Part shown: piece after piece, positions 1 through 64,000 of the stretch | Numbering within the stretch: the first letter of the stretch is position 1 | How the letters are laid out: every line of letters starts with the position of its first letter | Source: a virus | Virus record (IMG/VR): IMGVR_UViG_3300028800_000005 | Location: 1-64,000 of that record | Strand: one strand, 5' to 3' | DNA length: 64,000 nt | Notes under the pieces: model-generated | Seen by the model: only the letters and a program-made list of their open reading frames with translations | What the model was told of the DNA's origin: nothing | Databases searched by the model: none | Translations under genes and position numbers: made by a program

Positions 1-2
1 GC

Positions 3-155
3 GGCTGGGAGCATGAGGGCCAGGTCTACCTGGACGCTTCCCAGAAGGTTTCCCGGGCCAAGCAGGCGACGCGGCTAGGCAAGAACCGTAACCAGATCTC
101 CGTCTGGGACAACAAGAACATGAAGGAAATCCCCACGGGTGGTACCGGTGAGTGA
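3..155 (+). CDS. C-terminal end of an unidentified protein (5' truncated by the window)
   Basis: An open frame enters from the left edge and stops with TGA at 153-155. About 50 residues are visible, mostly polar and basic in the middle (RLGKNRNQ) and ending in PTGGTGE. The start lies outside the window, so neither length nor function can be judged. It overlaps the next gene, whose start is GTG at 139 or at 148 (GTGAGTGA), which suggests translational coupling with the ADP-ribosyltransferase-like gene. I do not recognise the family. The C-terminal GE does not make it a Pup-like protein, because no DD/E-rich coil precedes it. Confidence 0.6.
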   Translation, partial: GWEHEGQVYLDASQKVSRAKQATRLGKNRNQISVWDNKNMKEIPTGGTGE

Positions 156-531
156 GCGGTACAATCAGTGGCTGTCTGACCGTGGCGCGCAGGAGAACCT
201 TTCAAAGCCGCAGTTCTACCACGGCAGCGCGGACCACTTCGAGACCGGGGACACAATAGACCCGGGCAAGCCGTATGAGCGTGTCGGCCCCGAGTCCATG
301 CCAGGGCAGGCGTACTTCACCACGGACAAGGTCAGGGCTAGCTTCTACGCTGACCGGGCCTCAAAAAAGCGAGGGACCCCGCCCCGCGTCTACCAGGTCG
401 AACCGCAGGGTGATTACCGGCAGGACCGGATGACCAGGCGGTCCCCGGAGAACAAGGTGACGTCCTCGCCCCTGAAGGTAGTTGGCGAGGAGCCGCGCGT
501 AGACTGGCAGAAAACGCACCACGTGGTCTAG
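139..531 (+). CDS. Arr-like (rifampin) ADP-ribosyltransferase-fold protein
   Basis: This 130-residue protein resembles the rifampin ADP-ribosyltransferase Arr (about 140 residues). Arr moves ADP-ribose from NAD+ to a hydroxyl of rifamycins. Landmarks appear in family order: FYHGS near residues 26-30 (His28), a GD-I-PG turn at 37-43, AYFTTD at 58-63 (Tyr59), RVYQVEP at 83-89, a GDYRQD acidic turn at 91-96, and SSPLKVVGE at 109-117. His, Tyr and Asp match the catalytic triad reported for mycobacterial Arr. AAGGA at 123-127 fits the GTG start at 139; GTG at 148 would overlap the upstream stop. The true target may be a host protein or metabolite rather than a drug, since phages also carry unrelated short ADP-ribosyltransferases. 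It sits directly before the Mpa-like gene. Confidence 0.72.
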   Translation: MVPVSERYNQWLSDRGAQENLSKPQFYHGSADHFETGDTIDPGKPYERVGPESMPGQAYFTTDKVRASFYADRASKKRGTPPRVYQVEPQGDYRQDRMTRRSPENKVTSSPLKVVGEEPRVDWQKTHHVV

Positions 532-536
532 TCCGA

Positions 537-566
537 TTCGACAAGCCGGGCTGACTGGCATAACCT
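537..566 (+). promoter_or_regulatory. Putative promoter for the Mpa-like gene
   Basis: TTCGAC at 537-542 and TAACCT at 561-566 are separated by 18 bp and lie about 30 bp before the ATG at 598. The hexamers fit an actinobacterial -35 and TAnnnT -10, and resemble four other sites in this window. Inferred by eye only. Confidence 0.4.
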
Positions 567-597
567 GAGTAAGTCACTACAGGGGAGGACAAGGCAC

Positions 598-2115
598 ATG
601 GCTACTGAGGCCGAGCGGAACAAGCAACTTCGCGAGTCACTGGTGAAGGCGCGGGAAATCATCCAGGAGCAGCAGAAGGCGCTGGATAACCTGATGCAGC
701 CACCGAACACCCTTGCGGTGTTCACCCGCTGGTTCAGTGAGACCGACCGGCTGGCTGTCGTGAATACCGGTGGCCGGGACATGCGCGTCCCGGTGGCTGA
801 GGAGCTGCTGCCGTTCGTCGGCCAGCGCGTCCTTATGTCACCCGAGGGTAATGCGGTTATCGGCCTTGACGAGTACCCGGTCCACGGAACCGTCGCCACG
901 TTCGACCATGTCCTGGAAGACGGCCGACTATACGTCACCACGAACATGGACACCGGGCTTGTCGTCACCAGGTCTAAGTCCTTGCAGGGCCAGGAGATAA
1001 AGTCGGGCTCCGTCCTTATGCTGGACGAGAAGTCCGGCATTGCCATTGACGTCATCGCCGGGCCGGACGAGACCCAAGACCTCATGCTGGAGGACGTCCC
1101 AGACGTATCGTATGAGGACATCGGCGGGCTGGACGAGCAGCTACAGCAGATCCACGACTCAATCGAATTGCCGTACCTGCACGCCGACCTCTTCAAGAAG
1201 TACCACCGCCGGGCCCCGAAGGGCATCCTCCTCTACGGTCCCCCCGGGTGCGGGAAAACCCTCGTCGCTAAGGCAGTGGCTAATAACCTCGCCAGGAAGT
1301 CCGGCCGGGACAAGGTGCACTTCCTGAACGTCAAGGGCCCCGAGCTTCTGAACAAGTGGGTCGGTGAGACCGAGCGGTCAATCCGGGATGTGTTCGCTAA
1401 GGCCCGGGAGCTTGGCTCCGAGGGTGACCCCGTGGTTATCTTCTTTGACGAGATGGAGTCAATGTTCCGCCAGCGCGGAGCGGGTATATCCAGTGACGTC
1501 GAATCGACTATCGTTCCTTCTCTCCTCGCGGAGATGGACGGAGTCGAGGGACTGCACAACGTTATCGTCATCGGAGCGTCGAACAGGCAGGATCTTATTG
1601 ACCCCGCTATCCTCCGACCTGGTCGCCTGGACGTTAAGATCATGGTCGGTCGGCCGGACAACAAGGCGGCCTACGCCATCCTGGAGAAGTACCTCACCGA
1701 CGACCTGCCGTACGCGGAGCCTATTTCTCTTGGCACGATCATCGACGAGATGTACGCCGAGACCAAGGCGACGGAGTTCCTGGAGGTCACCTACCAGAAT
1801 GGCCAGAAGGAAATACTCCACTTCAAGGACTTCTCCTCCGGCGCGATGATCGCATCGATTGTCGACCGCGCGAAGACCTCGGCTATCAAGGACGAGCTTG
1901 AGGGCAAGGCTGAGGGTATCACCCTGGCCCACCTTATCTCGGCAGTGGCCGACGAATTCAAGGAGAACGAAGACCTTCCGAACACGTCGAACCCCGACGA
2001 CTGGGCGAAGATCTCCGGCAGGAAGGGCGAGCGTATCGCGCACGTACGTCCCCTCCTGCGCGAGGAGGATGACAAGAAGGGCACCACTACTATCGACACG
2101 GGACAGTACCTATGA
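598..2115 (+). CDS. Mpa/ARC-type proteasomal AAA+ ATPase
   Basis: This 505-residue protein has the full architecture of the actinobacterial proteasome-activating ATPase (Mpa in mycobacteria, ARC elsewhere), the hexamer that unfolds Pup-tagged proteins into the 20S proteasome. A short N-terminal coiled coil (about residues 3-35) ends at a QPP motif, as in Mpa, and is followed by an OB-type interdomain (about 37-155). The AAA module begins after EDVPDVSYEDIGGL. Walker A is GPPGCGKT (214-221), Walker B is VVIFFDE near 279-285, and the second region of homology contains LRPGRLD. The tail NPDDWAKISGRKGERI leads to a terminal GQYL, the motif Mpa/ARC inserts into the 20S core. It is shorter than mycobacterial Mpa (609 residues), mainly at the N-terminus and interdomain. 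The RBS (GGGGAGG) is good, and the stop overlaps the next start (ATGA). Confidence 0.93.
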   Translation: MATEAERNKQLRESLVKAREIIQEQQKALDNLMQPPNTLAVFTRWFSETDRLAVVNTGGRDMRVPVAEELLPFVGQRVLMSPEGNAVIGLDEYPVHGTVATFDHVLEDGRLYVTTNMDTGLVVTRSKSLQGQEIKSGSVLMLDEKSGIAIDVIAGPDETQDLMLEDVPDVSYEDIGGLDEQLQQIHDSIELPYLHADLFKKYHRRAPKGILLYGPPGCGKTLVAKAVANNLARKSGRDKVHFLNVKGPELLNKWVGETERSIRDVFAKARELGSEGDPVVIFFDEMESMFRQRGAGISSDVESTIVPSLLAEMDGVEGLHNVIVIGASNRQDLIDPAILRPGRLDVKIMVGRPDNKAAYAILEKYLTDDLPYAEPISLGTIIDEMYAETKATEFLEVTYQNGQKEILHFKDFSSGAMIASIVDRAKTSAIKDELEGKAEGITLAHLISAVADEFKENEDLPNTSNPDDWAKISGRKGERIAHVRPLLREEDDKKGTTTIDTGQYL

Positions 2116-2717
2116 TCTCCACGCCACCACCGCCACCGCCGCCAGCGTCTGTCACCACCAGTAACTGGGCCGGGTACGAATGGAAAGGTAACGACGTCGC
2201 TGCCGCCGAGTTCACCATCCCGAACTTCCCTTACAGCAGCATGAATTCCGCCGAGAAGGAAAACCACTCGGCCATGTCAATATGGACCGGACTTCGTGCG
2301 TACCCTTACATCGAGCAGATAGGTATCTACGACTACGTTTCAAATGGCAAGGTCGGATGGGCTGGCTTCTGTGCCTTCTGGCCGACGTCGAACGTTAGCT
2401 GCGGACACGGGATCTCTACCGGGGACAAGATGGCGGTTTCCGTCCACAGGTCCGGGCTGACTTACACGATGTCCATGCGCGACTACGGCCCGCACAACAC
2501 CTGGTCGGTCAGCATCAAGAAGACGCTAACCCACGCCGACAGCACGGCGGTTGTCATCGCGGAGGATTCAACCTACCCGCAGTACTCACCCGTGAACCTG
2601 ACACACTTCGATTCGTTCGTGGCCACCACGTCCGGTGACCCGGTGCTTGAGTATGAAAGCCCCTGGGGATACGCGGTGAAGACCTCAAGCAGGTCAGTTA
2701 CGATCGCGCACAAGTAA
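2112..2717 (+). CDS. G1 (eqolisin)-like peptidase
   Basis: This 201-residue protein matches glutamic peptidases of family G1 (also called A4), beta-sandwich acid proteases that use a Gln/Glu pair. After a proline-rich leader come SNWAGY (17-22), EFTIP (33-37), SIWTGL (56-61), IEQIGI with candidate catalytic Gln69, a GWAGFCAFWP strand, the GISTGD turn, and VVIAED with candidate catalytic Glu151, followed by a DF-type strand. No signal peptide or membrane segment is visible, whereas fungal eqolisins are secreted and made as pro-forms. Its ATG overlaps the Mpa-like stop by ATGA, so the two are probably co-translated. It might process virion proteins, cut host proteins, or have kept only the binding fold. 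No prohead-protease motif was seen. Confidence 0.75.
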   Translation: MISTPPPPPPPASVTTSNWAGYEWKGNDVAAAEFTIPNFPYSSMNSAEKENHSAMSIWTGLRAYPYIEQIGIYDYVSNGKVGWAGFCAFWPTSNVSCGHGISTGDKMAVSVHRSGLTYTMSMRDYGPHNTWSVSIKKTLTHADSTAVVIAEDSTYPQYSPVNLTHFDSFVATTSGDPVLEYESPWGYAVKTSSRSVTIAHK

Positions 2718-2733
2718 CAATCCAGGCCCCGCA

Positions 2734-2779
2734 AAATATATCCTGATTACGGACCCCCCTCCGGAATCGGGATATATTT
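2734..2779 (+). promoter_or_regulatory. Long inverted repeat abutting the terminase start codon
   Basis: AAATATATCCTGATT (2734-2748) is nearly perfectly complementary to AATCGGGATATATTT (2765-2779), with one G-T pair. Three further pairs close a C-rich loop. The right arm ends at the base before the terminase ATG and contains the only SD-like GGGA (2769-2772). It could be a terminator for the preceding cassette, an RNA processing site or a translational switch. Confidence 0.6.
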
Positions 2780-4399
2780 ATGGGCGCACTTGACGAAGAC
2801 TTTGAGCTAGATCAAAGCGGTGAGACCAAAGAGGAAAAGCAGCTCCGCGAGGAGACGCAGGTCATTGTCACCGCCGCCCAGCAGGCGCGGGTAAACCTTC
2901 TGGTCGACAAGCTCATGCTACTCACGGACGAGCTGTCCGGTAACCCCCTGCGTGAGTACCAGGTCCCTTTCGGCCGGAGGATATTCGAGTCCCTTATCAT
3001 CGGGGACGGTGCCCGTATCACGGCCCTGTTCTCTCGGCAGTCAGGCAAGACGGAGACGGTCGCTAACGTCATCGCTGTCGCCATGATCTTCCTTCCCCGG
3101 CTGGCCCAGGTCTACCCTGATTTCATGGCCCTCGGGAAGTTCAAGAAGGGGCTCTGGGTCGGTGCGTTCGCCCCGGTGGAGGACCAGGCGGACACGCTGT
3201 TCGGCCGTATCGTCGCGCGCCTCTCAAGCTCTGAAGCCGAAGAGTTCTACATGGACCCGGAGATTGACGACCGGATCGACGGGCACGGTAAGATCGCCAC
3301 CCTGAAGAAGTGCGGTTCGTTCGTTCGCCGGATGACCTGCCACCCGAAGGCGAAGATCGAGTCTAAGACCTACCACCTGATCCTTATCGACGAGGCGCAG
3401 GACTCGCACTCGAAGACGGTCAAGAAGTCGGTTAACCCGATGGGCGCGTCGACCCGCGCGACCCACGTCTGGACTGGCACGCCGACGTACACCAAGAACG
3501 TGTTCTACGACCAGATCCAGAAGAACAAGCGTAAGGCACTTCAGCGCGGTCGGAATAAGCAGAACCACTTCGAGGCTAACTGGCGTGAGGTCGCCCGTTG
3601 CTTCCCGACTTATAAGGCCTCGGTCGCTGACGACATGGAGACCATGGGCCGGGAGTCTGAGGAGTTCCTGCTCAGTTACGAGCTGAAGTGGCTGCTTGAC
3701 AAGGGCCAGTTCACTACCTCCGAGAAGTTCGAGGAGCTGGGAGATAACCGCGTCCAGGCCCTGGAGCACACCTGGTTCCGGACCCCGGTGGTCGCGGGAA
3801 TTGACTGCGGCCGGAAGCAGGACAAGACGATCGTCACGATCGTCTGGGTCGACTGGGACCACCCGGATGAATTCGGGTTCTTCGAGCACCGGGTCATTAA
3901 CTGGCTTGACCTTGAGGGAGTCGAATGGGAGGAGCAGTACTTCCAGATATACGACTTCCTGCAGGGATATAAAATCGAGGCTGTCGGAGTCGACATCGGC
4001 GGTATCGGTGACGTGGTAATAGGCCGGTTGAAGACGCTCATGCCGAACGTGAACTTCGTCGAGTGCGGGGACGCACCTGGTGAGCAGTCGGCCCGGTATA
4101 AGTGGCTCCAGCAACTGATGCAGCGCCGTCGTATTATCTGGCCAATGGGTGCTAAGGTTAAGAGACTGCGCGCATTCCGGAGGTTCCGTCAGGAGATGGA
4201 AGACGCCGAGATGGAGTACAAGGGCCATAACATGAAGGTCGCGGCCCCGGACGATAACGACGCGCACGACGACTACGTCGACTCCCTGTGCAACGCGGTG
4301 GCCATGACTATCCCGAAGCAGGATCAGAAGCAGGACGAGACGGTACGCGTCTATGACAATTTCATTTTTCGGCCCTCTCGCCGTGGTTGGCAACGGTAG
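2780..4399 (+). CDS. terL: Terminase large subunit
   Basis: This 539-residue packaging motor has an N-terminal ATPase and a C-terminal RNase H-like nuclease. The ATPase shows an adenine-binding type LREYQVPF segment (57-64), a terminase-style Walker A SRQSGKT (85-91), Walker B LILIDEAQ (Asp204-Glu205) and a coupling motif in WTGTPT. The nuclease shows GIDCG (Asp342), GVDIGG (Asp405) and a late DAHDDYVD acidic cluster, as expected for metal-binding residues. It would cut concatemeric DNA and pump it through the portal. The start directly follows a long hairpin and has only a weak GGGA ribosome site, so translation may be controlled. No small terminase is recognised nearby. Confidence 0.95.
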   Translation: MGALDEDFELDQSGETKEEKQLREETQVIVTAAQQARVNLLVDKLMLLTDELSGNPLREYQVPFGRRIFESLIIGDGARITALFSRQSGKTETVANVIAVAMIFLPRLAQVYPDFMALGKFKKGLWVGAFAPVEDQADTLFGRIVARLSSSEAEEFYMDPEIDDRIDGHGKIATLKKCGSFVRRMTCHPKAKIESKTYHLILIDEAQDSHSKTVKKSVNPMGASTRATHVWTGTPTYTKNVFYDQIQKNKRKALQRGRNKQNHFEANWREVARCFPTYKASVADDMETMGRESEEFLLSYELKWLLDKGQFTTSEKFEELGDNRVQALEHTWFRTPVVAGIDCGRKQDKTIVTIVWVDWDHPDEFGFFEHRVINWLDLEGVEWEEQYFQIYDFLQGYKIEAVGVDIGGIGDVVIGRLKTLMPNVNFVECGDAPGEQSARYKWLQQLMQRRRIIWPMGAKVKRLRAFRRFRQEMEDAEMEYKGHNMKVAAPDDNDAHDDYVDSLCNAVAMTIPKQDQKQDETVRVYDNFIFRPSRRGWQR

Positions 4400-4407
4400 T
4401 AGATCAC

Positions 4408-4437
4408 TAACAGTTGTCGTACACCAAAAGGTAGGCT
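4408..4437 (+). promoter_or_regulatory. Candidate TAACAG-N18-TAGGCT promoter
   Basis: TAACAGTT at 4408-4415 lies 18 bp before TAGGCT (4432-4437), the same arrangement as TAACAGTT and TAGAAT at 17600-17629. It lies in the short gap between the terminase and the HNH gene. Weak, by-eye evidence. Confidence 0.2.
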
Positions 4438-4443
4438 ACGGGT

Positions 4444-4983
4444 ATGGAAGAAAAACTCTGCCCAAAGTGCAAGCGCAAGCTACCCGTAGACAGGTTCTCG
4501 AAGGACAGCCGACGTAAGGATGGACATCAGCCGTACTGCAAAGACTGTAACAAGGTGTACTACGACGAGCACCACGATACTATACTTGCAGGTAGAGCGA
4601 AATACTACCGGGATACCCTATACGACAGGCTAACCTGGCAAGCCGAGTACCGGGCCGAACATCGACCATCCGCTATCGCCGCCGCGAGATTTTGCAATAA
4701 AGGAATTACAGCGGAGCGGTACCAGGAAATGTGGGATGAACAAGGCGGCTTGTGTGCCATCTGCAAGAAGCCGGAAACGGCAATGGTGCACGGGACCCTA
4801 AAGCAGCTAGCAGCAGACCATGATCACTCCTGCTGCCCTGGCAGAAAATCCTGCGGTAAGTGCTTTCGCAAGCTGCTATGCTCCCACTGCAACGTTGCCC
4901 TGGGAATGGTTCACGACGACATAGAGGTTCTGGAGAATATGATCGAATACTTGAAGACCTCAAAGCGAGCATGGTCGAGGTAA
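4444..4983 (+). CDS. Endonuclease VII-like HNH protein (probable homing endonuclease)
   Basis: This 179-residue protein has two parts. The N-terminus carries two CxxC pairs (CPKC, CKDC) in a small zinc-binding region. The C-terminus has the recombination endonuclease VII signature: GITAERYQEMW, GGLCAIC, an AADHDH core and LLCSHCNVALG, followed by a D-x-L-x-x-MIEYL helix. Such proteins cut DNA and, when free-standing beside structural genes, often behave as homing endonucleases. Its position right after terL and its visibly more A+T-rich sequence fit mobile insertion. A real Holliday-junction resolvase role cannot be excluded. Confidence 0.88.
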   Translation: MEEKLCPKCKRKLPVDRFSKDSRRKDGHQPYCKDCNKVYYDEHHDTILAGRAKYYRDTLYDRLTWQAEYRAEHRPSAIAAARFCNKGITAERYQEMWDEQGGLCAICKKPETAMVHGTLKQLAADHDHSCCPGRKSCGKCFRKLLCSHCNVALGMVHDDIEVLENMIEYLKTSKRAWSR

Positions 4984-4986
4984 TTC

Positions 4987-5589
4987 ATGAGTGGTGAGAC
5001 GGAGAACGCCGTAAGCGGCTGGACTACTGATACCCTTAAGTCGTACATGGAGGCACAGATAACCTCCCTGCGCTCTGCCCTGGACGAGCGTTACGCGACG
5101 CAGACTAAGGCGACGGACGCCGCGTTCGTTGCTCAGCAGACCGCTATGCGTACTGCGTTCGACGCGGCGGACAAAGCAGTCCAGGCCGCGCTTGCTGCGG
5201 CCGAGAAAGCAGCCAAGAAGGCAGAGGACGCAGCCGACAAGCGATTCGACGCGGTTAACGAATTCCGTGGTCAGCTCGCTGACCAGGCGGCGACACTCCT
5301 TTCCCGCGTGGAGTACCAGGCACAGCACACGTCGACCCTGGAGAAGATCGAGCTTATCAATTCCCGGCTAGCCGAGCTGGACAAGATGGTAGCTACGGGG
5401 GCCAGCAAGTCGGCCGGGGCGCAGTCCGTCACCGGTACGGGCTACGAGGCGTCAGTGTACAATCAGAACAACAGGCTCGCGACGGCTGCCCGTGCCAAGG
5501 TCACCATAAGCCAGCTCATCGCCGCCATGGCAATTGTCGCTGCTATCATCGGACCCGTCCTTATCGAGATCCTTAGCCACAGCCACTAA
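4987..5589 (+). CDS. Coiled-coil protein with C-terminal membrane anchor
   Basis: This 200-residue protein has a long Ala/Glu/Lys-rich heptad region (about residues 15-125, with many AA-K-A and KAEDAADKRF patterns), a short Ser/Gly/Thr linker, and one hydrophobic helix near the C-terminus (about 172-195, ISQLIAAMAIVAAIIGPVLI) followed by a His-containing tail. Related phage proteins with the RYATQTKATDAAF and RFDAVNEFRGQLADQ style are common, but I know of no firm function for them. A C-tail-anchored coiled coil could serve in lysis (holin or spanin-like) or in membrane attachment during entry. It lies between an HNH gene and fibre genes. Confidence 0.75.
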   Translation: MSGETENAVSGWTTDTLKSYMEAQITSLRSALDERYATQTKATDAAFVAQQTAMRTAFDAADKAVQAALAAAEKAAKKAEDAADKRFDAVNEFRGQLADQAATLLSRVEYQAQHTSTLEKIELINSRLAELDKMVATGASKSAGAQSVTGTGYEASVYNQNNRLATAARAKVTISQLIAAMAIVAAIIGPVLIEILSHSH

Positions 5590-5640
5590 CCGGCGGCCTG
5601 TTTCGCGGTAAACTGAATTGAGCGAGCGCGAGGAGTCCTA

Positions 5641-6537
5641 ATGACGATGCCAGGCCAGCCCTACCAGAATTCGTGGGACGACGGCGAGGGTGACGTCTAC
5701 GACCCGCAGCATAACCGGACGGATAACTTCCTTGCCGCGTGGTACACGCGCGGGTACACCGCCCACCTCGGCGCTAACGGGGAGATGGTCTACACCCCGC
5801 TTATCGCGTCGACCCCGGCGAACACGGACTACGCCTCCCTGCCTTCCGCGATCGGCACCTACACCGAGATCCACCAGCAGTACTTTAACCCGGACCATGA
5901 CCCGCTCGGCGGGTTCCTGACCTTCATGCCGAGCGACAGCTTCACGTACACGGCGGACGGGGTTTCCTACCGGGTCCCCCGGCGGCTGAGCGGGACGGAG
6001 ACGTGGCCTAGCCTGGACTCCGGTGTCTCCCCCTGGGCATTCTCCATGGAGGGCTCAGGCTGCATCTACATCTGGCTGGGCTTCCTTGTCGTTAAGCTGT
6101 TCCCGACAGACATCGATTCGATCGTCACTGACTCCGGGAACCCCCTGACGTACCACGTCATCGAGCATTTCCAGGAGGGGCGGGAATTCGACATTACCGT
6201 TCCGTCCTCGGACACGGCCCTGGACCTGACTGCTGACTGCATGATTGACGGCAGCATGAGGCCTTACCAGTTCGACCCCGTGAACCCGCTTGGGATGCTG
6301 GACGCCCTGGAGCTTCAGTCCGTCACGACTTCTTCCCCGCCCGCGACGGTGCGGACGTACCTGTTCCCGGCGGCTACGAACCTCTGGGTTGCCACGCATA
6401 ACTTCCCGTACCTTCCTTCCGTCACCTGTGTCGATGATACCGGGCACCTTATCGAGGGCACGGTCTCCTATCCGACTTCGACGACCGTCCATGTTGAATG
6501 GGCCTCGTCTGTCTCCGGGAAGATGGAGCTTCGTTAA
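5641..6537 (+). CDS. Tail-fibre-associated structural protein
   Basis: This 298-residue protein has no transmembrane or enzymatic motif. The N-terminal half is rich in Tyr, Asp and Pro. The last 50 residues (about 247-298) carry the pattern W-x3-HNFPYLPSV...D..G..IEG.V.Y-P-T-V-x-V-x-W...GK-L, a small beta domain often found at the C-termini of phage fibre and baseplate proteins. GCGAGGAGTCCTA before the ATG provides a ribosome site. Its stop overlaps the start of the collagen-like fibre (TAATG), so the two are likely made together and may assemble into the same fibre. Confidence 0.6.
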
Positions 6538-9176
6538 TGGCTGAATTCCTGGACACCGTTAACTTCAACCATATTCCGGTAGAGGGGCTTGCCCCGTACG
6601 CGGGAGAGGACCCGCCTGACAGTCCCGCTGGCGGGGAAACGTGGTACCGCCCGTCGACCGGCGACCGGCTTTTCTGGGACGACCACATTAATACCTGGGT
6701 CGTAGGTAACCAGGGCCCGGCCGGAGCTACCGGCCCTACTGGGCCCCAGGGTCCGACTGGCCCGCAAGGTGTCCAGGGGTCCCAGGGGTCGACTGGTCCT
6801 CAGGGTCCTACCGGTGCAACCGGAGCTACCGGCGCTACGGGTCCCCAGGGACCGCAAGGTGACGCTGGCGCTACCGGGCCTGCTGGCCTAGAATGGCGCG
6901 GGGTATGGTCCAGTGCAACCAGCTACGTTCCTGATGACGTGGTGTTCTACAGCGGCTCCGCGTACTTCTGCCTGCTGGCGAATACGAACGTCAACCCGGT
7001 GGGCCACCCGACGACATGGGGGACCCTTGTAGCTGAGGGTGCTACCGGCCCGCAGGGGCCAACTGGCGCGACCGGGGACACTGGTCCTCAGGGTCCTACC
7101 GGGCCTACCGGTGCTACCGGCCCTACCGGGGCACAAGGCATCCAGGGGACCACGGGGGCAACCGGCAGCACTGGCGCTACTGGAGCGACGGGACCCCAGG
7201 GACCGACCGGGGCGACCGGCTCTACCGGCGCTGCGGGTAACACGCTCCTGTACGGCTCTGGAGCGCCCAGTAACGGCACTGGGGTTGACGGGAACTTCTA
7301 CCTGGATGATGTGACCTGGAAGATCTACGGGCCGCGTGCGTCCGGTGTGTGGCCGTCTGGGACGTCTATCATCGGGCCAACGGGAGCCACGGGTGCAACC
7401 GGGGCCACGGGCAGCCAGGGTATCCAGGGAATCCAGGGAGCTACCGGTGCGACCGGGGCACAAGGCATCCAGGGAATTCAGGGTGCGACCGGGGCGACTG
7501 GTGCTACTGGCCCGTCTGGGAATACTGTCGGGTCTGGCTCCGGGTCTCCGTCTAGTGGCACCGGAGTGCAGGGTGACTTCTACATCGACACCACGGCCTG
7601 GAACGTGTACGGCCCGAAGGGCAGCAGCACGTGGCCGTCCGGTGTGTCACTTATCGGGCCTCAGGGATCGACCGGCGCGACCGGTGCAAGCCCGGTCGTA
7701 GCCCCTGTCCTCGGTCGCCCGACTACGATCGGGTTCCTGAACGTGAACGGTACCACCGGAAACTTTGCCGTTACTGAGGCGACGCGCGCAGGCGAAGCCA
7801 TTATCGTTGAAATTCTGACGACCAGCTCCGCGACCATCGGCGTGTCAGATGACTCGGCTAGCGGTGGGAACACCTACACGCAGGTAGCTGCTGTAGCTGC
7901 CGGGACTTCTTACCTGTACGTATTCGTATCGAATACCGTTAACGCCCTGACGACCTCCAACCATATAACAGTTACGTCCTCGGGTAGCCAGGTGTACACC
8001 TTCGTCGCTTACTGGACTCCCGGTTACTGTGGTACAACGGATGCTACGGTGGCTACCGCCTCCGGAACTTCTAACGCCCCGTCCGTTTCCAGCGGGGCAA
8101 TGTCCGTAGCTAACGACCTTGAGTTCCTGTGTTACTTTAACAATGCCGGGACTAACCTGAATGCGGCTCCCTCAGGGTGGACCGCCCTGGGGACGAACTT
8201 TGACGGGACCTTGGTAGCGGCACCCTACTATAAGCAGGCGACTTCGCTTTCCTCCGACACGGCGACGGCGGGCTACGGCAGCTCAATAACCTGGTCGGCC
8301 GCGCTTGTCACACTGAAGCCGTATGTCCCCCGGGTACAGGTTTCGGCAATTAGCCAGGTGGCTGCCGACATACAGCCTTCCCCTGGGACACGGACGTCCG
8401 GAGCGTCCGGATACCTGGCTGATGCCTCACATATTCACGGGCAGCCGTCCGTGTTCGCCCCAACAGGACTTACCGGGGCGACAACCGCTACCCGCTACGT
8501 CGGGGGCACCGCGTCGGGGTCACCGGCATCGGGAACCTTCGTAACGGGTGACTGGATTGTCGACCAGACTGGAGTCAAGTGGGTCTGCACCGCAGGCGGG
8601 ACACCAGGAACATGGCGTTGTGATGCAGGGGTTAACGTAATGACGCACCCGATTACTGGAACCTTCCTGGAGAACGTGCCCTGGGCTCTCCTGTCGAACT
8701 CGATAACATGCGGGTCCGGGAACCTCTACCTATTTCCAGTTCCGCTACTACCAGGAATGGTTGTCACTAACCTGACCATGATTGCTAGCGGTGGCGGGGC
8801 AACATACACGAACCGCTGGGGCGGTATCTTTAAGTGGAATAGCGGGACACCGATGCAGGTCGCGCACACGGCCGACCAGTTGACAACTGCGGTGTCCTCT
8901 GGCACAGTTTACACGATTCCCCTTACCTCCGCTTATACCGTTCCCACTACCGCTGAATCGTACTTCGTCGGCTTCTGCCAGGTAGGGTCGGCCCTTTCTA
9001 CCTGGTTCGGAAGTTCTAGCTGGGGTGGTAACGGGACGAGTCTGGGGGGCGTAACTGCCCTGCAGAAATTCCTTCCAGGGTACAAGAGCAGTGTCACCGG
9101 CCCGGGTACAGACGGATCAACGACAGACGCTATAGGCGCGTACATTACGGGGCAGCCGTACATAGCGCTCAGTTAG
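6537..9176 (+). CDS. Collagen-like tail fibre protein
   Basis: This fibre is 879 residues from the ATG that overlaps the previous stop. A short N-terminal domain is followed by several Gly-X-Y tracts dominated by GAT, GPT and GPQ triplets (residues roughly 45-120, 165-240, 280-330). The tracts are interrupted by compact inserts: a [18 protein letters not shown] segment resembling a chitin-binding CBM5/12 module, and two copies of a GxFY-D-W-x-YGP..W-P-SG-S-IGP module. The C-terminal 500 residues are beta-rich, with a HIHG motif. Collagen triplets form trimeric stalks, so this is probably a trimeric adhesion fibre. A longer reading frame extends upstream but has no supporting ribosome site. 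Confidence 0.85.
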
Positions 9177-9183
9177 GAACATA

Positions 9184-11007
9184 ATGACTAACCAAGTGTT
9201 CCCAGACGCGGCGAGCACACCAGTAGGGCAGCGCGGCTGGACAGTGCAGGACCCCGGCACCGGAGCGGACCAGGGCCTGACCGGGGTTGCTGGGTTTACC
9301 ACGTCGGGTACCCTGCCACTGGGCGGCGCGACCACTGCGACATTTGACGTTCGGAGATTCGGCGCTGTTTGTGACGGTGCTACGGATGACACGGCTGCGG
9401 TCATCGCGGCTTACTCTGCCGCGAACGGAACAGGCATCGTAACCTTTCCCCCGGGTACCACGACCTGTGTCCAGGGGAACATTAACCCGGCGGGTGCCCC
9501 GACGTGGGGACTCGGTGCGACCGTTAAGTTCCTGAATGGTATTACCCCGACGCACGCGATGTTCACCCCGGCTGGTGCCTGCTCATTCTACGGGCTTACC
9601 TTCGACCTGAACTCAGCGAACACCACTAACCCCGCGAACCTAAACCAGGGCGCGGCTATCTACGCGGTGAACTCAGCCGGTTGGTCCGGGACAATACGCA
9701 TCAGCCGGTGCACGGTGATGAACGGGTGGCAGTGCGGTATCGCCTTTTACACCACCGGGCAGACGAATGCCCTGAACGTTTCCGCTAGCGCATTCGCGGT
9801 AACGGACTGTGAGATCTTCGGGAACGGAAAGATCGGCGTCTACCTGAACGAGGTCTCCGACGGGGTTGTCTCGAACAACTTCATACACAACAATGGCACG
9901 TCAGGCATCTACGAGAACGTCAGCCTGCGTAACAGGTTCACCAGCAACAGTTGTGTCGCGAATACAAGCGACGGGATCGTTTCCGTCTACTCCTACGGCA
10001 CCCTGGTCACAGGTAATAACTGCACCGATAACGGGAACTCAGGGATCGTGATCGGCGGGGGCTCGACCACCGTGGCGGCCGGTACGCACTTCACGATCAC
10101 CGGGAATACCTGCCGTAACAACGGGCACACCGTTCCGGGGCACGGCATCGACATCGACACCACGCTGACCGGCGGGCCGACAACCCCCGTCCCGGCCTAC
10201 GGGTCAATTTCCGGGAACACCTGCGACTCGAACGTCGACCACGGTATCTACGTGAACAACAGCCAGTACGTCTCGGTCACCGGGAACGTCTGTAACTCGA
10301 ACGGCCTGGACGGTATTATCCTCACCGCCCAGAACGCGTCGGTCAGCGGGAACATTCTTACCGGGAACACTAACGGACTGGGCATCAATAACGGCGGCGG
10401 GCACCAGCTCGGCAGTAACTACATTGCCGGTAACTCCAGTCACCAGATCTATGACATCGGATCGATAGCAAGTGTGTATACCCCGGCCGGAGTGGTATCC
10501 CCTGGCGGGACTTCAAGTTACCTTCGGGCAGACGGGAACTGGGGTACCCCGGCCACGTCGACAGCGGGGGCAGTACTGGGGACATGCCAGTACGCACCTG
10601 CGACCTTGGCGCATTTCCAGACTAGCAGCGTAACGATAGCGCCAATGGACACCGCCCACCTGACAGTGTCGTTCACCGCTCCGGCCTCCGGCAACATCAT
10701 GGTCATCCTGTCCGCCTGCGCCGCCGCGCCTAGCACAGCGGTAGAAGTTGTCTGGGCCCTGACGGACCATACTTCCGGGGCCATTTACGGTAACCAGCAG
10801 TCCGTCTGCCAGACAACCGCTCCGAACCATTACACCGTGCAAGTCATGGTTTCCGGATTGACCCCGGGGACTGTTTACCAGATGGACTGGGCCCAGGGAT
10901 CGAGCACGGCCAGCAGCCAGGTAACGACTTATGCAATGGGCGTATCCAGTCTTACCGCATCGCCTTCCAATCACTCACCGGCTACCATGACGGTGTTCTC
11001 CCTGTAG
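9184..11007 (+). CDS. Beta-helix tailspike (pectate-lyase-like fold)
   Basis: This protein is 607 residues long. After an N-terminal virion-binding type segment (about 1-40, with GW-x-VQ and DQGLTGVAG) comes DVRRFGAVCDGATDD (about 55-69), the classic start of a phage pectate-lyase-like spike. Many rungs with NxC/GNxC, HGIY and DGI repeats follow (about 100-430), a right-handed parallel beta-helix. The last 170 residues form a separate beta domain. Such spikes bind or cleave surface polysaccharide, though I cannot identify catalytic acids. It follows the collagen fibre by a 7-bp gap and shares its N-terminal motif with the small gene at 11083. Confidence 0.85.
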   Translation: MTNQVFPDAASTPVGQRGWTVQDPGTGADQGLTGVAGFTTSGTLPLGGATTATFDVRRFGAVCDGATDDTAAVIAAYSAANGTGIVTFPPGTTTCVQGNINPAGAPTWGLGATVKFLNGITPTHAMFTPAGACSFYGLTFDLNSANTTNPANLNQGAAIYAVNSAGWSGTIRISRCTVMNGWQCGIAFYTTGQTNALNVSASAFAVTDCEIFGNGKIGVYLNEVSDGVVSNNFIHNNGTSGIYENVSLRNRFTSNSCVANTSDGIVSVYSYGTLVTGNNCTDNGNSGIVIGGGSTTVAAGTHFTITGNTCRNNGHTVPGHGIDIDTTLTGGPTTPVPAYGSISGNTCDSNVDHGIYVNNSQYVSVTGNVCNSNGLDGIILTAQNASVSGNILTGNTNGLGINNGGGHQLGSNYIAGNSSHQIYDIGSIASVYTPAGVVSPGGTSSYLRADGNWGTPATSTAGAVLGTCQYAPATLAHFQTSSVTIAPMDTAHLTVSFTAPASGNIMVILSACAAAPSTAVEVVWALTDHTSGAIYGNQQSVCQTTAPNHYTVQVMVSGLTPGTVYQMDWAQGSSTASSQVTTYAMGVSSLTASPSNHSPATMTVFSL

Positions 11008-11082
11008 GGATCACAATTCCAAGGGCCCGCATAGTACTCTGGTAAGCGGACCTCCTCTTCGCAAGAAGGAAGAATATAGACA

Positions 11083-11487
11083 ATGGGCAATAACGTTTTC
11101 GATGACAAGGCGTACAACACGCCCATGGACGCCTATGGCTGGAACGTGCAGAACTCAGCCACGGGTACCGACCAGAACCTTACGGGGGTCGCTGGCGTTA
11201 CCGGCGCGTCCCTGGCTACCAAGGTCGTGCTACAGCCTACCACCGGTCAGGGCTCGTTCACGTCCCCCGCTGGTGTCTCTGCCTCTGGTCAGGGCTCGTT
11301 CGCTGGTACGTCTGGTGACGCTACCGCTGCGAAGCTCTCGGACCTCAAGGCCGTCGCCGCTCTTGTCGACTCACTGAGCACGCAGATCAAGACGCTAGCG
11401 AAGCTCGCGGACCTCCAGACGGTCGCGGCTGACCACGACACGCTGAACGCCGCGATGCGTACGGCTGGCCTGGAAGCCACTAGCTGA
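11083..11487 (+). CDS. Small virion protein sharing the tailspike N-terminal motif
   Basis: This 134-residue protein begins with an N-terminus paralogous to the tailspike at 9184: N-x-VF-D, a GW-x-VQ strand, then DQNLTGVAG versus DQGLTGVAG. Next come two near-identical GQGSF segments (residues about 55-75) and an Ala/Leu-rich C-terminal helix pair (about 85-130, KLADLQTVAADHDTL). It may be an adaptor or head/tail decoration protein using the same docking surface as the spike. AGAAGGAAG gives a ribosome site. No function is established. Confidence 0.65.
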   Translation: MGNNVFDDKAYNTPMDAYGWNVQNSATGTDQNLTGVAGVTGASLATKVVLQPTTGQGSFTSPAGVSASGQGSFAGTSGDATAAKLSDLKAVAALVDSLSTQIKTLAKLADLQTVAADHDTLNAAMRTAGLEATS

Positions 11488-11849
11488 TGGCCACAGTTAA
11501 CCCGGGTAATAGCGGCGGTGTCCGTACGGATACCGGCGCTACCTCGGGGTCCACGGGACTAGCTACGATAACGTTCGCGACTAAGTACGCGGCTGTCGAG
11601 GTGAAGAACCTAGACGGGACGAATCCCCTGTACATCACCACGGGCTCAGTTGCCGCCGCTGTCGGCGGGGGTAATGACGAGTACGTCGCTGGCCCGGGGG
11701 AGCGCGTCCTGGTTCCGAACAATGTCGAGCTGTGGTGGCAGGGCTACGGCGGCATCGACGGTACCCTCGTTAATCCCGGAACGACCGTGAATATCGCCGC
11801 CATCGACAACCACACCGCTAGCAAGTTCGAAGTCAACGCAACCTGCTGA
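11487..11849 (+). CDS. Small beta-rich virion protein
   Basis: This 120-residue protein starts at an ATG that overlaps the previous stop (TGATG). It is rich in Gly, Thr, Val and Asn with alternating beta-strand patterns (AAVEVKNLDGTNPLYITTG, VNIAAIDNHT), ends in Cys, and has no helix-rich or membrane segments. The composition resembles head decoration or fibre-cap proteins. I do not recognise a family; its place in an unbroken structural cluster is the main evidence. Confidence 0.55.
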   Translation: MATVNPGNSGGVRTDTGATSGSTGLATITFATKYAAVEVKNLDGTNPLYITTGSVAAAVGGGNDEYVAGPGERVLVPNNVELWWQGYGGIDGTLVNPGTTVNIAAIDNHTASKFEVNATC

Positions 11850-11863
11850 TAGGAAGAAACAAA

Positions 11864-12283
11864 ATGGCTTTTGACCAGGACAAGGTCTCCCCTCTCGGCC
11901 CGGTTATCCTGCCGCCCGAGCGCCAGGGCACCACGTACGAGGCTAAGGGTGCTCCGAATGCCCCCGGCGGGCGCGGTCCCCTGCGCTTCGAGTCCGGCAC
12001 CGCGACTGACACGGACGTTCCGAGTGAGTTCGTGAACGGCATCCGGCAGGGCTATGAGACGGCCCCCGGCCGCCCGAACAACAACAAGAACGTTTTCGAG
12101 AAGTGGCCCGAGGAGACTGTCCGCGAGCGTGCCCACATGGGTTCCTCGGCCTGGACCTCCGCGCCCACGATGCTTGGTGACTTCGCTGAAGGCGCGGGCA
12201 CCGAGGCTGAGCAGAAGTACGTGGAGATCGACAGGACCGGTTCCTCGTACATGCGGGTCAACCCGGCGCGCGTCACCGATTGA
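11864..12283 (+). CDS. Conserved-type structural protein of unknown function
   Basis: This 139-residue protein is hydrophilic and low in hydrophobic clusters. Notable segments are GPVILPPERQGTTYEAKG (10-27), a PNNNKN turn, and a C-terminal YVEIDRTGSSYMRV strand pair. GGAAGAAAC provides a ribosome site just before the ATG. It lacks catalytic or membrane features. Context between fibre and portal genes suggests a minor virion component. Family not recognised. Confidence 0.55.
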   Translation: MAFDQDKVSPLGPVILPPERQGTTYEAKGAPNAPGGRGPLRFESGTATDTDVPSEFVNGIRQGYETAPGRPNNNKNVFEKWPEETVRERAHMGSSAWTSAPTMLGDFAEGAGTEAEQKYVEIDRTGSSYMRVNPARVTD

Positions 12284-12292
12284 TCCAGGACG

Positions 12293-12556
12293 ATGGTCGA
12301 CTTCAACGACCGCCGCCCGAATGCCGACCCTGATCCTGACGACTACGAGCGGCCACTGACACGCCAGACCCTGACGGAAGCTAACCGACGTTTCCGCCAG
12401 ACTGGCGTTCAGGCAGTTATTCACACTGACCCGAAGACCGCCGATAGGATAGTGCGCAGGAGCATAAAGGAGAGATTCAACTCTCGCCGCAAGGGGCTCG
12501 AAGATTTCGATTCAGTCGGGGCATACTTGGACTACCTAAAGGGGCAGGTGACGTGA
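12293..12556 (+). CDS. Small charged protein
   Basis: This 87-residue protein is very rich in Asp, Arg and Pro at the N-terminus (FNDRRPNADPDPDDYERP) and has a basic helical C-terminal half (KTADRIVRRSIKERFNSRRKGLEDF). Its stop overlaps the start of the next gene. It may contact nucleic acid or a partner protein, but nothing specific is recognised. Confidence 0.5.
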   Translation: MVDFNDRRPNADPDPDDYERPLTRQTLTEANRRFRQTGVQAVIHTDPKTADRIVRRSIKERFNSRRKGLEDFDSVGAYLDYLKGQVT

Positions 12557-12849
12557 TGCTGGCAAGCGCAGTCACCGCGTTGCTTAGCTGGCCCTACGGT
12601 CTTGGCCTGATCACTAACATCGCAGCCAGTATCGTTTGCGCCGTTGTCGGATGGTTCTGGCTGCTGAGGAAGATTCACTGCTCGGAGCCACATTGTTTCC
12701 GCCCGGGACGGCACCCGGTTGAGGGGACAACGTTCCGCACTTGCCAGAAGCACACCACGCAGGAAGTTCATGAGCGCCTGCACAAGGTGCACGCCGAGAA
12801 GTTCCCGGAGCAGCACGCGCACCTGAATTCCGGGGCAGCTAATGGCTGA
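12553..12849 (+). CDS. Small membrane protein with Cys/His motif
   Basis: This 98-residue protein starts at GTG 12553, overlapping the previous stop, or at the adjacent ATG 12556. A hydrophobic helix spans about residues 8-38 (YGLGLITNIAASIVCAVVGWFWLL). It is followed by a Cys/His-rich region (HCSEPHC, CQKH) and a His-rich helix (HERLHKVHAEKFPEQHAH) that could bind metal. Many actinophages carry a similar short protein near structural genes. A holin-like role is possible but unsupported. Confidence 0.6.
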   Translation: MMLASAVTALLSWPYGLGLITNIAASIVCAVVGWFWLLRKIHCSEPHCFRPGRHPVEGTTFRTCQKHTTQEVHERLHKVHAEKFPEQHAHLNSGAANG

Positions 12850-13024
12850 GTGCACGCACCACTGGCAGGACTGCCCGGAACATAACCCGGACCATGGGTT
12901 GCCCTCACTGATAACAGTAACGGACTGCCTTTACGGTGGTCTGCAGACAGTCGACGGAGACCCGTGGGACACGCATGACTCAGAAGAGGTCTGGGACCGT
13001 GTGTTCAAAAGGATTCTGCCATGA
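12842..13024 (+). CDS. Small Cys/His-rich protein
   Basis: This 60-residue protein has a His/Cys-rich N-terminus (CTHHWQDCPEHNPDHG) that may bind zinc, then an acidic tail. Its start overlaps the preceding stop, and its own stop overlaps the next ATG, so it belongs to a tightly coupled run of tiny genes. Function unknown. Confidence 0.45.
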   Translation: MAECTHHWQDCPEHNPDHGLPSLITVTDCLYGGLQTVDGDPWDTHDSEEVWDRVFKRILP

Positions 13025-13173
13025 AGGCGGGTCCGGACTCAGTGTTCATGAACTGTCCTTTCTGCGGGAAGATAATGTTCTTCAAGACGTTCCACATGCG
13101 CCAGCACGTCCGGCGCATCGTCCTGATGGCCCGCTGGTACACCACGAACAAGATGCCAGGCACCAATGGCTGA
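13021..13173 (+). CDS. 50-residue C2H2-like zinc-finger protein
   Basis: This short gene lies between two overlapping neighbours (ATGA at the start, ATGGCTGA at the end). It encodes C12-x2-C15 followed by nine residues and H25-x3-H29, the spacing of a classical C2H2 finger, then a basic helix (RRIVLMARWY). Single fingers of this kind bind DNA or mediate protein contacts. Too short for family assignment, but the spacing and coupled translation make it plausible as a real gene. Confidence 0.6.
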   Translation: MKAGPDSVFMNCPFCGKIMFFKTFHMRQHVRRIVLMARWYTTNKMPGTNG

Positions 13174-13798
13174 GGTTACAAAGAGCTGCTACACCTGCAA
13201 GCAGGATAAGCCCTTGTCGGACTACCAGAAAAACAAGGCTAAGAAAGACGGCCTGGAGCATCGCTGCCGCGCATGCAATAATGCTCGCATCCGAGCTGCG
13301 TATGCCAAGGACCCAGCTAAGAAGATTGCCGCCACACGCCAGTATCATTTGGATCACCCAGAGTGGTCCAAGACAGTACTACGTGAGTGGCACGAGCAGA
13401 ACGCTGAACGACGTTACCAGGAATATCTGGAGCGGGGCAAAGACCCCGAAGTTGCTGCTAAGCGCCGGGACGCCTCACGCCGGAGTGAATCCAGGCGGCG
13501 TGCCTTGATGGCTGGCGGCACCCTAGTAGATCACATTTCATCAGACGACCTTGATAGGGTTCTAGTAGAATACCAAGGGCGTTGCTGGATTTGTCACGTC
13601 GACCTGGCAACTGTTGACCTTCATTGGGACCACTATAAGCCTCTGGCGAAGGGCGGTGAGCACACGTTGGCTAACCTACGGCCTTCGTGTTCCGACTGCA
13701 ACGTCAGAAAGAATAGTATCTGGCCATTGACCGAGGAGCGTCTAGACGCAATTCGGCGCGCGGTGGGAATACTGCGCGAACCTAAGGAGGTGATGTAA
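13166..13798 (+). CDS. HNH endonuclease (second, probable homing type)
   Basis: This 210-residue protein starts with a CYTC...CRAC zinc-ribbon-like region, passes through a highly basic helix (residues about 45-120), and ends with an HNH nuclease: GRCWICHVDL, DLHWDHYKPLAKGG and LANLRPSCSDCNVRKNS. The bipartite layout parallels the HNH gene after terL, though the cores differ in type (WDHYKP here versus AADHDH there). It lies immediately before the portal gene, whose AAGGAGGTGA ribosome site begins within this coding region. Placement beside an essential gene fits homing behaviour. Confidence 0.88.
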   Translation: MAEVTKSCYTCKQDKPLSDYQKNKAKKDGLEHRCRACNNARIRAAYAKDPAKKIAATRQYHLDHPEWSKTVLREWHEQNAERRYQEYLERGKDPEVAAKRRDASRRSESRRRALMAGGTLVDHISSDDLDRVLVEYQGRCWICHVDLATVDLHWDHYKPLAKGGEHTLANLRPSCSDCNVRKNSIWPLTEERLDAIRRAVGILREPKEVM

Positions 13799-13802
13799 GA
13801 CA

Positions 13803-15550
13803 ATGTCTATCGACTTCCCCAGTGCCAGCATGCGTGCGGCCGGTGGTGATCTGGCGATTCAGGTGTCTCCTCTCGGACTTATTGATATCTCCGAAGAGGA
13901 GTTCTTACCTTCGAAGTTCACGGTCCCCGGGTCATTAGGTACGCTAACAATTGGGCGTTCTATTTGGGCCATCACTGGATGTACAGGAAAAATGCGGGTG
14001 AACCGCAACTAACGTTTAACCACGTTAGGGCATTGTCCTTAGCGTCCGACTTCATGACGAACTTCACGTTCTCAAAGGGCGTGACGTTCAAAGTCAACAA
14101 GATGTTCCAGCACATCACCCCGGCCCTGCTCGGCCGGATCTTTGACAAGGACAATAACCGGCAGCAGTTCCTGTGGTCGATCGGGCAGCAGGGCGGGGTA
14201 TCCGGCGACTGCTTCGTCAAGGTAGCGTACGCTGAGCCAGGTACTGAGGCCGCTGACCCGATGACCGGCGCTGGCCGTGTCATGCTGATGGTCCTGCAGC
14301 CGTCACACTGCTTCCCCGAGTGGCACCCTCACCTCCCCGGCAAGATGACCAAGTTCACCATGAAGTACAAGTTCTGGGGAACGCAGCCGGACGGTACACG
14401 CGTGGTTAACACGTACGTCGAGGAAATCACTGACGACACAATCAAGGAATACATTAACGACGAGCTGTTCCGGGACGACCAGAACCCGCTCGGGCGTATT
14501 CCCGTTGTCCATATCGCGAACGTCCCGGTCTCCGGTTCCCCGTGGGGACTCTCGGACATCGACCAGATCATTCCGATCAACCGGGAGTACAACGAGAAGG
14601 CCACCGAGATATCGGACATCATTAACTACCACGTGTCTCCTATCACGGTAGTCACTGGCGGCCACCCGCCGAACCTTGAGCGCGGGCCCGCTAAGATCTG
14701 GGGCATCGGGAACGAGAAGGCTAGCGTCTTCAACCTAGAAGGCGGGACCGCTGGCCTTGCTCCCGCGATGGAGTACCTTGAAGTTCTCCGGATGCGGATG
14801 CATGAGTACGGCCACGTCCCGGCAAACGCCCTGGGTGAGCCGCAGCCGATCTCTAATACCTCCGGTGTCGCGCTGGCAATTCAGTACATGCCAACGATGC
14901 AGCACTACAATCTCAAGAAGGTCCAGTACAGCACCGGCCTGAAGGAGATCGCCCAGCTATCGCTGATGACCCTGTTCCTCAAGGAGCCTGAAACCGTCCA
15001 GTACGACGAGTACACGGACGGCATCCTTGACGAGACACTAGGCCAGCAGCCAACCCTCAGTCCTAAGGACCCGGCCGTTTACGACCTGGAAGTCGAATGG
15101 CCCGCGCCGCTGCCAGTAGACATCCTGATCAAGCTGAACGAGATCCAGCAGAAGATGGAACTCGGACTGGAGTCACGCAAGGGCGCGATGCGGGACCTCA
15201 ATGAGGAGTACCCGGACGAGAAGCTCCAGGAGCTTCGCGAGGAAATGATGCAGGACGCCAAGTGGGACGCTGAGCTGCGTATTTTCAATTCGCAAGTAGC
15301 GGCTGCTATCATGGCGTTTACTGGGGTAATTCCCCCGGACCAGGGAGAGCCAGTACCACCGGAGTCACCTGAGCCAGGGAGTAACAGCCAGAGCGCTAAC
15401 GCACCACAGCAGGTTACGGCACAACAGCCCACGCTGCCAGCCGGTCTGCAAAAGGTGCAGGACGCGATGATAAATGAGCTAGTGACGAACGCCTTCTCAC
15501 CGAGGGTCCCGCTCCGGCGGAACTTCGATACGAACGACACGAACTCATGA
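13803..15550 (+). CDS. Portal protein, apparently split by a -1 frameshift
   Basis: The start has a near-perfect SD (AAGGAGGTGA, 13784-13793). The first frame runs 13803-14012 (69 codons). The rest of the portal (to 15550) lies in the -1 frame and has no ATG or SD at its beginning. Shifting back one base on the CCCC run at 13925-13928 joins FTVP to RVIRYANNWAFYLGHHW and gives a continuous portal of about 582 residues. The remainder (GEPQLTFNHVRALS, DINREYNEKATE-like clip and stem segments, a Glu/Pro-rich tail) is typical of portals at the packaging vertex. Either a programmed -1 shift or a missing C in the assembly explains this; I cannot decide which. Confidence 0.85.
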
Positions 15551-15608
15551 CAGAACAACACAGGTAAACATCGGGGCTTACTCGGAGAACCAGACCGCAA
15601 AGGAAATC

Positions 15609-16490
15609 GTGAAAATGAACAAGAGCAGCACCCCCGGGACCATCATTGGTTACCGAAAGAACGGGTCACCGATCCGCCTGATTGCCGGTGGGTCCGACAC
15701 GGGGCAAGAGCCGCTAGCTCCGGTTCAGGAGCCGACCGTCCCCGTCACCGGGTTCTCCCAGGACCAGCTTTACGCGGCGATGGAAAAGGCTCGCAGCGAG
15801 GAGAGGGCGAAGCTCCATACCCGCCTGGAAAGCATGCAAAGCAATTTCAGTTCGCAGGAGGAGCTTCTCAAGGAACTGAAGGCCAAGGAAGACGAGCGCG
15901 CTGCTGCCGCTGCCGCCGAGGCTGAGCGCCTGGCTGCGGAGCAGAAGGCGGCCGAGGAAGAGAAGCTTTCCCTCCGGCAGATCATGGACAAGCGCGAGCA
16001 GGAGAACACGGCTAAGTTCCTGGAGCTGCAGCATGAGCTTCAGCGCCGTGACGCGATTATCCAGAAGGAGCGCGAGCGCGCCGAGCTAGACCTATACCGG
16101 GAGCGTGCCGTCGCCGCTGCCCGGGAGCCCCGTCCCGACCAGAACCACTTTGGTATCGCGGACGAATTCATTGACCTGGTGCAAGGGAGTACTCCCGAGG
16201 AGATCGATAACAGCGTCGCTAATATGGTGGCGCGAACTCGGAGTATCCTGGAAGGAGTGCAGCAGGCGCAGTTGAATGCGCAGGCTCGCATGCCGGGCGT
16301 TTCTCCTAACGCTGGGAACTTCGGGCCAGTGGAAACCGCTGGATCAACCCGGCAGTACTCAGGGGAAGAGATCGCTGCGATGGACCCGAACTCCCCGGAG
16401 TTCCAGGCCCTTCGCACACAATATGGCATGGGCCGTTCAACAAGCAACCGAGGCATGTTCGGAAACTCGAACCAAGGTTACTTCGGCTAA
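15609..16490 (+). CDS. Capsid scaffolding protein
   Basis: This 293-residue protein starts at GTG 15609 (AAAGGAAATC just upstream) or ATG 15615. A disordered Pro-rich N-terminus leads into a long charged coiled coil (about residues 55-175, AEAERLAAEQKAAEEEK and REQENTAKFLELQ), followed by a Gln/Gly/Asn-rich C-terminus. Length, coil content and position directly before the major capsid gene match phage scaffolding proteins, which guide procapsid assembly and then exit or are cleaved. No protease domain is fused. Confidence 0.85.
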   Translation: MKMNKSSTPGTIIGYRKNGSPIRLIAGGSDTGQEPLAPVQEPTVPVTGFSQDQLYAAMEKARSEERAKLHTRLESMQSNFSSQEELLKELKAKEDERAAAAAAEAERLAAEQKAAEEEKLSLRQIMDKREQENTAKFLELQHELQRRDAIIQKERERAELDLYRERAVAAAREPRPDQNHFGIADEFIDLVQGSTPEEIDNSVANMVARTRSILEGVQQAQLNAQARMPGVSPNAGNFGPVETAGSTRQYSGEEIAAMDPNSPEFQALRTQYGMGRSTSNRGMFGNSNQGYFG

Positions 16491-16543
16491 AAAGAGAATG
16501 GTCGGCAAATGTTCCGGCCCAACAACACTCAAGGGAGTGACAC

Positions 16544-17545
16544 ATGGCAGGAAGTGCCATCGTCGGGACTAACTTTCTAGCTGCGGCTCCGACCGCCTAT
16601 CAGGGCGCGAACACCCAGCTTACCCCGGCCATTCAGACTTTGTGGTCCAAGGAAATCCTTTTCCAGGCCATGCCCATTCTGCGCTTCGAGCAGTTTGCGA
16701 TCAAGAAGACGGAGCTTAACCAGGCTCCCGGGACCACGATTAACTTCATGCGCTACAATAACCTGCCTGCGGCTTCGCAGCTCGTTGAAGGCGTCCGCAT
16801 GGAGACGACCCCGCTTACCGCGTCGCAGTTCTCGATCACCGTTGCTGAGCACGGCATGGCCGTCGCCACGACCGAGTTCCTCCTGAATGCCTCGTTCGAC
16901 GACGTCATGGCGTCGGCGGCCCGGCTTCTCGGCCGGAACATGGCCCTGTACCTGGACGCGTCCGCGCGGGACACCCTGCTGCAGGCCAGCTCGATCCTGT
17001 ACGGCTACAACAAGCCCGCTCTTGCCGGTAACATCCGGTCGGACCTGGCCCCCTACTCGCACGGCGTGCCCGCTGCGAACCGCGCGGCTCTCTCGGCCGG
17101 TAACTTCGCTCTTACGACCGCCATGGTCAAGGACGCGGTCCTGACCCTGGAGTCGAAGAACACGCCTCACCTTGGCGACGTTTACCCGACCTTCATCCAC
17201 CCGGCGCAGTCGCGGCAGCTTCGTGACGACCCCGAGTTCATCGAGGTCTCGAAGTACTCCCAGCCGGGTAGCTTCATGCTCGGTGAAATTGGCAGGTACA
17301 ACGACGCGGTCTTTATCACCACGACCCAGGTCGCTCCGAACTACGTCTCCGGCAGCTCCGGCGCGCAGTACCACGACGGCATCATGATCGGTGACAACGC
17401 CTTCGGACATGCCATCTCATTGCCGGTCGAACTTCGCGATTCGGGCATCTTGGACTATGGCCGTGAGCACGGCCTGGCCTGGTACGGGATCTGGGGCTTC
17501 GGCCTCATTACCGACCAGAGCGTCGTCATTCTGGAAACCAACTGA
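16544..17545 (+). CDS. Major capsid protein
   Basis: This 333-residue protein follows the scaffold, the normal order for capsid genes. It has an N-arm with QTLWSKEILFQAMPILRFEQFA, an internal AEHGMAVATTEFLLNASFDDV segment, a long helix (RLLGRNMALYLDASARDTLL), and a C-terminal HGLAWYGIWGFGLITD strand set. These resemble the N4 gp56/HK97-fold group of actinophage capsids. CAAGGGAGTGACAC supplies the ribosome site. A strong terminator follows, so abundant capsid mRNA probably ends here. Confidence 0.9.
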   Translation: MAGSAIVGTNFLAAAPTAYQGANTQLTPAIQTLWSKEILFQAMPILRFEQFAIKKTELNQAPGTTINFMRYNNLPAASQLVEGVRMETTPLTASQFSITVAEHGMAVATTEFLLNASFDDVMASAARLLGRNMALYLDASARDTLLQASSILYGYNKPALAGNIRSDLAPYSHGVPAANRAALSAGNFALTTAMVKDAVLTLESKNTPHLGDVYPTFIHPAQSRQLRDDPEFIEVSKYSQPGSFMLGEIGRYNDAVFITTTQVAPNYVSGSSGAQYHDGIMIGDNAFGHAISLPVELRDSGILDYGREHGLAWYGIWGFGLITDQSVVILETN

Positions 17546-17568
17546 CCTAGTTCTGCTTGGTGGCAATT

Positions 17569-17594
17569 GGCCTCGGCTTCGGCCGGGGCCTTTT
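17569..17594 (+). terminator. Intrinsic terminator after the capsid gene
   Basis: GGCCTCGGC (17569-17577) pairs with GCCGGGGCC (17582-17590) around a TTCG tetraloop and is followed by TTTT. The stem has nine pairs including one G-T. This is the most convincing intrinsic terminator in the window. Confidence 0.9.
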
Positions 17595-17599
17595 GCTGG

Positions 17600-17629
17600 T
17601 AACAGTTCGGCGGGTCACTGGCCTAGAAT
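17600..17629 (+). promoter_or_regulatory. Candidate late promoter (TAACAG-N18-TAGAAT)
   Basis: Just after the capsid terminator, TAACAGTT (17600-17607) precedes TAGAAT (17624-17629) with an 18-bp spacer. It lies 43 bp before the next ATG. A promoter directly after a terminator is functionally sensible. Confidence 0.4.
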
Positions 17630-17671
17630 AGCTAACGTAGAACCAATCGAAGAACGTATAAGGGGCACGAC

Positions 17672-18130
17672 ATGCCAGCAGGAAACACCCGGGTTAACCG
17701 GACATCGGGCAAGGCCGCCCCCCAGCCGGGGGACGTTACCGCGCTCCGAACGCAGGCTCTTGAGGAGCAGCGTGACGAGGACCAGCGCGAGGCTAGCAAG
17801 CGCCTTTCGATGGCGTCCGAGGTCCAGGAGTACGAGAAGCAGAATGTCGTCATCGATTACACCGACGTCGACAACCCGCTCCCAGAGGTTCAGCCGGAAG
17901 ACGGCGACGATGACCGGCCTTACCGGGAAGTCACTATCAAGTACGACATCGACAATATGGTTTACGGTGTGAAGATCCTTAGGGAGGCTGAGTACGACGA
18001 GCGCGGTAATGTCACCCGCCCGGCAGACGTCGGCGGCCCGAGGTTCTTCTCCTTCAAGGAGGGACGCCGTTACCGCCTGCCTAAGCCTCTGGCGGACCAT
18101 TTGGACGAACGTGGTTACGTCTTCCACTGA
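17672..18130 (+). CDS. Hypothetical head-region protein
   Basis: This 152-residue protein has a disordered basic N-terminus, an acidic middle (LPEVQPEDGDDDRP), and a C-terminal beta domain (REVTIKYDIDNMVYGVKILREAE, RFFSFKEGRRYRLPKPLADHLDERGY). The C-terminal pattern recurs in small proteins between capsid and connector genes of actinophages, but its role is not known to me. It is preceded by a terminator and a candidate promoter, so it begins a new transcription unit. Confidence 0.6.
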   Translation: MPAGNTRVNRTSGKAAPQPGDVTALRTQALEEQRDEDQREASKRLSMASEVQEYEKQNVVIDYTDVDNPLPEVQPEDGDDDRPYREVTIKYDIDNMVYGVKILREAEYDERGNVTRPADVGGPRFFSFKEGRRYRLPKPLADHLDERGYVFH

Positions 18131-18146
18131 TCGGCAGGACTGACAA

Positions 18147-18686
18147 ATGTCCGGACAGATAGCGCCCCTTACGGCGGACGCCACGCTGAATCTTCTAGCG
18201 GGGACGTTCACCCTGGTGGCACAGTCGACCGCGCCGACGTGGTCCCCCGGAAAGTACTGGTTTAACACAACGACCAGTGCCCTTAACTTCTGGACCGGCA
18301 GCACGTGGGCAGATGTCTCACTCCGGTACCTCGCCCTGCTAACCGCCGACCCGGCAACCTCGGGTCCCGGAGGGGCCCAGGCCGCCGCTATCTCGGACCT
18401 TACCGAGTGCGCCGACTCCGGGTACGCGAGAATTCCCGTGTCACTAACGACAGCCGCCGGGACGGCGACTCCGGTAAGTGTCAGTAACTCGGCGCTGCTA
18501 ACATGGGGTCCCTTTAACGTCGACATGGCCGCACCAGTCGGCTGGGTCGCATTGGTCACGGTTCAGTCCGGCAATGCCGGATTGCTGGTCTACACCTGGC
18601 AAGTGCCCGGGAACATGGTCCAGCAGGTCCAGGCCAGCCAGTATATCCAGTGCCCCGCCGGGGGCCTGGTAATGAGTCAGTCATAA
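18147..18686 (+). CDS. Virion decoration or fibre-type protein
   Basis: This 179-residue protein is rich in Ala, Thr, Gly and Trp. The N-terminus has a YWFNTTTSALNFWTGSTW beta repeat typical of fibre modules. A YLALLTADP-x-SG...DL-x-E...GYARI block (about 61-100) is a common element in phage head-fibre and tail proteins. No catalytic residues are evident. It probably decorates the capsid or tail, and is closely linked to the next gene of similar composition. Confidence 0.6.
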   Translation: MSGQIAPLTADATLNLLAGTFTLVAQSTAPTWSPGKYWFNTTTSALNFWTGSTWADVSLRYLALLTADPATSGPGGAQAAAISDLTECADSGYARIPVSLTTAAGTATPVSVSNSALLTWGPFNVDMAAPVGWVALVTVQSGNAGLLVYTWQVPGNMVQQVQASQYIQCPAGGLVMSQS

Positions 18687-18702
18687 GAAAGGATCTGATT
18701 CC

Positions 18703-19257
18703 TTGACCGCCATCGTCTCCACCGACATCCAGTACTTCCTGTCGGCCCCCGGTGCCTCCGCAGGAAACGCCACCGCCGGGTCTGCCGGTAACTCCTGGGG
18801 TAAGTACCTGTCGACCACCCAGCTTTCCTCAACCCCCCTGGATAACCTCTTCCTGGACCTGACCGGCGCGCAGAACGCCGCGAGCCAGGTCGACTACGCG
18901 TGCGTGTTCATCCTGAACAACACCGCGTCCGGGAACTCGATGCTTAACACCGTCGTCTGGATTCCGAACTCCGGTAACGTTACCGGTGCGACGACTCACG
19001 CGGTCGGCGTCGACCCCGCTGCCGCGAGTGCCAAGGCGTCCTCGTCCGCGCAGGCTGCCGTTATCGCGTCGGCCACTGCCGCCCCGTCCGGCGTCACCTT
19101 CGTCGGCCCGTCCGCGACGAACTCCGGTGGCGTCAACCTCGGAACGATCGCCCCCGGATACGTTCGCGCCGTCTGGATTCGCCGCACCGCGACGAACTCC
19201 GCGCCGCTGAACAACGACGGCTTCACCCTTGAGTGTGACTTCGACACGCAAGGCTAG
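18703..19257 (+). CDS. Probable capsid decoration protein
   Basis: This 184-residue protein starts at TTG, about ten bases after AAAGGA. It is Ala/Ser/Thr/Asn-rich with alternating strands (YACVFILNNTASGNSMLNTVVWIP, PGYVRAVWIRRTATN) and no charged coils or membrane helices. It ends before a strong terminator, which suggests high expression. Composition and location suggest an outer virion protein. Family not recognised. Confidence 0.6.
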   Translation: MTAIVSTDIQYFLSAPGASAGNATAGSAGNSWGKYLSTTQLSSTPLDNLFLDLTGAQNAASQVDYACVFILNNTASGNSMLNTVVWIPNSGNVTGATTHAVGVDPAAASAKASSSAQAAVIASATAAPSGVTFVGPSATNSGGVNLGTIAPGYVRAVWIRRTATNSAPLNNDGFTLECDFDTQG

Positions 19258-19278
19258 GATGTCCTGATTTAGGTAACC

Positions 19279-19319
19279 GATTCCCCGGGCCTCGGTAACT
19301 CCGGGTCCGGGGAATCTTT
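19279..19319 (+). terminator. Intrinsic terminator before the tryptophan-repeat gene
   Basis: GATTCCCCGG (19279-19288) pairs perfectly with CCGGGGAATC (19307-19316). Inner CTCGG and CCGGG can extend the stem around a TAACT loop, and TTT follows. Confidence 0.85.
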
Positions 19320-19334
19320 AGTCAGGAGAGAACC

Positions 19335-22300
19335 GTGTCGACCACTGTCACCTGGAGTACCCCCGGGACATACACCTGGACCTGCCCTGCGCACGTCAAC
19401 GCCGGGTCAATCACTGTCTGGGGTTCCGGCGCAGGCTCAGAGCCAGGGAGCGGTACCTACCCTGGTTACAGCGGTGGCGGTGGTCAGTGCACCGGGTACA
19501 GTTCCTATCCTTTGGTACCTGGTCAGAATTACACGATTATCGTCGGAGTTGGCGGTTCTGCCGGTACCCTTACAGCAGAACCCACTAACGGTAACAGCAG
19601 CGTATTTGACTCCGGGGGAGCACCTGGCGGCGTGCACGCCTCCGGTGGTGGTTCAGGAGGATCATTCTTTGTCGGGGGCAGTGGTACCCCTGCCGGACTG
19701 CACACGTTCTTCTATTCCGGTGGTAACGGAAGCGGTGGCGGGTCCTCCGGGTACGGTGGTGCTTCGGGGGGTAACTCCGGGTGCCCGACCGCCGCCGGGA
19801 ACGCCGGTAGCAGTGCGAGTAGCTCTACTGGCGCATCTGCCCCGGCCGCACAAACTGGTGCAGGTACAGGTGGTGCGGGCGGTTACGGTAACGGATTCAC
19901 CGGGGGGGCCCCGGGCGGCGGTGCCGGTTCTGGTGGCGGGCACGGTGGAACGGGCGCTGTGGGTGGTGCCGGGCAGGTCCAGGTAACGTACACGCTGCTT
20001 ACCGGTGTAACCGTAAGCCAGTCCACAACCTGGAATGTCATAGGCCGTGTTACGTCCAGCGAGGCGGTCGCCTGGGACACGGACGCGACTAACTCGTCCA
20101 GCAATGTTGCTACCGCATGGGAATCCTTCCAGGGTGTAGCGGTAAGTAGTGCGGTCGCCTGGAACACGGACGTATCTACCTCGTCCAGTAATGTTTCGGC
20201 AGGGTGGAATACCCGGGTCGCAGCCAGTCGTAGTGTATCGTCCTCCTGGCAGTCAGAGTACGCCACGCCGGTATCCGGCAGCACGTCCTGGAATACCTGC
20301 AAGCTGGTACCAAAGCAAGCGTCGACCGCATGGGAAACCACAACCACAGTTACCACCAGCAAGTCGAGCACCTGGAACACACCCACAACTGAGGCGAGCC
20401 AGAAGCCTGTAGCATGGGCGTCTCTAGTTTTCGTATCGGCGTCTAAGGCCACAGCCTGGAACTCGTACACACCCGTTTCGGTAACGAAGAATAGTACCTG
20501 GTACTCCCGGAGTTCCGTCGCGGTAATCCCGCAAACCACATGGAACGCGGAAACAACTAAGGTAAGTGCCAAGTCCACGACATGGAACGATGCGGCATAC
20601 GCCTCAAGCTCGAAGGTTCTGAACTGGAACGCACGGGCGTCCGTATCCTCCACTAAGGCAGTTAACTGGAACGCGTACCTTCCCGTGTCCAAGTCGGCCG
20701 CTACGTCCTGGGTTACGGCCAAGCAAATCCGCCCGGGAGTTCAGCTTACCTGGAACGCGCTGTTCCCGGGAGGTGTCTCCGCGCAGGCCAGCACATCCTG
20801 GATTGCACGGACGCTTATCAGCCCGACCGCAGGCATTACGTGGAACACGGGCAGCAACCTGACAACCATAAATAAAACGCAGGGCCTGTCCTGGAAGTCG
20901 ACCACAACCATCCCCTCAACGGCTACGACCCTATGGCAGACGGAGATCGCCGGAGGGGTCGTCGTTTCACAGGGCCTGTCCTGGGAGACGATGCTGTCCG
21001 GGTCATCCACGACCAGCTCGTCCTGGAACCAGTTCCAGGGCGGGAACCCGTCTGTTGCCACAAGCTGGAATTCCATCCAGTCCGTAAGTACTACACGGCG
21101 CTCCACCTGGAATTCCATGAGCGCTGTGTCCTGGGGGCATAGCTCGTGCTGGTGGAATGACCTGTCCCCTGTGCCGTCCACGAAGGCAACCTCCTGGAGA
21201 ACCCCCGGGTATGTTACGCGCCGTGCAGGGATCGCATGGACGGACGCTGGAAAGAACTCGGCCACAACTGGTATCCGGTGGAACACTACGGCACCAGTGC
21301 GCGCGTCGAACCCGAACACTATCTGGTGGAGGTCCGACCAGAGCCGGTCAAGCACGAAGCAGGTCTTGTGGTTCAGCAATGGTGAGCTTATTATCCTGGT
21401 ACAGGACGTGAAATGGCTGACCAAGGCAAGCCGGAGCGCGGCACACGCCGTAACCTGGCACGTTCGGACGCCCGTCACCTCCAGCGAGGATTCCGGGTGG
21501 CATGTCTGGATTCCCGGAACTATCTCCAAGCGTTCCCGCTGGCGCAGCCTGGTGCGTGTGTCTCCCACCGCGCGTATCCTCTGGCAGTCCCGGAGAGCCA
21601 CGGTAACGGACGATACCGTTTCCTGGAATGCCCGGCACTCCCAGCAGCGATCGGCGTCCCTGCGTTGGGCTGTGCGCCGCGCAGTGCAGGTTCAGAAGGC
21701 TGCCGCATGGAAGCTGTACACGACCTACTACGTCGTTAGCACTTCCAAGCGGTCGACCTGGAATGATTTCCGCTACGCGCATTCCACTGCCCGCGTAAAG
21801 TGGAACGTCCAGATCACCCCGGTTGCCGTAACCCATTCGGTCAAGTGGAACACGCACCTGGCCGTACATAAGACCGTCCCGGCCGAGTGGCACGTCCAGA
21901 TCATTCCGGTTACGGTCTCTCGTGCGGTAAAGTGGAACACGCGTATTCCGGTAACTATTTCGAAGCCGGTCAAGTGGAACGTCAAGATCATCCCGGTAAC
22001 CGTATCCAAGGGTGTAAAGTGGAATTCACTTGTACCGGTAGCGGTTACTCACGCAACCCAGTGGAACGTTCCCCGGGCTCCAGTTACCACGACCGTACGG
22101 TGGAAGTCCAGGGCACGATTGGCATCCTCTCCGGCCCTGTCCTGGAGGTCCCGGAAGACAATCCATGTCCCGGCACAGATCCGGTGGGACAACCCGGTCA
22201 CCCCGGTGACGGTAACGCGCGCAGTGGCATGGAAGTCACTGGCCAAGCGGTCCTCCTCACGTTCCGAGCGGTGGGGTTCCCTGCGTACTCGGCAGTCTCG

Positions 22301-22577
22301 TAAGTATCTTGCCTGGACGGTACTGGTCTACGGCGCGGGATCGTCTAGCGAATTCGCCTGGGAAACAATGAAGCGCGCGTCGCACTCAGGGAGTTTCCGG
22401 TGGAATGTGCCGACCGGGTCGTCCCATGGTGATCCCGCGTGGCGCGTTATACGCTGGAATGACTTCATGTCCAGTACCCCGGTTACTTCCTCGGCTACAA
22501 TGGAATGGACGACCAAGCGAACTATCCCTGGCGGGATAATGATCTCAGGCTCAGACCGCTGGCAAAGCGCGCAGTAG
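19335..22577 (+). CDS. Glycine-rich and tryptophan tetradecapeptide-repeat protein
   Basis: This 1080-residue protein starts at GTG with AGGAGAG upstream. Residues 1-225 form a Gly-rich domain opening with VTWSTPGTYTWTCP, like the glycine-rich adhesin tips of phage tails. From about 228 to the end there are about 58 consecutive Trp-ended units. By hand count roughly two thirds are exactly 14 residues and most others 13-17. A typical unit is NTRIPVTISKPVKW: W-N/K-S/T at the boundary, a hydrophobic residue near position 6, Ser/Thr around 8-9, and V-x-W at the end. Early units are Ser/Thr-rich, later units Lys/Arg-rich. The regularity suggests a beta-solenoid or stacked-strand fibre. No catalytic motif is visible. 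It lies between decoration and neck genes; four similar units occur in the gene at 44349. Confidence 0.85.
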   Translation: MSTTVTWSTPGTYTWTCPAHVNAGSITVWGSGAGSEPGSGTYPGYSGGGGQCTGYSSYPLVPGQNYTIIVGVGGSAGTLTAEPTNGNSSVFDSGGAPGGVHASGGGSGGSFFVGGSGTPAGLHTFFYSGGNGSGGGSSGYGGASGGNSGCPTAAGNAGSSASSSTGASAPAAQTGAGTGGAGGYGNGFTGGAPGGGAGSGGGHGGTGAVGGAGQVQVTYTLLTGVTVSQSTTWNVIGRVTSSEAVAWDTDATNSSSNVATAWESFQGVAVSSAVAWNTDVSTSSSNVSAGWNTRVAASRSVSSSWQSEYATPVSGSTSWNTCKLVPKQASTAWETTTTVTTSKSSTWNTPTTEASQKPVAWASLVFVSASKATAWNSYTPVSVTKNSTWYSRSSVAVIPQTTWNAETTKVSAKSTTWNDAAYASSSKVLNWNARASVSSTKAVNWNAYLPVSKSAATSWVTAKQIRPGVQLTWNALFPGGVSAQASTSWIARTLISPTAGITWNTGSNLTTINKTQGLSWKSTTTIPSTATTLWQTEIAGGVVVSQGLSWETMLSGSSTTSSSWNQFQGGNPSVATSWNSIQSVSTTRRSTWNSMSAVSWGHSSCWWNDLSPVPSTKATSWRTPGYVTRRAGIAWTDAGKNSATTGIRWNTTAPVRASNPNTIWWRSDQSRSSTKQVLWFSNGELIILVQDVKWLTKASRSAAHAVTWHVRTPVTSSEDSGWHVWIPGTISKRSRWRSLVRVSPTARILWQSRRATVTDDTVSWNARHSQQRSASLRWAVRRAVQVQKAAAWKLYTTYYVVSTSKRSTWNDFRYAHSTARVKWNVQITPVAVTHSVKWNTHLAVHKTVPAEWHVQIIPVTVSRAVKWNTRIPVTISKPVKWNVKIIPVTVSKGVKWNSLVPVAVTHATQWNVPRAPVTTTVRWKSRARLASSPALSWRSRKTIHVPAQIRWDNPVTPVTVTRAVAWKSLAKRSSSRSERWGSLRTRQSRKYLAWTVLVYGAGSSSEFAWETMKRASHSGSFRWNVPTGSSHGDPAWRVIRWNDFMSSTPVTSSATMEWTTKRTIPGGIMISGSDRWQSAQ

Positions 22578-22586
22578 GGTGACCAC

Positions 22587-23402
22587 ATGCAATTGACAGA
22601 CATGCTTTCCCGTATACGGATGGAGATCGGGGACCTTCCTAAGCCTTTCCGTTCCCTGTTCCAGGGCGACGGGCAGACGGTCCTGACTGACCTTATCCAG
22701 CCGAACGTAAACGCTATCGGGTTCTCCATTGACGTCGCGGACTCAATTGGTAACCTGACTACCCTGACTCCAGTTACCGATTACACGGTCGACGAGGACA
22801 ACGGGATCATCACCTTTGCCACTCCCGTTGCCGCCGGGTCGACGGCGATCATCTCCGGAACGAGCAACGGGATGTTCACGGATAATTCGCTGCTGGTCCC
22901 GATCCGGGACGCGGTCATATGGCACTGCCATAACCGGAAGCTCAATGAACGGTACCGTGACCGGCACGGGTTCATCACCTACCGCGAGACTCCTATCGGG
23001 CTGCGCAACCTTCCGCCGGAAGAGGAGCTTCCCCTAGTCGTCCTGGCGACGTATAACACCTACTGGATGCTCGCTGACGACATGGCCCTGGACGTCAATG
23101 TCCAGACCGCCGAGTCAACTAGCATTGACCGGTCCACCAGGTACCGCCAGGTCATGGAGCACATCTCTGAGCTTGACGCCAGGTACAAGTCCCTGACCAG
23201 CCTGCTTAACATCGGGCCTAACCGGATTTACTGCACGGACCTCCGGCGTACCTCGTACACCACCGGCCGCCTGGTCCCGCTGTTCCAGGCCCGGGAATAT
23301 GATGACCACCGCTATCCTGTCCGGTTGATTCCCCCGATCGACAGCTCATACGCGGATAACTCCGGGGTCCCGTCACAGCTTTTTTACGGCGCGGGCCTTT
23401 AA
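22587..23402 (+). CDS. Neck/connector-region protein
   Basis: This 271-residue protein starts with LTDMLSRIRMEIGD, an amphipathic helix often seen at the start of head-tail connector proteins, then has a beta domain with a V-x-DYTVDEDNGIITF strand pair, and a helical second half (LPLVVLATYNTYWMLADDMALD, MEHISELDARYKSLTSLL). It sits between capsid-associated genes and the tail genes, where adaptor proteins are expected. Homology was not tested. Confidence 0.6.
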   Translation: MQLTDMLSRIRMEIGDLPKPFRSLFQGDGQTVLTDLIQPNVNAIGFSIDVADSIGNLTTLTPVTDYTVDEDNGIITFATPVAAGSTAIISGTSNGMFTDNSLLVPIRDAVIWHCHNRKLNERYRDRHGFITYRETPIGLRNLPPEEELPLVVLATYNTYWMLADDMALDVNVQTAESTSIDRSTRYRQVMEHISELDARYKSLTSLLNIGPNRIYCTDLRRTSYTTGRLVPLFQAREYDDHRYPVRLIPPIDSSYADNSGVPSQLFYGAGL

Positions 23403-23429
23403 TCAGAACACAACACGGAACAGGTAACA

Positions 23430-24176
23430 ATGAAAAAGGTCAGGGCTTACTGGTGGCGCGGGAACCCATCCCATCCGGTTAAGAACTTCGGGGACGCGCT
23501 ATCGCCGTACCTGCTCAAGAGGTTCGCGGACATCCGGACAGCATGGTCACCAGTATCCCATTCGAATGTCGTCTCCATCGGGTCACTGCTAGAGCATGTG
23601 CCGCCCTTGTGGGACGGGCATATTCTCGGCACCGGGAAGCTCTACGAGGACTCGCGGCTGCACCTCCACACGAACACGGCCAAGATATGGGCCCTGCGCG
23701 GCCCGCTGACGGCCCGCTGCGTCCCGGGGGACTATGCCCTGGGTGATCCTGGCCTGCTTGCCGATGAACTCGTCACCGTCGATCACAGGGACGTCGGCCT
23801 GGGTATCGTCGCGCACTGGACAGACAGCACCCTGGCTAAGCGGCCAGAGTTCTACAGCCGCGACTTCGAGACCATGGTGATCGACGTCGCCGGGGACCCT
23901 CTCGATGTCGTGCGCTCTATCGGTCGCTGCCAGAAGATCGTCACCAGTTCACTGCACGGCCTGGTCGTAGCGGACGCCTTTGGCATCCCCCGCCGGTACG
24001 AGATGATCCCGAACGCAAGCCGGTACGAGGGGGGCCTGTTCAAGATCAGGGATTACAGCGCCTCAATACAGGCTCCGTTCGAGCCGGGTAAACTGATAGA
24101 AGCATCGCGGTTCTACGTCGAGGACCGCAAGTTTGAGATCTGGGATGCCTACAGGGCAATGGGGGCCGCACTATGA
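23430..24176 (+). CDS. Polysaccharide pyruvyltransferase-like protein
   Basis: This 248-residue protein carries the landmarks of the polysaccharide pyruvyl transferase superfamily (CsaB/WcaK type), which adds ketal pyruvate from phosphoenolpyruvate to sugars. They are NFGDALSPYLL (19-29), SIGSLLEH (49-56), ALRGPLTAR (88-96), the LGDPGLL motif (104-110), and TSSLHGLVVADAFGIP (172-187) with the characteristic Ser-x-His. It is somewhat shorter than many members (about 300 residues or more). The stop overlaps the next start, so it is coupled to a glycosyltransferase. The pair may build or modify a glycan on virion proteins or alter host surface sugars. Its place inside a neck gene cluster is unusual. 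Confidence 0.82.
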   Translation: MKKVRAYWWRGNPSHPVKNFGDALSPYLLKRFADIRTAWSPVSHSNVVSIGSLLEHVPPLWDGHILGTGKLYEDSRLHLHTNTAKIWALRGPLTARCVPGDYALGDPGLLADELVTVDHRDVGLGIVAHWTDSTLAKRPEFYSRDFETMVIDVAGDPLDVVRSIGRCQKIVTSSLHGLVVADAFGIPRRYEMIPNASRYEGGLFKIRDYSASIQAPFEPGKLIEASRFYVEDRKFEIWDAYRAMGAAL

Positions 24177-24970
24177 ACATCCTTCTGAAGCACGGTAAGC
24201 GTGCCAGGCACGGTCGGGGCATCTCACTGCTCATTCCTTTCCGGGCGGAAGAGGACAGCCCGAGGTTCAGGGCGTTCGAATGGACGATACGATACTATGC
24301 CTCCCACCTACCGGGCGCGGAGATCATCGTCGGCACCGATGACAGCCTTCCGTTCAGTAAGACCAAGGCCTTTAACCATGCCAGGGAAAGGGCTACCGGT
24401 GACGTCCTCGTCCTTATCGACGCCGACTGCTATATCGATACCGACGTTCTCCTGCACTGCGCTAAGGAAATCCGGCGCGAGCGGAAGAGGGGCTACCGGC
24501 TATGGTACATTCCCTACCGCAGGTTCTACCGGCTCACCGAAGAGGCAACGCGCCGCGTCCTGAAGTCTAACCCCAGGGACCCGCTGCGGTTCCCGACGCC
24601 TCCGTCCGAGAAGGACACGGAAGCACACTCCTCGGCGTCGCGCGGCCACTGGTGGGGCGCGCTTATCCAGGTAATGCCGAGTGAGGCTTACGACATGGTC
24701 GGCGGCTGTGACCCGAGGTTCCGTGGATGGGGTGGCGAGGACGTCGCCTTCATGCGCGCGGTCGACACCCTGTACTGCAAGCACAAGACGACACGGAACC
24801 AGGTGCTCCACCTGTGGCACCCGATGATCAAGACCGAGTGGAACCTCAGGATGTGGGACGGCCAGCTAAGTGCCAAGGACAATGACCGGCTGGCGAACAG
24901 GTACTACGCGGCATTCGGTGACCCGAAGCGAATGCGGAATCTCGTCGGAGAATACCGGGAGGTTGAATGA
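24173..24970 (+). CDS. GT-A fold glycosyltransferase (family 2-like)
   Basis: This 265-residue enzyme has the GT-A nucleotide-sugar fold: SLLIPFRAEED (18-28), an IIVGTDD strand (51-57), FSKTKAFNHARERATGDVLVLIDAD ending in the metal-binding DAD (83-85), and a C-terminal GGCDPRFRGWGGEDVAF block (near 178-194), as in galactosyl- and N-acetylgalactosaminyltransferase domains. Acceptor and donor cannot be read from sequence. It overlaps the pyruvyltransferase-like gene (ATGA) and the next gene. Together the pair probably makes a modified sugar decoration. Confidence 0.88.
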   Translation: MNILLKHGKRARHGRGISLLIPFRAEEDSPRFRAFEWTIRYYASHLPGAEIIVGTDDSLPFSKTKAFNHARERATGDVLVLIDADCYIDTDVLLHCAKEIRRERKRGYRLWYIPYRRFYRLTEEATRRVLKSNPRDPLRFPTPPSEKDTEAHSSASRGHWWGALIQVMPSEAYDMVGGCDPRFRGWGGEDVAFMRAVDTLYCKHKTTRNQVLHLWHPMIKTEWNLRMWDGQLSAKDNDRLANRYYAAFGDPKRMRNLVGEYREVE

Positions 24971-25491
24971 GTCGAATAGATTACCACCGGGGCAGGGCGA
25001 ACTCCGACTTCGAGACGGTCCAGCTCTCTAATGCCATGCGCGGGTGGAAGTCGAACTATGGTGACTTCATCGACTACTACCGGCTTGACCCGGACAGCAC
25101 GCAGTATGATGACGTCTACGAAGAGGTTCTCGCCGGGGGAAGAAAGTACCTCCCGGTAATACGACTCGGCTGCCTGCACGTCACACTGATCCAGGGTGCG
25201 AATGACTGGGACGACAAGGGCTTCTACTACAACGACAACGTGCGCGCCATCGTGCCTTATGACGTCTACACCGGATCGGGAATGGCCCTGGCCGACATGG
25301 ACACCGGTAAGTACGAGCTAGACCGGATCGTCTACAAGCAGAAGGTATTCAAGGTCGTTCAGATTGACGTCCGGGGGCAGATCGTCGAGCGCCCGAATGT
25401 TGTCGCGATCGACGCGACACAGCTTAAGCCGGACGAGCTTCACGAGGACCCGCTTATGGCGGTTTACGGTGAAGGTAACCTCGCCCCGTAG
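24967..25491 (+). CDS. Neck/head-completion-type protein
   Basis: This 174-residue protein is rich in Asp and Tyr. The C-terminal half has beta segments (YELDRIVYKQKVFKVVQIDVRGQIVERPNVVAIDATQL), and the N-terminal half is helical with NYGDFIDYYRLDP. Its size and position upstream of the sheath match head-closure or tail-completion proteins. Its start overlaps the glycosyltransferase stop. Family not identified by motif. Confidence 0.6.
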   Translation: MSRIDYHRGRANSDFETVQLSNAMRGWKSNYGDFIDYYRLDPDSTQYDDVYEEVLAGGRKYLPVIRLGCLHVTLIQGANDWDDKGFYYNDNVRAIVPYDVYTGSGMALADMDTGKYELDRIVYKQKVFKVVQIDVRGQIVERPNVVAIDATQLKPDELHEDPLMAVYGEGNLAP

Positions 25492-25496
25492 TTCCT

Positions 25497-25526
25497 TACC
25501 AGCCAAAAGAATCGCGGAGATAGAAT
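25497..25526 (+). promoter_or_regulatory. Candidate late promoter (TACCAG-N18-TAGAAT)
   Basis: TACCAG (25497-25502) and TAGAAT (25521-25526) are separated by 18 bp in the 99-bp gap before the small gene at 25591. The rest of this gap shows no gene or clear hairpin. Confidence 0.35.
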
Positions 25527-25590
25527 GATACAGGGGCTATCCCACGCGAGGACGCCCTGACCGCCGCTTAACGCCTGTAAGGACGAAGAC

Positions 25591-25779
25591 ATGTCTAGGT
25601 CTTCCACGTACGTGAACGCTAGTCCCGGTGCTGCCGGGGACCGCGCGCGTACCGCAGAGTTCTTCCAGGGTCTAAAGGATTCCCAGCACGATGCGGTCAA
25701 GAGGACGGCCGAGACGATCGCGATCCTCGCAGCGGTGAATCTTTACGGGCGGTACCGCAATGGCAAGCGGGTAAAGTAA
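25591..25779 (+). CDS. Small neck-region protein
   Basis: This 62-residue protein has a disordered N-terminus, then an amphipathic helix (about 24-55, FFQGLKDSQHDAVKRTAETIAILAAV) and a basic tail. AAGGACGAAGAC lies before the ATG, and the stop overlaps the next start (TAATG). It probably acts with its neighbours in neck or tail assembly. Function unknown. Confidence 0.55.
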   Translation: MSRSSTYVNASPGAAGDRARTAEFFQGLKDSQHDAVKRTAETIAILAAVNLYGRYRNGKRVK

Positions 25780-26537
25780 TGCCCTTTCTCATGAATACTG
25801 ACGCCGCTTTGAAGTACCAGCTTCAGGGTCTGGTAGTGCACGACCAGAACTCCGGTGCTGAAGGGCGACCGGTTAAGGTCCGGTACCGCTCCCCCGAAGA
25901 CGAGGTCGCTAAGTTCACTCCCCCGCTGATCCTCATTGAGATGCCCATGGTCTCCATTGCCTGGGACCGGGCGCACATGGGAGAGATCAACCTTCCCTAT
26001 GTCCCTGAGGGCGGGGACCTTTCCATTCTGCCGAAGTCCTGGGCTAAGGCCTTCGCGAACCCAGACGGAGCGTACGACCCGTCACTCTCGCCGTACGAGA
26101 CCTGGTGCCCGGTGCCGTATAACCTGGACTACCAGATCACGGTCTACACGCGCATGGCGCGCGAGCACCTGATGCCTATCATGGCGGCACTGGAGGCAGA
26201 CGAGTACCTGGGCCGGTTCGCCAAGCTCGTCATCCCGCAGACGAACACGTTCGAGCGCGTTACCCGTATGGCGGGCCCGGAGCGCAGCTACCAGAAGGAC
26301 GAGAACGGCAAGCGGCTGTTCCGTGCCACCTACTCAATTCGTGTGGCGACCGAGCTAGTCGGGCCTATTATCCCGCCACCTGTACCCTGTACCGCTGTCG
26401 AGCTGTCGATCGCGTACGGATTTTCCAATCCAGATCTGACTGATTACTACAATGAGAATGATCTGAAGTTGGAAGATGTAACTGAATCAGTCGGCATCAT
26501 CGGGTCAAGGACACCCCTCGGCTGGAAAACCGATTAA
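25779..26537 (+). CDS. Tail-completion/sheath-terminator-region protein
   Basis: This 252-residue protein has a central beta-rich domain with PLILIEMPMVSIAWDRAHMGEINLPYV (48-74) and NLDYQITVYTRMAREHLMPIMAALE (about 112-136), the latter typical of proteins that cap the tail tube or sheath. The C-terminal 45 residues are acidic. It lies directly upstream of the sheath gene, the usual position for a tail terminator. Assignment rests on context and general fold pattern. Confidence 0.6.
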   Translation: MPFLMNTDAALKYQLQGLVVHDQNSGAEGRPVKVRYRSPEDEVAKFTPPLILIEMPMVSIAWDRAHMGEINLPYVPEGGDLSILPKSWAKAFANPDGAYDPSLSPYETWCPVPYNLDYQITVYTRMAREHLMPIMAALEADEYLGRFAKLVIPQTNTFERVTRMAGPERSYQKDENGKRLFRATYSIRVATELVGPIIPPPVPCTAVELSIAYGFSNPDLTDYYNENDLKLEDVTESVGIIGSRTPLGWKTD

Positions 26538-26552
26538 GGTCAAGGAGAAAGA

Positions 26553-28100
26553 ATGACCATTTACGGACGTCCCGGTGCATACGTAACCGAGATCCTCCCC
26601 CCGCTGACGCCGCTGAACGCCCTGGCTGGCGCGTCACTTCCGGCCCTGGTTGCTAAGCACCCGCGCGGGCCCGTCACTCCTGCCCTCGTCGACTCCTGGG
26701 CGGCGTTCACGCGCCTGTACGGGTCGTACGCGGACAACCCTGGGAGTATCCTCCCGTTCGCCGTTTCCCAGTTCTTCAGTAACACCGGGTCGGCTCTGTA
26801 CGTCCTTCGCGTTGCGAATGATGACGCCGTGGCCGCGACCCTGGACCTCCAGGACATCGCGGACGACAGCCCTGGGGCGCTAGTCGTCACGGCTGCGAAC
26901 CCCGGTGACTGGGGAAACAACCTGTCCATCCAGATCACTACTGGCGGGACTACCGGGGCCTTCACGCTAACGGTGTTCCTGAAGAACACTACCGGCGTTA
27001 ACATCCTCGTCGAGAACTTCCCGGCGCTTAGCATGGACCCGTCGAACCCGCGCTACTGCGTTCCCATCCTGAACGCTCCGAATGCCGGGTCGAAGTACAT
27101 CACGGTCAAGAACCTGATCACCACCTACGTCTCCGGGGAATCCGACCTGGTCGCCACGTCGGGCTCCGTTCCTCTTTCGGGCGGGAACGACGGGACGGAC
27201 ACGGACACGATCGACACGGACGTGGTCACGACGGAGCTGGACACGCTCCCGGACCAGATCCTTGCGGTGAACCTTCCCGGTGTCTCGGACGTGGCCACGC
27301 TGACGAGTATGATCAACTGGGCTGAGCTTCGCGGTGACAAGGTCATCGTCTGTGACGGCCCGGCTCCCGACCCGAACGCGGTCCCCCAGACGGGCTACGC
27401 GGACACGGTCGTGGGAACCTACCTGGAAATGGTGTCTTCGGGGAACCCGGCGCTGCCGGACAGTTCCTACGGCGCGCTGTACGCCCCGTGGCTTCTCGTT
27501 CATGACCCGTCGTCGTCTATCTCCGGCGCTACCCGCTACCTGCCCCCGGGCCCGGCGGTCCTGGCGCAGTACCAGGTCACGGACCTTCAGGTCGGTCCCT
27601 GGCAGACCCCGGCCGGTCAGCGCGCCGTCCTGAACGGCGTCATCGCCCTGGAAGCGAAGTTCTCCGGGGACCAGCTCGCGACTCTTAACCTGGCGAACGT
27701 TAACGCCCTTAAGAGCCTGGCTAACGTGGGCTTCGTCATCTACGGCGGGCGCACTCTGGCGTCCGGGTACCCGGACATGTACCTTTCCGTCCGGCGGCAG
27801 CTAATGTCCATCGAGCATGACCTGCGCGACCTGTTCGGTTTCGCTATCTTCGAGCCGAACGGCCCGCAGCTCTGGCAGCAGATCACCAGCATCGGGGCGA
27901 ACTACCTTAACCAGCAGTTCCAGATGCACGCTCTCGGCGGGAACACCCCGACGCAGGCCTTCAGCATCGTGTGCGATTCTACAAATAACCCGCCCGCCCG
28001 AGCGCAGTCCGGGTTGTGCACGGTCGATGTCGGCGTGGCTCTCATGAGCCCGGCGGAATTCCTCCAGCTTAACATCACGCTGACCACAGGCAGTGCCTGA
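26553..28100 (+). CDS. Contractile tail sheath protein
   Basis: This 515-residue protein begins with YGRPGAYVTE (3-12), the hallmark sheath N-terminus, followed by PLTPLNALAGASLPALVAKHPRGPV and a GPVTPALVDSWAAFTRLYGSY block. The C-terminal third has GYPDMYLSVRRQLMSIEHDLRDLFGFAIFEPN and LWQQITSIGANYLNQQ, the conserved contraction domain. It polymerises around the tail tube and contracts at infection. With the tube gene next, this fixes the phage as a myovirus. Confidence 0.95.
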   Translation: MTIYGRPGAYVTEILPPLTPLNALAGASLPALVAKHPRGPVTPALVDSWAAFTRLYGSYADNPGSILPFAVSQFFSNTGSALYVLRVANDDAVAATLDLQDIADDSPGALVVTAANPGDWGNNLSIQITTGGTTGAFTLTVFLKNTTGVNILVENFPALSMDPSNPRYCVPILNAPNAGSKYITVKNLITTYVSGESDLVATSGSVPLSGGNDGTDTDTIDTDVVTTELDTLPDQILAVNLPGVSDVATLTSMINWAELRGDKVIVCDGPAPDPNAVPQTGYADTVVGTYLEMVSSGNPALPDSSYGALYAPWLLVHDPSSSISGATRYLPPGPAVLAQYQVTDLQVGPWQTPAGQRAVLNGVIALEAKFSGDQLATLNLANVNALKSLANVGFVIYGGRTLASGYPDMYLSVRRQLMSIEHDLRDLFGFAIFEPNGPQLWQQITSIGANYLNQQFQMHALGGNTPTQAFSIVCDSTNNPPARAQSGLCTVDVGVALMSPAEFLQLNITLTTGSA

Positions 28101-28118
28101 TAAGGGAGAGCATCTCAA

Positions 28119-28673
28119 ATGACCATCACGCAGAAGTCTTCACTTTCGAGCCCTGCCACCGACCCTCTTCGGAACTTCAAGTGGCAGCTCATTTTCCGAC
28201 CGGCCTCCGGGACGGCAACGACCATGATGGCGATGACCCTCGGCGGTCTTTCGGGAACCATCGACACCATCCCGTACCGTGAGGGCGGGTATAACACGGT
28301 CACCCAGAAGATGCCGGGGCAGGCGGACTTCGGTCCCCTGACCATTACCAAGGGCGTCATGGTTGGCCCGCAATTCCAGATCGACTGGTTCAAGAAGATG
28401 TTCACCGTCCTTCAGGGAACGGGTACGCAGGCGGCCGGTGACGACTTCCGGTACACGGTTGACGTCCTGGTTATCGACCACCCGGTTACCACGGACCAGG
28501 CCCCGGTCAAGGCGGCGTTCACCATTTACCGCGCGTGGCCGACTGCCCTGGCGTTCGGGGACCTGGACGCTGGTGCGAACCAGCTCCTGATTTCCCAGAT
28601 GACCCTGGCTCACGAGGGCTTTACTCCCGACGTCGCGGCGGATATCGGGAACTCCGAGGCCACCTACTCCTGA
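28119..28673 (+). CDS. Tail tube protein
   Basis: This 184-residue protein follows the sheath, the standard order. It has NFKWQLIFRPASGTATTMMAM, IDTIPYREGGYNTVTQKMPGQADFGPLTITKGV (about 48-80) and a late FTIYRAWPTALAFGDLDAGANQLLISQMTLAHEGF strand set, as in the gp19/T4-type tube family. It forms stacked hexamers as the DNA conduit. The start has GGGAGAG upstream. Confidence 0.93.
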   Translation: MTITQKSSLSSPATDPLRNFKWQLIFRPASGTATTMMAMTLGGLSGTIDTIPYREGGYNTVTQKMPGQADFGPLTITKGVMVGPQFQIDWFKKMFTVLQGTGTQAAGDDFRYTVDVLVIDHPVTTDQAPVKAAFTIYRAWPTALAFGDLDAGANQLLISQMTLAHEGFTPDVAADIGNSEATYS

Positions 28674-28685
28674 TACCGGAACTAG

Positions 28686-28725
28686 TAGAATGGGAGCCGA
28701 GAAGGAACACCTGACCGGCTCCCAT
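28686..28725 (+). promoter_or_regulatory. TAGAAT element overlapping a 10-bp hairpin
   Basis: TAGAAT (28686-28691) is followed by ATGGGAGCCG (28690-28699), which pairs perfectly with CGGCTCCCAT (28716-28725) across a 16-nt loop. No U-tract follows. It may attenuate transcription between the highly expressed tube gene and the chaperone, process the mRNA, or mark a promoter. Confidence 0.5.
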
Positions 28726-28753
28726 ATTCGTAGCACGAAAAGGAACACAGACA

Positions 28754-29608
28754 ATGACTGAAGCCCCGCTCTCCTCCACCGACCCGATGCTGGCCGCTGC
28801 TGCGGTATCCGCTAAGTTCGAAGAAGCGGAGACCAAGTTCCCGGACGCTCCGACGCTGGAGTCAGACCTAGTTAAACTTCCCGGCGGACTCGTCAGGGGA
28901 GAGAACGTTTACCGAACCGCGCAGGTCCGGGAGCTTACCGGTGAGCATGAGGAAAAGATCTACCGGGCCCTGCTCTCACAGAACCCCGCGCACATCCGGT
29001 CAGTCATCCTGGAGTGCGGGCTCGTCCGCATCGGGGACCTGAACGAGTCCGAGTCACGTAAGCTCTTGCCGTCACTACTTATCGGGGACCGGGACGCCAT
29101 CGTCCTAGGCATCCGGAACATGACCTACGACGATTCGGTCGACGTATCCGAGTGGAAGTGCCCGGAGTGCATGGAGCCCATGGACCTCCACCTTGACCTC
29201 TATGAGGACATCGAGGTCAAGAAGCTAACCGACCCGGCGAAGGAAGTTACCTTCGACGTCGCCCTCCGAAAGGGCGGAAAGGCTGTCGTTAAGCTGCCGA
29301 CCGGCGCGGACCAGCTTGTCGTCGGAGAGTCAACCGACCGTACCGGCGCGGAGAGGAACTCCATTCTTCTCCAGCAGTGCGTCATTGAGGTCGACAAGCC
29401 TGACGGAAAGGGCGGCGAGGCGAAGATTATGATCGCCGCGATGCCAGGGTACGTCAAGAGCCTGGGCATGAAGGACCGACGGACCATTCTCGAAGAGATC
29501 GTCAAGCGCCAGCCGGGCCCGCAGTACCAGGACATCAAGATCACGCACGACAGTTGCGGGAAGGAGGTTTCACTAGCGCTCGACCTAGTGGACCTATTTC
29601 TCATCTAA
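28754..29608 (+). CDS. Tail assembly chaperone / baseplate-hub chaperone, first frame
   Basis: This 284-residue protein lies between tube and tape measure, where the chaperone that coats the tape measure is encoded. Features are LPGGLVRGENVYRTAQVRELTGEHEEKI (about 40-67), VRIGDL, LLPSLLIGDRDAIVLGIRNMTYDD (about 105-128), a CPEC half zinc site near 137-140, LPTGADQ, and RTGAERNSILLQQCVIEV. This family is widespread in phages and is related to T4 gp26/gp51-type proteins. Near the end, CTA TTT CTC ATC TAA allows a +1 slip into a downstream open frame. Confidence 0.8.
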   Translation: MTEAPLSSTDPMLAAAAVSAKFEEAETKFPDAPTLESDLVKLPGGLVRGENVYRTAQVRELTGEHEEKIYRALLSQNPAHIRSVILECGLVRIGDLNESESRKLLPSLLIGDRDAIVLGIRNMTYDDSVDVSEWKCPECMEPMDLHLDLYEDIEVKKLTDPAKEVTFDVALRKGGKAVVKLPTGADQLVVGESTDRTGAERNSILLQQCVIEVDKPDGKGGEAKIMIAAMPGYVKSLGMKDRRTILEEIVKRQPGPQYQDIKITHDSCGKEVSLALDLVDLFLI

Positions 29609-29768
29609 GATTACGACTCCGCACGATACGTACCAAGACTTCGGGGCAATACACTTGATATTCCCCGGATGGAATCCACGGGAACTCGGGGCACTAACTG
29701 TAAAGAAGCGGAGGTACTACGCCCAGTGGTCCATCGCCCGATACGAACGGATGACCCGAAATGCCTGA
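29589..29768 (+). CDS. Second frame of the tail chaperone, reached by apparent +1 frameshift
   Basis: This frame is open from 29589 to TGA at 29766-29768 but lacks an ATG or ribosome site near its beginning. It encodes HDTYQDFGAIHLIFPGWNP, RELGALTVKKRRYYAQW and ARYERMTRNA, a typical short C-terminal chaperone extension. If the tRNA on TTT (29597-29599) slips +1 to TTC, translation continues as SSKITTPHD and yields a fusion of about 337 residues. The overlap with the tape-measure start (ATGCCTGA) fits. A sequencing indel is the alternative. TTG at 29655 is a possible but unsupported independent start. Confidence 0.65.
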   Translation, partial: WTYFSSKITTPHDTYQDFGAIHLIFPGWNPRELGALTVKKRRYYAQWSIARYERMTRNA

Positions 29769-32700
29769 GCCAGATGCCAGTGGACTAGGGAGTCCGTCAT
29801 TCTCTTCTAACGCGGACGACTCTTTCAGCAACCCTGGAAGTCACTCCATCCTTGGCACGAACCAGCTCCAGGCTGCCATCGACAAGTTCGACGCTGCGGT
29901 AACGAAGCTCAGCCAGCTCTATGACAAGGCCGCCAGCTCTATGCCCGTGGGCGGCTCACAGAGCAACGCTGCGGGGATTAGCAGTAACGCGGGTGGGGCA
30001 AGTATAACTAACGCCTCGCAGGGCGCTGGCGGCAAGCGTGCGGGCTTCCTGGGCCTGCCTTCTATGCAGTCCGGGACAACGGACGCTGCCGCCCCTGGTG
30101 CAGCCGCTCCGGGCAGCGGTTTCATGGGTCAGTACTCTATTAACGGACAGCCGTCAGGTGGCAGCCAGGGCAGCGGTAGTCAACTTGCTAACGGCGTGTC
30201 CGGATTCATGGGCCAGCACTCTATTAACGGGCAGCCGTCTGGGAGCAGTGGCCAGGGGAACGGACAGGGCAGTAACCAGCGCAGCGGAGTGGCGAGCGGC
30301 TTCATAGCAACTGCTGCGGCAATTGGTAGCTTCGGGGCCGCGCGTCTGCCGGACAGCACGTCCATGACGAACATGACCTGGCGCGGAAACCTTATCGGTG
30401 GTGCGCCAGGTACCGGCGGGTGGAACCAGGCGGCGTCCCAGCGGGCCGGTGCCTTTGGTGCCGGTGGTGTCGGGGTAGATTCGAATGCCCTGAATGCTTC
30501 GGATGCGGCTGCTGGTTACTCGGCAGCGCAGCAGTGGTCTGGTTCCGCCATGCCGTACAAGTGGACTAATAACAACCGGGTCACATTCAGTAACCCAACT
30601 GCCAGCGCGATGTACGGGGCCTCCTCTTCCTTCGGCGCTGCTAACCCCGCGCTGGGTTCCGCCGGTTCCATGCAGATGGCCGGGGCACTGTATAACCCGC
30701 AGATGTCAATGCGGATGATGCAGCTCGGGTACGGTAAGACCCCGCTGAACATGAACGGGAAGCACCCCAGTCAAATGGGTGGCGTCGTCCAGTCCATGAT
30801 GGGCCGAATGTTTCCCGGGCAGCAGGACAAGAAGGGCGCGGTTAACCCGAAGAACCTAGCCGGGTCAATGGCACCCGGTCAGGTAGGTTACGAGAACCTG
30901 GCACAGCTTGGCATGTCACCGGAGCAGATCTCCGAGATGACGTCGACCATGGAGATGTACAACACCTCCTCGAAGCAGACCGGAAAGAGTTTCGGCCAGC
31001 TTCAAAGCATGTTCGAGAAGTACCGGGTCGGTGACAAGTCGACCAAGTCCCAGATCAGCAAGGAACTTGGCCCGAACATCATGAAGTCCATGAAGGAAGC
31101 GGAGGCAACGAAGACCGGTCAGACCTCGGACGTGAACACCCAGTTCGCACAGGGTGTCGACAAGGCAGCCCAGGGCCTTGCTAAGTTCAATAACGCGATG
31201 GACAAGGTTCTTCAAAACCCACTAATGAAGCTTATCGTCGGAGGAGGCGGCGGTGCAGCCGGGGCATTTAGCGCCCTGGGCAGCGGTGCGACAATTGGCG
31301 CGGGTGCTTTCGGTGCGAGCAAGCTGCTGGGCCTGCTACTTGGTAAGGGCAGTGGTGAGGCCGGTGTAGTCGGCAAGGCCCTAGGCATGGGTTCGAAGGG
31401 CGCTGGTGCTGCCGAAGGCGCAGGCGGGGCTGGTGCTGCCGAAGGCGCAGGGGGAGCGGGTGCGGCTGGCGGCGCGGGTGGTGCGTCAGGGCTGGCCGGT
31501 ACCTTTGCGGCTGCACTGGGAAGCTCGGCCGTCATGGTCGCCGTGAACAAGATGGCTGACGTATTCGGTAAGTCCCTGGGTCAGAAGATCACAAACCTGC
31601 TGCACCTGCCGAGTCTAAATAAGCTGCCAGGCCCGGTAAAGCAGACTGCCGCTAACACGGCCAAGAGCATTGGTGACATGGTCCCCCAGCTCGGTGCCGT
31701 GACTAACCTAGTCAAGGGTGCCCTTGGCTTTGCTGAAGGCGGCCGGGTACGGGGAGGTACCCCCGGTAAGGACACCGTCCACATCATGGCGCAGGACGGC
31801 GAGACGGTACTTAACCCGAAGGCCTCGCAGAAGCTCGGGTACGACGTAATCGACAAGCTGAACCGGGAGAATCCGAACCCGGCTGGTAAAACCGAGATGA
31901 AGGACGGGATTCTTCACGCGGCCGGTGGCGCAGCTATTCTCCAGGACGCGAAGAAGTACGCCGGGCACAAGTACGTCTGGGGTGGTCCTTCGAACCCGAA
32001 GGGCGGGTGGGACTGCTCCTCATTCGCTAGCTATGTCCTTGGCCACGACGAGGGATACAAGCTTCCCGGAGGGAAGACCTGGGACCAGGCCACCAGTAGC
32101 GGGAAGACGCACGGGCCCACGTCGGGCTCGTTCGCTGGAATGCCTGGTGCTCACAAGGTAAGCAATAGCGCGAAGGACATCCAGGCGGGTGACCTGCTAG
32201 TCTGGCCGACGCACGTTGGATTCGGTGTCGGTCCCGGGACAATGTTCTCGGCATATGACACGGCGAAGGGTACGCTCCAGACGCCGAAGGACATGCAGAA
32301 CGCAAGTGGGCCTAGCGGGGAGAAGCTGACGGTTCTTCGCCTGGGCGCTGGCGGTGGTAACGCGAACAGCTCGGGTGGTGGAAGCGGGTCCTCTTCAAGT
32401 TCATCTAATTCCGGGTCATCGCAAACGAATACCGGAGGGGGCAGCCCAAGCTCGACTTCTGAGACCGATAACGTACTGGGTGCCCTTGGGGCGGGGGCGT
32501 ATGCTTCAAGCGCGAGCGCCCCACAGCAAAGCAAAACTACTAGTAACGGTGGTGGAGGGGCCCCGGCCGGGGGTGTTACCGGATCTGCCGCCGCAAACGG
32601 CAAGGAGCTTTACCAGTACCTGCTGACTAACCTATTCGGTGGTAAGAAGATAGCGGCAGCCGGGGCTATCGCCTCAATCTGGGGTGAGTCAGGCTGGAAC

Positions 32701-33327
32701 CCGATGTCCCAGGGTACCGGAGGCCGTGGACTTATCGGATGGACTCCACCAAGTTCAATCAGTGATGCCGCATTCAAGGGCGGCATGAAGACGCAGCTCC
32801 CGGAGATCATTAACTTCGTCCACAAGAACGGGGACATGGGTGCTGTCCACCAGATGGAGGGTGCCAGCACCATCCTGGACGCGGCAAACATCTGGGGTAA
32901 GAAGGTCGAACGTTACGGAATTAACGACGTTCACTCCGCTGGAATCGCGGCGGCCAAGAAGATAGCCGGGCTGGCGACGGGTGGTGTCACCCAGAAACCA
33001 GGGCCATACCTGGTTGGCGAGCGCGGGCCGGAGGTCGTGGACCTTCCCAGCGGGGCGTCAGTAACGGACGCCAAGCGGACGAGCGTCTCCGGGGCCCAGG
33101 GCGTGGCCCAAACCCCGTGGAAGGTGTCCGTACCCCAGCCTGCCGCATCTAGCAAGGGTGCGCAGGTTAACCTGACCTTCGGGGATGTCGTCATTCAAAC
33201 CCAGAATGGTAATATCAACAAGCAAGACGTTGCTAACTCGGTACGGGAGATTTACGCGGGCGTCACGAAGATGATCGAGAACGACAAGGTGATACAGGCG
33301 ATCGCCAACGGAGAGAAGCGCGGGTAA
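29761..33327 (+). CDS. Tape measure protein with NlpC/P60 and tail-lysozyme domains
   Basis: This 1188-residue protein has a Gly/Ser/Ala/Met-rich first 450 residues with internal repeats (a GFMGQHSINGQPSG unit occurs twice), a hydrophobic Gly/Ala stretch (about 490-600), and an EGGRVRGGTPGKDTVHIMAQDGETVLNP tape-measure motif near 660. An NlpC/P60 peptidase follows (about 721-860), with Cys752 in GGWDCSSF and His818 in WPTHVGF. Next is a phage tail lysozyme-like domain (about 940-1075, Glu976 in SIWGESGWNP). A second GGVTQKPGPYLVGERGPEVV motif lies near the end. It sets tail length and probably opens peptidoglycan during entry. Confidence 0.92.
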   Translation: MPEPDASGLGSPSFSSNADDSFSNPGSHSILGTNQLQAAIDKFDAAVTKLSQLYDKAASSMPVGGSQSNAAGISSNAGGASITNASQGAGGKRAGFLGLPSMQSGTTDAAAPGAAAPGSGFMGQYSINGQPSGGSQGSGSQLANGVSGFMGQHSINGQPSGSSGQGNGQGSNQRSGVASGFIATAAAIGSFGAARLPDSTSMTNMTWRGNLIGGAPGTGGWNQAASQRAGAFGAGGVGVDSNALNASDAAAGYSAAQQWSGSAMPYKWTNNNRVTFSNPTASAMYGASSSFGAANPALGSAGSMQMAGALYNPQMSMRMMQLGYGKTPLNMNGKHPSQMGGVVQSMMGRMFPGQQDKKGAVNPKNLAGSMAPGQVGYENLAQLGMSPEQISEMTSTMEMYNTSSKQTGKSFGQLQSMFEKYRVGDKSTKSQISKELGPNIMKSMKEAEATKTGQTSDVNTQFAQGVDKAAQGLAKFNNAMDKVLQNPLMKLIVGGGGGAAGAFSALGSGATIGAGAFGASKLLGLLLGKGSGEAGVVGKALGMGSKGAGAAEGAGGAGAAEGAGGAGAAGGAGGASGLAGTFAAALGSSAVMVAVNKMADVFGKSLGQKITNLLHLPSLNKLPGPVKQTAANTAKSIGDMVPQLGAVTNLVKGALGFAEGGRVRGGTPGKDTVHIMAQDGETVLNPKASQKLGYDVIDKLNRENPNPAGKTEMKDGILHAAGGAAILQDAKKYAGHKYVWGGPSNPKGGWDCSSFASYVLGHDEGYKLPGGKTWDQATSSGKTHGPTSGSFAGMPGAHKVSNSAKDIQAGDLLVWPTHVGFGVGPGTMFSAYDTAKGTLQTPKDMQNASGPSGEKLTVLRLGAGGGNANSSGGGSGSSSSSSNSGSSQTNTGGGSPSSTSETDNVLGALGAGAYASSASAPQQSKTTSNGGGGAPAGGVTGSAAANGKELYQYLLTNLFGGKKIAAAGAIASIWGESGWNPMSQGTGGRGLIGWTPPSSISDAAFKGGMKTQLPEIINFVHKNGDMGAVHQMEGASTILDAANIWGKKVERYGINDVHSAGIAAAKKIAGLATGGVTQKPGPYLVGERGPEVVDLPSGASVTDAKRTSVSGAQGVAQTPWKVSVPQPAASSKGAQVNLTFGDVVIQTQNGNINKQDVANSVREIYAGVTKMIENDKVIQAIANGEKRG

Positions 33328-33328
33328 C

Positions 33329-34357
33329 ATGCCAATCATAACCACGTCACCGTCTACCGGCGCAAAGTCAGCCACGGTCAGCCCGAAGACCGGCGCGGTG
33401 TCAAATCCATCTCCAGGAACGACCTCCGCTGGGAGTAAGGGGGACGTACCGTACTACGCGCAGTCTCTGTTCGATTCCCGGATCTACTCTCTCGTGTTCC
33501 CGATGGAACGGAATGACACGGAAGCCCCGACAAATGGCGGTGGTTACAACGGCGGGCTGACGCGCGGGATGATGATATGGGACAAGGCTTACCCGCCGTA
33601 CACGCACCAAGCCGAAATGCATTTCCTGTTCAACCCGACGACCGTCACGGCGACCTACTCTGTCGACTCCGGTGACGCTTCGACATCATTGATGTACCGC
33701 AGCCCTACGGACACGGCGCAGGCCGCCTTTGCGATGAACCAGACGGTCAGCTTCAGCCTTTACTATGACCGGACGTTCGAGCTATGGGGGTCCTATGGCG
33801 CGTCGGGCGTGCCAAACCCCCAGACAGTCGGCCCGAACGGAAAGATGCAGGACACCTCGTCAGCTAACCCCAATATTAACGGCATGAACCCGATGGACCC
33901 GACCGTGTACGGCGTGAACGTCGACATCATGGCCATGAAGCAGATCACCGGAATGTTCCTGAACCAGCTATCTGCTCCCTCCGGTGCGGCGACTGGTGCT
34001 CCGACTAGTAATGCTTCCCCCGGGCTGTCCCAGCAGGGTGTAATGTGCATGCTCCCGACCTGGGTTTACTTCGGGGCGAAGACGGGCCTCGTATACTACG
34101 GGTACATATCCTCGTTCACGGTCACCGTGACTCACTGGACCCAGTTTATGATTCCTATGCGAGCGGTGATCGACGTCGGCTTTAACCTGCTTGTCCCCTC
34201 GGCGGACCAGAAGGACGGGCCAACCTTCACTGACTGGAACACCCTGGCACAGCTCGCCATCGGAACCTCGGCTGCTGATAGTGCAAATGGACAGCAGACA
34301 ATCAGCAAGGCAACAGGTAACAACAGTAACCTGTCCACGGGGAAGGCGGGGCGATGA
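33329..34357 (+). CDS. Baseplate/tail-hub-associated protein
   Basis: This 342-residue protein has a disordered Thr/Ser/Pro-rich N-terminus (1-40), then a beta-rich core with HFLFNPTTVTATYSVDSGDAS (about 92-112) and TVSFSLYYDRTFELWG (about 130-145), and a second core segment with WTQFMIPMRAVIDVGFNLL (about 270-288). This pattern is common in proteins that connect the tube to the baseplate hub. It is followed by an overlapping LysM/gpX gene and a gpD-like hub gene. No enzyme motif is visible. Confidence 0.65.
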   Translation: MPIITTSPSTGAKSATVSPKTGAVSNPSPGTTSAGSKGDVPYYAQSLFDSRIYSLVFPMERNDTEAPTNGGGYNGGLTRGMMIWDKAYPPYTHQAEMHFLFNPTTVTATYSVDSGDASTSLMYRSPTDTAQAAFAMNQTVSFSLYYDRTFELWGSYGASGVPNPQTVGPNGKMQDTSSANPNINGMNPMDPTVYGVNVDIMAMKQITGMFLNQLSAPSGAATGAPTSNASPGLSQQGVMCMLPTWVYFGAKTGLVYYGYISSFTVTVTHWTQFMIPMRAVIDVGFNLLVPSADQKDGPTFTDWNTLAQLAIGTSAADSANGQQTISKATGNNSNLSTGKAGR

Positions 34358-34629
34358 TAGGTCAGTTCAGCCGGTACATCGACTCTTCAATAGTGAACGT
34401 CGATGTAAACAAAAGGACCCGGCAAGTTATAGTTCCCAGCCCTCCGCAGCCGTACACGATCGTGTTCCGGTCCTACATGGTCACGGACTCTGACACACTT
34501 GACGGCCTGGCTGACCAGTTCTTCGGCGCGGCTACATGGTGGTGGAAGATCGCGGACGCTAACCCGGAGATCCTTGACTGGACCACCATCCCCCCGGGCA
34601 CCGTCATTCGTATTCCGGTGGCATCGTGA
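34354..34629 (+). CDS. LysM / tail protein X-like
   Basis: This 91-residue protein has YMVTDSDTLDGLADQFFGAATWWWKIADANPEI followed by IPPGTVIRIP, the LysM-type fold of P2 gpX and T4 gp53-like proteins. Here it most likely mediates assembly between tail tube and hub rather than peptidoglycan binding. It overlaps both neighbours (ATGA-type and GTGA junctions). Confidence 0.85.
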   Translation: MIGQFSRYIDSSIVNVDVNKRTRQVIVPSPPQPYTIVFRSYMVTDSDTLDGLADQFFGAATWWWKIADANPEILDWTTIPPGTVIRIPVAS

Positions 34630-35798
34630 CTTCCACACCCGTCGGCCCAGTCATATTCTCGGCTACAGTTAACGGCGTGAAGTCCCAGACGGCTCCGCTG
34701 GACTTTGAGGTGCAGCAGGAGTGGGGAAAGCACGACCTTTTCTTCGCGCGCGTCGTGGTAAAGAAGGGGCTGACGTACACTAAGCTGCTGAAGTCCTGGC
34801 CAGAGGGTGCCGCCGTTGACATCACCTGGGGACGTTACCCGACATCAGTACAGCACTGGTACGGGTACATAAACCACCATCAGATCAACACCGAAGATGA
34901 CGCGAACGGGCAGAACATCCAGATCACGTACGTCTTTATCGGAACCAGTGCGAAGATGAACGGGGACAAGAACCGGACCTGGAAAAGCTACACGCCAACG
35001 GCCATGGCGAGTACCATTGCCCGGGAGAACTCGCTGCGGTGTGTCGTCACGTCGACCGACTGGACACTGCCGTACGAGGTTCAGGCCCACGAGTCAGACT
35101 TTCAGTTCCTTAACCGGATGGCCGACAAGGTCGGAATGCGTTTCTGGGTTTCCGGAGGGACGCTGTACTTTATTGACCCTATCGTCCTCCTGTCCGGTGC
35201 GAGCAACTACTTCATCCCGCAGTACACGATTAACCGTGCGGCGTACCTCCAGGACACCGCACGGAACTTCGAGCTGATGCAGGGTTCTTCTATTCCCGGG
35301 GCCTTCAAGATGTCCCGCACGGTCTACGGCCTGGACCCGGACACCGGTCAGGTGATCCAGGCGACCGCTGACGGGGACACGTATGACGACGAGATCGTGA
35401 ACATTCACCGGAACGTGACTTCAACGCAGGAAGCGAAGCAGATCCAGAACGCGGCCCAGGCCCTAAGCCAGTTCTGGCGCACCGGCACGGTAGAGGTATT
35501 CGGGTACAGCCTGCTGTATCCCGGGAAGATGATCAAAATAGATGGTGCGGTCATGCCCGATGACACGGCCGGTAACTGGATCGTCATGAAGGTAAACCAC
35601 ATCCTGAAGATGTCCGGCAGCCCGGACCCGGTGAATGACAAGTACGTCAGCCGCCTTACTATCTCGTCAAACGTGAGCGCGACGATTCCCTTTGTCAAGG
35701 GGGTCCACAAGGTCACGCCAGAGATCATTCCGTGCAACCTGAGTGGCGGGAAGTGGCAGGCACAGCAGCTTAACACGGTCATCGAGGGGGTTGTGTAA
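34626..35798 (+). CDS. Baseplate hub protein (gpD / late control D-like)
   Basis: This 390-residue protein starts at GTG. The first half has a [19 protein letters not shown] style barrel and a [13 protein letters not shown] helix. Next comes [30 protein letters not shown] (about 140-170), the diagnostic block of P2 gpD/VgrG-type hub proteins. The second half has the matching barrel and a [21 protein letters not shown] strand set. It would form the trimeric hub joining tube to spike, consistent with the spike gene that follows. Confidence 0.85.
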
Positions 35799-35799
35799 G

Positions 35800-38442
35800 A
35801 TGGCACCACCGGCCAGGCAGTGGTTCGGTACGTACACCGCGAGTGTTGCTAACGCGCGCAAGGATAATTACCTTGAGCTGAACATCCCCCAGGTTCTTGG
35901 GAAGTCCATTTCGAACTGGGCGGCCCCGGTTGTGTCCTGGCCTGGGCCGCCGCTTACCCCGGGCACGGTTGTCTTCGCGGCGTTCCTTGGCGGGGACATT
36001 AACCAGCCAGTGTGGGCACCTAAGGCCCGCATACTGCAGGGTATTTACCCAGGGGACCCGACGCTAGTCCTCCACGGGGACGGCACCTGGGGAGCCGTGG
36101 TCTCTTCAAGTGGGCAGGTTCTCCCGACTAGTGCCATGGACATGAACGGGCAGATCATTACTAACGCCGCCGATGGCGTTGCTAATACTGACGTGGCTAC
36201 GGTGGAGCAGGTAAACCAGGTCGAATCCGACGTGATGACCTACCTGCAAAGCATCTCGTCTGAACTAGGCGGGGGATCAACCGGCCCCGTAGGGCCAGCC
36301 GGACCAACCGGACCCGCCGGACCTCAGGGGCCCGTGGGAGCCACAGGGTCTACCGGCCCGGCCGGGCCCACTGGTCCGACAGGGGCAACCGGAGCTACGG
36401 GACCGGCGGGCCCTACGGGGCCGACCGGGGCGACCGGACCTACCGGGCCGCAACCCCCGCTGAACACCACGGCCGTTAATATACAGGCCCTTGGAACCCA
36501 GGCGGCCGGAACGTTTACCACGGCAGCGGCGGCCGACCACGTGCACCCCACGACAGGCCTGGCTACTGCCGCGTCTATTTCCGCAGCGGCCGGTGCGGGA
36601 GATTCCACGCTAGCCCTCACGCCTGCCGGGTACTGGCGTCTCGGGGACGTTACGGCTGGCTCCTGCCCGGACTCCTCTGGGAATAACAACCCGGCCGTAG
36701 TGACAGGGACGATCGCGCCGACGCAGGGTTTTCCGGGGACTAAGGCCGCGTATTTCGTTAACTCTACCGCGTACGCCACAACCGCAGCCTTCACGTTCGC
36801 CGTTCCTTCCGCATGGTCCCTGGAAGTCTGGTTCAATACCTCAGCGCTGGGTAACAATGTCGCACTGATGTCGGGCGGGTCGTTCGCCCAGAACAGTCAC
36901 CAGGGATTCAACCTGATCCTGTTCTCGGACAACAACATTTACTTTGACTGGGGTAACGGGACCGTACGGAACAGGGTGAACACGACCACGGCTCCGGTTA
37001 CCGCTAACACCTGGCACCATGTGGTCGGCACGTACGACGGAACGACATCGAAACTTTACCTGGACGGAAGCCTGGTCGCGAGCGGATCAGCCACCGGCCC
37101 GATGAGCTGGCCAACGCCGCAGGTTGCCTTCGCGCAGGTCTACACGGGCATCGGCGGAACGCCGCACCCGCTATCGATTGAGCGCGGGGCAATTTTCTCC
37201 TCCGTGCTGACGTCTGTGACCGTGGCGAACAGGTACAACACGGCCCTGTTCAGCTCGGCCACCGCTGGCCCGACAGTTATCAATGCGGCTGACTACAACA
37301 GCATTCAGGCCGCACTTGATGCGGCGGCAAATGGTTCTAATACCTCACCGACCGTGTACATACCGTCAGACCGGCTCTGGCAGGCTAGCGCGGCGTTTAC
37401 TTACACGTCTGGTAAGCCGCTGCACATCACGGGTGACATCAGTGGTGCTGCCACGAATCACGGGACGACAATTCAGTGCGCCGCAGGCGGGAACTATACC
37501 CTGTTCTCTGCCCCGAACTCACCGAACACGTGCATCGAGCACCTGACCCTTGCGACTCTGGGTACCATGGGATCGTCCTCGACAGCCATTAACCTGGGCG
37601 CGTACTCGACTGTAAACGACATAACCATTACCGGTCCAAGCTCCAGCCAGTGTTTCTACACCGGCATTGAGATTACCGGTAACGTATACATGACCAACTG
37701 CTGGATTAACGCCGTCCAGACAGCGGTGTACCTTTACGAGGGTGGCGGGGGAGTCATCATGGGCACCTCGACCTTCACGGTTCCCGGAGGAGGGTCGGCT
37801 GGTATCTGGGCGAACGGCGCTACTGTCCGCATGACAAACTGCTTCACCACCGGAGGTGACCGGGGCATCTACGCCACGGCCGGTGAATTCATGTTCATCA
37901 ACAACGTGGAGATAAACAACTGCTGGGTCGCTGGCCTGGAAGTCGCGCAGCTAGACGGGCACCCCCCGGGCTTCATCGGGCAGGTCTGGGCGAACCAGCT
38001 ATGGATGACGGGCGGGGAGTCCCCGCTGGCGCACGGGGTTATCTTCAACACGGGCGGCGGGACCCTGCAGTTGACGCAGGCGAACATCGGCGGGTTCTCG
38101 GGTAACGGGGTGTGGCTGCGGAAGGGATTCGGCTTCGGAATCTACGAGTCGGTCTTCGGGGAAAACGGATTCTATGCCGCGAACTCCTATGACGACATCC
38201 ACATCGAGACCATTGCCGACCAGATACAGATCAACAACAACCGGTTTAACTGTGACCCGTACAACCAGCTCATGAGCCCGGCAGTACGCTCAAGTGTGTA
38301 CGTCCCGTCCGGAGCTATGCCGAACCTTATCTGCACCGGGAACATCTGGCCAGCAGCAGGATACGGGACGGCACCGGTTGTAAACCCAGACAGTTTGGGT
38401 ATCTTTGCGAACAACCTAGCCACTACGACACCAACGCACTGA
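35800..38442 (+). CDS. Multidomain central spike/adhesin: OB + collagen-like + LamG + beta-helix
   Basis: This is 880 residues long from the ATG at 35800. Residues 1-85 look like a gp5/gpV-type OB domain ([44 protein letters not shown]). A short coil (about 120-155) leads to collagen-like GPT/GAT triplets (about 156-217), a LamG-type jelly roll (about 272-480, [31 protein letters not shown]), and a right-handed beta-helix (about 490-860, with [16 protein letters not shown] and many N/G rungs). Such mixing of a baseplate spike head with host-binding domains in one chain is unusual. It follows the hub gene, so the OB part probably docks there. Confidence 0.85.
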
Positions 38443-38455
38443 CATCGAATCCTGG

Positions 38456-38461
38456 TAGAAT
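38456..38461 (+). promoter_or_regulatory. TAGAAT element before the gp25-like gene
   Basis: TAGAAT in the 28-bp gap between the spike and the gp25-like gene. It matches the motif in other short structural gaps. No clear -35 hexamer; CAACGC lies 18 bp upstream. Confidence 0.25.
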
Positions 38462-38470
38462 GAAGACGGC

Positions 38471-38857
38471 ATGCGACAAGAAATTCTGATCCCTTTTACA
38501 CTGGACCCGGATACCGGAAAGATCATGCAGACTTCGGACCCGGACATCCAGGCGATGCAGCATGTCTCCAGCCTGGTCTGTACAGAGCCGGGGGAACGCG
38601 TGATGCACCCGGACTACGGCATTCCTTTGTCGTCCTACGTGTTCGACCCCGGAGCCTCCATAGTCGCGCAGGCAATTGACAAAGACGTAACCCAGCAGAT
38701 GGCCCAGTGGGAACCTTCCCTGACGGTGGTGCGCATTACCCCTTCAGCGGACGAAGACTTCGGGGTAGCCCGCGTTGACGTCGACTTCGAGACGTCCCCG
38801 GAGGCCACCAGATACACGCAGACGGCTACCGTTTACGTAGGGGGAGTAGTTGCATGA
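38471..38857 (+). CDS. gp25-like baseplate wedge protein
   Basis: This 128-residue protein has ILIPFTLDPDTGKIMQTSD (5-23), VSSLVCTEPGERVMHPDYGIPLSSYVF (about 32-58) and a late DVDFET strand, the signature of the gp25/GPW wedge family, which fits the sheath-initiator role. It is the expected partner of the J-like protein encoded next, with overlapping start (ATGA). Confidence 0.92.
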   Translation: MRQEILIPFTLDPDTGKIMQTSDPDIQAMQHVSSLVCTEPGERVMHPDYGIPLSSYVFDPGASIVAQAIDKDVTQQMAQWEPSLTVVRITPSADEDFGVARVDVDFETSPEATRYTQTATVYVGGVVA

Positions 38858-40374
38858 GTTCTAGCCAGCGCTCGATACCGGCGCAGTACCCGACAATTGC
38901 AATCCCGACGAGCATCGACTACACGAGTAAGGACTTCGTGTCCTTCGTGCAGTCCATGCTGACGTACGCCGCGCAGGCAATGCCCGACTGGAATCCCGGC
39001 AGCGAGGGTGACTTCGGGATGGTCATGGTAGAGCTGATGGCCTACATGGGAGACATTATCTCCTACTACGGGGACCGGCTTTCCCAGGAGGCGTACCTTC
39101 CCACCGCGACGCAGCGGCTGTCCGTAATGAACATCGCCCAGCTTCTTAATTACGTCCCGGCCGGTGCCCTGCCCTCTTCCGGGACCATTAACCTGGTCAC
39201 CCCCCTTGGTGGCACGGCAGTGACGGTCCCAGCCGGTACCCAGGTTTCCGCTACTAACATCCCGAACGGAATGAGCGAGCCACCGATCTTTGAGACCACG
39301 ACAGACGTTACCGTACCAGGGAATGGCGGGACGGCCTCGGTAGTGGTTGAACAGGGGATCACCTACAAGATGATCCGGATCGGTACCAGCACCGGTACTC
39401 CGGGGCAGTCGTTCTCCCTTCCTCAGCTCCAGGTGCAAGACGGGAGCGTCCAGGTCCGGGTCGACGGGACGCTCCCGATTCCAGACGCCTGGAACCAGGT
39501 TAACTTCATGATCGACGCGAACGCCGAGGACGAGTCTTACAGTGTCTCGGTTGACCAGTCGGGAGTTACCTGGGTTACCTTCGGTGACGGAACTAACGGG
39601 ATGATCCCGGGAATGGGCCTTGGCATCTGGGCCACTTACCGGGTGGTCGACGGAGCGGCGGGCAACATCCCCTCCGGATCGGTAAACGCTATCAGCAGCC
39701 CGGTCGCCGGAGTTGACATCGCTTTGCTGCCGGACGGTGTCACTCCTAACACGACAGCCATGACGGGTGGCGCGGACGTAGAGGCGACCGAGTCTATCCG
39801 GGCAAATGCCGGTGCGGCCTGGCGTGCACAGTACCGCGCGGTGTCGATCCAGGACTACAATGACCTGGCCCTGAATGTCCCTGGTGTCACCATGTGCAAT
39901 GCGGTCGCCCAGCATTCGACCAGCGTGGTCCTGTACGTCGCCGGATCGAATTACCAGGGGCCCGGTCCTGTCCTGGTTGACGCTATCCTCGATTACTTCG
40001 AGGGCAAGACGGTGAACGGGACAACGCTAAGCATCGTGCCGCCTGCAATTATCCCGATTGACATCGGCACCTCGGATAACCCCGTGCAGGTAGTGGTCAA
40101 GGACGGGTACGCGCAGGGGACCGTCACCGCGAATGTTAACACCGCCCTGCAGGCCCTGCTGTCCCCGCCGAACATATCATTCGGGCAGCTACTTACCATC
40201 TCGTCTGTCTACGAGGCTATCCTGGCCGTTGACGGGGTCGACTACTGCATCGTCCCAGCGTTCACCCGGGAGGACGTGACGCAGGATAACACGAACTCGA
40301 TTCAGCTACGGCCTAGTGAATTCGCTAAGTCGGGGAACATTACCATGGTCGTATCTGGAGGCTTCACGTCGTGA
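38854..40374 (+). CDS. Baseplate J-like wedge protein
   Basis: This 506-residue protein shows SIDYTSKDFVSFVQSMLTYAAQAMPDWNPGSEGDFGMVMVELMAYMGD (about 20-67), AYLPTATQRLSVMNIAQLLNY, and the central FGDGTNGMIPG, DGAAGNIPSGSVNAI and ESIRANAGAAWRAQYRAVSIQDY blocks, all typical of gp6/J family baseplate wedges. Gene order gp25-like then J-like is standard for contractile tails. The next gene starts within its stop (GTGA). Confidence 0.93.
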   Translation: MSSSQRSIPAQYPTIAIPTSIDYTSKDFVSFVQSMLTYAAQAMPDWNPGSEGDFGMVMVELMAYMGDIISYYGDRLSQEAYLPTATQRLSVMNIAQLLNYVPAGALPSSGTINLVTPLGGTAVTVPAGTQVSATNIPNGMSEPPIFETTTDVTVPGNGGTASVVVEQGITYKMIRIGTSTGTPGQSFSLPQLQVQDGSVQVRVDGTLPIPDAWNQVNFMIDANAEDESYSVSVDQSGVTWVTFGDGTNGMIPGMGLGIWATYRVVDGAAGNIPSGSVNAISSPVAGVDIALLPDGVTPNTTAMTGGADVEATESIRANAGAAWRAQYRAVSIQDYNDLALNVPGVTMCNAVAQHSTSVVLYVAGSNYQGPGPVLVDAILDYFEGKTVNGTTLSIVPPAIIPIDIGTSDNPVQVVVKDGYAQGTVTANVNTALQALLSPPNISFGQLLTISSVYEAILAVDGVDYCIVPAFTREDVTQDNTNSIQLRPSEFAKSGNITMVVSGGFTS

Positions 40375-41432
40375 CAACCAATCCGGTTTACCCGAAGTCC
40401 CTGCTGCCGTGGTCTGACCGCGTAGACGAAGTTGATATCGTCTGGGCGCAGGACCCGAACAGCATTGCCGCTGACCTGGTATCGGTTGAGAGCACTCTCG
40501 GCGTGATGCCGCAGCAGATGAAAAACCCCATCCTGGGGAATGCGATTAACTTCGTCAACGTCGACCAGCGCCTTGACTACCTTACCGCCGGGCAGAACAT
40601 CCCGGTCACGCAGCTTTACAACACCAGCGGGTTCCAGGTTAGCCCGTGGTGCGGTCCAGGCACGCACTACGGCGCGTTTAACAGCTACAAGGTCGCTTAC
40701 GACTCGTTCGCCAGCACTGGCCAGCCAATGTACAACGGGTCCGACCTGACCATGCCGGTGACCGGATGGTGCGTCATTGATTCGAGCCAGTTCTGGGAGT
40801 GGCACGGAACCGGGTACTCCGGCATGGGCCTGTACGTCGGTAACCGTCTGGTCGACTATGACAAGTGGGACTGGGGATTCCCGGGGAACTACCCTGGCGG
40901 ACTGTGGCGGCCTGAGGTGTTCCGCCCGGCGTGCACCCACGTCCACTACGAGGGCATCGTTAACCAGGGTGACAGAATCCGTGTCGTGTCCGAGAACGGC
41001 ATGTCTTCGCAACTTCCGAAGTTCGCATATCAAATGAGCCTGTCCGCCACCGTCCTGCGGACCACCCCCCGGAACAACGCGCAGCCCCCGTTTAACCCGT
41101 CGCCACCACCGCCTGGACCGATTATGTGCACACGGTTCCCCCCGCCTCCTGGCATGCTATGCAGGCACCTTGGGGGTGGCATCCTGCACATCGAATGGGA
41201 CATGTTCCAGGAGCCGTCGTGGCCGTTCCCAGACAGCTATAACGTAGCGGTTTACCGTCCGGGACTAGTCTCACCATTGGCATACTTCACGGTAGTGCCT
41301 GCCCCGGCAGTATTCGGCCGGATGGAATGGGACACCGAGGCCCTGCCCCTCGGGGCAACCTACCAGGTAGTCGTGAGTGCGAACGGCGCACTTATCCCGA
41401 GCGACTCGGCGCAGATCATCCTTAACATCTGA
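40371..41432 (+). CDS. Baseplate-periphery structural protein
   Basis: This 353-residue protein starts at GTG. The N-terminal part is helical with IVWAQDPNSIAADLVSVESTLG. The middle is a beta domain rich in Trp, Tyr and Gly (about 100-220). A proline-rich linker (NPSPPPPGPIM) follows, and the C-terminal 90 residues look like an FnIII-style domain (ILHIEWDMFQEPSWPFPDSYNVAVYRPG). It follows the J-like protein and probably links the baseplate to receptor-binding proteins. Function inferred from position. Confidence 0.6.
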   Translation: MTTNPVYPKSLLPWSDRVDEVDIVWAQDPNSIAADLVSVESTLGVMPQQMKNPILGNAINFVNVDQRLDYLTAGQNIPVTQLYNTSGFQVSPWCGPGTHYGAFNSYKVAYDSFASTGQPMYNGSDLTMPVTGWCVIDSSQFWEWHGTGYSGMGLYVGNRLVDYDKWDWGFPGNYPGGLWRPEVFRPACTHVHYEGIVNQGDRIRVVSENGMSSQLPKFAYQMSLSATVLRTTPRNNAQPPFNPSPPPPGPIMCTRFPPPPGMLCRHLGGGILHIEWDMFQEPSWPFPDSYNVAVYRPGLVSPLAYFTVVPAPAVFGRMEWDTEALPLGATYQVVVSANGALIPSDSAQIILNI

Positions 41433-41469
41433 TGCAAAGTTATCCACGTGGTAAGGCGGTGAGGTAACA

Positions 41470-44352
41470 GTGTCCGTGTACGGCATTACGCCCTACGGAA
41501 CCTCTGTGTACGGGCTCGACCTTTACCCTGCCTATTCCGTTGAGCCATTTACCGCGCAGTCGGTCACCTATGGCACGGTCCAGGTCTCCTGGACAAAGCC
41601 CACGGGGACTATCTTGCGTTACCGGCTGCTCGCTAACCGGTACGGGTACCCGGTTAACGAGAATGACGGCACTGTCCTATTTGACTCCGCGACCTACCCC
41701 GGATCGAACTACGCGGACACCTCGATAATCCCCGGGACCTACCACTACTACGGGTTCTACGTCCTGGCCGACCTGGCAGACAACATCTGGATACGAAGTG
41801 GTGTCGCCGGTTGCCTGGCTATCAAGGATTACGGGTCAAGCGAAGAGATGTGGCGTCGTCTCCCGAATCACTTCCGGACGATTCCAGAGACTGACGGGTA
41901 CCTTACCGGGGACGCTCCGGGGGACTCCTACCTGCAACAGTTCGTGAATGTCATTGGGTTCGGTGTGGACTACCTGCGCACGCAGTACGGGATGATGCTC
42001 GACCACTGCAACGACCCGATGGCAATTCCAATTGACGACCTGTGGAACCTCGCTGCTGAGGTCGGCCTTAAATTCTCACCGGAGATGCCCGCCTACACGA
42101 TCCGGAAGGCCGTCGCTAACCAGGCCCATGTCTGCCGTGAGGGCGGGACTACCCCTGGTATCGAGAATGAGATCATCCTGCGCACCGGGTGGTCGGCGGA
42201 CATAACCACGGGCGCGAACCTGATGCTTGAGGACGACCAGTCCACGTTCCTCCACCCGGTGTTCTACGAGTACACCCGGCACCGATGCTACAACATTGGT
42301 GAGTGCGTCTGGTTCGGTCCTCCCTTCTCTTTCCGGCAGTGGCCGGGACTCGGGTACTGGTACAAGTGCATCTCACCAACACAGGGGATAGACCCGCCAG
42401 CCTCAGGGGGAAGTAATGCGAACTGGCAGGTAATACGGGACTCCGATGACACCCTGCTGACCCTGGTCCAGCCGTCCACTGGGATGCCCAGTACCTGGGA
42501 AGCTGTCGACCTCGGGAATACTAACGGCGTTCCGACGAGCGGCTCCGTTCTGCAGGGCCTTGGTGTCCAGAACATCGCGAACACCGGGTTTGCATGGAAC
42601 TGCCTGCGCCTGAAGAACAAGGCGTCAAGCTCGCGGAACCTTATGCTCCGGTCAGTGTGCCGGAAGACCAGCCAGGTTAACCTGACGCCCTGGGCCGTCG
42701 ACCCCCAGAGTGCGGTCCAGGACGCTGTGCCTGTCCCGTACGTCCGGGACTCACAGCAGTGGGACCCCACCATACGATACGGTACCGGCGACCTTGTTCT
42801 CTACCAGGGGCAGCCGTTCAAGGCCCTGCGGGCGTCGACAGGTATAACCCCTCCGACTAACGACATCGCTAACGCGGAATGGACGCCCCTGTCTGAATCG
42901 CGACGGATCAGGATAGCCACCAGCGGGTACGTCAGCGACAACATGACCGGCACCGCGCACGCGGTCAAGGTAGTTCCGTGCATGGAATGGTATGACTGCG
43001 CGGGTAACTTCATCACCCGGATTACCGCCCGGAACACCTCGTCGACAGGCGTGCCCAGCAAGCCGGACAGCCTGGCATTTGACTCGTTCACCAGCCAGAG
43101 CCGTGTTTACAATGTGCAGGCGGCGACGTCGGTATCCCTCGGCCCGTGGCTGGCCACGTTCTGGCCGAACGGCACGATGTCCGGACGGCCTGCCGGTACC
43201 CTGTCCGTTCCTAGCCCGAACTTCAGCCTGGACGGGTACCATTCCCTGCTTCCTGACCTCGCCGGTACCGGATGGTCCGGGCGCTGGGTGACTCAGTTCG
43301 TCCCGCAGTCCGCCGGTAACTACACCTTCTCCCTGAAGGGCCTGGGCGGCGGTGTCCGCATGCTCGTAAACGGGGTTCCTATCATCAGCGACTGGTACGG
43401 CACGCCGACCAGCCTGACCTCTTCGACCGTGACGCTCAAGGGCGGTACCCCAGTTTCCGTCGAGGTTGATTACCGTGCTCCGGACTACACACCTGGTACC
43501 TGGACCGCGAACTTGATTCCGCAGGAGTCACTCCCGCTTACACTTGCTTCGTCGAACCAGGATATAAAGGTACCCCCGTTCTATGTCGTGGCCGGGGCTG
43601 AATTCATATTCTCCCTAACCTCGTCAGGAGGGCACGCAGGAGGTGCCATCACCTGGTACGGGAGCAATGGGCAACCGGTAGGGTGCTTCGCCTTCCCGTA
43701 CAGCAGTACCGCTGGTGTGGACGAGTCCGTAAGCGGGTTCATACCGGGTAATGCCACCTCGGCTTCCATCGAAGTAATGTGTTTCTCCTCATTTGAGGGT
43801 ATGGAATCCAATTTCCAGATGCGGACAGCCGTCCCCCAGCCGTCTGCCCTGACGGTTACCAGCCCGATCTCCCTGGTGCCTACCGGGAGCGTGGTAAACA
43901 CCGGGACCCTTACCGGCCGTCTCACGGACGACGAGACGAATACCTGGCTGACCCCGGCGGGGAACTTCCTTATCGGTTACGGTAACTGCTGGCCCCTGAA
44001 CCCCGGGCAGCGGTCCATCGGCCTGGTCACCGGCCCGGCGAACACGAACGTCGGGGTCACCTTCCGGACCAGTCCGCAGTCAGGACAGACCCAGGGCATC
44101 GTCTTCCGGTACACCGACGACAATAACTACTGGCGGTGCGGACGGGTAAGCATTCGCAAGAAGGTCGCCGGGGTATGGACCACGGTGGCGACTCACTCTA
44201 CTACATTCCTGAACAATGACCGGATGATCCTGACACTTAGCGGGTCGTCGATTAAGGTGTTCCGAAATGCTGCGAGCACTCCGGTAACCTCGGTGACGGA
44301 CACCTTCAATTCCAGTGCCACTAAGCACGGGATCATCGTGGAGAACAGTTGA
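41470..44352 (+). CDS. Large baseplate protein: gpI-like with PA14-like and carbohydrate-binding modules
   Basis: This 960-residue protein starts at GTG after GTGAGGTAACA. An FnIII-like domain (about 20-110) precedes a tail protein I-type region (about 115-245, EEMWRRLPNHFRTIPETDGYL, PIDDLWNLAAEVGL, YTIRKAVANQAHVCREGGT), the P2 gpI-like baseplate family. Next come two carbohydrate-binding-like segments with W..Y..GDLVLYQGQPF (about 430-475). A PA14-like jelly roll lies near 590-690 (GWSGRWVTQFVPQSAGNYTFSL), and the C-terminal 110 residues look like a LamG-type or jelly-roll fold. It likely connects the wedge to adhesins and binds host surface sugars. Confidence 0.75.
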   Translation: MSVYGITPYGTSVYGLDLYPAYSVEPFTAQSVTYGTVQVSWTKPTGTILRYRLLANRYGYPVNENDGTVLFDSATYPGSNYADTSIIPGTYHYYGFYVLADLADNIWIRSGVAGCLAIKDYGSSEEMWRRLPNHFRTIPETDGYLTGDAPGDSYLQQFVNVIGFGVDYLRTQYGMMLDHCNDPMAIPIDDLWNLAAEVGLKFSPEMPAYTIRKAVANQAHVCREGGTTPGIENEIILRTGWSADITTGANLMLEDDQSTFLHPVFYEYTRHRCYNIGECVWFGPPFSFRQWPGLGYWYKCISPTQGIDPPASGGSNANWQVIRDSDDTLLTLVQPSTGMPSTWEAVDLGNTNGVPTSGSVLQGLGVQNIANTGFAWNCLRLKNKASSSRNLMLRSVCRKTSQVNLTPWAVDPQSAVQDAVPVPYVRDSQQWDPTIRYGTGDLVLYQGQPFKALRASTGITPPTNDIANAEWTPLSESRRIRIATSGYVSDNMTGTAHAVKVVPCMEWYDCAGNFITRITARNTSSTGVPSKPDSLAFDSFTSQSRVYNVQAATSVSLGPWLATFWPNGTMSGRPAGTLSVPSPNFSLDGYHSLLPDLAGTGWSGRWVTQFVPQSAGNYTFSLKGLGGGVRMLVNGVPIISDWYGTPTSLTSSTVTLKGGTPVSVEVDYRAPDYTPGTWTANLIPQESLPLTLASSNQDIKVPPFYVVAGAEFIFSLTSSGGHAGGAITWYGSNGQPVGCFAFPYSSTAGVDESVSGFIPGNATSASIEVMCFSSFEGMESNFQMRTAVPQPSALTVTSPISLVPTGSVVNTGTLTGRLTDDETNTWLTPAGNFLIGYGNCWPLNPGQRSIGLVTGPANTNVGVTFRTSPQSGQTQGIVFRYTDDNNYWRCGRVSIRKKVAGVWTTVATHSTTFLNNDRMILTLSGSSIKVFRNAASTPVTSVTDTFNSSATKHGIIVENS

Positions 44353-46919
44353 GCTACTACTTCGATACCTTTGTCACCCCGTTTAGCCCGATCGGGTACT
44401 GGGCCGTTGGTGATGTTGCCAGCGGGTCTCTGCCTGACACGTCTGGAAACGGCCGATCGGCCACGGTATCCGGGTCGGTTACCACGGCTGGCACTGCTCC
44501 CCGGTGGCTGACTGCCGGGACATTCACACCCGGGAACACAGCTAGTACCGCATCGTTCACTTACAGTACCCCATCTCAATTCAGCGCGGAATGCTGGTTC
44601 AGTACTTCAGCCACGGGCAACGAGGCCCTCCTGATAGACGGCGGGTCATACACAGGCCACTCCAACCAGAACTGGTCTGTTGCGATTTACACCGACAACA
44701 AAGTCTACTTTGACTGGAATAGTACAGGGGCTTATCACCGTATATCTGCAGCCGTACCCGGTGGCCTCACCGCTAACACATGGCACCATGTCGTTGCGTT
44801 GTACGACGGCTCCCATCAGATTCTTTACATAGACGGAACTGCAGTAGCAACCTCTGCTACTATCACAGACACCTGGACATGGGTAACACCAAAGGTTCGC
44901 TTTGCGGCGTCGAACCTGGAATTCGTCATAGGTAATATTTCCTACGCCGTGTCCCTGGCCGGTGCCGGATTCTACCCGTCTGCATTTACACCGACCCAGG
45001 TTGCCGATAGGTACCAGGGATATGAACTTGTCACCACTACTGACAATGCCACATGGAACGTTTGTGATACGATTCCGGTTACCGCACCGTCGTCCTGGAA
45101 GTCACTGACGCTAGTGCCCAAGTCTTCATCAGCGTCCTGGAATTCCGATGCCACAGTCACCAAAACTGCACAGTCATCCTGGAAAACCCGGACAGCAGTC
45201 AGCACCTCAGTCCGGACCACCTGGGTATCACATAACGTCACCCCGTATACCCAGAACCTGTGCCCGAACCCGTCCTTTGAGAGCACGGTCACCGTTACCG
45301 ACTCAGACGGTGGCACCAGTACTGAGCCGCAGGGGAACCTTACCGGGTACACCGCGCTGCCGGGCACGACCCTTGCCTACACGTCCCAGGACGCCATGGC
45401 TGGCCAGTATTCTATGCTGGTCACGACGGACGGACACGCAGCCGGTGAGGGATTCGTCGGCCCGATGGTGGAATTCGACCCGGTCGACGAGTACTGCTCT
45501 ATGCAGGTGTCGATGACCGGCGAGACGGGCAGCCTGATGGTGTCCGCGCTGACCCCCGCTGTCGGCGGGAACCCGATGGCTGTCCTCGGGCAGGTCACCG
45601 TCACGCTGTCGCCCGGGTGGCAGACCGTCGCGCTGGACGGGCTGGGCCTAGCTCAGGGGGAGCAGGCTTACCTCGTCGTCTGGACTAACTCCGCGCAGGC
45701 GCTGACCTTCATGGTTGACTGCGTCCAGTACGAACCGGAGTCCCCGCACCACGATTACGTAGAGTCCACTAGGTTCTTTCAGAATTACTTCACCGCGTCC
45801 GGCGGTACCGTAGTTGAAGGAACCGCCGAGCTGATCACGCCCGGACTGATCCGGGTAATGACCCCGAACCCGGGGGGCATTACCTCTGGCGGTTCTGTCT
45901 CCCTGGTGATGGCAACCCCGGTCGCGGCCTTTGATGACTTCGGCATGTGGGAGCTGACCGACCCGGACCCGGCCATGACGTACGTCGGATGGAACACGGC
46001 GAACCAGTCGACGGGCCACAGTAATTACGCGCGGAACTGGGGGATCTTCTACCCGCCGCTGGACTATCCGGTATCAGACGGGACCCTGCTGTGGAAGCGC
46101 GCGGCGTTCATGGTCCCCGGGTTCCAGTATCTGACCGTGCCTGCCGGTGTCTCTCAGAACCTCACTGCCGTTCAGGCCGAGATGCTCCCCCTTTTCGACA
46201 TCATCGACAGCGCCCCGGCCCCCAGTGCGTGGGATACGCCCCGGGCACTGCACGTCCGGGTCCGGCCAACCCGGCTGAACCACTCACCGAACCCGTCGTT
46301 CGACAACGGGACCACCGGATGGACGGCCCTGGGGGCGGCTACCCTTTCCCAGGATGCCACGGTCCAGTACGGAATTCTCGGCAGCTCCGGAAAGGTTACC
46401 TGCACCGGCCCGGGTGACGCGGTCCAGCTTGCCGTCCCGCAGCTTATCGCCGGGGACATTTACACCTGCTCGGTGTACGTCCTCCCGGAGTCGGGTCACA
46501 TCGTCGACCTTCAGATTCAGGCAGGCGGGACGTCCGGAGGTATCAGCGGGGTGCCTGGCAGCGTGCTGCCCCAGACTAACAAGGACGGGACCGAGGCGTG
46601 GGTCCGGTCGAGCGTGACCTTCACCGCGACCGCGTCGACTATGTCCCTGGTGTTCGCACCCGTTACGGACGGGACCTACCCGGTAACGTTCGCCCTGGAC
46701 GATAACCTGATCGAGGCCGGTGACCTTATCGGTAATTACTTCGACGGTAACGGAGGGAACCCCGACTATTACTGGGAAGGCGGGACCGGGGTAAGCCGGA
46801 GCTACTACTATGAGGGGTACAACGCCGGGCAGCAGGTGATCAGTGACGTCCTGGACAGGCACGTTCCGATCGAGATCACTGCGGCCGACCCGGTATATAT
46901 GCAACCTCCGACCCAGTAA
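44349..46919 (+). CDS. LamG adhesin with four tryptophan tetradecapeptide repeats and jelly-roll modules
   Basis: This 856-residue protein starts at TTG overlapping the previous stop (TTGA). It opens with a LamG-type domain (about 5-225, YWAVGDVASGSLPDTSGN, TWHHVVALYDGS, LYIDGTAVATS), paralogous to the one in the spike at 35800. Four Trp-ended 14-residue units follow (about 234-295, e.g. NSDATVTKTAQSSW), the same unit as the protein at 19335. Two CBM4/9-like jelly rolls start with CPNPSFES (near 305) and SPNPSFDN (near 642). It ends with an extended acidic tail. Probably a receptor-binding fibre component. Confidence 0.8.
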   Translation: MSYYFDTFVTPFSPIGYWAVGDVASGSLPDTSGNGRSATVSGSVTTAGTAPRWLTAGTFTPGNTASTASFTYSTPSQFSAECWFSTSATGNEALLIDGGSYTGHSNQNWSVAIYTDNKVYFDWNSTGAYHRISAAVPGGLTANTWHHVVALYDGSHQILYIDGTAVATSATITDTWTWVTPKVRFAASNLEFVIGNISYAVSLAGAGFYPSAFTPTQVADRYQGYELVTTTDNATWNVCDTIPVTAPSSWKSLTLVPKSSSASWNSDATVTKTAQSSWKTRTAVSTSVRTTWVSHNVTPYTQNLCPNPSFESTVTVTDSDGGTSTEPQGNLTGYTALPGTTLAYTSQDAMAGQYSMLVTTDGHAAGEGFVGPMVEFDPVDEYCSMQVSMTGETGSLMVSALTPAVGGNPMAVLGQVTVTLSPGWQTVALDGLGLAQGEQAYLVVWTNSAQALTFMVDCVQYEPESPHHDYVESTRFFQNYFTASGGTVVEGTAELITPGLIRVMTPNPGGITSGGSVSLVMATPVAAFDDFGMWELTDPDPAMTYVGWNTANQSTGHSNYARNWGIFYPPLDYPVSDGTLLWKRAAFMVPGFQYLTVPAGVSQNLTAVQAEMLPLFDIIDSAPAPSAWDTPRALHVRVRPTRLNHSPNPSFDNGTTGWTALGAATLSQDATVQYGILGSSGKVTCTGPGDAVQLAVPQLIAGDIYTCSVYVLPESGHIVDLQIQAGGTSGGISGVPGSVLPQTNKDGTEAWVRSSVTFTATASTMSLVFAPVTDGTYPVTFALDDNLIEAGDLIGNYFDGNGGNPDYYWEGGTGVSRSYYYEGYNAGQQVISDVLDRHVPIEITAADPVYMQPPTQ

Positions 46920-46925
46920 CAGTGA

Positions 46926-46931
46926 TAGGAT
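46926..46931 (+). promoter_or_regulatory. TAGGAT element before a small membrane gene
   Basis: TAGGAT followed by GACACC in the 40-bp gap after the last adhesin gene. It resembles the TAGAAT elements, but no -35-like hexamer is present. Confidence 0.2.
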
Positions 46932-46959
46932 GACACCGTAACCAATAATCGGAGCTTAA

Positions 46960-47292
46960 ATGGAATTGATTACCGGCGCACTGGCAGCCTTTTACGTCTG
47001 GAACACGCTGAGGTTCCTTCTGCCGTTCTCTGTACCTGACCGTCTGGCCCTGCCCCTGTACGGCGGGATAGCCTACGGCCTGCTCCAGGTCCCTGTTCAC
47101 TCTGTCGTGCTGGCGCTCGCGATCGCCGGGGGACTCACCCTGCTGATGCTCGGCGTCTCCCTGCTCGGCGTCCGGCCGGAGCGCTGGAGCCTGCCGACGT
47201 TCCACCGGCCGGGGCACTTCAAGCTCACCGGGCTAGGGCACACGCCAGGGGCGAAGGCCAGCCGGGTAGGCCGCAGGATTCCGAAGCTCTAG
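46960..47292 (+). CDS. Small membrane protein (holin candidate)
   Basis: This 110-residue protein has two or three hydrophobic segments in the first 72 residues (ELITGALAAFYVWNTLRFLL, LPLYGGIAYGLLQVPVHSVVLALAIAGGLTLLMLGVSLLG), followed by a basic, His-containing tail (RRIPKL at the end). Size, topology and location at the end of the structural module would suit a holin, but no lysin gene is beside it in this window. The call is therefore tentative. Confidence 0.55.
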   Translation: MELITGALAAFYVWNTLRFLLPFSVPDRLALPLYGGIAYGLLQVPVHSVVLALAIAGGLTLLMLGVSLLGVRPERWSLPTFHRPGHFKLTGLGHTPGAKASRVGRRIPKL

Positions 47293-47293
47293 T

Positions 47294-47324
47294 TTCGACG
47301 GGGCAAGACCCCAGGGGGTAGCCT
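47294..47324 (+). promoter_or_regulatory. Putative promoter for the replication-side operon
   Basis: TTCGAC (47294-47299) and TAGCCT (47319-47324) are 19 bp apart, about 40 bp before the ATG at 47366. The -35 equals that before the Mpa-like gene. A small hairpin (CCTTC and GAAGG, 47322-47337) follows. AAGGAGGAACC provides the ribosome site. Confidence 0.35.
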
Positions 47325-47365
47325 TCTATACGGAAGGTTCACAACTATGTCCAAGGAGGAACCGC

Positions 47366-48361
47366 ATGTCTGATGCGGAACTGCTAATCGCGTTCGCCGG
47401 GTCCGGTACCGTGACGCCCGCGAACGTCAAGGCCCTGATCGATGACCAGCTTATCGGGGAGAGGGACGTCGCTGAGTTCTACGTCCCGGACAAGATCGCA
47501 GAGAAGAAGCAACCGGGGCTAGCAAACGTCGTCGGCTACCTGACTAAGTACTGGGGGGACGACGACTCCAGTGAGGACCCGTTCAAGACCGCCCCGGTGT
47601 CGAACCTGGACGCCGTCCTGCGCACGGGCGCTCGCGACGGCCTGGACCCGGTCCTGGTTATCCTCGCCGGGGACGACGGCGCGGACGACGAGACCGCTGA
47701 CCTGGTCGAGGCTGCCCTTCAGTCTGACATCCGGGTACTGGACCTCGCGGCCGGTCTCGATGAAGTCACCGCGACCGAGGACGAGGCAGAAGAGGTCCCA
47801 GCCGAGCCGGAGCCGGAGCCTGAGGCCCCTAAGCGGCGTCGGCGTACAACGGCAGCCCCCGAAGCGGAGAAGCCCGCTCCGGCCCGTACAAGGGGTAAGC
47901 CACGGTCAAAGGCAGAGGTCGCGGAAGTCGGGGAGAAGGCCCTGGACGACCTTAAGGCCAAGCGCGCTGCGGCGGACGACACCCCGCCGTTCGACGGCCC
48001 CTACAAGGGTGAGGGTATCAACCTCTCGAAGTTTAGCAAGAGCGTGGATAAGATCGACTTCTCGAAGCTCAGCAAGAGCGTAGAGGGAGTCTCCGTGTCC
48101 AGCGGGGAATCAGTCCGGGACCTGCTGATCGTGGCTCTTCGTGGCGCTCTGAGCGCCCTGGAGGCTGCTGACGCCCCGCTCGGTGCCGTGCTGGACGCTG
48201 CGGACGCGGGCCAGCCTGGTCCGACCACGGCCTACATCCGGGACGACGAGACCGGGAAGCTCCGCAAGCGGGGGCGCGGGAAGCCGCGTGCCGGTGAGAC
48301 CGCCGTCTACCTCACCCCGTCCCAGGAGAAGGCAGCCAGGGCTAAGGGAGAGCTGGAGTAG
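47366..48361 (+). CDS. Acidic/basic multidomain protein of unknown function
   Basis: This 331-residue protein has an N-terminal folded region (1-130) with LLIAFAGSGTVTPANVKALIDDQLIGERDVAEFY and LDPVLVILAGDDGADDETADLVEAAL. An acidic linker (DEAEEVPAEPEPEPEAPK) and a basic segment (KRRRRTTAAP, ARTRGKPRSKAEV) follow. Two similar SKFSKS/SKLSKS units occur near 219-235. The C-terminal 80 residues contain a hydrophobic helix and a DDETGKLRKRGRGKPRAGE segment. The mixed charge suggests nucleic-acid association. It opens the replication region and is followed by a strong hairpin. Not recognised. Confidence 0.6.
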   Translation: MSDAELLIAFAGSGTVTPANVKALIDDQLIGERDVAEFYVPDKIAEKKQPGLANVVGYLTKYWGDDDSSEDPFKTAPVSNLDAVLRTGARDGLDPVLVILAGDDGADDETADLVEAALQSDIRVLDLAAGLDEVTATEDEAEEVPAEPEPEPEAPKRRRRTTAAPEAEKPAPARTRGKPRSKAEVAEVGEKALDDLKAKRAAADDTPPFDGPYKGEGINLSKFSKSVDKIDFSKLSKSVEGVSVSSGESVRDLLIVALRGALSALEAADAPLGAVLDAADAGQPGPTTAYIRDDETGKLRKRGRGKPRAGETAVYLTPSQEKAARAKGELE

Positions 48362-48371
48362 CAAATGAAAA

Positions 48372-48410
48372 GGGCCCCTCTGCGAACCAGTGGCTCAAGC
48401 GGAGGGGCCC
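48372..48410 (+). terminator. Strong hairpin / probable terminator
   Basis: GGGCCCCTCTGC (48372-48383) pairs with GCGGAGGGGCCC (48399-48410), 12 pairs with one G-T and a 15-nt loop. No long U-tract follows (CTCTCTC). It ends the unit started at 47366. The rest of the gap to 48493 holds a TATAAC hexamer (48445-48450) without a clear -35, and an AGGGAGGAGG ribosome site. Confidence 0.7.
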
Positions 48411-48493
48411 CTCTCTCGGTGAGGAGGAGGCACCGTGATCCCAGTATAACCAAAGTGCAGAATCAAAAGCAAAACAGGGAGGAGGAAAGCAAC

Positions 48494-48622
48494 GTGACCA
48501 TCTTTGACATGAGGCCGCGCGAGCCGGAGATAAAGTTCCCGAAGTGCTGGGAACATATCCCTGCTCTGTTCGAGCTATGCCTCGCGGATCACTTCGGCAG
48601 GCAAGACGACGATGAAGAATAA
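48494..48622 (+). CDS. Small protein, 42 residues
   Basis: The GTG start at 48494 is favoured over an in-frame ATG at 48365 because AGGGAGGAGGAAAG lies just upstream and the earlier start would run through the strong hairpin. The product has an aromatic and charged core (KFPKCWEHIPALFELCLADHF) and an acidic tail. The stop overlaps the next gene. Function unknown. Confidence 0.5.
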   Translation: MTIFDMRPREPEIKFPKCWEHIPALFELCLADHFGRQDDDEE

Positions 48623-49055
48623 CGATCTCTCAGCGGACCCTGTGCCCAGGCTGGCACTGGTTTTCGAGGGTGCCCTGGCCTGGCTTCCTGACGAGAAGGT
48701 ACAGCGTCAGTTCACCCGGCACATGGACCGGGGCGAATTCAGTAAGGCCGTCGACCTGTTCGAGTTTAACCAGAAGCTTGAGACGGTGATCTGGGACAGG
48801 TCGTTCCGTGTGTCGATGCAGATCGACGTCATAACTTTCCTTGGCCCGGACAAGTTCGCGGAGGAGGTAGCCCGTAGGATAGGCGACGAGGAGCTGCCGA
48901 TCCACAAGGTCTGGGCTACGACGCCGAAGATACTCGGCCGGAGGCTGGCCTACATGCCAGACCTTGTGCGGGTCTACCACGCGTACCCGCAGTACCAGCT
49001 TTACTTCGGGCAGAAAGGCAGGCTTCTAGATGACGCTAACCAGTTCGGGTACTAG
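48612..49055 (+). CDS. Hypothetical protein
   Basis: This 147-residue protein is mostly helical with mixed charge (LPDEKVQRQFTRHMDRGEFSKAVDLFEFNQKLE), then RVSMQIDVITFLGPDKFAEEVARRIGDEELPIHKVW, and a C-terminal RRLAYMPDLVRVYHAYP segment. No membrane segment or recognised catalytic motif. It lies at the head of the replication cluster, overlapping the gene before it, and AGGAGGAG follows for the next gene. Family unknown. Confidence 0.6.
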   Translation: MKNNDLSADPVPRLALVFEGALAWLPDEKVQRQFTRHMDRGEFSKAVDLFEFNQKLETVIWDRSFRVSMQIDVITFLGPDKFAEEVARRIGDEELPIHKVWATTPKILGRRLAYMPDLVRVYHAYPQYQLYFGQKGRLLDDANQFGY

Positions 49056-49063
49056 GAGGAGAC

Positions 49064-49450
49064 ATGAAGGAACCAGCATTTAAGAGCTATTTCGAGGCCC
49101 GGGACTTCCTAGACATCACATCCATGAACATGCCAGTCGAGTTCAACATGGCACAGATGGCGATCTTCAGGTTCCTGCTGTCACACACGATGTTCACGCA
49201 GGACGACGACTACGGGCGCGTGGATGACCGGTGGACCCGGCAGGAGACGATCGCGGACGCGGTAAGGTGCTCACGTGAGTATGTAAACAGGGCACTGAAG
49301 ATTCTGGAGAACAAGGTCGGAGCCATCAAGCGCAAGAAGTGGCGGGACGGGGCACCGGGAAGCGTGCCGGACGAGATTCGGATCACCTGGCGGGCCATGT
49401 ACAAGATTGCCGAGGGTGAACCTGGATCACACTCTATAGGAAGTGACTGA
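49064..49450 (+). CDS. Winged-helix/HTH DNA-binding protein
   Basis: This 128-residue protein has an N-terminal helical region (MAQMAIFRFLLSHTMF) and a helix-turn-helix (about residues 58-85, RWTRQETIADAVRCSREYVNRALKILE) followed by a wing-like KVGAIKRKKWRDGAPGSVPDEIRITW. This arrangement is seen in phage replication initiators and local repressors. An inverted-repeat cluster starts within its last codons and continues after its stop, so it may bind there to control its own operon or start replication. Confidence 0.75.
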   Translation: MKEPAFKSYFEARDFLDITSMNMPVEFNMAQMAIFRFLLSHTMFTQDDDYGRVDDRWTRQETIADAVRCSREYVNRALKILENKVGAIKRKKWRDGAPGSVPDEIRITWRAMYKIAEGEPGSHSIGSD

Positions 49451-49510
49451 TGATCACAGCGAGTGTGACCTACGATCACACTCTATTCCTTTGTAAAGAA
49501 AGAAAAGAAC
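49425..49510. repeat. Direct and inverted repeats (candidate operator or origin)
   Basis: GATCACACTCTAT occurs at 49425-49437 and again at 49474-49486. GAGTGTGA (49461-49468) and TCACACTC (49476-49483) form a perfect 8-bp inverted repeat. A further TCACA/TGTGA pair is at 49454-49468. An A-rich run (TTTGTAAAGAAAGAAAAGAA) follows, exceptional for this GC-rich window. The repeats flank the stop of the HTH gene. Confidence 0.65.
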
Positions 49511-49539
49511 TACGTCGGTAGTGTTAGGAGGAAGAAGAC

Positions 49540-50091
49540 ATGAGTAACAGGTCATGGCTGAACAGCAAGGACCCGAACTACACTCGCCGTCAGTTCGACC
49601 CGAATTACAAGCCAGCACGACAGGACCCCAGGCACCAGGAGAAGAAAGGTCCCCGCGAGTTCGACAGGAACTCCTGCCCCGCAGGATGGGACGCCTCAGT
49701 CTGGGAGCTGACCCTCCAGTTCGAGCAGGCAGCCGCCAGGGAGGGGATTCAACTGGCGACCGGCAGGCCCGTGATCTACTCCCTCCTGCGCGACAGGTGC
49801 GACTCGTTCCGCGACGGGCTGTACACCAGGCACAAGCGCTGGTCAGTCGACGGGGTGAACGTCCACGCTACCTGGCAGGAGATAGTCTCCGCTGCGATCT
49901 CCCGGCACTTCAGGGACTACCAGGAGGACGAGTACGCGGCGGACTACTTTTGCGGGCCGGTGGTGTTCAACGATATGATCAGAGAGGTCCGGGAGCACGG
50001 GGCGAACCTCTACGGGGTCCGCAAGCTTGAGGAGCGGTACGGCTCCCTGGACTACAATCACAGCTACGCTGAGGAGGACGGCAATGAATGA
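49540..50091 (+). CDS. Hypothetical replication-region protein
   Basis: This 183-residue protein has a basic, disordered first 45 residues (KDPNYTRRQFDPNYKPARQDPR) and a helical second part (WELTLQFEQAAAREG, VNVHATWQEIVSAAISRHFRDYQEDEY). It is preceded by GGAGGAAG and the repeat cluster. Location before the DnaB-like helicase suggests a replication accessory role, but no family is recognised. Confidence 0.6.
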   Translation: MSNRSWLNSKDPNYTRRQFDPNYKPARQDPRHQEKKGPREFDRNSCPAGWDASVWELTLQFEQAAAREGIQLATGRPVIYSLLRDRCDSFRDGLYTRHKRWSVDGVNVHATWQEIVSAAISRHFRDYQEDEYAADYFCGPVVFNDMIREVREHGANLYGVRKLEERYGSLDYNHSYAEEDGNE

Positions 50092-50377
50092 CAGCTACAA
50101 CTGGGACGAGTACTTCAAGAGCCACAACGTCCTGGATCTTCGGGAAGACCTCGGCCACTGGAAGGACGCCCGTCACTACTACACCCCGTCTTCCAGTCAG
50201 CGGCACACGCTTGACGCCCGGATCGCGCGGCTCGAAGAGTACCTGGCCGCCCGGAAGTTCACCGAGGCTGACGCCCGCGAGCTTCTGGCATCGATGGGGA
50301 TCGATGACCCGCTTACGTGGCAGGTTCAGGTACTGGTTAACGTCCTGAACGCGGAGGGCCCGATCCGTGCCTTCTGA
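50084..50377 (+). CDS. Small hypothetical protein
   Basis: The start is ATG 50084, overlapping the previous stop by eight bases; the 97-residue product is acidic and helical (LDLREDLGHWKDARHYYT, IARLEEYLAARKFTEADARELLASMGI). Helix repeats resemble a small adaptor. GAGGACGGC lies upstream. No function identified. Confidence 0.55.
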   Translation: MNDSYNWDEYFKSHNVLDLREDLGHWKDARHYYTPSSSQRHTLDARIARLEEYLAARKFTEADARELLASMGIDDPLTWQVQVLVNVLNAEGPIRAF

Positions 50378-50612
50378 GCGCCAGACATTCCACTGCGGTG
50401 CGGAGGTTCTCCCTATCCTGCGTGAAGCGTGGAAGCCCCATGACGTCGACCACACATCCAATGGCTTTATCGAGTGGGCGGCCCCGTCCCCGCTGCCATA
50501 CGGCATCGACATCTACGAGGAGCCGGACTTCCCGGACCATTACTTCGAGGTGCGAGCAGGTTCCGAAGTTCTTCTCGCCGGATTCATAGAGGCAGGCAAT
50601 GGATCTAGGTAG
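50367..50612 (+). CDS. Small hypothetical protein
   Basis: This 81-residue protein starts at GTG within the preceding gene. It is beta-rich with HTSNGFIEWAAPSPLPYGIDIYEEPDFPDHYFEV and overlaps the helicase start. No recognised motif. Confidence 0.5.
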   Translation: MPSERQTFHCGAEVLPILREAWKPHDVDHTSNGFIEWAAPSPLPYGIDIYEEPDFPDHYFEVRAGSEVLLAGFIEAGNGSR

Positions 50613-51873
50613 AGAAATGATCCGGGCGGTCCTGACAGAGAAGGGCGCGCTCAAGAAGTTCATCGACGCTGGATTCGGGCACGACTGGGTAAACGACAAG
50701 CAGGATCTTTCCCGCGCCGCTATCTTCGGGGACACGGACCTGGATGCCTACCGGTTCATCCTCCGGCACTGGGAGGACTACCGCGAGCCGCCTAGCCTGA
50801 GTTTCTTCCAGCACAGTTACCCGCCTGAGTCCCTCCGGCTGCCGAAGTCAGACCTTAAGGTCGAAGAACTCCTGGCGATGGTCCGCTCCGACGTGACCCG
50901 CGTCCAACTGGAGGAGGGCGGGTCGGAATTCATCGACGCGTTCGAGTCCGGGGACCTTGAGGGTGCCGTCGCGAAGATGGAGGAGACGGCACGGAAGATC
51001 CGCGCGGAGCGGACCTCCCGGAGCGTGCAGATTCCCTGGGACAGCGCGGACTACGACCTTGAGTCTAAGCTGAACCGAAAGGAGGTCGCCGGAATACACA
51101 CGGGCATCGCAAAGCTTGACGAGAAGTTCTCCGGCTGGCAGCCCGGGGAGATGGTGACCTTCCTCGGCCGGGCGAAGGCGTGCAAGACCTCGCACCTCCT
51201 GAAGGCCGCGCTGGCTGCCCACGACGACGGCTGGAATTCCCTGGTGGTCACCGTGGAAATCAAGGGGTCGTCTATTGCCGAGCGGCTGGACTGCTTCGCG
51301 GCCGGGGTAGAGTACGACCGGTACGTCCGGGGAAGGCTGGACGAGTCTGAGAAGAAGCGCGTCCGGATGGCGAAGTCTAATCGCGGACGAGAGGAGTACC
51401 TTCACGTAATCCAGCCGACCGGGAAGTACACTATCGCGGACCTTGAGATGGACATCGAGAGGTACCGGCCGCACGTCGTCTTCCTTGACGGGTTCTACTT
51501 CCTGATCGACAGCCGGACAGGGAAGCCCGGGTCGAACTGGGAGGGGCACGATAACCTCGCCCAGGATCTGCATAACCTCTGCCTGCGTCATGACATAGTG
51601 ATCGTCGTGACGATGCAGGTCCGGGAGAAGCAGGCCCGGGGCGGTAAGAAAGGTGACCTGGACGACAACACGATGATGGGCGGGACCGGGCTTATCATGT
51701 TCTCGGACATGGTACTTACCCTGGACATGGACAAGGAGACCTGGCTGAACACTATCCAGTGCTCCCGCAGCAGGACCCGGTACCTTCCCACGGTCAAGGG
51801 GACATGGTACTGGCCGAAGTCAGAGTTCCGGGTGATGGAGGATTACCTGGACGAGGACGAGGAGGACGAGTAA
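50599..51873 (+). CDS. DnaB-like replicative helicase
   Basis: This 424-residue protein has a helical N-terminal region (1-150, including AAIFGDTDLDAYRFILRHWEDYREPPSLSFF) and a RecA-type motor. The P-loop is GRAKACKTS (190-198), with Cys195 where most DnaB/RecA-like proteins have Gly. The motor continues with VVTVEIKGSS, Walker B VVFLDGFYFL, VTMQVREKQA (H3-like Gln), and GGTGLIMFSDMVLTL. It would unwind the fork ahead of DNA polymerase A, working with the primase encoded downstream. No separate loader is recognised. Confidence 0.88.
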   Translation: MDLGREMIRAVLTEKGALKKFIDAGFGHDWVNDKQDLSRAAIFGDTDLDAYRFILRHWEDYREPPSLSFFQHSYPPESLRLPKSDLKVEELLAMVRSDVTRVQLEEGGSEFIDAFESGDLEGAVAKMEETARKIRAERTSRSVQIPWDSADYDLESKLNRKEVAGIHTGIAKLDEKFSGWQPGEMVTFLGRAKACKTSHLLKAALAAHDDGWNSLVVTVEIKGSSIAERLDCFAAGVEYDRYVRGRLDESEKKRVRMAKSNRGREEYLHVIQPTGKYTIADLEMDIERYRPHVVFLDGFYFLIDSRTGKPGSNWEGHDNLAQDLHNLCLRHDIVIVVTMQVREKQARGGKKGDLDDNTMMGGTGLIMFSDMVLTLDMDKETWLNTIQCSRSRTRYLPTVKGTWYWPKSEFRVMEDYLDEDEEDE

Positions 51874-52076
51874 TGGACGACACTCTTGACGGAGTTTACA
51901 AGTGGCTAGTGGAGGTCGTGCACTTCCCGTTCGACTTCTTCTTCGGGGACAAGCCGGAGTGGATGGACGTCGAGCGGCTAGCGACGGCCTGGTGGCTGTA
52001 CGAGGGGAAGCAGGAGTCAATCGAGGACTACGTGGGAACTATCTACTACGAGACTTCATGGCCAAGGGATAACTGA
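51873..52076 (+). CDS. Small acidic protein
   Basis: This 67-residue product starts at ATG overlapping the helicase stop (TAATG). It is Trp/Phe-rich (GVYKWLVEVVHFPFDFFFGD, ATAWWLYEGKQESIEDYVGTIYY) and acidic. Its stop overlaps the next start. Unknown function; the coupling argues that it is real. Confidence 0.5.
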   Translation: MDDTLDGVYKWLVEVVHFPFDFFFGDKPEWMDVERLATAWWLYEGKQESIEDYVGTIYYETSWPRDN

Positions 52077-52270
52077 TGGAAGCGATCGACGGCCGGGGAA
52101 ATGTCTGGACGAAATTCGATGACGCGGAGTTCCCGTGGCACATCACGAAGCTTACGACTGATCCCGACTGGAGCACGACAGCGGGCTGGCACTCCGGACG
52201 GGCCAGGAACCTTCAGACTATCGAGATGATGTTCGGGGCCGTGGTGGTCCTGGATTCCGAGGAGGAATGA
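52076..52270 (+). CDS. Small hypothetical protein
   Basis: This 64-residue protein starts at a TGATG overlap. It is a compact alpha/beta protein with WTKFDDAEFPWHITKLTTD and MMFGAVVVLDSEEE at the end. No motif recognised; its overlaps with both neighbours suggest coupled expression with the helicase. Confidence 0.5.
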   Translation: MEAIDGRGNVWTKFDDAEFPWHITKLTTDPDWSTTAGWHSGRARNLQTIEMMFGAVVVLDSEEE

Positions 52271-52458
52271 TGGCAGAGGCACCTAAGCTCGTAGGTATTC
52301 CGGCGTACGAGATATTCGAATGGCGCGGCGATTACTGGATGACCCTGGGCATCGGTGATGATAACGAGGAGTTCGCCAAGGCCGCCGCCCGGCGTGAGCA
52401 GGAGAGTTACAAGCACGTCCGTCTGTTCAAGGTCACCCGCATCGAGATCGAGTTCTGA
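52267..52458 (+). CDS. Small hypothetical protein
   Basis: This 63-residue protein is acidic and amphipathic (GDDNEEFAKAAARREQES), ending in KVTRIEIEF. It is translationally coupled on both sides (ATGATGG at the start, TGATG at the end). Function unknown. Confidence 0.5.
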   Translation: MMAEAPKLVGIPAYEIFEWRGDYWMTLGIGDDNEEFAKAAARREQESYKHVRLFKVTRIEIEF

Positions 52459-53414
52459 TGCCTAAGACGGAATTCATCCGGCGGCCGGTGCCGAGTGACG
52501 TTCCGGCTGCCCTGGATGAACTCGGGCTGGACTACTCAGTCTCCGGGGACAACGCGAAGATACTCTGCCTGTTCCACACTGACCATAGCCCCTCCTGCTA
52601 CGTCCATGTCGACAGTGGCGTCTTCCACTGCTTCGTCTGCGACTCGGCCGGTCAGTTCGTGCAGCTCGTACAGCGCGTCAAGGGCCTGTCTGAGGAGAAG
52701 GCGGCACTCTGGTGCCAGACGAGGGCGTTCGGCCGCCTGCGTGGCGCTGCGGAGCGCATGGAGCTATCCTCGCACCGTAACGACACGACCCTGGTGATAA
52801 ACGAGGCGAGCCTTGCCCTGTTCACGGCCCCGCCTGAGCGCGAGCTGCGTAAGCGCGGTATTGATTTGGACGCGGCCGATGAACTTGGGATACTATGGGA
52901 CCCGAAGGAGCGTGCCTGGATTCTCCCCATGCGGGATCAAGACGGGAAGCTCGAAGGATGGCAGGTAAAGAAGGGCCATGATGTCTGGAACTACCCCGGG
53001 GACGACCGGAAGCGGGGAGTCAAGGGCGTTCGGAAGTCCGACTACCTCTTCGGACTCCATGCCATCTCTCACACTGCTCCAGTACGAGGCCTGCTGGTTG
53101 AAAGTCCACTCGATGTTGCTGTCTTCCGGACTGCCGGATTCCGAAGCGCGGTCGCAAGCTACGGCGTACGTGTCTCTTCTAGCCAGCTTGACCTTCTGAC
53201 TGCGCACTGCGACGAGCTTATCTACGCCGGGGACAATGACGAGGCCGGATGGCTGATGGCTGATATCCTGCGGAAGGAGTTCAAGCGGCTGCCACTTAGT
53301 TTCTATAACTACGGGAAGACTAAGTGCAAGGACCCGGGAGAGATGTGGACGAAGGGGGAGGACATACTGTGGGGCATAACGAACGCGACGCGCGCACTGA
53401 CGACGAGGTTCTAG
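52458..53414 (+). CDS. DnaG-type primase (zinc finger plus TOPRIM)
   Basis: This 318-residue protein starts with a CHC2-like zinc site: C37-x2-H40 and C58-x2-C61 in CLFHTDHSPSCYV and FHCFVC. The TOPRIM fold is marked by LLVESPLDVAVF (Glu215) and YAGDNDEAG (Asp259, Asp261), which bind metal for primer synthesis. It is shorter than cellular DnaG (about 600 residues), lacking a helicase-interaction tail, which is common for phage primases. Together with the DnaB-like helicase it forms the priming module. Confidence 0.9.
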   Translation: MPKTEFIRRPVPSDVPAALDELGLDYSVSGDNAKILCLFHTDHSPSCYVHVDSGVFHCFVCDSAGQFVQLVQRVKGLSEEKAALWCQTRAFGRLRGAAERMELSSHRNDTTLVINEASLALFTAPPERELRKRGIDLDAADELGILWDPKERAWILPMRDQDGKLEGWQVKKGHDVWNYPGDDRKRGVKGVRKSDYLFGLHAISHTAPVRGLLVESPLDVAVFRTAGFRSAVASYGVRVSSSQLDLLTAHCDELIYAGDNDEAGWLMADILRKEFKRLPLSFYNYGKTKCKDPGEMWTKGEDILWGITNATRALTTRF

Positions 53415-53638
53415 ATCAACACCTGTGGGCCCAAATGGACCTGCGGGACGACAGTGATAACGTGGTGTGGCACGGGCGAATCTGCATCACGGGACCCGAC
53501 GACATCGACCGCATCAATGAGATCGCCCAGCCTTACCTGAACGTTCCGTTGACAAAGGATGCGGTGTATAAGCTAATCGCGGTGCTGCACGACGCTGGAT
53601 TCCCGTCACGACATGCGAAGGACTGGATCTTCCAATGA
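53369..53638 (+). CDS. Small hypothetical protein
   Basis: The preferred start is GTG 53369, with AGGGGGAGG seven bases before; the product is 89 residues and overlaps the primase end. It is acidic with VWHGRICITGPDDIDRINEIAQ and a C-terminal helix KDAVYKLIAVLHDAGFPSRHAKDW. No domain recognised. Confidence 0.55.
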   Translation: MGHNERDARTDDEVLDQHLWAQMDLRDDSDNVVWHGRICITGPDDIDRINEIAQPYLNVPLTKDAVYKLIAVLHDAGFPSRHAKDWIFQ

Positions 53639-53811
53639 CGCGCAACTTTTCGGTAGAGCTTTACAAGTACCTGTCCGAGGACCCGGACCGTGCGGAGCGG
53701 TACCTGCTTGAGCCGGAGTACCGTACGGTAGTACGGCGTCTGATAGAGCAGCGGGTTATCAGCCGAAAGATAGAAGACAAGGTAATTCAGAAGATGGAGG
53801 AGGAGTTTTAA
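53635..53811 (+). CDS. Small helical protein, 58 residues
   Basis: ATG 53635 overlaps the previous stop (ATGA) and TAA 53809-53811 overlaps the next ATG. The product is strongly charged and helical (RRLIEQRVISRKIEDKVIQKMEEEF), with a coiled-coil tail. Too short for assignment. Confidence 0.5.
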   Translation: MTRNFSVELYKYLSEDPDRAERYLLEPEYRTVVRRLIEQRVISRKIEDKVIQKMEEEF

Positions 53812-54233
53812 TGATTCGATGGATGCTATGGGGACGGCAGTGGGGCAAGAGTTACCAGACACTGGAGTGGTTCAAGGGGGACCCGGTCCACCGTGTTATC
53901 ATCACCCCGAACCTGGTTCAGGCTGAGCAGCTCCGTCGTGAGCTTGCAAACTACTACCCGCACGGCCCGGACGATGCTGCCGCTGAATGGCATGAGCTAC
54001 TGGAGACGAACGTCGTCAGCCTGACGCAGTGGTCACAGGAGGGAGACCATCACGCCAGGTACACCAGGGACTGGGAACGATTCTATCCGGAGGTCGCGAT
54101 AGATAACCTGGACATGATGCTCAAGGGCCTGGTTGGAGCGGACGTCTCCCTGGTTACCGCGAGCGGCGGGAACGACACGCCCGTGGGTCTCGTCATCGAC
54201 CCGCGCACGCTAAAGTACCCGACCATCGACTGA
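53811..54233 (+). CDS. P-loop-like small protein
   Basis: This 140-residue protein opens with MLWGRQWGKSYQTLEWF (5-21), containing a terminase-style P-loop (GRQWGKS), and VIITPNLVQAEQLRREL, like the first strand and helix after Walker A in helicase or terminase motors. It lacks a convincing Walker B; DNLDMML near residue 100 is the only weak candidate. It may be a truncated or regulatory NTPase. Directly upstream of the SNF2 helicase. Confidence 0.55.
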   Translation: MIRWMLWGRQWGKSYQTLEWFKGDPVHRVIITPNLVQAEQLRRELANYYPHGPDDAAAEWHELLETNVVSLTQWSQEGDHHARYTRDWERFYPEVAIDNLDMMLKGLVGADVSLVTASGGNDTPVGLVIDPRTLKYPTID

Positions 54234-54236
54234 CCC

Positions 54237-55889
54237 GTGCTGACCGGAAAGCTTCACCCGTACCAGGACCCCTGTGTTGACGCCGCGCTGGCACGGGGGC
54301 GGTACCTTATCGCCGCAGACATGGGTACCGGCAAGACGGTCATGTCCATAGCAGTGGCCGAGGAGCTGCTCGGGTGCGGGGACGTCTCCCGGGTCCTGAT
54401 TGTCGTCCCGTCTTCCCTGAAGTACCAGTGGGCCCAGGCCCTGGCGAAGTTCACCGACCTGCCGACTAAGGTGGTCAAGGTAGGCAAGCACAAGATCACC
54501 GTCCCGGCAGATCCAAGGTGCGTTGTAATCAACGGGCGTGCATTCCAGAAGAACAAGGTCCAGTACTCTGCGGCCGATGACCGTAAGCGCCAGTACAATT
54601 CGGTGACCGACGCGACTGAGTACGTCATCCTGAGCTACGAGTCGATCCTTGATGACTCCCGGCAGGTACGCAAGCTCAAGCCCGGCCTGGTCATCCTTGA
54701 CGAGTGCACCCAGATAAAGTCCTTCCGAGCGCAGCGGTCAAAGAAGATCAAGAGGATGCTTGACTCCGAGTACCGACTCGGACTGACCGGTACCCCCATT
54801 GAGAACGGCAGGCCCGAGGAGCTGTTCTCTATCATGCAGTGGGTCGACGAGGACGTGCTCGGCCGGTGGGATTTCTTCGACCAGACGTACATCCGCCGCG
54901 ATTCAAATGGCATATCCAAGGGGTACAAGAACCTGCCGGTACTGCGCGAGCGGCTGGCCCCGGCGATGTCCCGGCTATCCAGGCACGACCCGACCGTCCG
55001 GTCGTACATGCCAGACGTGACCGAGGACCGCTGGTCAGTAGAGATCACCGGCCCTATCCGGGACGCGTACATGTCGATGGCCCGGGACCTTTACGCGGAG
55101 CTGAAGAACATTGGATTCGCCGGGAGGTCGTTCTCCGTGGCGGATTACTACGGGGGAGCGGCGGACGAGAGCACTAAAATCGGCAAGATCATGGCAATTC
55201 ACACGGCCATGGAGATGCTGCTCGACCACCCTGACCTGGTAGTGAAGTCCGCCATGGAATACGAGGCCACGAAGAACCTGCCTTTCGAGAAGAGAAAGGG
55301 ATCGAAGTACGCGTACCAGGTATGGCAGGACGACCTGCTTGATGACGTTTGGGACAGCCCGAAGCTGACCGAGCTGACCGAAAGGCTAACCCGCGCGCTG
55401 TCCTTTGACGCCAAGGTTCTGGTGTACACCAAGTACCGGTCGATGCTCCCGGTACTGTCGGAAGCGATCGGTGTCCCGTCCGTCCTGTACCACGGTGAGC
55501 TGACGTCCAGCCAGAAAGCGGCTGCTGTGGCTAAGTTCTCCGCACCGGCCGGGCCCCGCGTCTTCCTGTCATCCCATGCCGGTGCCTACGGCTGTGACAT
55601 GAACATGGCTGACCACCTGGTCGACTACGATAACGCCTGGCAGGCGGGCAAGGCTGACCAGATCGACGCGCGCCACGTCCGAGCCAGCAGCGAGTTCAAG
55701 AACGTCTACGTCCACAAGATGGTCTGCGAGGGGACGGTGGAGGAACGCATCCTCCAGATGCAGCACCACAAGCGACGTGTGTCCGGCGCGGTCATGGACG
55801 GCAAGGGCGCGGACAAGTTCGGCCGCGTGGAGAACGACGTCACCGGGCTGACGGCGTTCCTTGAGGGCACGGTCGACGGCTTGATTTGA
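54237..55889 (+). CDS. SNF2/DEAD-type DNA helicase
   Basis: This 550-residue superfamily 2 protein starts at GTG. Motifs follow in order: LHPYQ (6-10), Walker A ADMGTGKT (27-34), VLIVVPSSLKYQW, ILDECTQ (Asp155-Glu156), LTGTPIEN, then the second domain with KVLVYTKYRSMLPVL, VLYHGELTSSQK, FLSSHAGAYGCDMNMADHLVDYD, and an arginine-finger-like DQIDARHVRASS block. SNF2-type translocases in phages may act in fork restart or recombination. A promoter-like site lies just at its end. Confidence 0.92.
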   Translation: MLTGKLHPYQDPCVDAALARGRYLIAADMGTGKTVMSIAVAEELLGCGDVSRVLIVVPSSLKYQWAQALAKFTDLPTKVVKVGKHKITVPADPRCVVINGRAFQKNKVQYSAADDRKRQYNSVTDATEYVILSYESILDDSRQVRKLKPGLVILDECTQIKSFRAQRSKKIKRMLDSEYRLGLTGTPIENGRPEELFSIMQWVDEDVLGRWDFFDQTYIRRDSNGISKGYKNLPVLRERLAPAMSRLSRHDPTVRSYMPDVTEDRWSVEITGPIRDAYMSMARDLYAELKNIGFAGRSFSVADYYGGAADESTKIGKIMAIHTAMEMLLDHPDLVVKSAMEYEATKNLPFEKRKGSKYAYQVWQDDLLDDVWDSPKLTELTERLTRALSFDAKVLVYTKYRSMLPVLSEAIGVPSVLYHGELTSSQKAAAVAKFSAPAGPRVFLSSHAGAYGCDMNMADHLVDYDNAWQAGKADQIDARHVRASSEFKNVYVHKMVCEGTVEERILQMQHHKRRVSGAVMDGKGADKFGRVENDVTGLTAFLEGTVDGLI

Positions 55890-55915
55890 TTTGGGGAGTA
55901 ACTCTGGGCTACCCT
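55886..55915 (+). promoter_or_regulatory. Putative promoter for the small-gene array
   Basis: TTGATT (55886-55891), 18 bp, then TACCCT (55910-55915). The same -10 and spacing occur before the ssDNA-binding gene. ATG 55939 follows with GGAGG between. Confidence 0.5.
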
Positions 55916-55938
55916 GAAGGGGAGCTTAGGAGGCTGAC

Positions 55939-56061
55939 ATGACAGACAAGCCACGGTACACCTACCAACTGCAGTACCTGCCATGGCTAGGGGAACCTCG
56001 CTACGTCCTGGTCGACCCTGAGGCGCTTGACGGGGACACGATCATCCGGGGGGAGAACTAG
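55939..56061 (+). CDS. Small protein, 40 residues
   Basis: ATG 55939 is preceded by AGGAGGCTGAC and a putative promoter. The product (QLQYLPWLGEPRYVLVDPEAL core) ends with TAG overlapping the GTG of the next gene. Unknown function. Confidence 0.5.
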   Translation: MTDKPRYTYQLQYLPWLGEPRYVLVDPEALDGDTIIRGEN

Positions 56062-56345
56062 TGAAGGCAAAGAAACTGCTCGCCCATTTCCTGGAGTACT
56101 TTAACCTTACTCGGGAAGAGGCCGAGCACGTCTTCCACTGTTTTTCATGTGAACTCTCCGGACTGGAGGGTGCCCAGGAATTCTGCCGGGAGTTCATGGT
56201 TGAGTTCCGTGGATGGACACCCCCGGTCCTGACGGAGGACGATAAGCTGTTCTCCCGGGCCCTGCAGAACTTGTGGGCTCCGTATATCCTAGATCAGATG
56301 CCCGTACTGAAGTTCGAGAAGTTCCAGGCCAAGGAGAACCAATGA
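56061..56345 (+). CDS. Small hypothetical protein
   Basis: This 94-residue protein starts at GTG (TAGTG overlap). It is helical: LAHFLEYFNLTREEAEHVFHCF and CREFMVEFRGW, with several Phe and Glu residues. No motif identified; its end overlaps the next start. Confidence 0.5.
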   Translation: MKAKKLLAHFLEYFNLTREEAEHVFHCFSCELSGLEGAQEFCREFMVEFRGWTPPVLTEDDKLFSRALQNLWAPYILDQMPVLKFEKFQAKENQ

Positions 56346-56905
56346 CGACACGTAAGCGCCGCCGCCCGGCTCCGTCAATCGACATCGCGCACACGTTCCA
56401 GACGTACCTGTTCCAGCGGGAAGTCGCCGCGACCGCGACGAAGGAGAAGGAAAAGGCCGCCAAGGAGCTGCGGAAGGCTACCATTGAGCGTGGCGTGGTA
56501 GCCCTTGACGAGTACGGTAACGAGATCCACGGCGGGAACATCGAGTACGCCCTGGACGACCCTATCCAGGTCGGTAACAAGGTGTACGCCGGGATGGAGA
56601 TGCGGAAGTCCCCGCAGATATCATTCGATGAAGACACTGCCATGGACCTGGCCAGGGCCAAGAAGATCCCGTTGGCTGATGTCGTCGGCACGGTCACACT
56701 CACTATGTCCTACTCGGACTACGAGCAGCTCCAGCGGGAAAGCACGCTGGACTCTTGGGACATTACCGTGTACCAAGAGGTCAACCAGGACGCATTCTAT
56801 GTACTGAACCAGCAGGGCAAGATCACCGACGACGAGCTGGACTCACTGCTTATCGAGGGCGAGCCCAAGTACAGTCTCTGGCCGATCGAAAGGACAGGGG
56901 AATGA
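56342..56905 (+). CDS. Hypothetical protein, 187 residues
   Basis: The start is ATG 56342, overlapping the previous stop (ATGA). A basic N-terminus (TTRKRRRPAPS) precedes a Lys/Glu-rich helix (ATKEKEKAAKELRKATIERG, about 34-53) and a mixed domain with DEDTAMDLARAKKIPLADVVGTV. The basic segment could bind DNA. Context among replication genes. Not recognised. Confidence 0.6.
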   Translation: MTTRKRRRPAPSIDIAHTFQTYLFQREVAATATKEKEKAAKELRKATIERGVVALDEYGNEIHGGNIEYALDDPIQVGNKVYAGMEMRKSPQISFDEDTAMDLARAKKIPLADVVGTVTLTMSYSDYEQLQRESTLDSWDITVYQEVNQDAFYVLNQQGKITDDELDSLLIEGEPKYSLWPIERTGE

Positions 56906-57210
56906 TCGATAGCATCACGCAAGAAGAACTAGCTGAGGCGTTCATACGCCTGGGGTACACAAGTCGGCATCACGCGCCGAACATCTTCGCGGACATCGAA
57001 GCCCACCGCGAGTACTTCGAGGTCGGGGAAATCTACGAGGACAACAAGGGACGCCGCCTGCTGCGCCGGGAGAATGACCTGTGGCCGTGGCAGGTCATTA
57101 CGTATGTCAAGGGTGATCCGATGACCCAGCACGATGGGAGTCACTACGGGACGCTGCAGCTTGAGACGTTTCCGGAGCGCCCGCTCAGGAAGCTAGTCCC
57201 GGAGGGGTAG
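56902..57210 (+). CDS. Hypothetical protein, 102 residues
   Basis: ATG 56902 overlaps the previous stop. The product begins with SITQEELAEAFIRLGYT, and has VGEIYEDNKGRRLLRRENDLWPWQVITYVKG in a beta segment. It may be a small regulator, but no known DNA-binding motif is clear. Confidence 0.5.
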   Translation: MIDSITQEELAEAFIRLGYTSRHHAPNIFADIEAHREYFEVGEIYEDNKGRRLLRRENDLWPWQVITYVKGDPMTQHDGSHYGTLQLETFPERPLRKLVPEG

Positions 57211-57212
57211 CC

Positions 57213-57548
57213 ATGGAGATCCTGATACTGAGCCTGGTCGCCCCTCCCCTGGGGCTGGCTTCCTTCTGGTTCTCGCTGCGCCACCCGTGGGGATGGATCT
57301 TCGGGATCGCGCAGTCGGTTGTCTACGCCACGCTCGGTGTCGCCAGCGGTGCCATCGGGCTGCTGATCTTCTCCCCCCTGTACATCCTTGTGTTCTCCAG
57401 GAACTTCTACCTAGCGGAGAAGGACCACAAGAAGAAGCTAGCCAAGAAGGCTAAGAAGACAGCCAAGAAGCAGGCAAAGATAGCCAGGCGCGTGGCCGAG
57501 GAAAACGCTACGCTCTGCATAATAGGAGGCAGTAATGCCAAAGGGTAA
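57213..57548 (+). CDS. Small membrane protein with Lys-rich tail
   Basis: This 111-residue protein has two or three hydrophobic helices (residues about 2-22, 27-45 and 48-66: LILSLVAPPLGLASFWF, GWIFGIAQSVVYATLGV, AIGLLIFSPLYILVF), then a strongly basic coil (KKKLAKKAKKTAKKQAKIARR). The HPWGWIFGIAQ pattern recurs in small actinophage membrane proteins. The basic tail would face the cytoplasm. Function unknown; a lysis or transport role is possible. Confidence 0.6.
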   Translation: MEILILSLVAPPLGLASFWFSLRHPWGWIFGIAQSVVYATLGVASGAIGLLIFSPLYILVFSRNFYLAEKDHKKKLAKKAKKTAKKQAKIARRVAEENATLCIIGGSNAKG

Positions 57549-57765
57549 GGGAAAGGCACCCCGGCCTGAGATCATCCCGCCGCCGCCCCTGACCGCTCCC
57601 GTCCCGGAGCTGTTCACGGATGCCGACCGGCAGCTACCCGGCGCGGTCCAGTGGGTCCGTCGCGGTATCAAGGAACTGATCCAGAAGGCGTACTACATCG
57701 GGTACAACGATGGGTACGCGCACGGGTACCAGGACGGCACCGATCACGGGCACGTCAATGCGTGA
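57535..57765 (+). CDS. Small hypothetical protein
   Basis: This 76-residue protein has a Pro-rich N-terminus (IIPPPPLTAPVPELF) and a C-terminal Tyr/Gly/His region (YYIGYNDGYAHGYQDG). It overlaps its membrane-protein neighbour, with AGGAGGC before the ATG, and the next gene. Function unknown. Confidence 0.5.
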   Translation: MPKGKGKAPRPEIIPPPPLTAPVPELFTDADRQLPGAVQWVRRGIKELIQKAYYIGYNDGYAHGYQDGTDHGHVNA

Positions 57766-58159
57766 CGAGTACTTCATCCCGGGACTCAAGGGCCCGCAGA
57801 AGTTCGCGGCCCCCGAGCAGCATGAGGATGCCCTTGACGCCCTGCTGGGCCATCCGATCCTGATGCGGTACCAGGGAGAGGTCACCGAGTTCTACAAGAT
57901 CGGCGCGCTAGCGAGGTCCCTGAACAGGTCCGTTGTCACCATCAGGAAGTGGCAGGACAAGGGGATAATCCCGAAGCCAAACTTCGCTATCCCTACGAAG
58001 GCACTGGGTGGTAAGATCCGTCTGTACTCCCGGCCGCAGGTGCTGGGACTCCGGGAGATCGCGGAGGAAGAGGGCATCCTGATCGACACGACCAAGGCCA
58101 TAACCCACACGCGCTTCGAGGAGCGCGCGTTTAACCTGTTCAGGGAGCTTAGGCAATGA
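57758..58159 (+). CDS. MerR/HTH-type DNA-binding protein
   Basis: This 133-residue protein begins at ATG 57758, overlapping the gene before. Residues about 44-100 read FYKIGALARSLNRSVVTIRKWQDKGIIP, then GGKIRLYSRPQVLGLREIAEE, which is the MerR/excisionase-type winged HTH (Tyr-Ser-Arg-x-Gln-Val before the wing helix). No C-terminal ligand domain is present, so it may regulate transcription or act in recombination. Confidence 0.75.
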   Translation: MRDEYFIPGLKGPQKFAAPEQHEDALDALLGHPILMRYQGEVTEFYKIGALARSLNRSVVTIRKWQDKGIIPKPNFAIPTKALGGKIRLYSRPQVLGLREIAEEEGILIDTTKAITHTRFEERAFNLFRELRQ

Positions 58160-58341
58160 GGATCGAGATACGGGACACTGAGGAACTGGTCCAGTACCTG
58201 CATCCGGCCACGATACATGAGGTACGGTTCGTGCATGACACTGGAGGTTCGTCAACGTCTACCTCGGTGGAGCGAATGACCACGGCCGAGCTTAGGGAGC
58301 TGTGGGAGCGGGTTACTGACAGATTGGGGAGCATACGGTGA
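58156..58341 (+). CDS. Small hypothetical protein
   Basis: This 61-residue acidic protein contains DTEELVQYLHPATIHEVRF and MTTAELRELWERVTDRLG, an alpha/beta arrangement with a C-terminal helix. It overlaps both neighbours. Not recognised. Confidence 0.5.
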   Translation: MRIEIRDTEELVQYLHPATIHEVRFVHDTGGSSTSTSVERMTTAELRELWERVTDRLGSIR

Positions 58342-58517
58342 AGGCAACCCTGCGCATGATAGTTCCGGGCAAGCATGCATGGAGCGAGAAGATAGATCTA
58401 ACCATGACCATGACGGACGAGCGCGCCGCCCGGCGCACGTACGAGTACCTTACCGAGCGCGAGATCGGTGCCGAACTAACCACCACTAAGCAGGTCGTAG
58501 AGAAGAACGGGCTATGA
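58338..58517 (+). CDS. Small protein, 59 residues
   Basis: GTG 58338 overlaps the previous stop. The product has KATLRMIVPGKHAWSEKI, a basic helix DERAARRTYEYLTEREIG and KQVVEKNGL at the end. The TGA overlaps the next ATG. Function unknown. Confidence 0.5.
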   Translation: MKATLRMIVPGKHAWSEKIDLTMTMTDERAARRTYEYLTEREIGAELTTTKQVVEKNGL

Positions 58518-58759
58518 TAATCGAACGCAGCCGCGAGCACGTGGTGAACCTGGGGAACTACGAGTCCGTCCGGGTCGGTGCTAGGATCACCCTGGACCGG
58601 GCGGATATCGAGGAGCTACTGCAGGATGGCCTGAAGATCGAGGACGTTGTCACCCAGGCTGACGAGTGCCTTGATGCCCTGCTAGCCGCCGACCTCGCTG
58701 AGGCCGAGCAGAATGTCCCACCGGACAAAGAAACGCACCTCACGACCTGGAAGAAATGA
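58514..58759 (+). CDS. Small acidic protein
   Basis: This 81-residue protein is the last gene of the small-gene array. A beta start (SVRVGARITLDRADIEELL) leads to an acidic helix (QADECLDALLAADLAEAEQN). A terminator follows two bases after its stop. Not recognised. Confidence 0.5.
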   Translation: MIIERSREHVVNLGNYESVRVGARITLDRADIEELLQDGLKIEDVVTQADECLDALLAADLAEAEQNVPPDKETHLTTWKK

Positions 58760-58760
58760 G

Positions 58761-58783
58761 AACTACCCCCCAGCGGTAGTTTT
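58761..58783 (+). terminator. Intrinsic terminator ending the small-gene array
   Basis: AACTACC (58761-58767) pairs with GGTAGTT (58775-58781) around a 7-nt loop, with a TTTT run (58780-58783). It overlaps the start of a promoter-like -35. Confidence 0.75.
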
Positions 58784-58811
58784 GACCGGGGACAGTGGGC
58801 CCCAGTACCCT
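58782..58811 (+). promoter_or_regulatory. Putative promoter for the ssDNA-binding gene
   Basis: TTGACC (58782-58787), 18 bp, TACCCT (58806-58811), with the start codon at 58841 and ATGGAGGAAATTCA between. A terminator directly upstream supports a new transcription unit. Confidence 0.55.
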
Positions 58812-58840
58812 TAGTACGGACATCACATGGAGGAAATTCA

Positions 58841-59662
58841 ATGGCCCGAGCACTGCGCCGTAGCGTTAACCCAGAGCCCGAGGACGAGGAGGAGGTCGAG
58901 GAGCGCGCCGAAAGCCGTCGCCTCTCGAAGTCCGCTGGCCGTCGCACCCGTAACGTCGAGCCCGAGGACGACGACGAGGACGAGGAGGACGAGCCGCGCG
59001 GTGGATTCCGTAGCCGGTCTTCCAAGCGTCGTTCTTCCCGGGACGACGAGCCCCTTAGTTCTTCTCTCGGCAGCGGCTGGGACGCCTACAAGAAGAACAA
59101 GGCTAAGTCCAGCAAGTTCAACAGTGAGGACCAGTTCAAGGTCCCGATGCTTCCCAAGGAAGACGAGGCTCTTATCCTTTTCCTTGAGGAGAAGCCTTTC
59201 GCTACCTACAATGAGCACGGCGTTGGCCAGGGCAAGGGGTACCGAGCGTACGTCTGCCTAGGGGATGACTGCCCGTTCTGTGAGTTTGGGGACTCTCCCG
59301 GGTACCGTGCCGTCTTTAACATCGCCGTCTTCGACGACGACGGGAACGCGTCCGTCAAGTACTGGACGGCCACCCCGGCTCCACTGGACGAGATCGAGGA
59401 GCATGCCTTCAACGATCGTTACGGCCCGCTTAACAAGCCAGGGAACTACTACGTGGTCTCCAAGAAGGAGCAGAAGAACCACTTCAACAAGTTCAAGGTC
59501 GAGCGGGTCACTGAGGACCAGGTTCGCGCCGAGTTCGAGATCGAGCCGATGTCAAAGGACGAGATCAATGAGCTGCGGGACGAGATGTTCGCGGCGAAGG
59601 ACGTCGTCCGGGTCAAGACCCGGCGTGAGCTGCGCGAGGCCGCGAAGGACGCTGAGGACTGA
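58841..59662 (+). CDS. Single-stranded DNA-binding protein (gp32-like group)
   Basis: This 273-residue protein has an acidic/basic disordered N-terminus (about 1-75, EDEEEVEERAESRR, EDDDEDEEDE), then a core beginning GSGWDAYKKNKAKSSKF and containing FKVPMLPKEDEALILFLEEKPFATYNEHG, YVCLGDDCPFCEFGDSPGYRAVFNI (CxxxxCxxC, possible zinc), VKYWTATPAPLDEI, and a charged C-terminus. This order is typical of phage ssDNA-binding proteins that coat the lagging strand. Its own promoter and position before DNA polymerase A fit high expression. Confidence 0.8.
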   Translation: MARALRRSVNPEPEDEEEVEERAESRRLSKSAGRRTRNVEPEDDDEDEEDEPRGGFRSRSSKRRSSRDDEPLSSSLGSGWDAYKKNKAKSSKFNSEDQFKVPMLPKEDEALILFLEEKPFATYNEHGVGQGKGYRAYVCLGDDCPFCEFGDSPGYRAVFNIAVFDDDGNASVKYWTATPAPLDEIEEHAFNDRYGPLNKPGNYYVVSKKEQKNHFNKFKVERVTEDQVRAEFEIEPMSKDEINELRDEMFAAKDVVRVKTRRELREAAKDAED

Positions 59663-59829
59663 TGCCGGGAAAGCAGATCAACGACTGGCAATTGCAGTCC
59701 CTTGTTGGTGCGCTGGAAGCGGCTGCCTCGAATGACATCCGGGATTTCGAATGGGGAAGTGAGGGCACGAGCTACCAGGTGCACTGGGATGACTCCGCAG
59801 AGGAGCACTACATCATCCTGGCTGACTAA
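59662..59829 (+). CDS. Small protein, 55 residues
   Basis: ATG 59662 overlaps the stop of the ssDNA-binding gene. The product is acidic with LQSLVGALEAAASNDIRDFEWG and a C-terminal SAEEHYIILAD. The end overlaps the next gene. Unknown function. Confidence 0.5.
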   Translation: MPGKQINDWQLQSLVGALEAAASNDIRDFEWGSEGTSYQVHWDDSAEEHYIILAD

Positions 59830-59969
59830 TGCCTGAGTTCCGATACCCGTACTACGAGCGGGGACCAGACGGCAAGGCGGTGCCCAGGGAGATCATAGTC
59901 GTCGCTGCCACCGAGGAAGACGCGCTTGCTCTGGCAGTAGCGGAATTCCAGCTCCGGATAAACGGATGA
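59829..59969 (+). CDS. Small protein, 46 residues
   Basis: ATG 59829 overlaps the previous stop (TAATG), and TGA overlaps the polymerase start (ATGA). It encodes a Tyr-rich N-terminus (EFRYPYYERG) and an Ala-rich helix (ATEEDALALAVAEFQLRING). Too short to assign, but coupled to the polymerase. Confidence 0.5.
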   Translation: MPEFRYPYYERGPDGKAVPREIIVVAATEEDALALAVAEFQLRING

Positions 59970-61930
59970 CCGGGAACATTGTCTTCACGGCCGAGCACCT
60001 TCGCTCGGTCGTGGAGCATTTCCTGAAGCAACCTGCGTTCGCATGGGACGTAGAGACAGTCGGGGACCACCGGGGGACGCCCGCGCTGAACACGGTCACC
60101 TGGATCTCCATGGCGACGCACGGCATGACCGTGGTCATCCCCTGTGGTCACCCTCTCGGGACGAAGATCATCGGGACGACTAAGGAACCACGCAAGGACA
60201 AGACCGGGAAGACTAAGTTCTTCACCGTCCCGATCTACGAGGACCCCCCCGAGCAGTTGTCCATCGGGACAGTGGCTGAAATACTGCGCCCGCTGTTCTT
60301 CACCGAGGGCATCACAAAGATCGCGCATGAGGCGACGTTCGACACCGGGTCGATCACTAAGTACTTTGACGGGGAGATATTCCCGGGCCCGTACGACGAC
60401 ACCAAGGTCATCATGCGCCTGCTGGACGAGAACACGGCGCAGAAGGACAACGGGCTTAAGGCTTGGACCAAGAGGATATTCGGGGCCGAGTACGATCACG
60501 AGAACGTCGGCAAGCGGGTAGAGATCCACCCGTTCGACAAGGTCGCCCACTACAGTTACATGGACGCGCTGTACACCTGGCTGCTCTGGTTGCAGAAGTT
60601 CCCCCGGATTGAGCGGGAGGGACTGACGGAGGCGTGGAAGGTCGACGTCGACCTTATCCCTGTTCTCACGGACATGCGGCTTAACGGGGCACACATGGAC
60701 GTCCCCAGCCTGGAGAGTACCCAGGAGGAAATGGGTTCGCGGATGGTACTCCAGGAGGCGGACTGTTACCGTGCTGCCGGGAAGGAATTCAACCTGAATT
60801 CCCCGCCGCAGAAGCAGAAGATCCTGTTCGGCCCGAAGGCAGAAGGGGGACAGGGCCTCAAGCCCTGGAAGCAGACGGACAAGGGCGGCTGGTCGACGGA
60901 CGCTGACGTCCTGGCGAGCTACCCGACGAACCCAGTCTGCAAGGCACTGCTGGCCTATGCCGACACGCACAAGCTCTTGAGCACGTACATCAATTCCTGG
61001 CTAGGGGAACCAGGGAACCCCAAGAAGCCCTGCCTTATCACGGACGGGTTCCTTTACACGGAATTCCAGCAGCACGGTACCGTGACCGGGAGGTTCAGCG
61101 GGCGGACCCCGAACCTCCAGAATATCCCCCGGCCTGACAAGCCGTACGGAAAGCTAATCCGTGGCGCGTTCGACGCCCTGCCCGGTCATAAGCTAGTCGT
61201 CGCTGACTACGGTCAGATTGAACTGGTCATCCTGGCGCACATGCTAGGCAAGGGCAAGCTCTACGATGGTTTCATGCACGGCGTCGACCCCCACACCGCG
61301 CACGCCGCTGGTGTGCTGCACAAGAAGCCGTTCATCACTAAGGACGGGGGCAAGGACGGGGGCATTACCCCGGCCGAGCGCCAGAAGTACGGTAAGACCC
61401 TGGGATTCACGATCGTTAACGGCGCGGGCTGGAAGACGATCGCGGAGACGGCCGGGGTATCGGGCAAGGAAGCCAAGAAGATCCAGGAGGACTACGACAC
61501 CGAGTTCCCAGAGACCGACCGGCTCAAGATAAAGCTGATCAAGCAGGCCATGTCCGTCTCCGGGGTGCCGTACATCCGGACTCCTATTCTCGGGCGGAAG
61601 CGCAGGCTGCGCGGGCTGTTCTCTGACGACTACGGCACGCGCGGGTACAATGAGCGCCAGTTGTTCAACACCATGATCCAGGGTGGAGCGGCCGAGCTTA
61701 TGAAGCTCGCACTGATACGGGTCTACTGGGCATTGAAGGAGCAGGTCCCCGAGGCCAGGCTTAGCCTCACCGTGCACGACGAGATGGTAGTCATGTGCCC
61801 GGAGGACAAGGCCGAGGCAGTGCGGAAGATCGTTATTTGGGCCATGACCGGCGGGGGAATTCAGGACCGCGTCAAGGTACCCTTGAATGTCGACTGCAAG
61901 ATAGTTGACCGTTGGGCAGATGCTAAGTGA
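59966..61930 (+). CDS. DNA polymerase A (3'-5' exonuclease plus polymerase)
   Basis: This 654-residue family A polymerase has exonuclease motifs WDVETVGD (Asp28, Glu30), IAHEATFDTGS and YSYMD, but no 5'-3' exonuclease domain. The polymerase palm and fingers show TGRFSGRTPNLQNIP (template binding), VVADYGQIE with Asp414, the O-helix RQKYGKTLGFTIVNGAG with Lys477 and Phe481, and LTVHDEM (His604, Asp605, Glu606). At the O-helix position usually Tyr (E. coli Tyr766) this protein has Asn485. It is the phage replicative polymerase, working with the helicase, primase and ssDNA-binding protein. Confidence 0.95.
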   Translation: MTGNIVFTAEHLRSVVEHFLKQPAFAWDVETVGDHRGTPALNTVTWISMATHGMTVVIPCGHPLGTKIIGTTKEPRKDKTGKTKFFTVPIYEDPPEQLSIGTVAEILRPLFFTEGITKIAHEATFDTGSITKYFDGEIFPGPYDDTKVIMRLLDENTAQKDNGLKAWTKRIFGAEYDHENVGKRVEIHPFDKVAHYSYMDALYTWLLWLQKFPRIEREGLTEAWKVDVDLIPVLTDMRLNGAHMDVPSLESTQEEMGSRMVLQEADCYRAAGKEFNLNSPPQKQKILFGPKAEGGQGLKPWKQTDKGGWSTDADVLASYPTNPVCKALLAYADTHKLLSTYINSWLGEPGNPKKPCLITDGFLYTEFQQHGTVTGRFSGRTPNLQNIPRPDKPYGKLIRGAFDALPGHKLVVADYGQIELVILAHMLGKGKLYDGFMHGVDPHTAHAAGVLHKKPFITKDGGKDGGITPAERQKYGKTLGFTIVNGAGWKTIAETAGVSGKEAKKIQEDYDTEFPETDRLKIKLIKQAMSVSGVPYIRTPILGRKRRLRGLFSDDYGTRGYNERQLFNTMIQGGAAELMKLALIRVYWALKEQVPEARLSLTVHDEMVVMCPEDKAEAVRKIVIWAMTGGGIQDRVKVPLNVDCKIVDRWADAK

Positions 61931-61954
61931 TATGCTTGCGGCGATAGGAGACTA

Positions 61955-62389
61955 ATGGCGAACGACATGGAACAACCGATTGACCTGACTCCGCTGCTGA
62001 AGACGCGGCTAGCCTGGGACCTGCTGCCTCATGAGGAAATGCACGCGTGGATGGAGAAGCTCGGACTGACTCCGGCGAACAAGGATGTCTCGGACATGGA
62101 GCACAAGGAGGCCCACGGAAGGGCCCAGCTCGCGGCTCCTATTTCCCGCCTTGTCGACGCGTACGTCGCAGTTATCTCAGAGATCCAGGCCGCGTACCTC
62201 GGAGAGCACGCTGAGGCTAACCAGGATCAGCTTGAGGCGTTCACGGAGGACGCGTTCATGCTCGGCCGCGCCGCTGCCCTGGCCGTCCTGGTGGAGTTCC
62301 TGGCGGACGGGGTTCTGGTTTACGGCCCGGAGCTAGTCCAGGGTCTATTGGAACTTGCTGAAGAACGAGAAGACGAGGACGAGAAATGA
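61955..62389 (+). CDS. Hypothetical helical protein
   Basis: This 144-residue protein has a Glu-rich C-terminus and several amphipathic helices (AAPISRLVDAYVAVISEIQAAYL, EAFTEDAFMLGRAAALAVLVEFLADGVLVYG). ATAGGAGACTA precedes the ATG. It lies between DNA polymerase and the zinc-ribbon gene, overlapping the latter. Family unknown. Confidence 0.55.
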   Translation: MANDMEQPIDLTPLLKTRLAWDLLPHEEMHAWMEKLGLTPANKDVSDMEHKEAHGRAQLAAPISRLVDAYVAVISEIQAAYLGEHAEANQDQLEAFTEDAFMLGRAAALAVLVEFLADGVLVYGPELVQGLLELAEEREDEDEK

Positions 62390-62964
62390 GCTTTTGGGAC
62401 CGCGCGCTCGGGACCCCGGCCCGCCCGAACGTAGCCCCGGCCCCCCAGCCGGGATGGGTTGCCCCTCAGCGGCCCCAGATGCCCCCTCAGGGCTACCCGC
62501 CGCAGCAACAGGGGTACCAGCAAGGCTACCAGCAGCCATACCCCCAGCAGGCCCCTCAGGGACCGGGCAGTGGCCTCCCCCCGCAGTTCCAGGGCCTGGC
62601 CATTCAGCCAACGAAGAACGCCGAGGACCAGCAGGCCGGGTACACTGCCGCGACACAGGGGTACATCAGGAAGCCACCTGACTGGGTGCGTAATCAGGCT
62701 TCGGAGCGCTGCCCCGAGTGCAACGGGGTTAACTTCGCGCGGCACGGGCAGGGTGAGGGAACCTACGGGAAGCTGCGCCGGACGACTGCGGGCGCTGTTG
62801 AATTCGGGCACTGTTTCGATTGCGGGTACACGATGAACGGCGGGAACCCCATGAGCGATGCCCAGATCGGGAACTCGCACTCACATGGCCTGTCAAATTC
62901 CAGCGGGACGGTTAAGGCTACCCGCCAGCCGCACGGGCTCAAGAATTTCTACGTGATATCGTGA
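62386..62964 (+). CDS. Pro/Gln-rich zinc-ribbon protein
   Basis: This 192-residue protein has a low-complexity Pro/Gln/Gly/Tyr N-terminus (about 10-75, including QQQGYQQGYQQPYPQQ) and a C-terminal zinc ribbon with RCPECNGVNF and GHCFDCGYT (C-x2-C pairs). The disordered half may bind partner proteins or help form condensates, while the ribbon suggests nucleic-acid contact. Positioned between polymerase and RecA-like genes. Not a known named family. Confidence 0.65.
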   Translation: MSFWDRALGTPARPNVAPAPQPGWVAPQRPQMPPQGYPPQQQGYQQGYQQPYPQQAPQGPGSGLPPQFQGLAIQPTKNAEDQQAGYTAATQGYIRKPPDWVRNQASERCPECNGVNFARHGQGEGTYGKLRRTTAGAVEFGHCFDCGYTMNGGNPMSDAQIGNSHSHGLSNSSGTVKATRQPHGLKNFYVIS

Positions 62965-63122
62965 CCTCCGACCAGCTCAGGGAGCTGGCGGGCATCACGG
63001 GAGTACGAAAGCTAAGCGACCACACTACTACTGTCGTCTTCCCAAATGGTGCCGCCCGCCCTGCCACGTCCCTTGAAGTCCGACTCTGGCATATTTTGAC
63101 TAGCATGGCCCAGGAGGAATAA
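62961..63122 (+). CDS. Small protein, 53 residues
   Basis: GTG 62961 overlaps the previous stop (GTGA). The product has LRELAGITGVRKLSDH and VRLWHILTSMAQEE; TAA at 63120-63122 falls inside the putative promoter of the RecA-like gene. Unknown function. Confidence 0.5.
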   Translation: MTSDQLRELAGITGVRKLSDHTTTVVFPNGAARPATSLEVRLWHILTSMAQEE

Positions 63123-63125
63123 ACT
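63096..63125 (+). promoter_or_regulatory. Putative promoter for the RecA-like gene
   Basis: TTGACT (63096-63101), 18 bp, TAAACT (63120-63125). An AGGAGG ribosome site lies at 63139-63144 and the ATG at 63152. It overlaps the end of the small gene at 62961. Confidence 0.45.
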
Positions 63126-63151
63126 AAGGCCAGACCTAGGAGGAATTATTT

Positions 63152-64000
63152 ATGGCCCTCAGTACTGAGGTTCTCACCTGGATGGCCCGCCTGAACAAGG
63201 ATATCGGGCCGGACACCATTGTCCGGGCATCGGACATCGTGGTAGCCCACCGATTCACTTCCGGTAGCCTAGCCCTTGATGTAGCACTCGGCGGTGGCTG
63301 GCCAGGTAACCAGGCCGTTGAAGTCATCGGTAACGAGTCCAGCGGGAAGACGTACACCGTACTTAAGACCATCGCCGCTAACCAGAAGATCGATAAGGAA
63401 TTCACGACCTTCTGGGTCGCGGCCGAGCACTACTCTCCGGAGCAGGCCGCTGCCCTTGGCGTCGACAACGACAGGGTAGTCGTCGCCCCGGCCGCACAGC
63501 AGGCCGAGGTCGGCCTTGACCTCATGCTGGACGCCCTGGAATCCAAGCTCTATGACTGCGTCGTCCTAGACTCATTCCCCGCCCTCATTCCCAGGGAAGA
63601 GGACGAGAAGGCGATGAACGAGGCCGTCGTGGCTACCGGGGCGAAGCTGTTCAACAAGTTCTGGCGCAAGTACGGGACCTCGTCACACAGGAACAGCGAC
63701 GGAACCGAGCGCCCCTACCTCCTTATCGTCATCAATCAGTTCCGTGACAAGGTCGGCGGGTTCCAGAAGTTCGGTGTCCCTCAGACTACTCCGGGGGGAC
63801 ACGGCAAGGACTACGCGTTCTACACCCGGGTAAAGGTCGCCCGCGACGAGTGGATAACGGAGAAGCGCCCCGGCCTGCCGGACCCGGTGATTGTCGGTCA
63901 GGTCATGGCCTACAAGACGACCAAGAACAAGTCCGCCTCGCCGCAGCAGACCGCTAAGGTGCGCGCCTTTACCCGGAACGCTCCCCTTCTCGGGTTCCAC
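63152..64000 (+). CDS. RecA/UvsX-like recombinase (3' truncated by the window)
   Basis: At least 283 residues are present, continuing past the window. It has SGSLALDVALGGGWPGNQAVEVIG, Walker A GNESSGKT (residues 65-72), a Walker B-like CVVLDSFPALIP, and the RecA L2-like VINQFRDKVGGFQKFGVPQTTPGG (about 191-214). This core binds ATP and ssDNA for strand exchange. The AGGAGG ribosome site is strong. It could be a RecA- or Sak4-type protein; the longer core and L2 favour the former. Confidence 0.9.
   Translation, partial: MALSTEVLTWMARLNKDIGPDTIVRASDIVVAHRFTSGSLALDVALGGGWPGNQAVEVIGNESSGKTYTVLKTIAANQKIDKEFTTFWVAAEHYSPEQAAALGVDNDRVVVAPAAQQAEVGLDLMLDALESKLYDCVVLDSFPALIPREEDEKAMNEAVVATGAKLFNKFWRKYGTSSHRNSDGTERPYLLIVINQFRDKVGGFQKFGVPQTTPGGHGKDYAFYTRVKVARDEWITEKRPGLPDPVIVGQVMAYKTTKNKSASPQQTAKVRAFTRNAPLLGFH

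Follow-up and report, generated by a model that had tools for sequence, protein, structure and literature searches.

The window, a 64,000-nt stretch of a 112 kb record of a soil virus of bacteria, encodes a 1080-residue protein built mainly of 14-residue units with an aromatic anchor, and its gene adjoins a small gene of the PHROG 13135 family. The same repeat is nearly always found beside a PHROG 13135 gene in other phages, an arrangement suggestive of a hitherto overlooked virion module with two parts that serves in attachment or decoration. As judged from the position of the genes, the array and its partner probably form a fibre close to the neck that decorates the particle or helps it attach. 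Two uncharacterised protein clusters, PHROG 6079 and PHROG 13135, are joined in one widespread module that passes from phage to phage across unrelated capsids, and both gain a testable role. The pairing appears to be new. Coordinates of the relevant features are collected in Table 1.

Table 1. The array gene, its parts and neighbouring genes in the window (positions in nt).
Feature	Position	Strand	Evidence and remarks
Major capsid protein	16544..17545	+	phrog_1357, E 2e-58
179 aa head/fibre-type gene	18147..18686	+	Weak matches: PF23140 "Podophage GP4 fiber I", phrog_240 "head protein"
Partner gene, 184 aa, PHROG 13135	18703..19257	+	E 5.1e-15; co-occurrence with arrays
Array protein gene, 1080 aa	19335..22577	+	GTG start, AGGAGAG upstream; identical copy (ORF at 100% identity) in the 21 kb IMG/VR contig L002/L082
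N-terminal glycine-rich domain, residues 9-219	19359..19991	+	Pfam PF21722 Gly_rich_2, E 1.4e-7
Aromatic 14-residue array, residues 233-1080, ~58 units	20031..22574	+	phrog_6079, E 6.3e-9; fit to class A unit profile
Tandem duplication of double unit, 87 nt (15+14 residues)	21879..22040	+	TRF score 189, 75% matches
271 aa conserved gene downstream of array slot	22587..23402	+	Place between capsid genes and sheath kept in relatives
Tail sheath	26553..28100	+	phrog_23, E 7e-46

The array protein contains 67 Trp residues. Residues 225–1080 hold 64 of them, and 39 Trp–Trp spacings in this part are exactly 14, whereas 20,000 shuffled sequences averaged 1.7 such spacings and never exceeded 9. The exact spacings include an unbroken run of 13, and the other spacings are mostly 13–18. 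From W233 to W1036 the chain is continuous, with 56 intervals of 13–18 residues, so the count of about 58 Trp-anchored units, mostly 14 residues long, given in the preliminary description is a fair one, and the repeat itself is confirmed by the shuffling. In residues 823–966 the spacing is mostly 15 and 14 by turns, forming a 29-residue double unit. The drift from Ser/Thr-rich to Lys/Arg-rich units reported earlier is real, if modest in size: along the chain, net charge has a Spearman correlation of 0.40 and Ser/Thr content one of –0.41. DNA binding, raised by the basic C-terminal half, was set aside, as nothing else supports it. The array gene has GC3 of 0.68 versus 0.77–0.85 in its neighbours and hence may be evolving fast. 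The N-terminal domain scores 32.2 bits with Gly_rich_2, above the curated cut-off of 24.3; this Pfam family covers the N-terminal fifth of the protein only, and the array is outside its scope.

The capsid protein is 66–67% identical to those of Streptomyces phages BRock, LuckySocke, GiJojo, Alone3, and pSt2308, which, together with the encoded tail sheath, points to a contractile-tailed phage. The gene order is portal, scaffold-position gene, capsid, three small genes, array gene, 271-aa gene, two sugar-transfer genes, further small genes, and sheath. The 179-aa gene matches PF23140 with 25.7 bits, below the Pfam cut-off of 27, and phrog_240 with E 0.0015. The 271-aa gene, judged by position only, probably belongs to the head–tail connector region. 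The slot of the array gene is variable: in most relatives, isolates included, the space from the 179-aa gene to the 271-aa gene contains no array gene; in others (L006, L011, L020, L021) it holds divergent genes for aromatic arrays, in some cases preceded by a gene of fibre type. In two array proteins of this lineage the Trp units are preceded by other short repeats, of the DTGSG type in L006 (13830–16643) and of the TDxVPVTDS type, behind a glycine-rich domain, in L021 (12793–15156).

The two sugar-transfer genes, lying between head–neck genes, encode a polysaccharide pyruvyl transferase-like protein (23430–24176, PF04230) and a family 2 glycosyltransferase (24173–24970, PF10111, phrog_1721), whose targets might be proteins of the virion or sugars of the host; in one relative (L005) such a pair, with about 50% identity, is located upstream of the capsid gene. 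The window also encodes two more fibre-type proteins with collagen-like repeats (6498–9176 and 35743–38442), one with a weak match to a carbohydrate-binding module (CBM_5_12) and the other with a Laminin_G_3 lectin domain.

Further arrays were sought in viral contigs with a DNA pattern of three Trp-Asn codons placed 42 nt apart, and many were recovered, forming two classes. The consensus of class A is approximately WNVxxxVxx[ST]Kxx[ST], and that of class B is WNSVYTxVxxTSAN. None of 2000 column permutations fitted the class A profile as well as the window units did, with matches beyond Trp at positions 6 (V/I/A), 9 (S/T), 10 (K/A), and 12 (hydrophobic). The fit of the window units to the class B profile is at chance level, with 1159 of 2000 permutations as good. 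Class B repeats (e.g., L196, L181) have the period of 14 and Trp-Asn in common with the window array and differ from it in the position profile. They were found in L181, L196, L187, L151, L123, and L092, with the open frame reaching 3192 aa, and their period could correspond to two heptads of a coiled coil. In multi-copy alignments composed of non-overlapping unit sets (A3, A5) the Trp columns were preserved. A tblastn search of phage records with the whole protein or a synthetic consensus yielded no match, for which low-complexity filtering and divergence are the probable reasons. A scan of bacterial genomes produced mostly unrelated or antisense tandem repeats, the only clear case being a Motiliproteus prophage (L273).

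The repeat had been described as matching no named phage repeat. Indeed, the array has no entry in Pfam or NCBIfam and no PDB profile match; still, the unnamed PHROG 6079 profile matches it in three stretches, and this profile also matches almost every class A protein that was tested, together with the gp15 protein of Vibrio phage KVP40 (tail terminator / sheath stabiliser). We found no description of the repeat in the openly accessible literature; it is clustered in PHROG yet unnamed and, as far as that literature goes, undescribed. Many unrelated phages carry it, and the preliminary description overlooked the partner gene adjoining the array gene. Elsewhere, the array follows gp15, a LamG-like region (assigned by eye), or a metallophosphoesterase, and since these N-terminal regions are unrelated, its role may differ among phages. 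The metallophosphoesterase domain (PF00149) is fused ahead of a class A array in L094 (6060–8714), possibly an enzyme borne on the same type of stalk.

The partner gene ends 77 nt upstream of the array gene on the same strand. Its family, of about 180 residues, has no Pfam relative and no PDB profile match. PHROG 13135 is present in 24 of 26 class A array records and in none of 26 controls (Fisher test, p 1.5e-12), the controls being class B or chance matches from the same scan; class A records were chosen without regard to PHROG 13135. Both misses (G018, G021) are fragments with the array at the contig end, and therefore do not count against the pairing. The two genes are on the same strand in all 20 measurable cases, within 4 kb in 19 of these 20, and often touch. 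The pair is observed with several capsid families: phrog_1357 and PF25209 in the window, PF05065 in L189, L229, and the Motiliproteus prophage, and the T4-like capsid in KVP40. In the capsid lineage of the window, 15 out of 16 records lack PHROG 13135, and no arrays were found among those of them that were scanned.

A prediction following from the pairing has been borne out, as two isolates with PHROG 13135 and without a Trp array turned out to have Tyr arrays of period 14 adjoining the partner: gp15 of EniLVp02 (FDYSIRLPVNDAVS etc.) and a 160-aa protein of Alteromonas podophage PT15-A5. The conserved feature is hence an aromatic residue per 14 residues, not Trp as such, and Trp is dispensable, as Tyr or Phe can substitute (the Tyr arrays; L020). 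One real exception is a partial 55 kb record (L012), in which the partner is present and a search for the array found none. PHROG 13135 copies in unrelated phages are 25–48% identical to the window copy, with six invariant columns. A region of one member (L139) matches the "head decoration" family phrog_20658. Moreover, 7 of 17 members weakly match phrog_6128, a family of 1200 positions (best E 3.5e-7); the match falls at the start of phrog_6128, whose members are possibly long fibres with the PHROG 13135 domain as the N-terminus.

Gene neighbourhoods agree on the region. In the window the pair comes after the capsid genes and before those for the neck and sheath; in KVP40, gp15 itself contains the array and stands beside gp13/gp14; in PT15-A5 the pair is one gene away from the portal; and in the four records where PF04860 was found the portal is within approximately 3.5 kb of the pair. 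The module thus sits in the head–portal–neck neighbourhood, which suggests a corresponding location in the particle. This neighbourhood, together with the phrog_20658 match, favours head–neck decoration over a baseplate fibre; for none of the family members did we find proteomics or microscopy of virions. The decoration-fibre role proposed in the preliminary description is consistent with the gene position, while for the contacts suggested there, with DNA, membrane, or glycans, we see no sign.

Each unit is predicted to be one amphipathic beta-strand. For window residues 804–987, the AlphaFold model has low confidence (pLDDT 57, pTM 0.52) and shows approximately one strand for each unit. A regular relative, L156, modelled with 12 exact units and a 25-row alignment, reaches pLDDT 84 and pTM 0.76, with strands mostly of 9–11 residues and turns of about three residues; the alignments for both proteins use repeat registers, so the confidence may be inflated, and for two of five models the score was about 60. 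Hydrophobicity alternates along the strand, with the hydrophobic positions –2, 2, and 6 on the side of the aromatic residue (permutation p 0.005 for the window and 0.008 for class A). A strand with such a face should have it covered, either by another array chain or by the partner. The expectation of an ordered beta protein, not a loose chain, is thus supported by the prediction of one strand per unit, though for the window protein itself the confidence is low. Among solved or viral folds, Foldseek gave no significant match for the array models; the top matches include solenoid proteins, none of them significant, and a beta-solenoid, with parallel strands stacked in coils, and a hairpin meander are both candidate folds.

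Taken together, these observations best support the following scheme, which we consider moderately probable. The array gene would encode a virion surface protein with the N-terminal glycine-rich domain and a long stalk of about 58 units, each a short amphipathic beta-strand with an aromatic anchor followed by a tight turn. The array would be the variable half of a two-gene module, and the small PHROG 13135 protein the constant half. The module would be built into the head–neck part of the particle and decorate it, most likely as long fibres aiding attachment. The two proteins may bind each other through the repeated hydrophobic face of the strands, though genetic linkage is no proof of binding. 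A more specific variant, which we put forward tentatively and consider rather doubtful, is a molecular ladder, where each aromatic strand docks one PHROG 13135 copy by strand addition to its sheet. This would yield a beads-on-a-string decoration filament with the length set by the number of repeats, and phages of the T4-like, N4-like, and other types would mount this device on carrier proteins that differ among them.

The strongest competitor to the two-part module is a self-contained receptor-binding fibre, an explanation of appreciable but lesser probability. Here a single array chain, or a trimer of such chains, would form a rigid beta stalk that displays the glycine-rich domain to the host, and PHROG 13135 would be only an anchor or collar. 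The single-chain fold predicted for L156 agrees with that, the phrog_6128 matches would fit an anchor domain, and fibre-type genes are swapped in the array slot of relatives. However, the KVP40 array is itself fused to a neck protein and should not require a separate anchor, yet PHROG 13135 is retained next to it. It is unlikely that PHROG 13135 is instead an assembly chaperone, required for folding of the repeat stalk but not retained in the mature virion: the tight same-strand pairing across phages would be explained, as fibre chaperones also show it, but good conservation of the partner contrasts with the free divergence of array sequences, and the head decoration region of the L139 member does not suit a chaperone. 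Still less probable is that 14-residue repeats arose several times by convergence on a simple amphipathic strand and do not form one family. Short simple units can converge, and class B has the same period while being clearly different and lacking the partner; nevertheless, the class A profile, surpassing all permutations, has more than Trp in common with the window units, one PHROG matches class A arrays across phages, and almost every one of these has a partner from that single family. It is highly improbable that the array is an ordinary low-complexity linker lacking any specific fold or partner, since the low AlphaFold confidence on the window segment and the lower GC3 are outweighed by the strict period over 850 residues, the alternating hydrophobic face, the order predicted for the regular relative, and the association with the partner.

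Repeat-built phage fibres are a known kind of structure, and the two-part module may be compared with several described systems. Triple beta-spiral shafts, known from the adenovirus fibre, have about 15 residues per repeat and are beta-rich and fibrous, with a conserved Gly/Pro turn. The array is similar in the nearly equal repeat length, the predicted beta-richness, and the probable fibrous character; the conserved Gly/Pro column is absent from both the window and class A units. Class B repeats differ also in the partner, PHROG 13135 being absent from all controls that include them. PHROG 6079 ("tail protein") is common to the window array, most class A arrays tested, and KVP40 gp15; it is an automatic cluster, for which the library used describes no repeat, structure, or mechanism, and the window protein adds the Gly_rich_2 domain to it.

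A further parallel is found in Vibrio phages KVP40, F86, 1.081.O, and D479, where gp15 has a C-terminal aromatic 14-residue extension and is directly followed by the PHROG 13135 gene. Vibrio phage nt-1 also has the partner gene, at about 135434–135979 of NC_021529. In KVP40 gp15, residues 1–222 (approximately the first 221) match T4 gp15 (PDB 3j2m, E 6e-53), and about 14 aromatic 14-residue units are located beyond this part. In 1.081.O (MG592456, L316 3656–3849), 42-nt tandem repeats of the gp15 array are publicly annotated as "CRISPR spacers", apparently a spurious CRISPR assignment within coding DNA. The Vibrio proteins and the window protein differ in the N-terminal part, T4-like in the former and glycine-rich in the latter. 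The two-part module would account for the length of the C-terminal part that gp15 has gained in phages of the KVP40 type, and these phages can be cultured and are amenable to cryo-EM and gene deletion.

Follow-up and report, generated by a model that had tools for sequence, protein, structure and literature searches.

Phage modification of glycans is known mainly in the form of single glycosyltransferases or GtrABC cassettes, and bacterial pyruvyltransferases meet lipid-linked saccharides at the inner membrane face, before export. Within the PF04230 superfamily, of which few members have been tested so far, Pvg1p pyruvylates galactose, the sugar most often pyruvylated on record (PMC6801904), and CsaB requires R148 and H308 for its activity (PMC10435577). 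Phage adsorption is conditioned by pyruvylated wall polymers, as csaB mutants show (PMC9703825), and in a cell infected by T5 the phage protein Llp blocks the receptor that T5 itself uses (PMC4728585). Virion glycosylation by phage glycosyltransferases is described, in a passage of PMC11256854 that cites Freeman 2023, for mycobacteriophages such as Che8. In the literature that we searched, we found neither a phage-made pyruvylated glycan nor a gene pair of the kind described below, and no papers joining a pyruvyl transferase with viral auxiliary genes.

The window, by which we mean the whole stretch of 64,000 nucleotides of viral DNA analysed here, carries two overlapping genes on the plus strand. 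ORF 1 (23430-24176) encodes a pyruvyl transferase-like protein of 248 aa, a compact, Pvg1p/ExoV-like form of PF04230, and ORF 2 (24173-24970) encodes a GT-A glycosyltransferase of GT7 type with 265 aa. The stop of ORF 1 and the start of ORF 2 share an ATGA (24173..24176), and a second ATGA (24967..24970) joins the stop of ORF 2 to the start of a third ORF; both ORFs and the overlap between them, which the first-pass annotation had reported, are borne out by the sequence. The pair belongs to a block of late genes that all run in one direction, with head genes on one side of it and tail-sheath genes on the other. The head side includes the portal (13964; PF05133/phrog_64), the major capsid protein, so named by position and without a family match here (16544-17545), a head-fibre-like gene (18147), and a gene for a repeat protein of 1080 aa (19335-22577); the other side includes the tail sheath (26553; phrog_23) and the tail tube (28119-28673; PF06841). 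Two conserved proteins flank the slot that holds the pair, both encoded on the plus strand and both identified by synteny. The upstream one (22587..23402), syntenic in L004, L020, L069 and L072, has a position that suggests neck or head completion, and the downstream one (24967..25491) a position that suggests neck or tail completion. The pair had been placed among neck and tail-completion genes; this wording does not stand as a family assignment, given that neither Pfam nor PHROG has a model that the proteins at 22587, 24967, 25591 and 25779 match at E<0.01, and 'neck' is a label that we infer from gene order alone. Only 27 bases separate the stop of the 22587-23402 gene from ORF 1, there is little room for a promoter of the pair's own, and a promoter and terminator scan of the region gave results near chance.

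Several other features of the window deserve mention. The 1080-aa protein, directly 5' of the neck slot, combines a glycine-rich domain (PF21722) with dozens of tryptophan-containing repeats, and it diverges fast among relatives (37% in L004). Two tail-tube-like genes are present in some relatives (L069 7987-9121; L072 6153-8312), where the window shows one. At 598-2112 there is an AAA ATPase with proteasomal-ATPase OB domains (PF16450, PF17758; Mpa/ARC-like; 52% in L053), which is unusual in a phage and gives a hint of an actinobacterial host. The window has no tRNA, so that source of a host clue is absent there.

ORF 1 exceeds the Pfam gathering score for PF04230 (28.4 versus 25.3 bits), and all 37 aligned relatives match this family at E<0.01. 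PHROGs have no family for the protein, NCBIfam and PADLOC returned no useful match, and a sequence search of PDB chains with the pyruvyl transferase (PPT) profile found nothing meaningful. The AlphaFold2 (AF2) model has a pLDDT of 94.4, and its top PDB match by Foldseek is Pvg1p (5ax7, E 1.8e-4, probability 1.0), with a VIA Z of 10.9 and an rmsd of 4.4 over 203 residues. That Z is tied with those of epimerases, GT-B enzymes and other two-domain Rossmann-type enzymes, so the fold alone leaves the reaction of ORF 1 undecided. Two residues, R90 (in RGPL) and H176 (in SSLHG), are invariant in 37/37 relatives; H129 is invariant as well, and K205 is near-invariant, kept in all 36 relatives that cover the position. 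R90 and H176 appear to correspond to R148 and H308 of CsaB, a correspondence drawn from the motifs. The closest viral fold matches of the model in BFVD are giant-virus proteins (Mimivirus LCMiAC02, Pithovirus LCPAC101, Klosneuvirus KNV1), some of them long multi-domain proteins.

ORF 2 passes PF10111, PF00535 and PF02709, the last at 23.2 versus 23 bits, and it matches phrog_1721, 'galactosyl transferase', at 2.4e-19. PF02709 is found at E<0.01 in 30 of the 31 relatives. The motif residues are D83xD85, W186-G-G-E189-D190, H213 and H216; the DxD, the W-G-x-E-D and the two histidines are invariant in all 31 glycosyltransferases. The AF2 model (pLDDT 89.7) superposes on beta-1,4-galactosyltransferase 1 (b4GalT1) with a VIA Z of 15.8 and an rmsd of 2.8 over 190 residues, and it also matches heparosan synthase 2 (Z 16.4) and chondroitin polymerase (15.8). 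For both proteins, the predicted fold and the active-site residues agree with the enzyme classes named in the first-pass annotation, pyruvyl transferase-like and GT-A glycosyltransferase. To make a pyruvylated hexose cap would take just such neighbours as are predicted here, one enzyme like beta-1,4-GalT and one like Pvg1p. Among the relatives, the glycosyltransferase of L028 (11483-13477) carries an in-frame insert of about 340-350 aa, intein-like, just before the catalytic GWGGED motif, and several others (L010, L028, L001) have histidine-rich C-terminal tails.

The two genes are strictly linked. Scans of viral contigs collected 41 with a relative of ORF 1 (48-100% identical), and in all 41 a homologue of ORF 2 follows 3' on the same strand, with a gap of about 100 bases or less except in L028, where an HNH gene lies between. 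In each of 21 virus records the glycosyltransferase family is present in one copy (the L028 copy split by its insert), and taxa that are far apart in one of the two proteins tend to be far apart in the other (correlation of distances r = 0.86, 29 taxa, Mantel p 0.0002). These close relatives are metagenomic viral contigs, many of them fragments, with two exceptions. One is Tunturi_5 (PP885688), a jumbo phage of Tunturiibacter, Acidobacteriota (PMC11924767), in which the pair is gp300-gp301, both annotated 'galactosyl transferase'. The other is L064, the one close relative of ORF 1 obtained from 84,980 prokaryote genomes, where it stands without a partner; the same scan gave one remote relative. 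That scan used the same profile, by way of two peptide patterns, and the claim of phage-specificity is based on it. The lone bacterial gene (L064 7367-8221) sits among chromosomal-looking genes in an Actinomycetota palsa MAG. Checked for the unrelated superfamily members that had been raised as a concern, the phylogeny gave the pair a clade of its own, almost purely of phages, with the catalytic residues invariant. A remote version is present in the marine contigs L058-L060, in which a GT7-like domain is fused to a domain that reads as GT10-type, directly before a pyruvyl transferase of 29% identity; the association of glycosyltransferase and pyruvyl transferase therefore predates this clade. 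In L058 (4508-7735), a glycosyltransferase-like protein, the fusion of GT7-like and GT10-type fucosyltransferase domains, and the pyruvyl transferase stand in a row.

Both genes are real and constrained, since dN/dS between the window and L004, a relative of 78% identity, is 0.17 in each. The flanking genes have values of 0.09-0.10 in the same comparison; the pair is functional and under purifying selection, evolving slightly faster than its neighbours. In GC and GC3 the pair resembles its flanks, and thus nothing indicates that it came in recently from a host with a different base composition.

The carriers belong to unrelated soil phages, and the pair often lies within the blocks of their virion genes. 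The window and the relatives L024, L047 and L053 have a phrog_2 terminase and a phrog_64 portal, L026 a phrog_38 terminase and a phrog_332 portal, L036 a phrog_9 terminase and a phrog_12 portal, and L042 a phrog_213 portal and a phrog_207 protease, while in jumbo-phage carriers the surroundings of the pair have no recognisable structural genes. Among 27 carrier records, which include short fragments, just 4 contain the window's terminase. In both gene trees the window, L004 and L020 are joined with L021, L022 and L009 (98/97 and 100/100), and L053, L024 and L047, which have the window's type of terminase, fall outside that group. The pair thus moves as a unit, both trees grouping the window's pair with pairs of unrelated phages. 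Even within the window's phage group the pair varies in place, being found in the neck slot, on either side of the terminase or in front of the portal, and in L072 and L069, which have the same flanking genes, the neck slot is taken by HNH genes and the pair is absent. The significance first attached to a location among neck genes is not supported by these observations, together with the pairs lying near terminase, portal and protease genes or in non-structural regions; the conserved feature is the pair, not its neck location. Near the pair in several jumbo phages there are relatives of a protein of L034 (14855-16426) that joins a pyrophosphatase-like domain (PF18823) to a RelA/SpoT domain (PF04607).

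The original idea of a modified glycan, made for the virion or altering a host surface polymer, gains from these results a candidate pathway: predicted folds, active-site residues, strict linkage and purifying selection support two enzymes acting on one glycan. We consider it probable that the pair is a phage-specific, horizontally moved two-enzyme module that makes a pyruvate-capped hexose, on either the envelope of the infected cell or the virion. Our more specific proposal, which we hold tentatively, is a mobile glycan-capping module that acts on a host envelope glycan and works against re-adsorption or superinfection. An N-terminal anchor, or else a basic N-terminus, would keep the GT7-like glycosyltransferase at the cytoplasmic membrane, on its inner face, and the enzyme would transfer a single sugar (probably galactose, GalNAc or one like them) from a nucleotide sugar of the host. 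The acceptor would be a host glycan intermediate, most likely lipid-linked, destined for the cell envelope. Next, with phosphoenolpyruvate, the partner encoded by ORF 1 would close a pyruvate ketal on the added sugar, leaving an acidic cap. With late expression, the surface polymer of the infected cell would be altered before lysis, and progeny might re-adsorb less to the cell and its debris, or superinfection might be reduced. A late-expressed module could therefore serve the same purpose as T5 Llp by another route. The reaction, the order of its steps, the sugar, the lipid-linked acceptor and the purpose are what we infer from the genes.

Evidence on the side of the membrane comes from the N-termini of the glycosyltransferases. 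A hydrophobic N-terminal stretch is present in 13 of 31 against 11% of the other ORFs at the same loci, with a p of 9e-6 that is nominal and too small, because we set the starts manually and all 31 sequences share ancestry. The stretch is usually followed by basic residues, as in L020, L024, L053, L045 and Tunturi_5 (the last when a start 5' of the annotated one is used). The remaining glycosyltransferases, the window's included, have mostly a short, basic N-terminus; the hydrophobic anchor is absent from those of the window, L004, L022 and L009, and from those of the two actinobacteriophages examined. As read from their sequences, the N-termini suggest work at the inner membrane face, and they favour a membrane-side acceptor, such as a host envelope glycan, over a virion protein. 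ORF 2 is the sole PF00535 match in the window's record, which also lacks matches to PF00534 and GtrA; the host must thus supply the donor, the acceptor and the export. The pair is accompanied by neither a flippase gene nor an export gene, and its make-up is not that of a GtrAB-type seroconversion cassette, the GtrA flippase (PF04138) having no match in any of the 21 carrier records.

These N-termini also bear on the main alternative, in which the sugar is placed on the capsid, head fibre or tail tube and then capped with pyruvate, giving the particle an acidic coat. In four head modules unrelated to one another the pair is surrounded by terminase, portal or protease genes or by genes in the neck position, which fits modification of the virion equally well as modification of the envelope. 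The window's pair is, moreover, translationally coupled to the next late gene, the nearest named PHROG is 'galactosyl transferase' with matches in actinobacteriophages, and Che8 offers a precedent in the passage cited above (PMC11256854, citing Freeman 2023). Nevertheless, hydrophobic anchors in many relatives would be odd for an enzyme of cytosolic virion proteins, the pair lies outside recognisable structural genes in the jumbo phages and Tunturi_5, and no one structural protein adjoins it across all carriers. We regard virion glycosylation as a serious but somewhat doubtful possibility. The 1080-aa protein was rejected as sole target, since L072 has a relative of it with no pair nearby.

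The proposed envelope cap and a virion coat both take ORF 1 to be a pyruvyl transferase. It might instead be a divergent member of the GT-B-type enzymes, such as another glycosyltransferase, and the product a disaccharide or some other modification. The PF04230 match of the window's protein is limited to the C-terminal motif, GT-B glycosyltransferases and UDP-GlcNAc 2-epimerases appear among the fold matches with similar Z, and the superfamily is sparsely tested (PMC6801904). This assignment is nonetheless unlikely, with Pvg1p ranked first by Foldseek and the Arg and His required in CsaB kept by motif in 37/37.

A different question is whether the glycan benefits the phage at all. HNH endonuclease genes (PF01844) are found in L020 (4193-4795), L028 (10750-11481), L047 (11302-11877), L072 (1539-2114) and the window (13166-13798). 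Those that adjoin or interrupt the pair in L020, L028 and L047 are of one family, which makes homing-type mobility a fair guess, and in L072 the same place in the neck is occupied by an HNH gene alone. Selfish or neutral cargo, carried by HNH endonucleases and making a glycan of no benefit, would account for this arrangement, yet it is very unlikely, for the dN/dS of 0.17, the invariant active sites and a pairing that persists across 50% divergence would not be seen unless function were selected for. That the glycosyltransferase decorates a hypermodified base of the phage DNA is extremely improbable: phage glycosyltransferases on hydroxymethylated bases are well known, and T4 AGT is among the lower-ranked fold matches of the ORF 1 model, but none of 21 carriers has a match to the thymidylate synthase/hydroxymethylase superfamily, and the membrane anchors, late-gene location and GT7-like fold speak against it. 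A defence system was rejected, there being no PADLOC match, as was lysogenic conversion as the main use, the window's record (possibly incomplete) having no PF00589 or PF00239 match.

That no fewer than five unrelated lineages of phages carry this fixed pair, which bacterial genomes hardly contain, points to a recurrent benefit of an acidic cap, which, if the proposed capping is right, could act somewhat like sialic acid. Short phage PF04230 proteins, annotated 'galactosyl transferase' or left unannotated, deserve attention. An isolate of Tunturi_5 and its Tunturiibacter host exist, and the acceptor can therefore be found directly.

Compared with known systems, ORF 1 is most like Pvg1p, the galactose ketal-pyruvyltransferase of Schizosaccharomyces pombe, in its best PDB fold match, its PF04230 type and, by motif, the Arg and His of the PEP site. 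Pvg1p acts on galactose placed by a galactosyltransferase, an arrangement to which we liken the predicted activities of the phage pair; however, Pvg1p is a larger, Golgi membrane enzyme, whereas ORF 1 has 248 aa, no membrane segment and 11-13% identity to it. The bacterial ketal-pyruvyltransferases CsaB, ExoV and GumL are of the same superfamily. CsaB has 396 aa and an Arg before its Leu-His (R306, H308), whereas the phage clade is short, almost only in phages, and reads S-S-L-H. ORF 2 shares the GT-A fold (Z ~16), DxD, WGGED and PF02709 with GT7 beta-1,4-galactosyltransferases and the chondroitin and heparosan synthases, but at 12-17% identity, and its family has a single small domain with a variable N-terminal anchor. 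The actinobacteriophage galactosyl transferases of phrog_1721 are homologous to ORF 2 at ~25-30% identity, and they, like Che8-type virion glycosylation, share with the pair a phage-encoded glycan modification; at the two loci viewed they have no annotated pyruvyl transferase partner. The closest likeness is Tunturi_5 gp300-gp301, the same pair in the same order, 54% and 48% identical to the window's proteins, lying in a non-structural region of a 309-kb jumbo phage, unlike the late block of the window.
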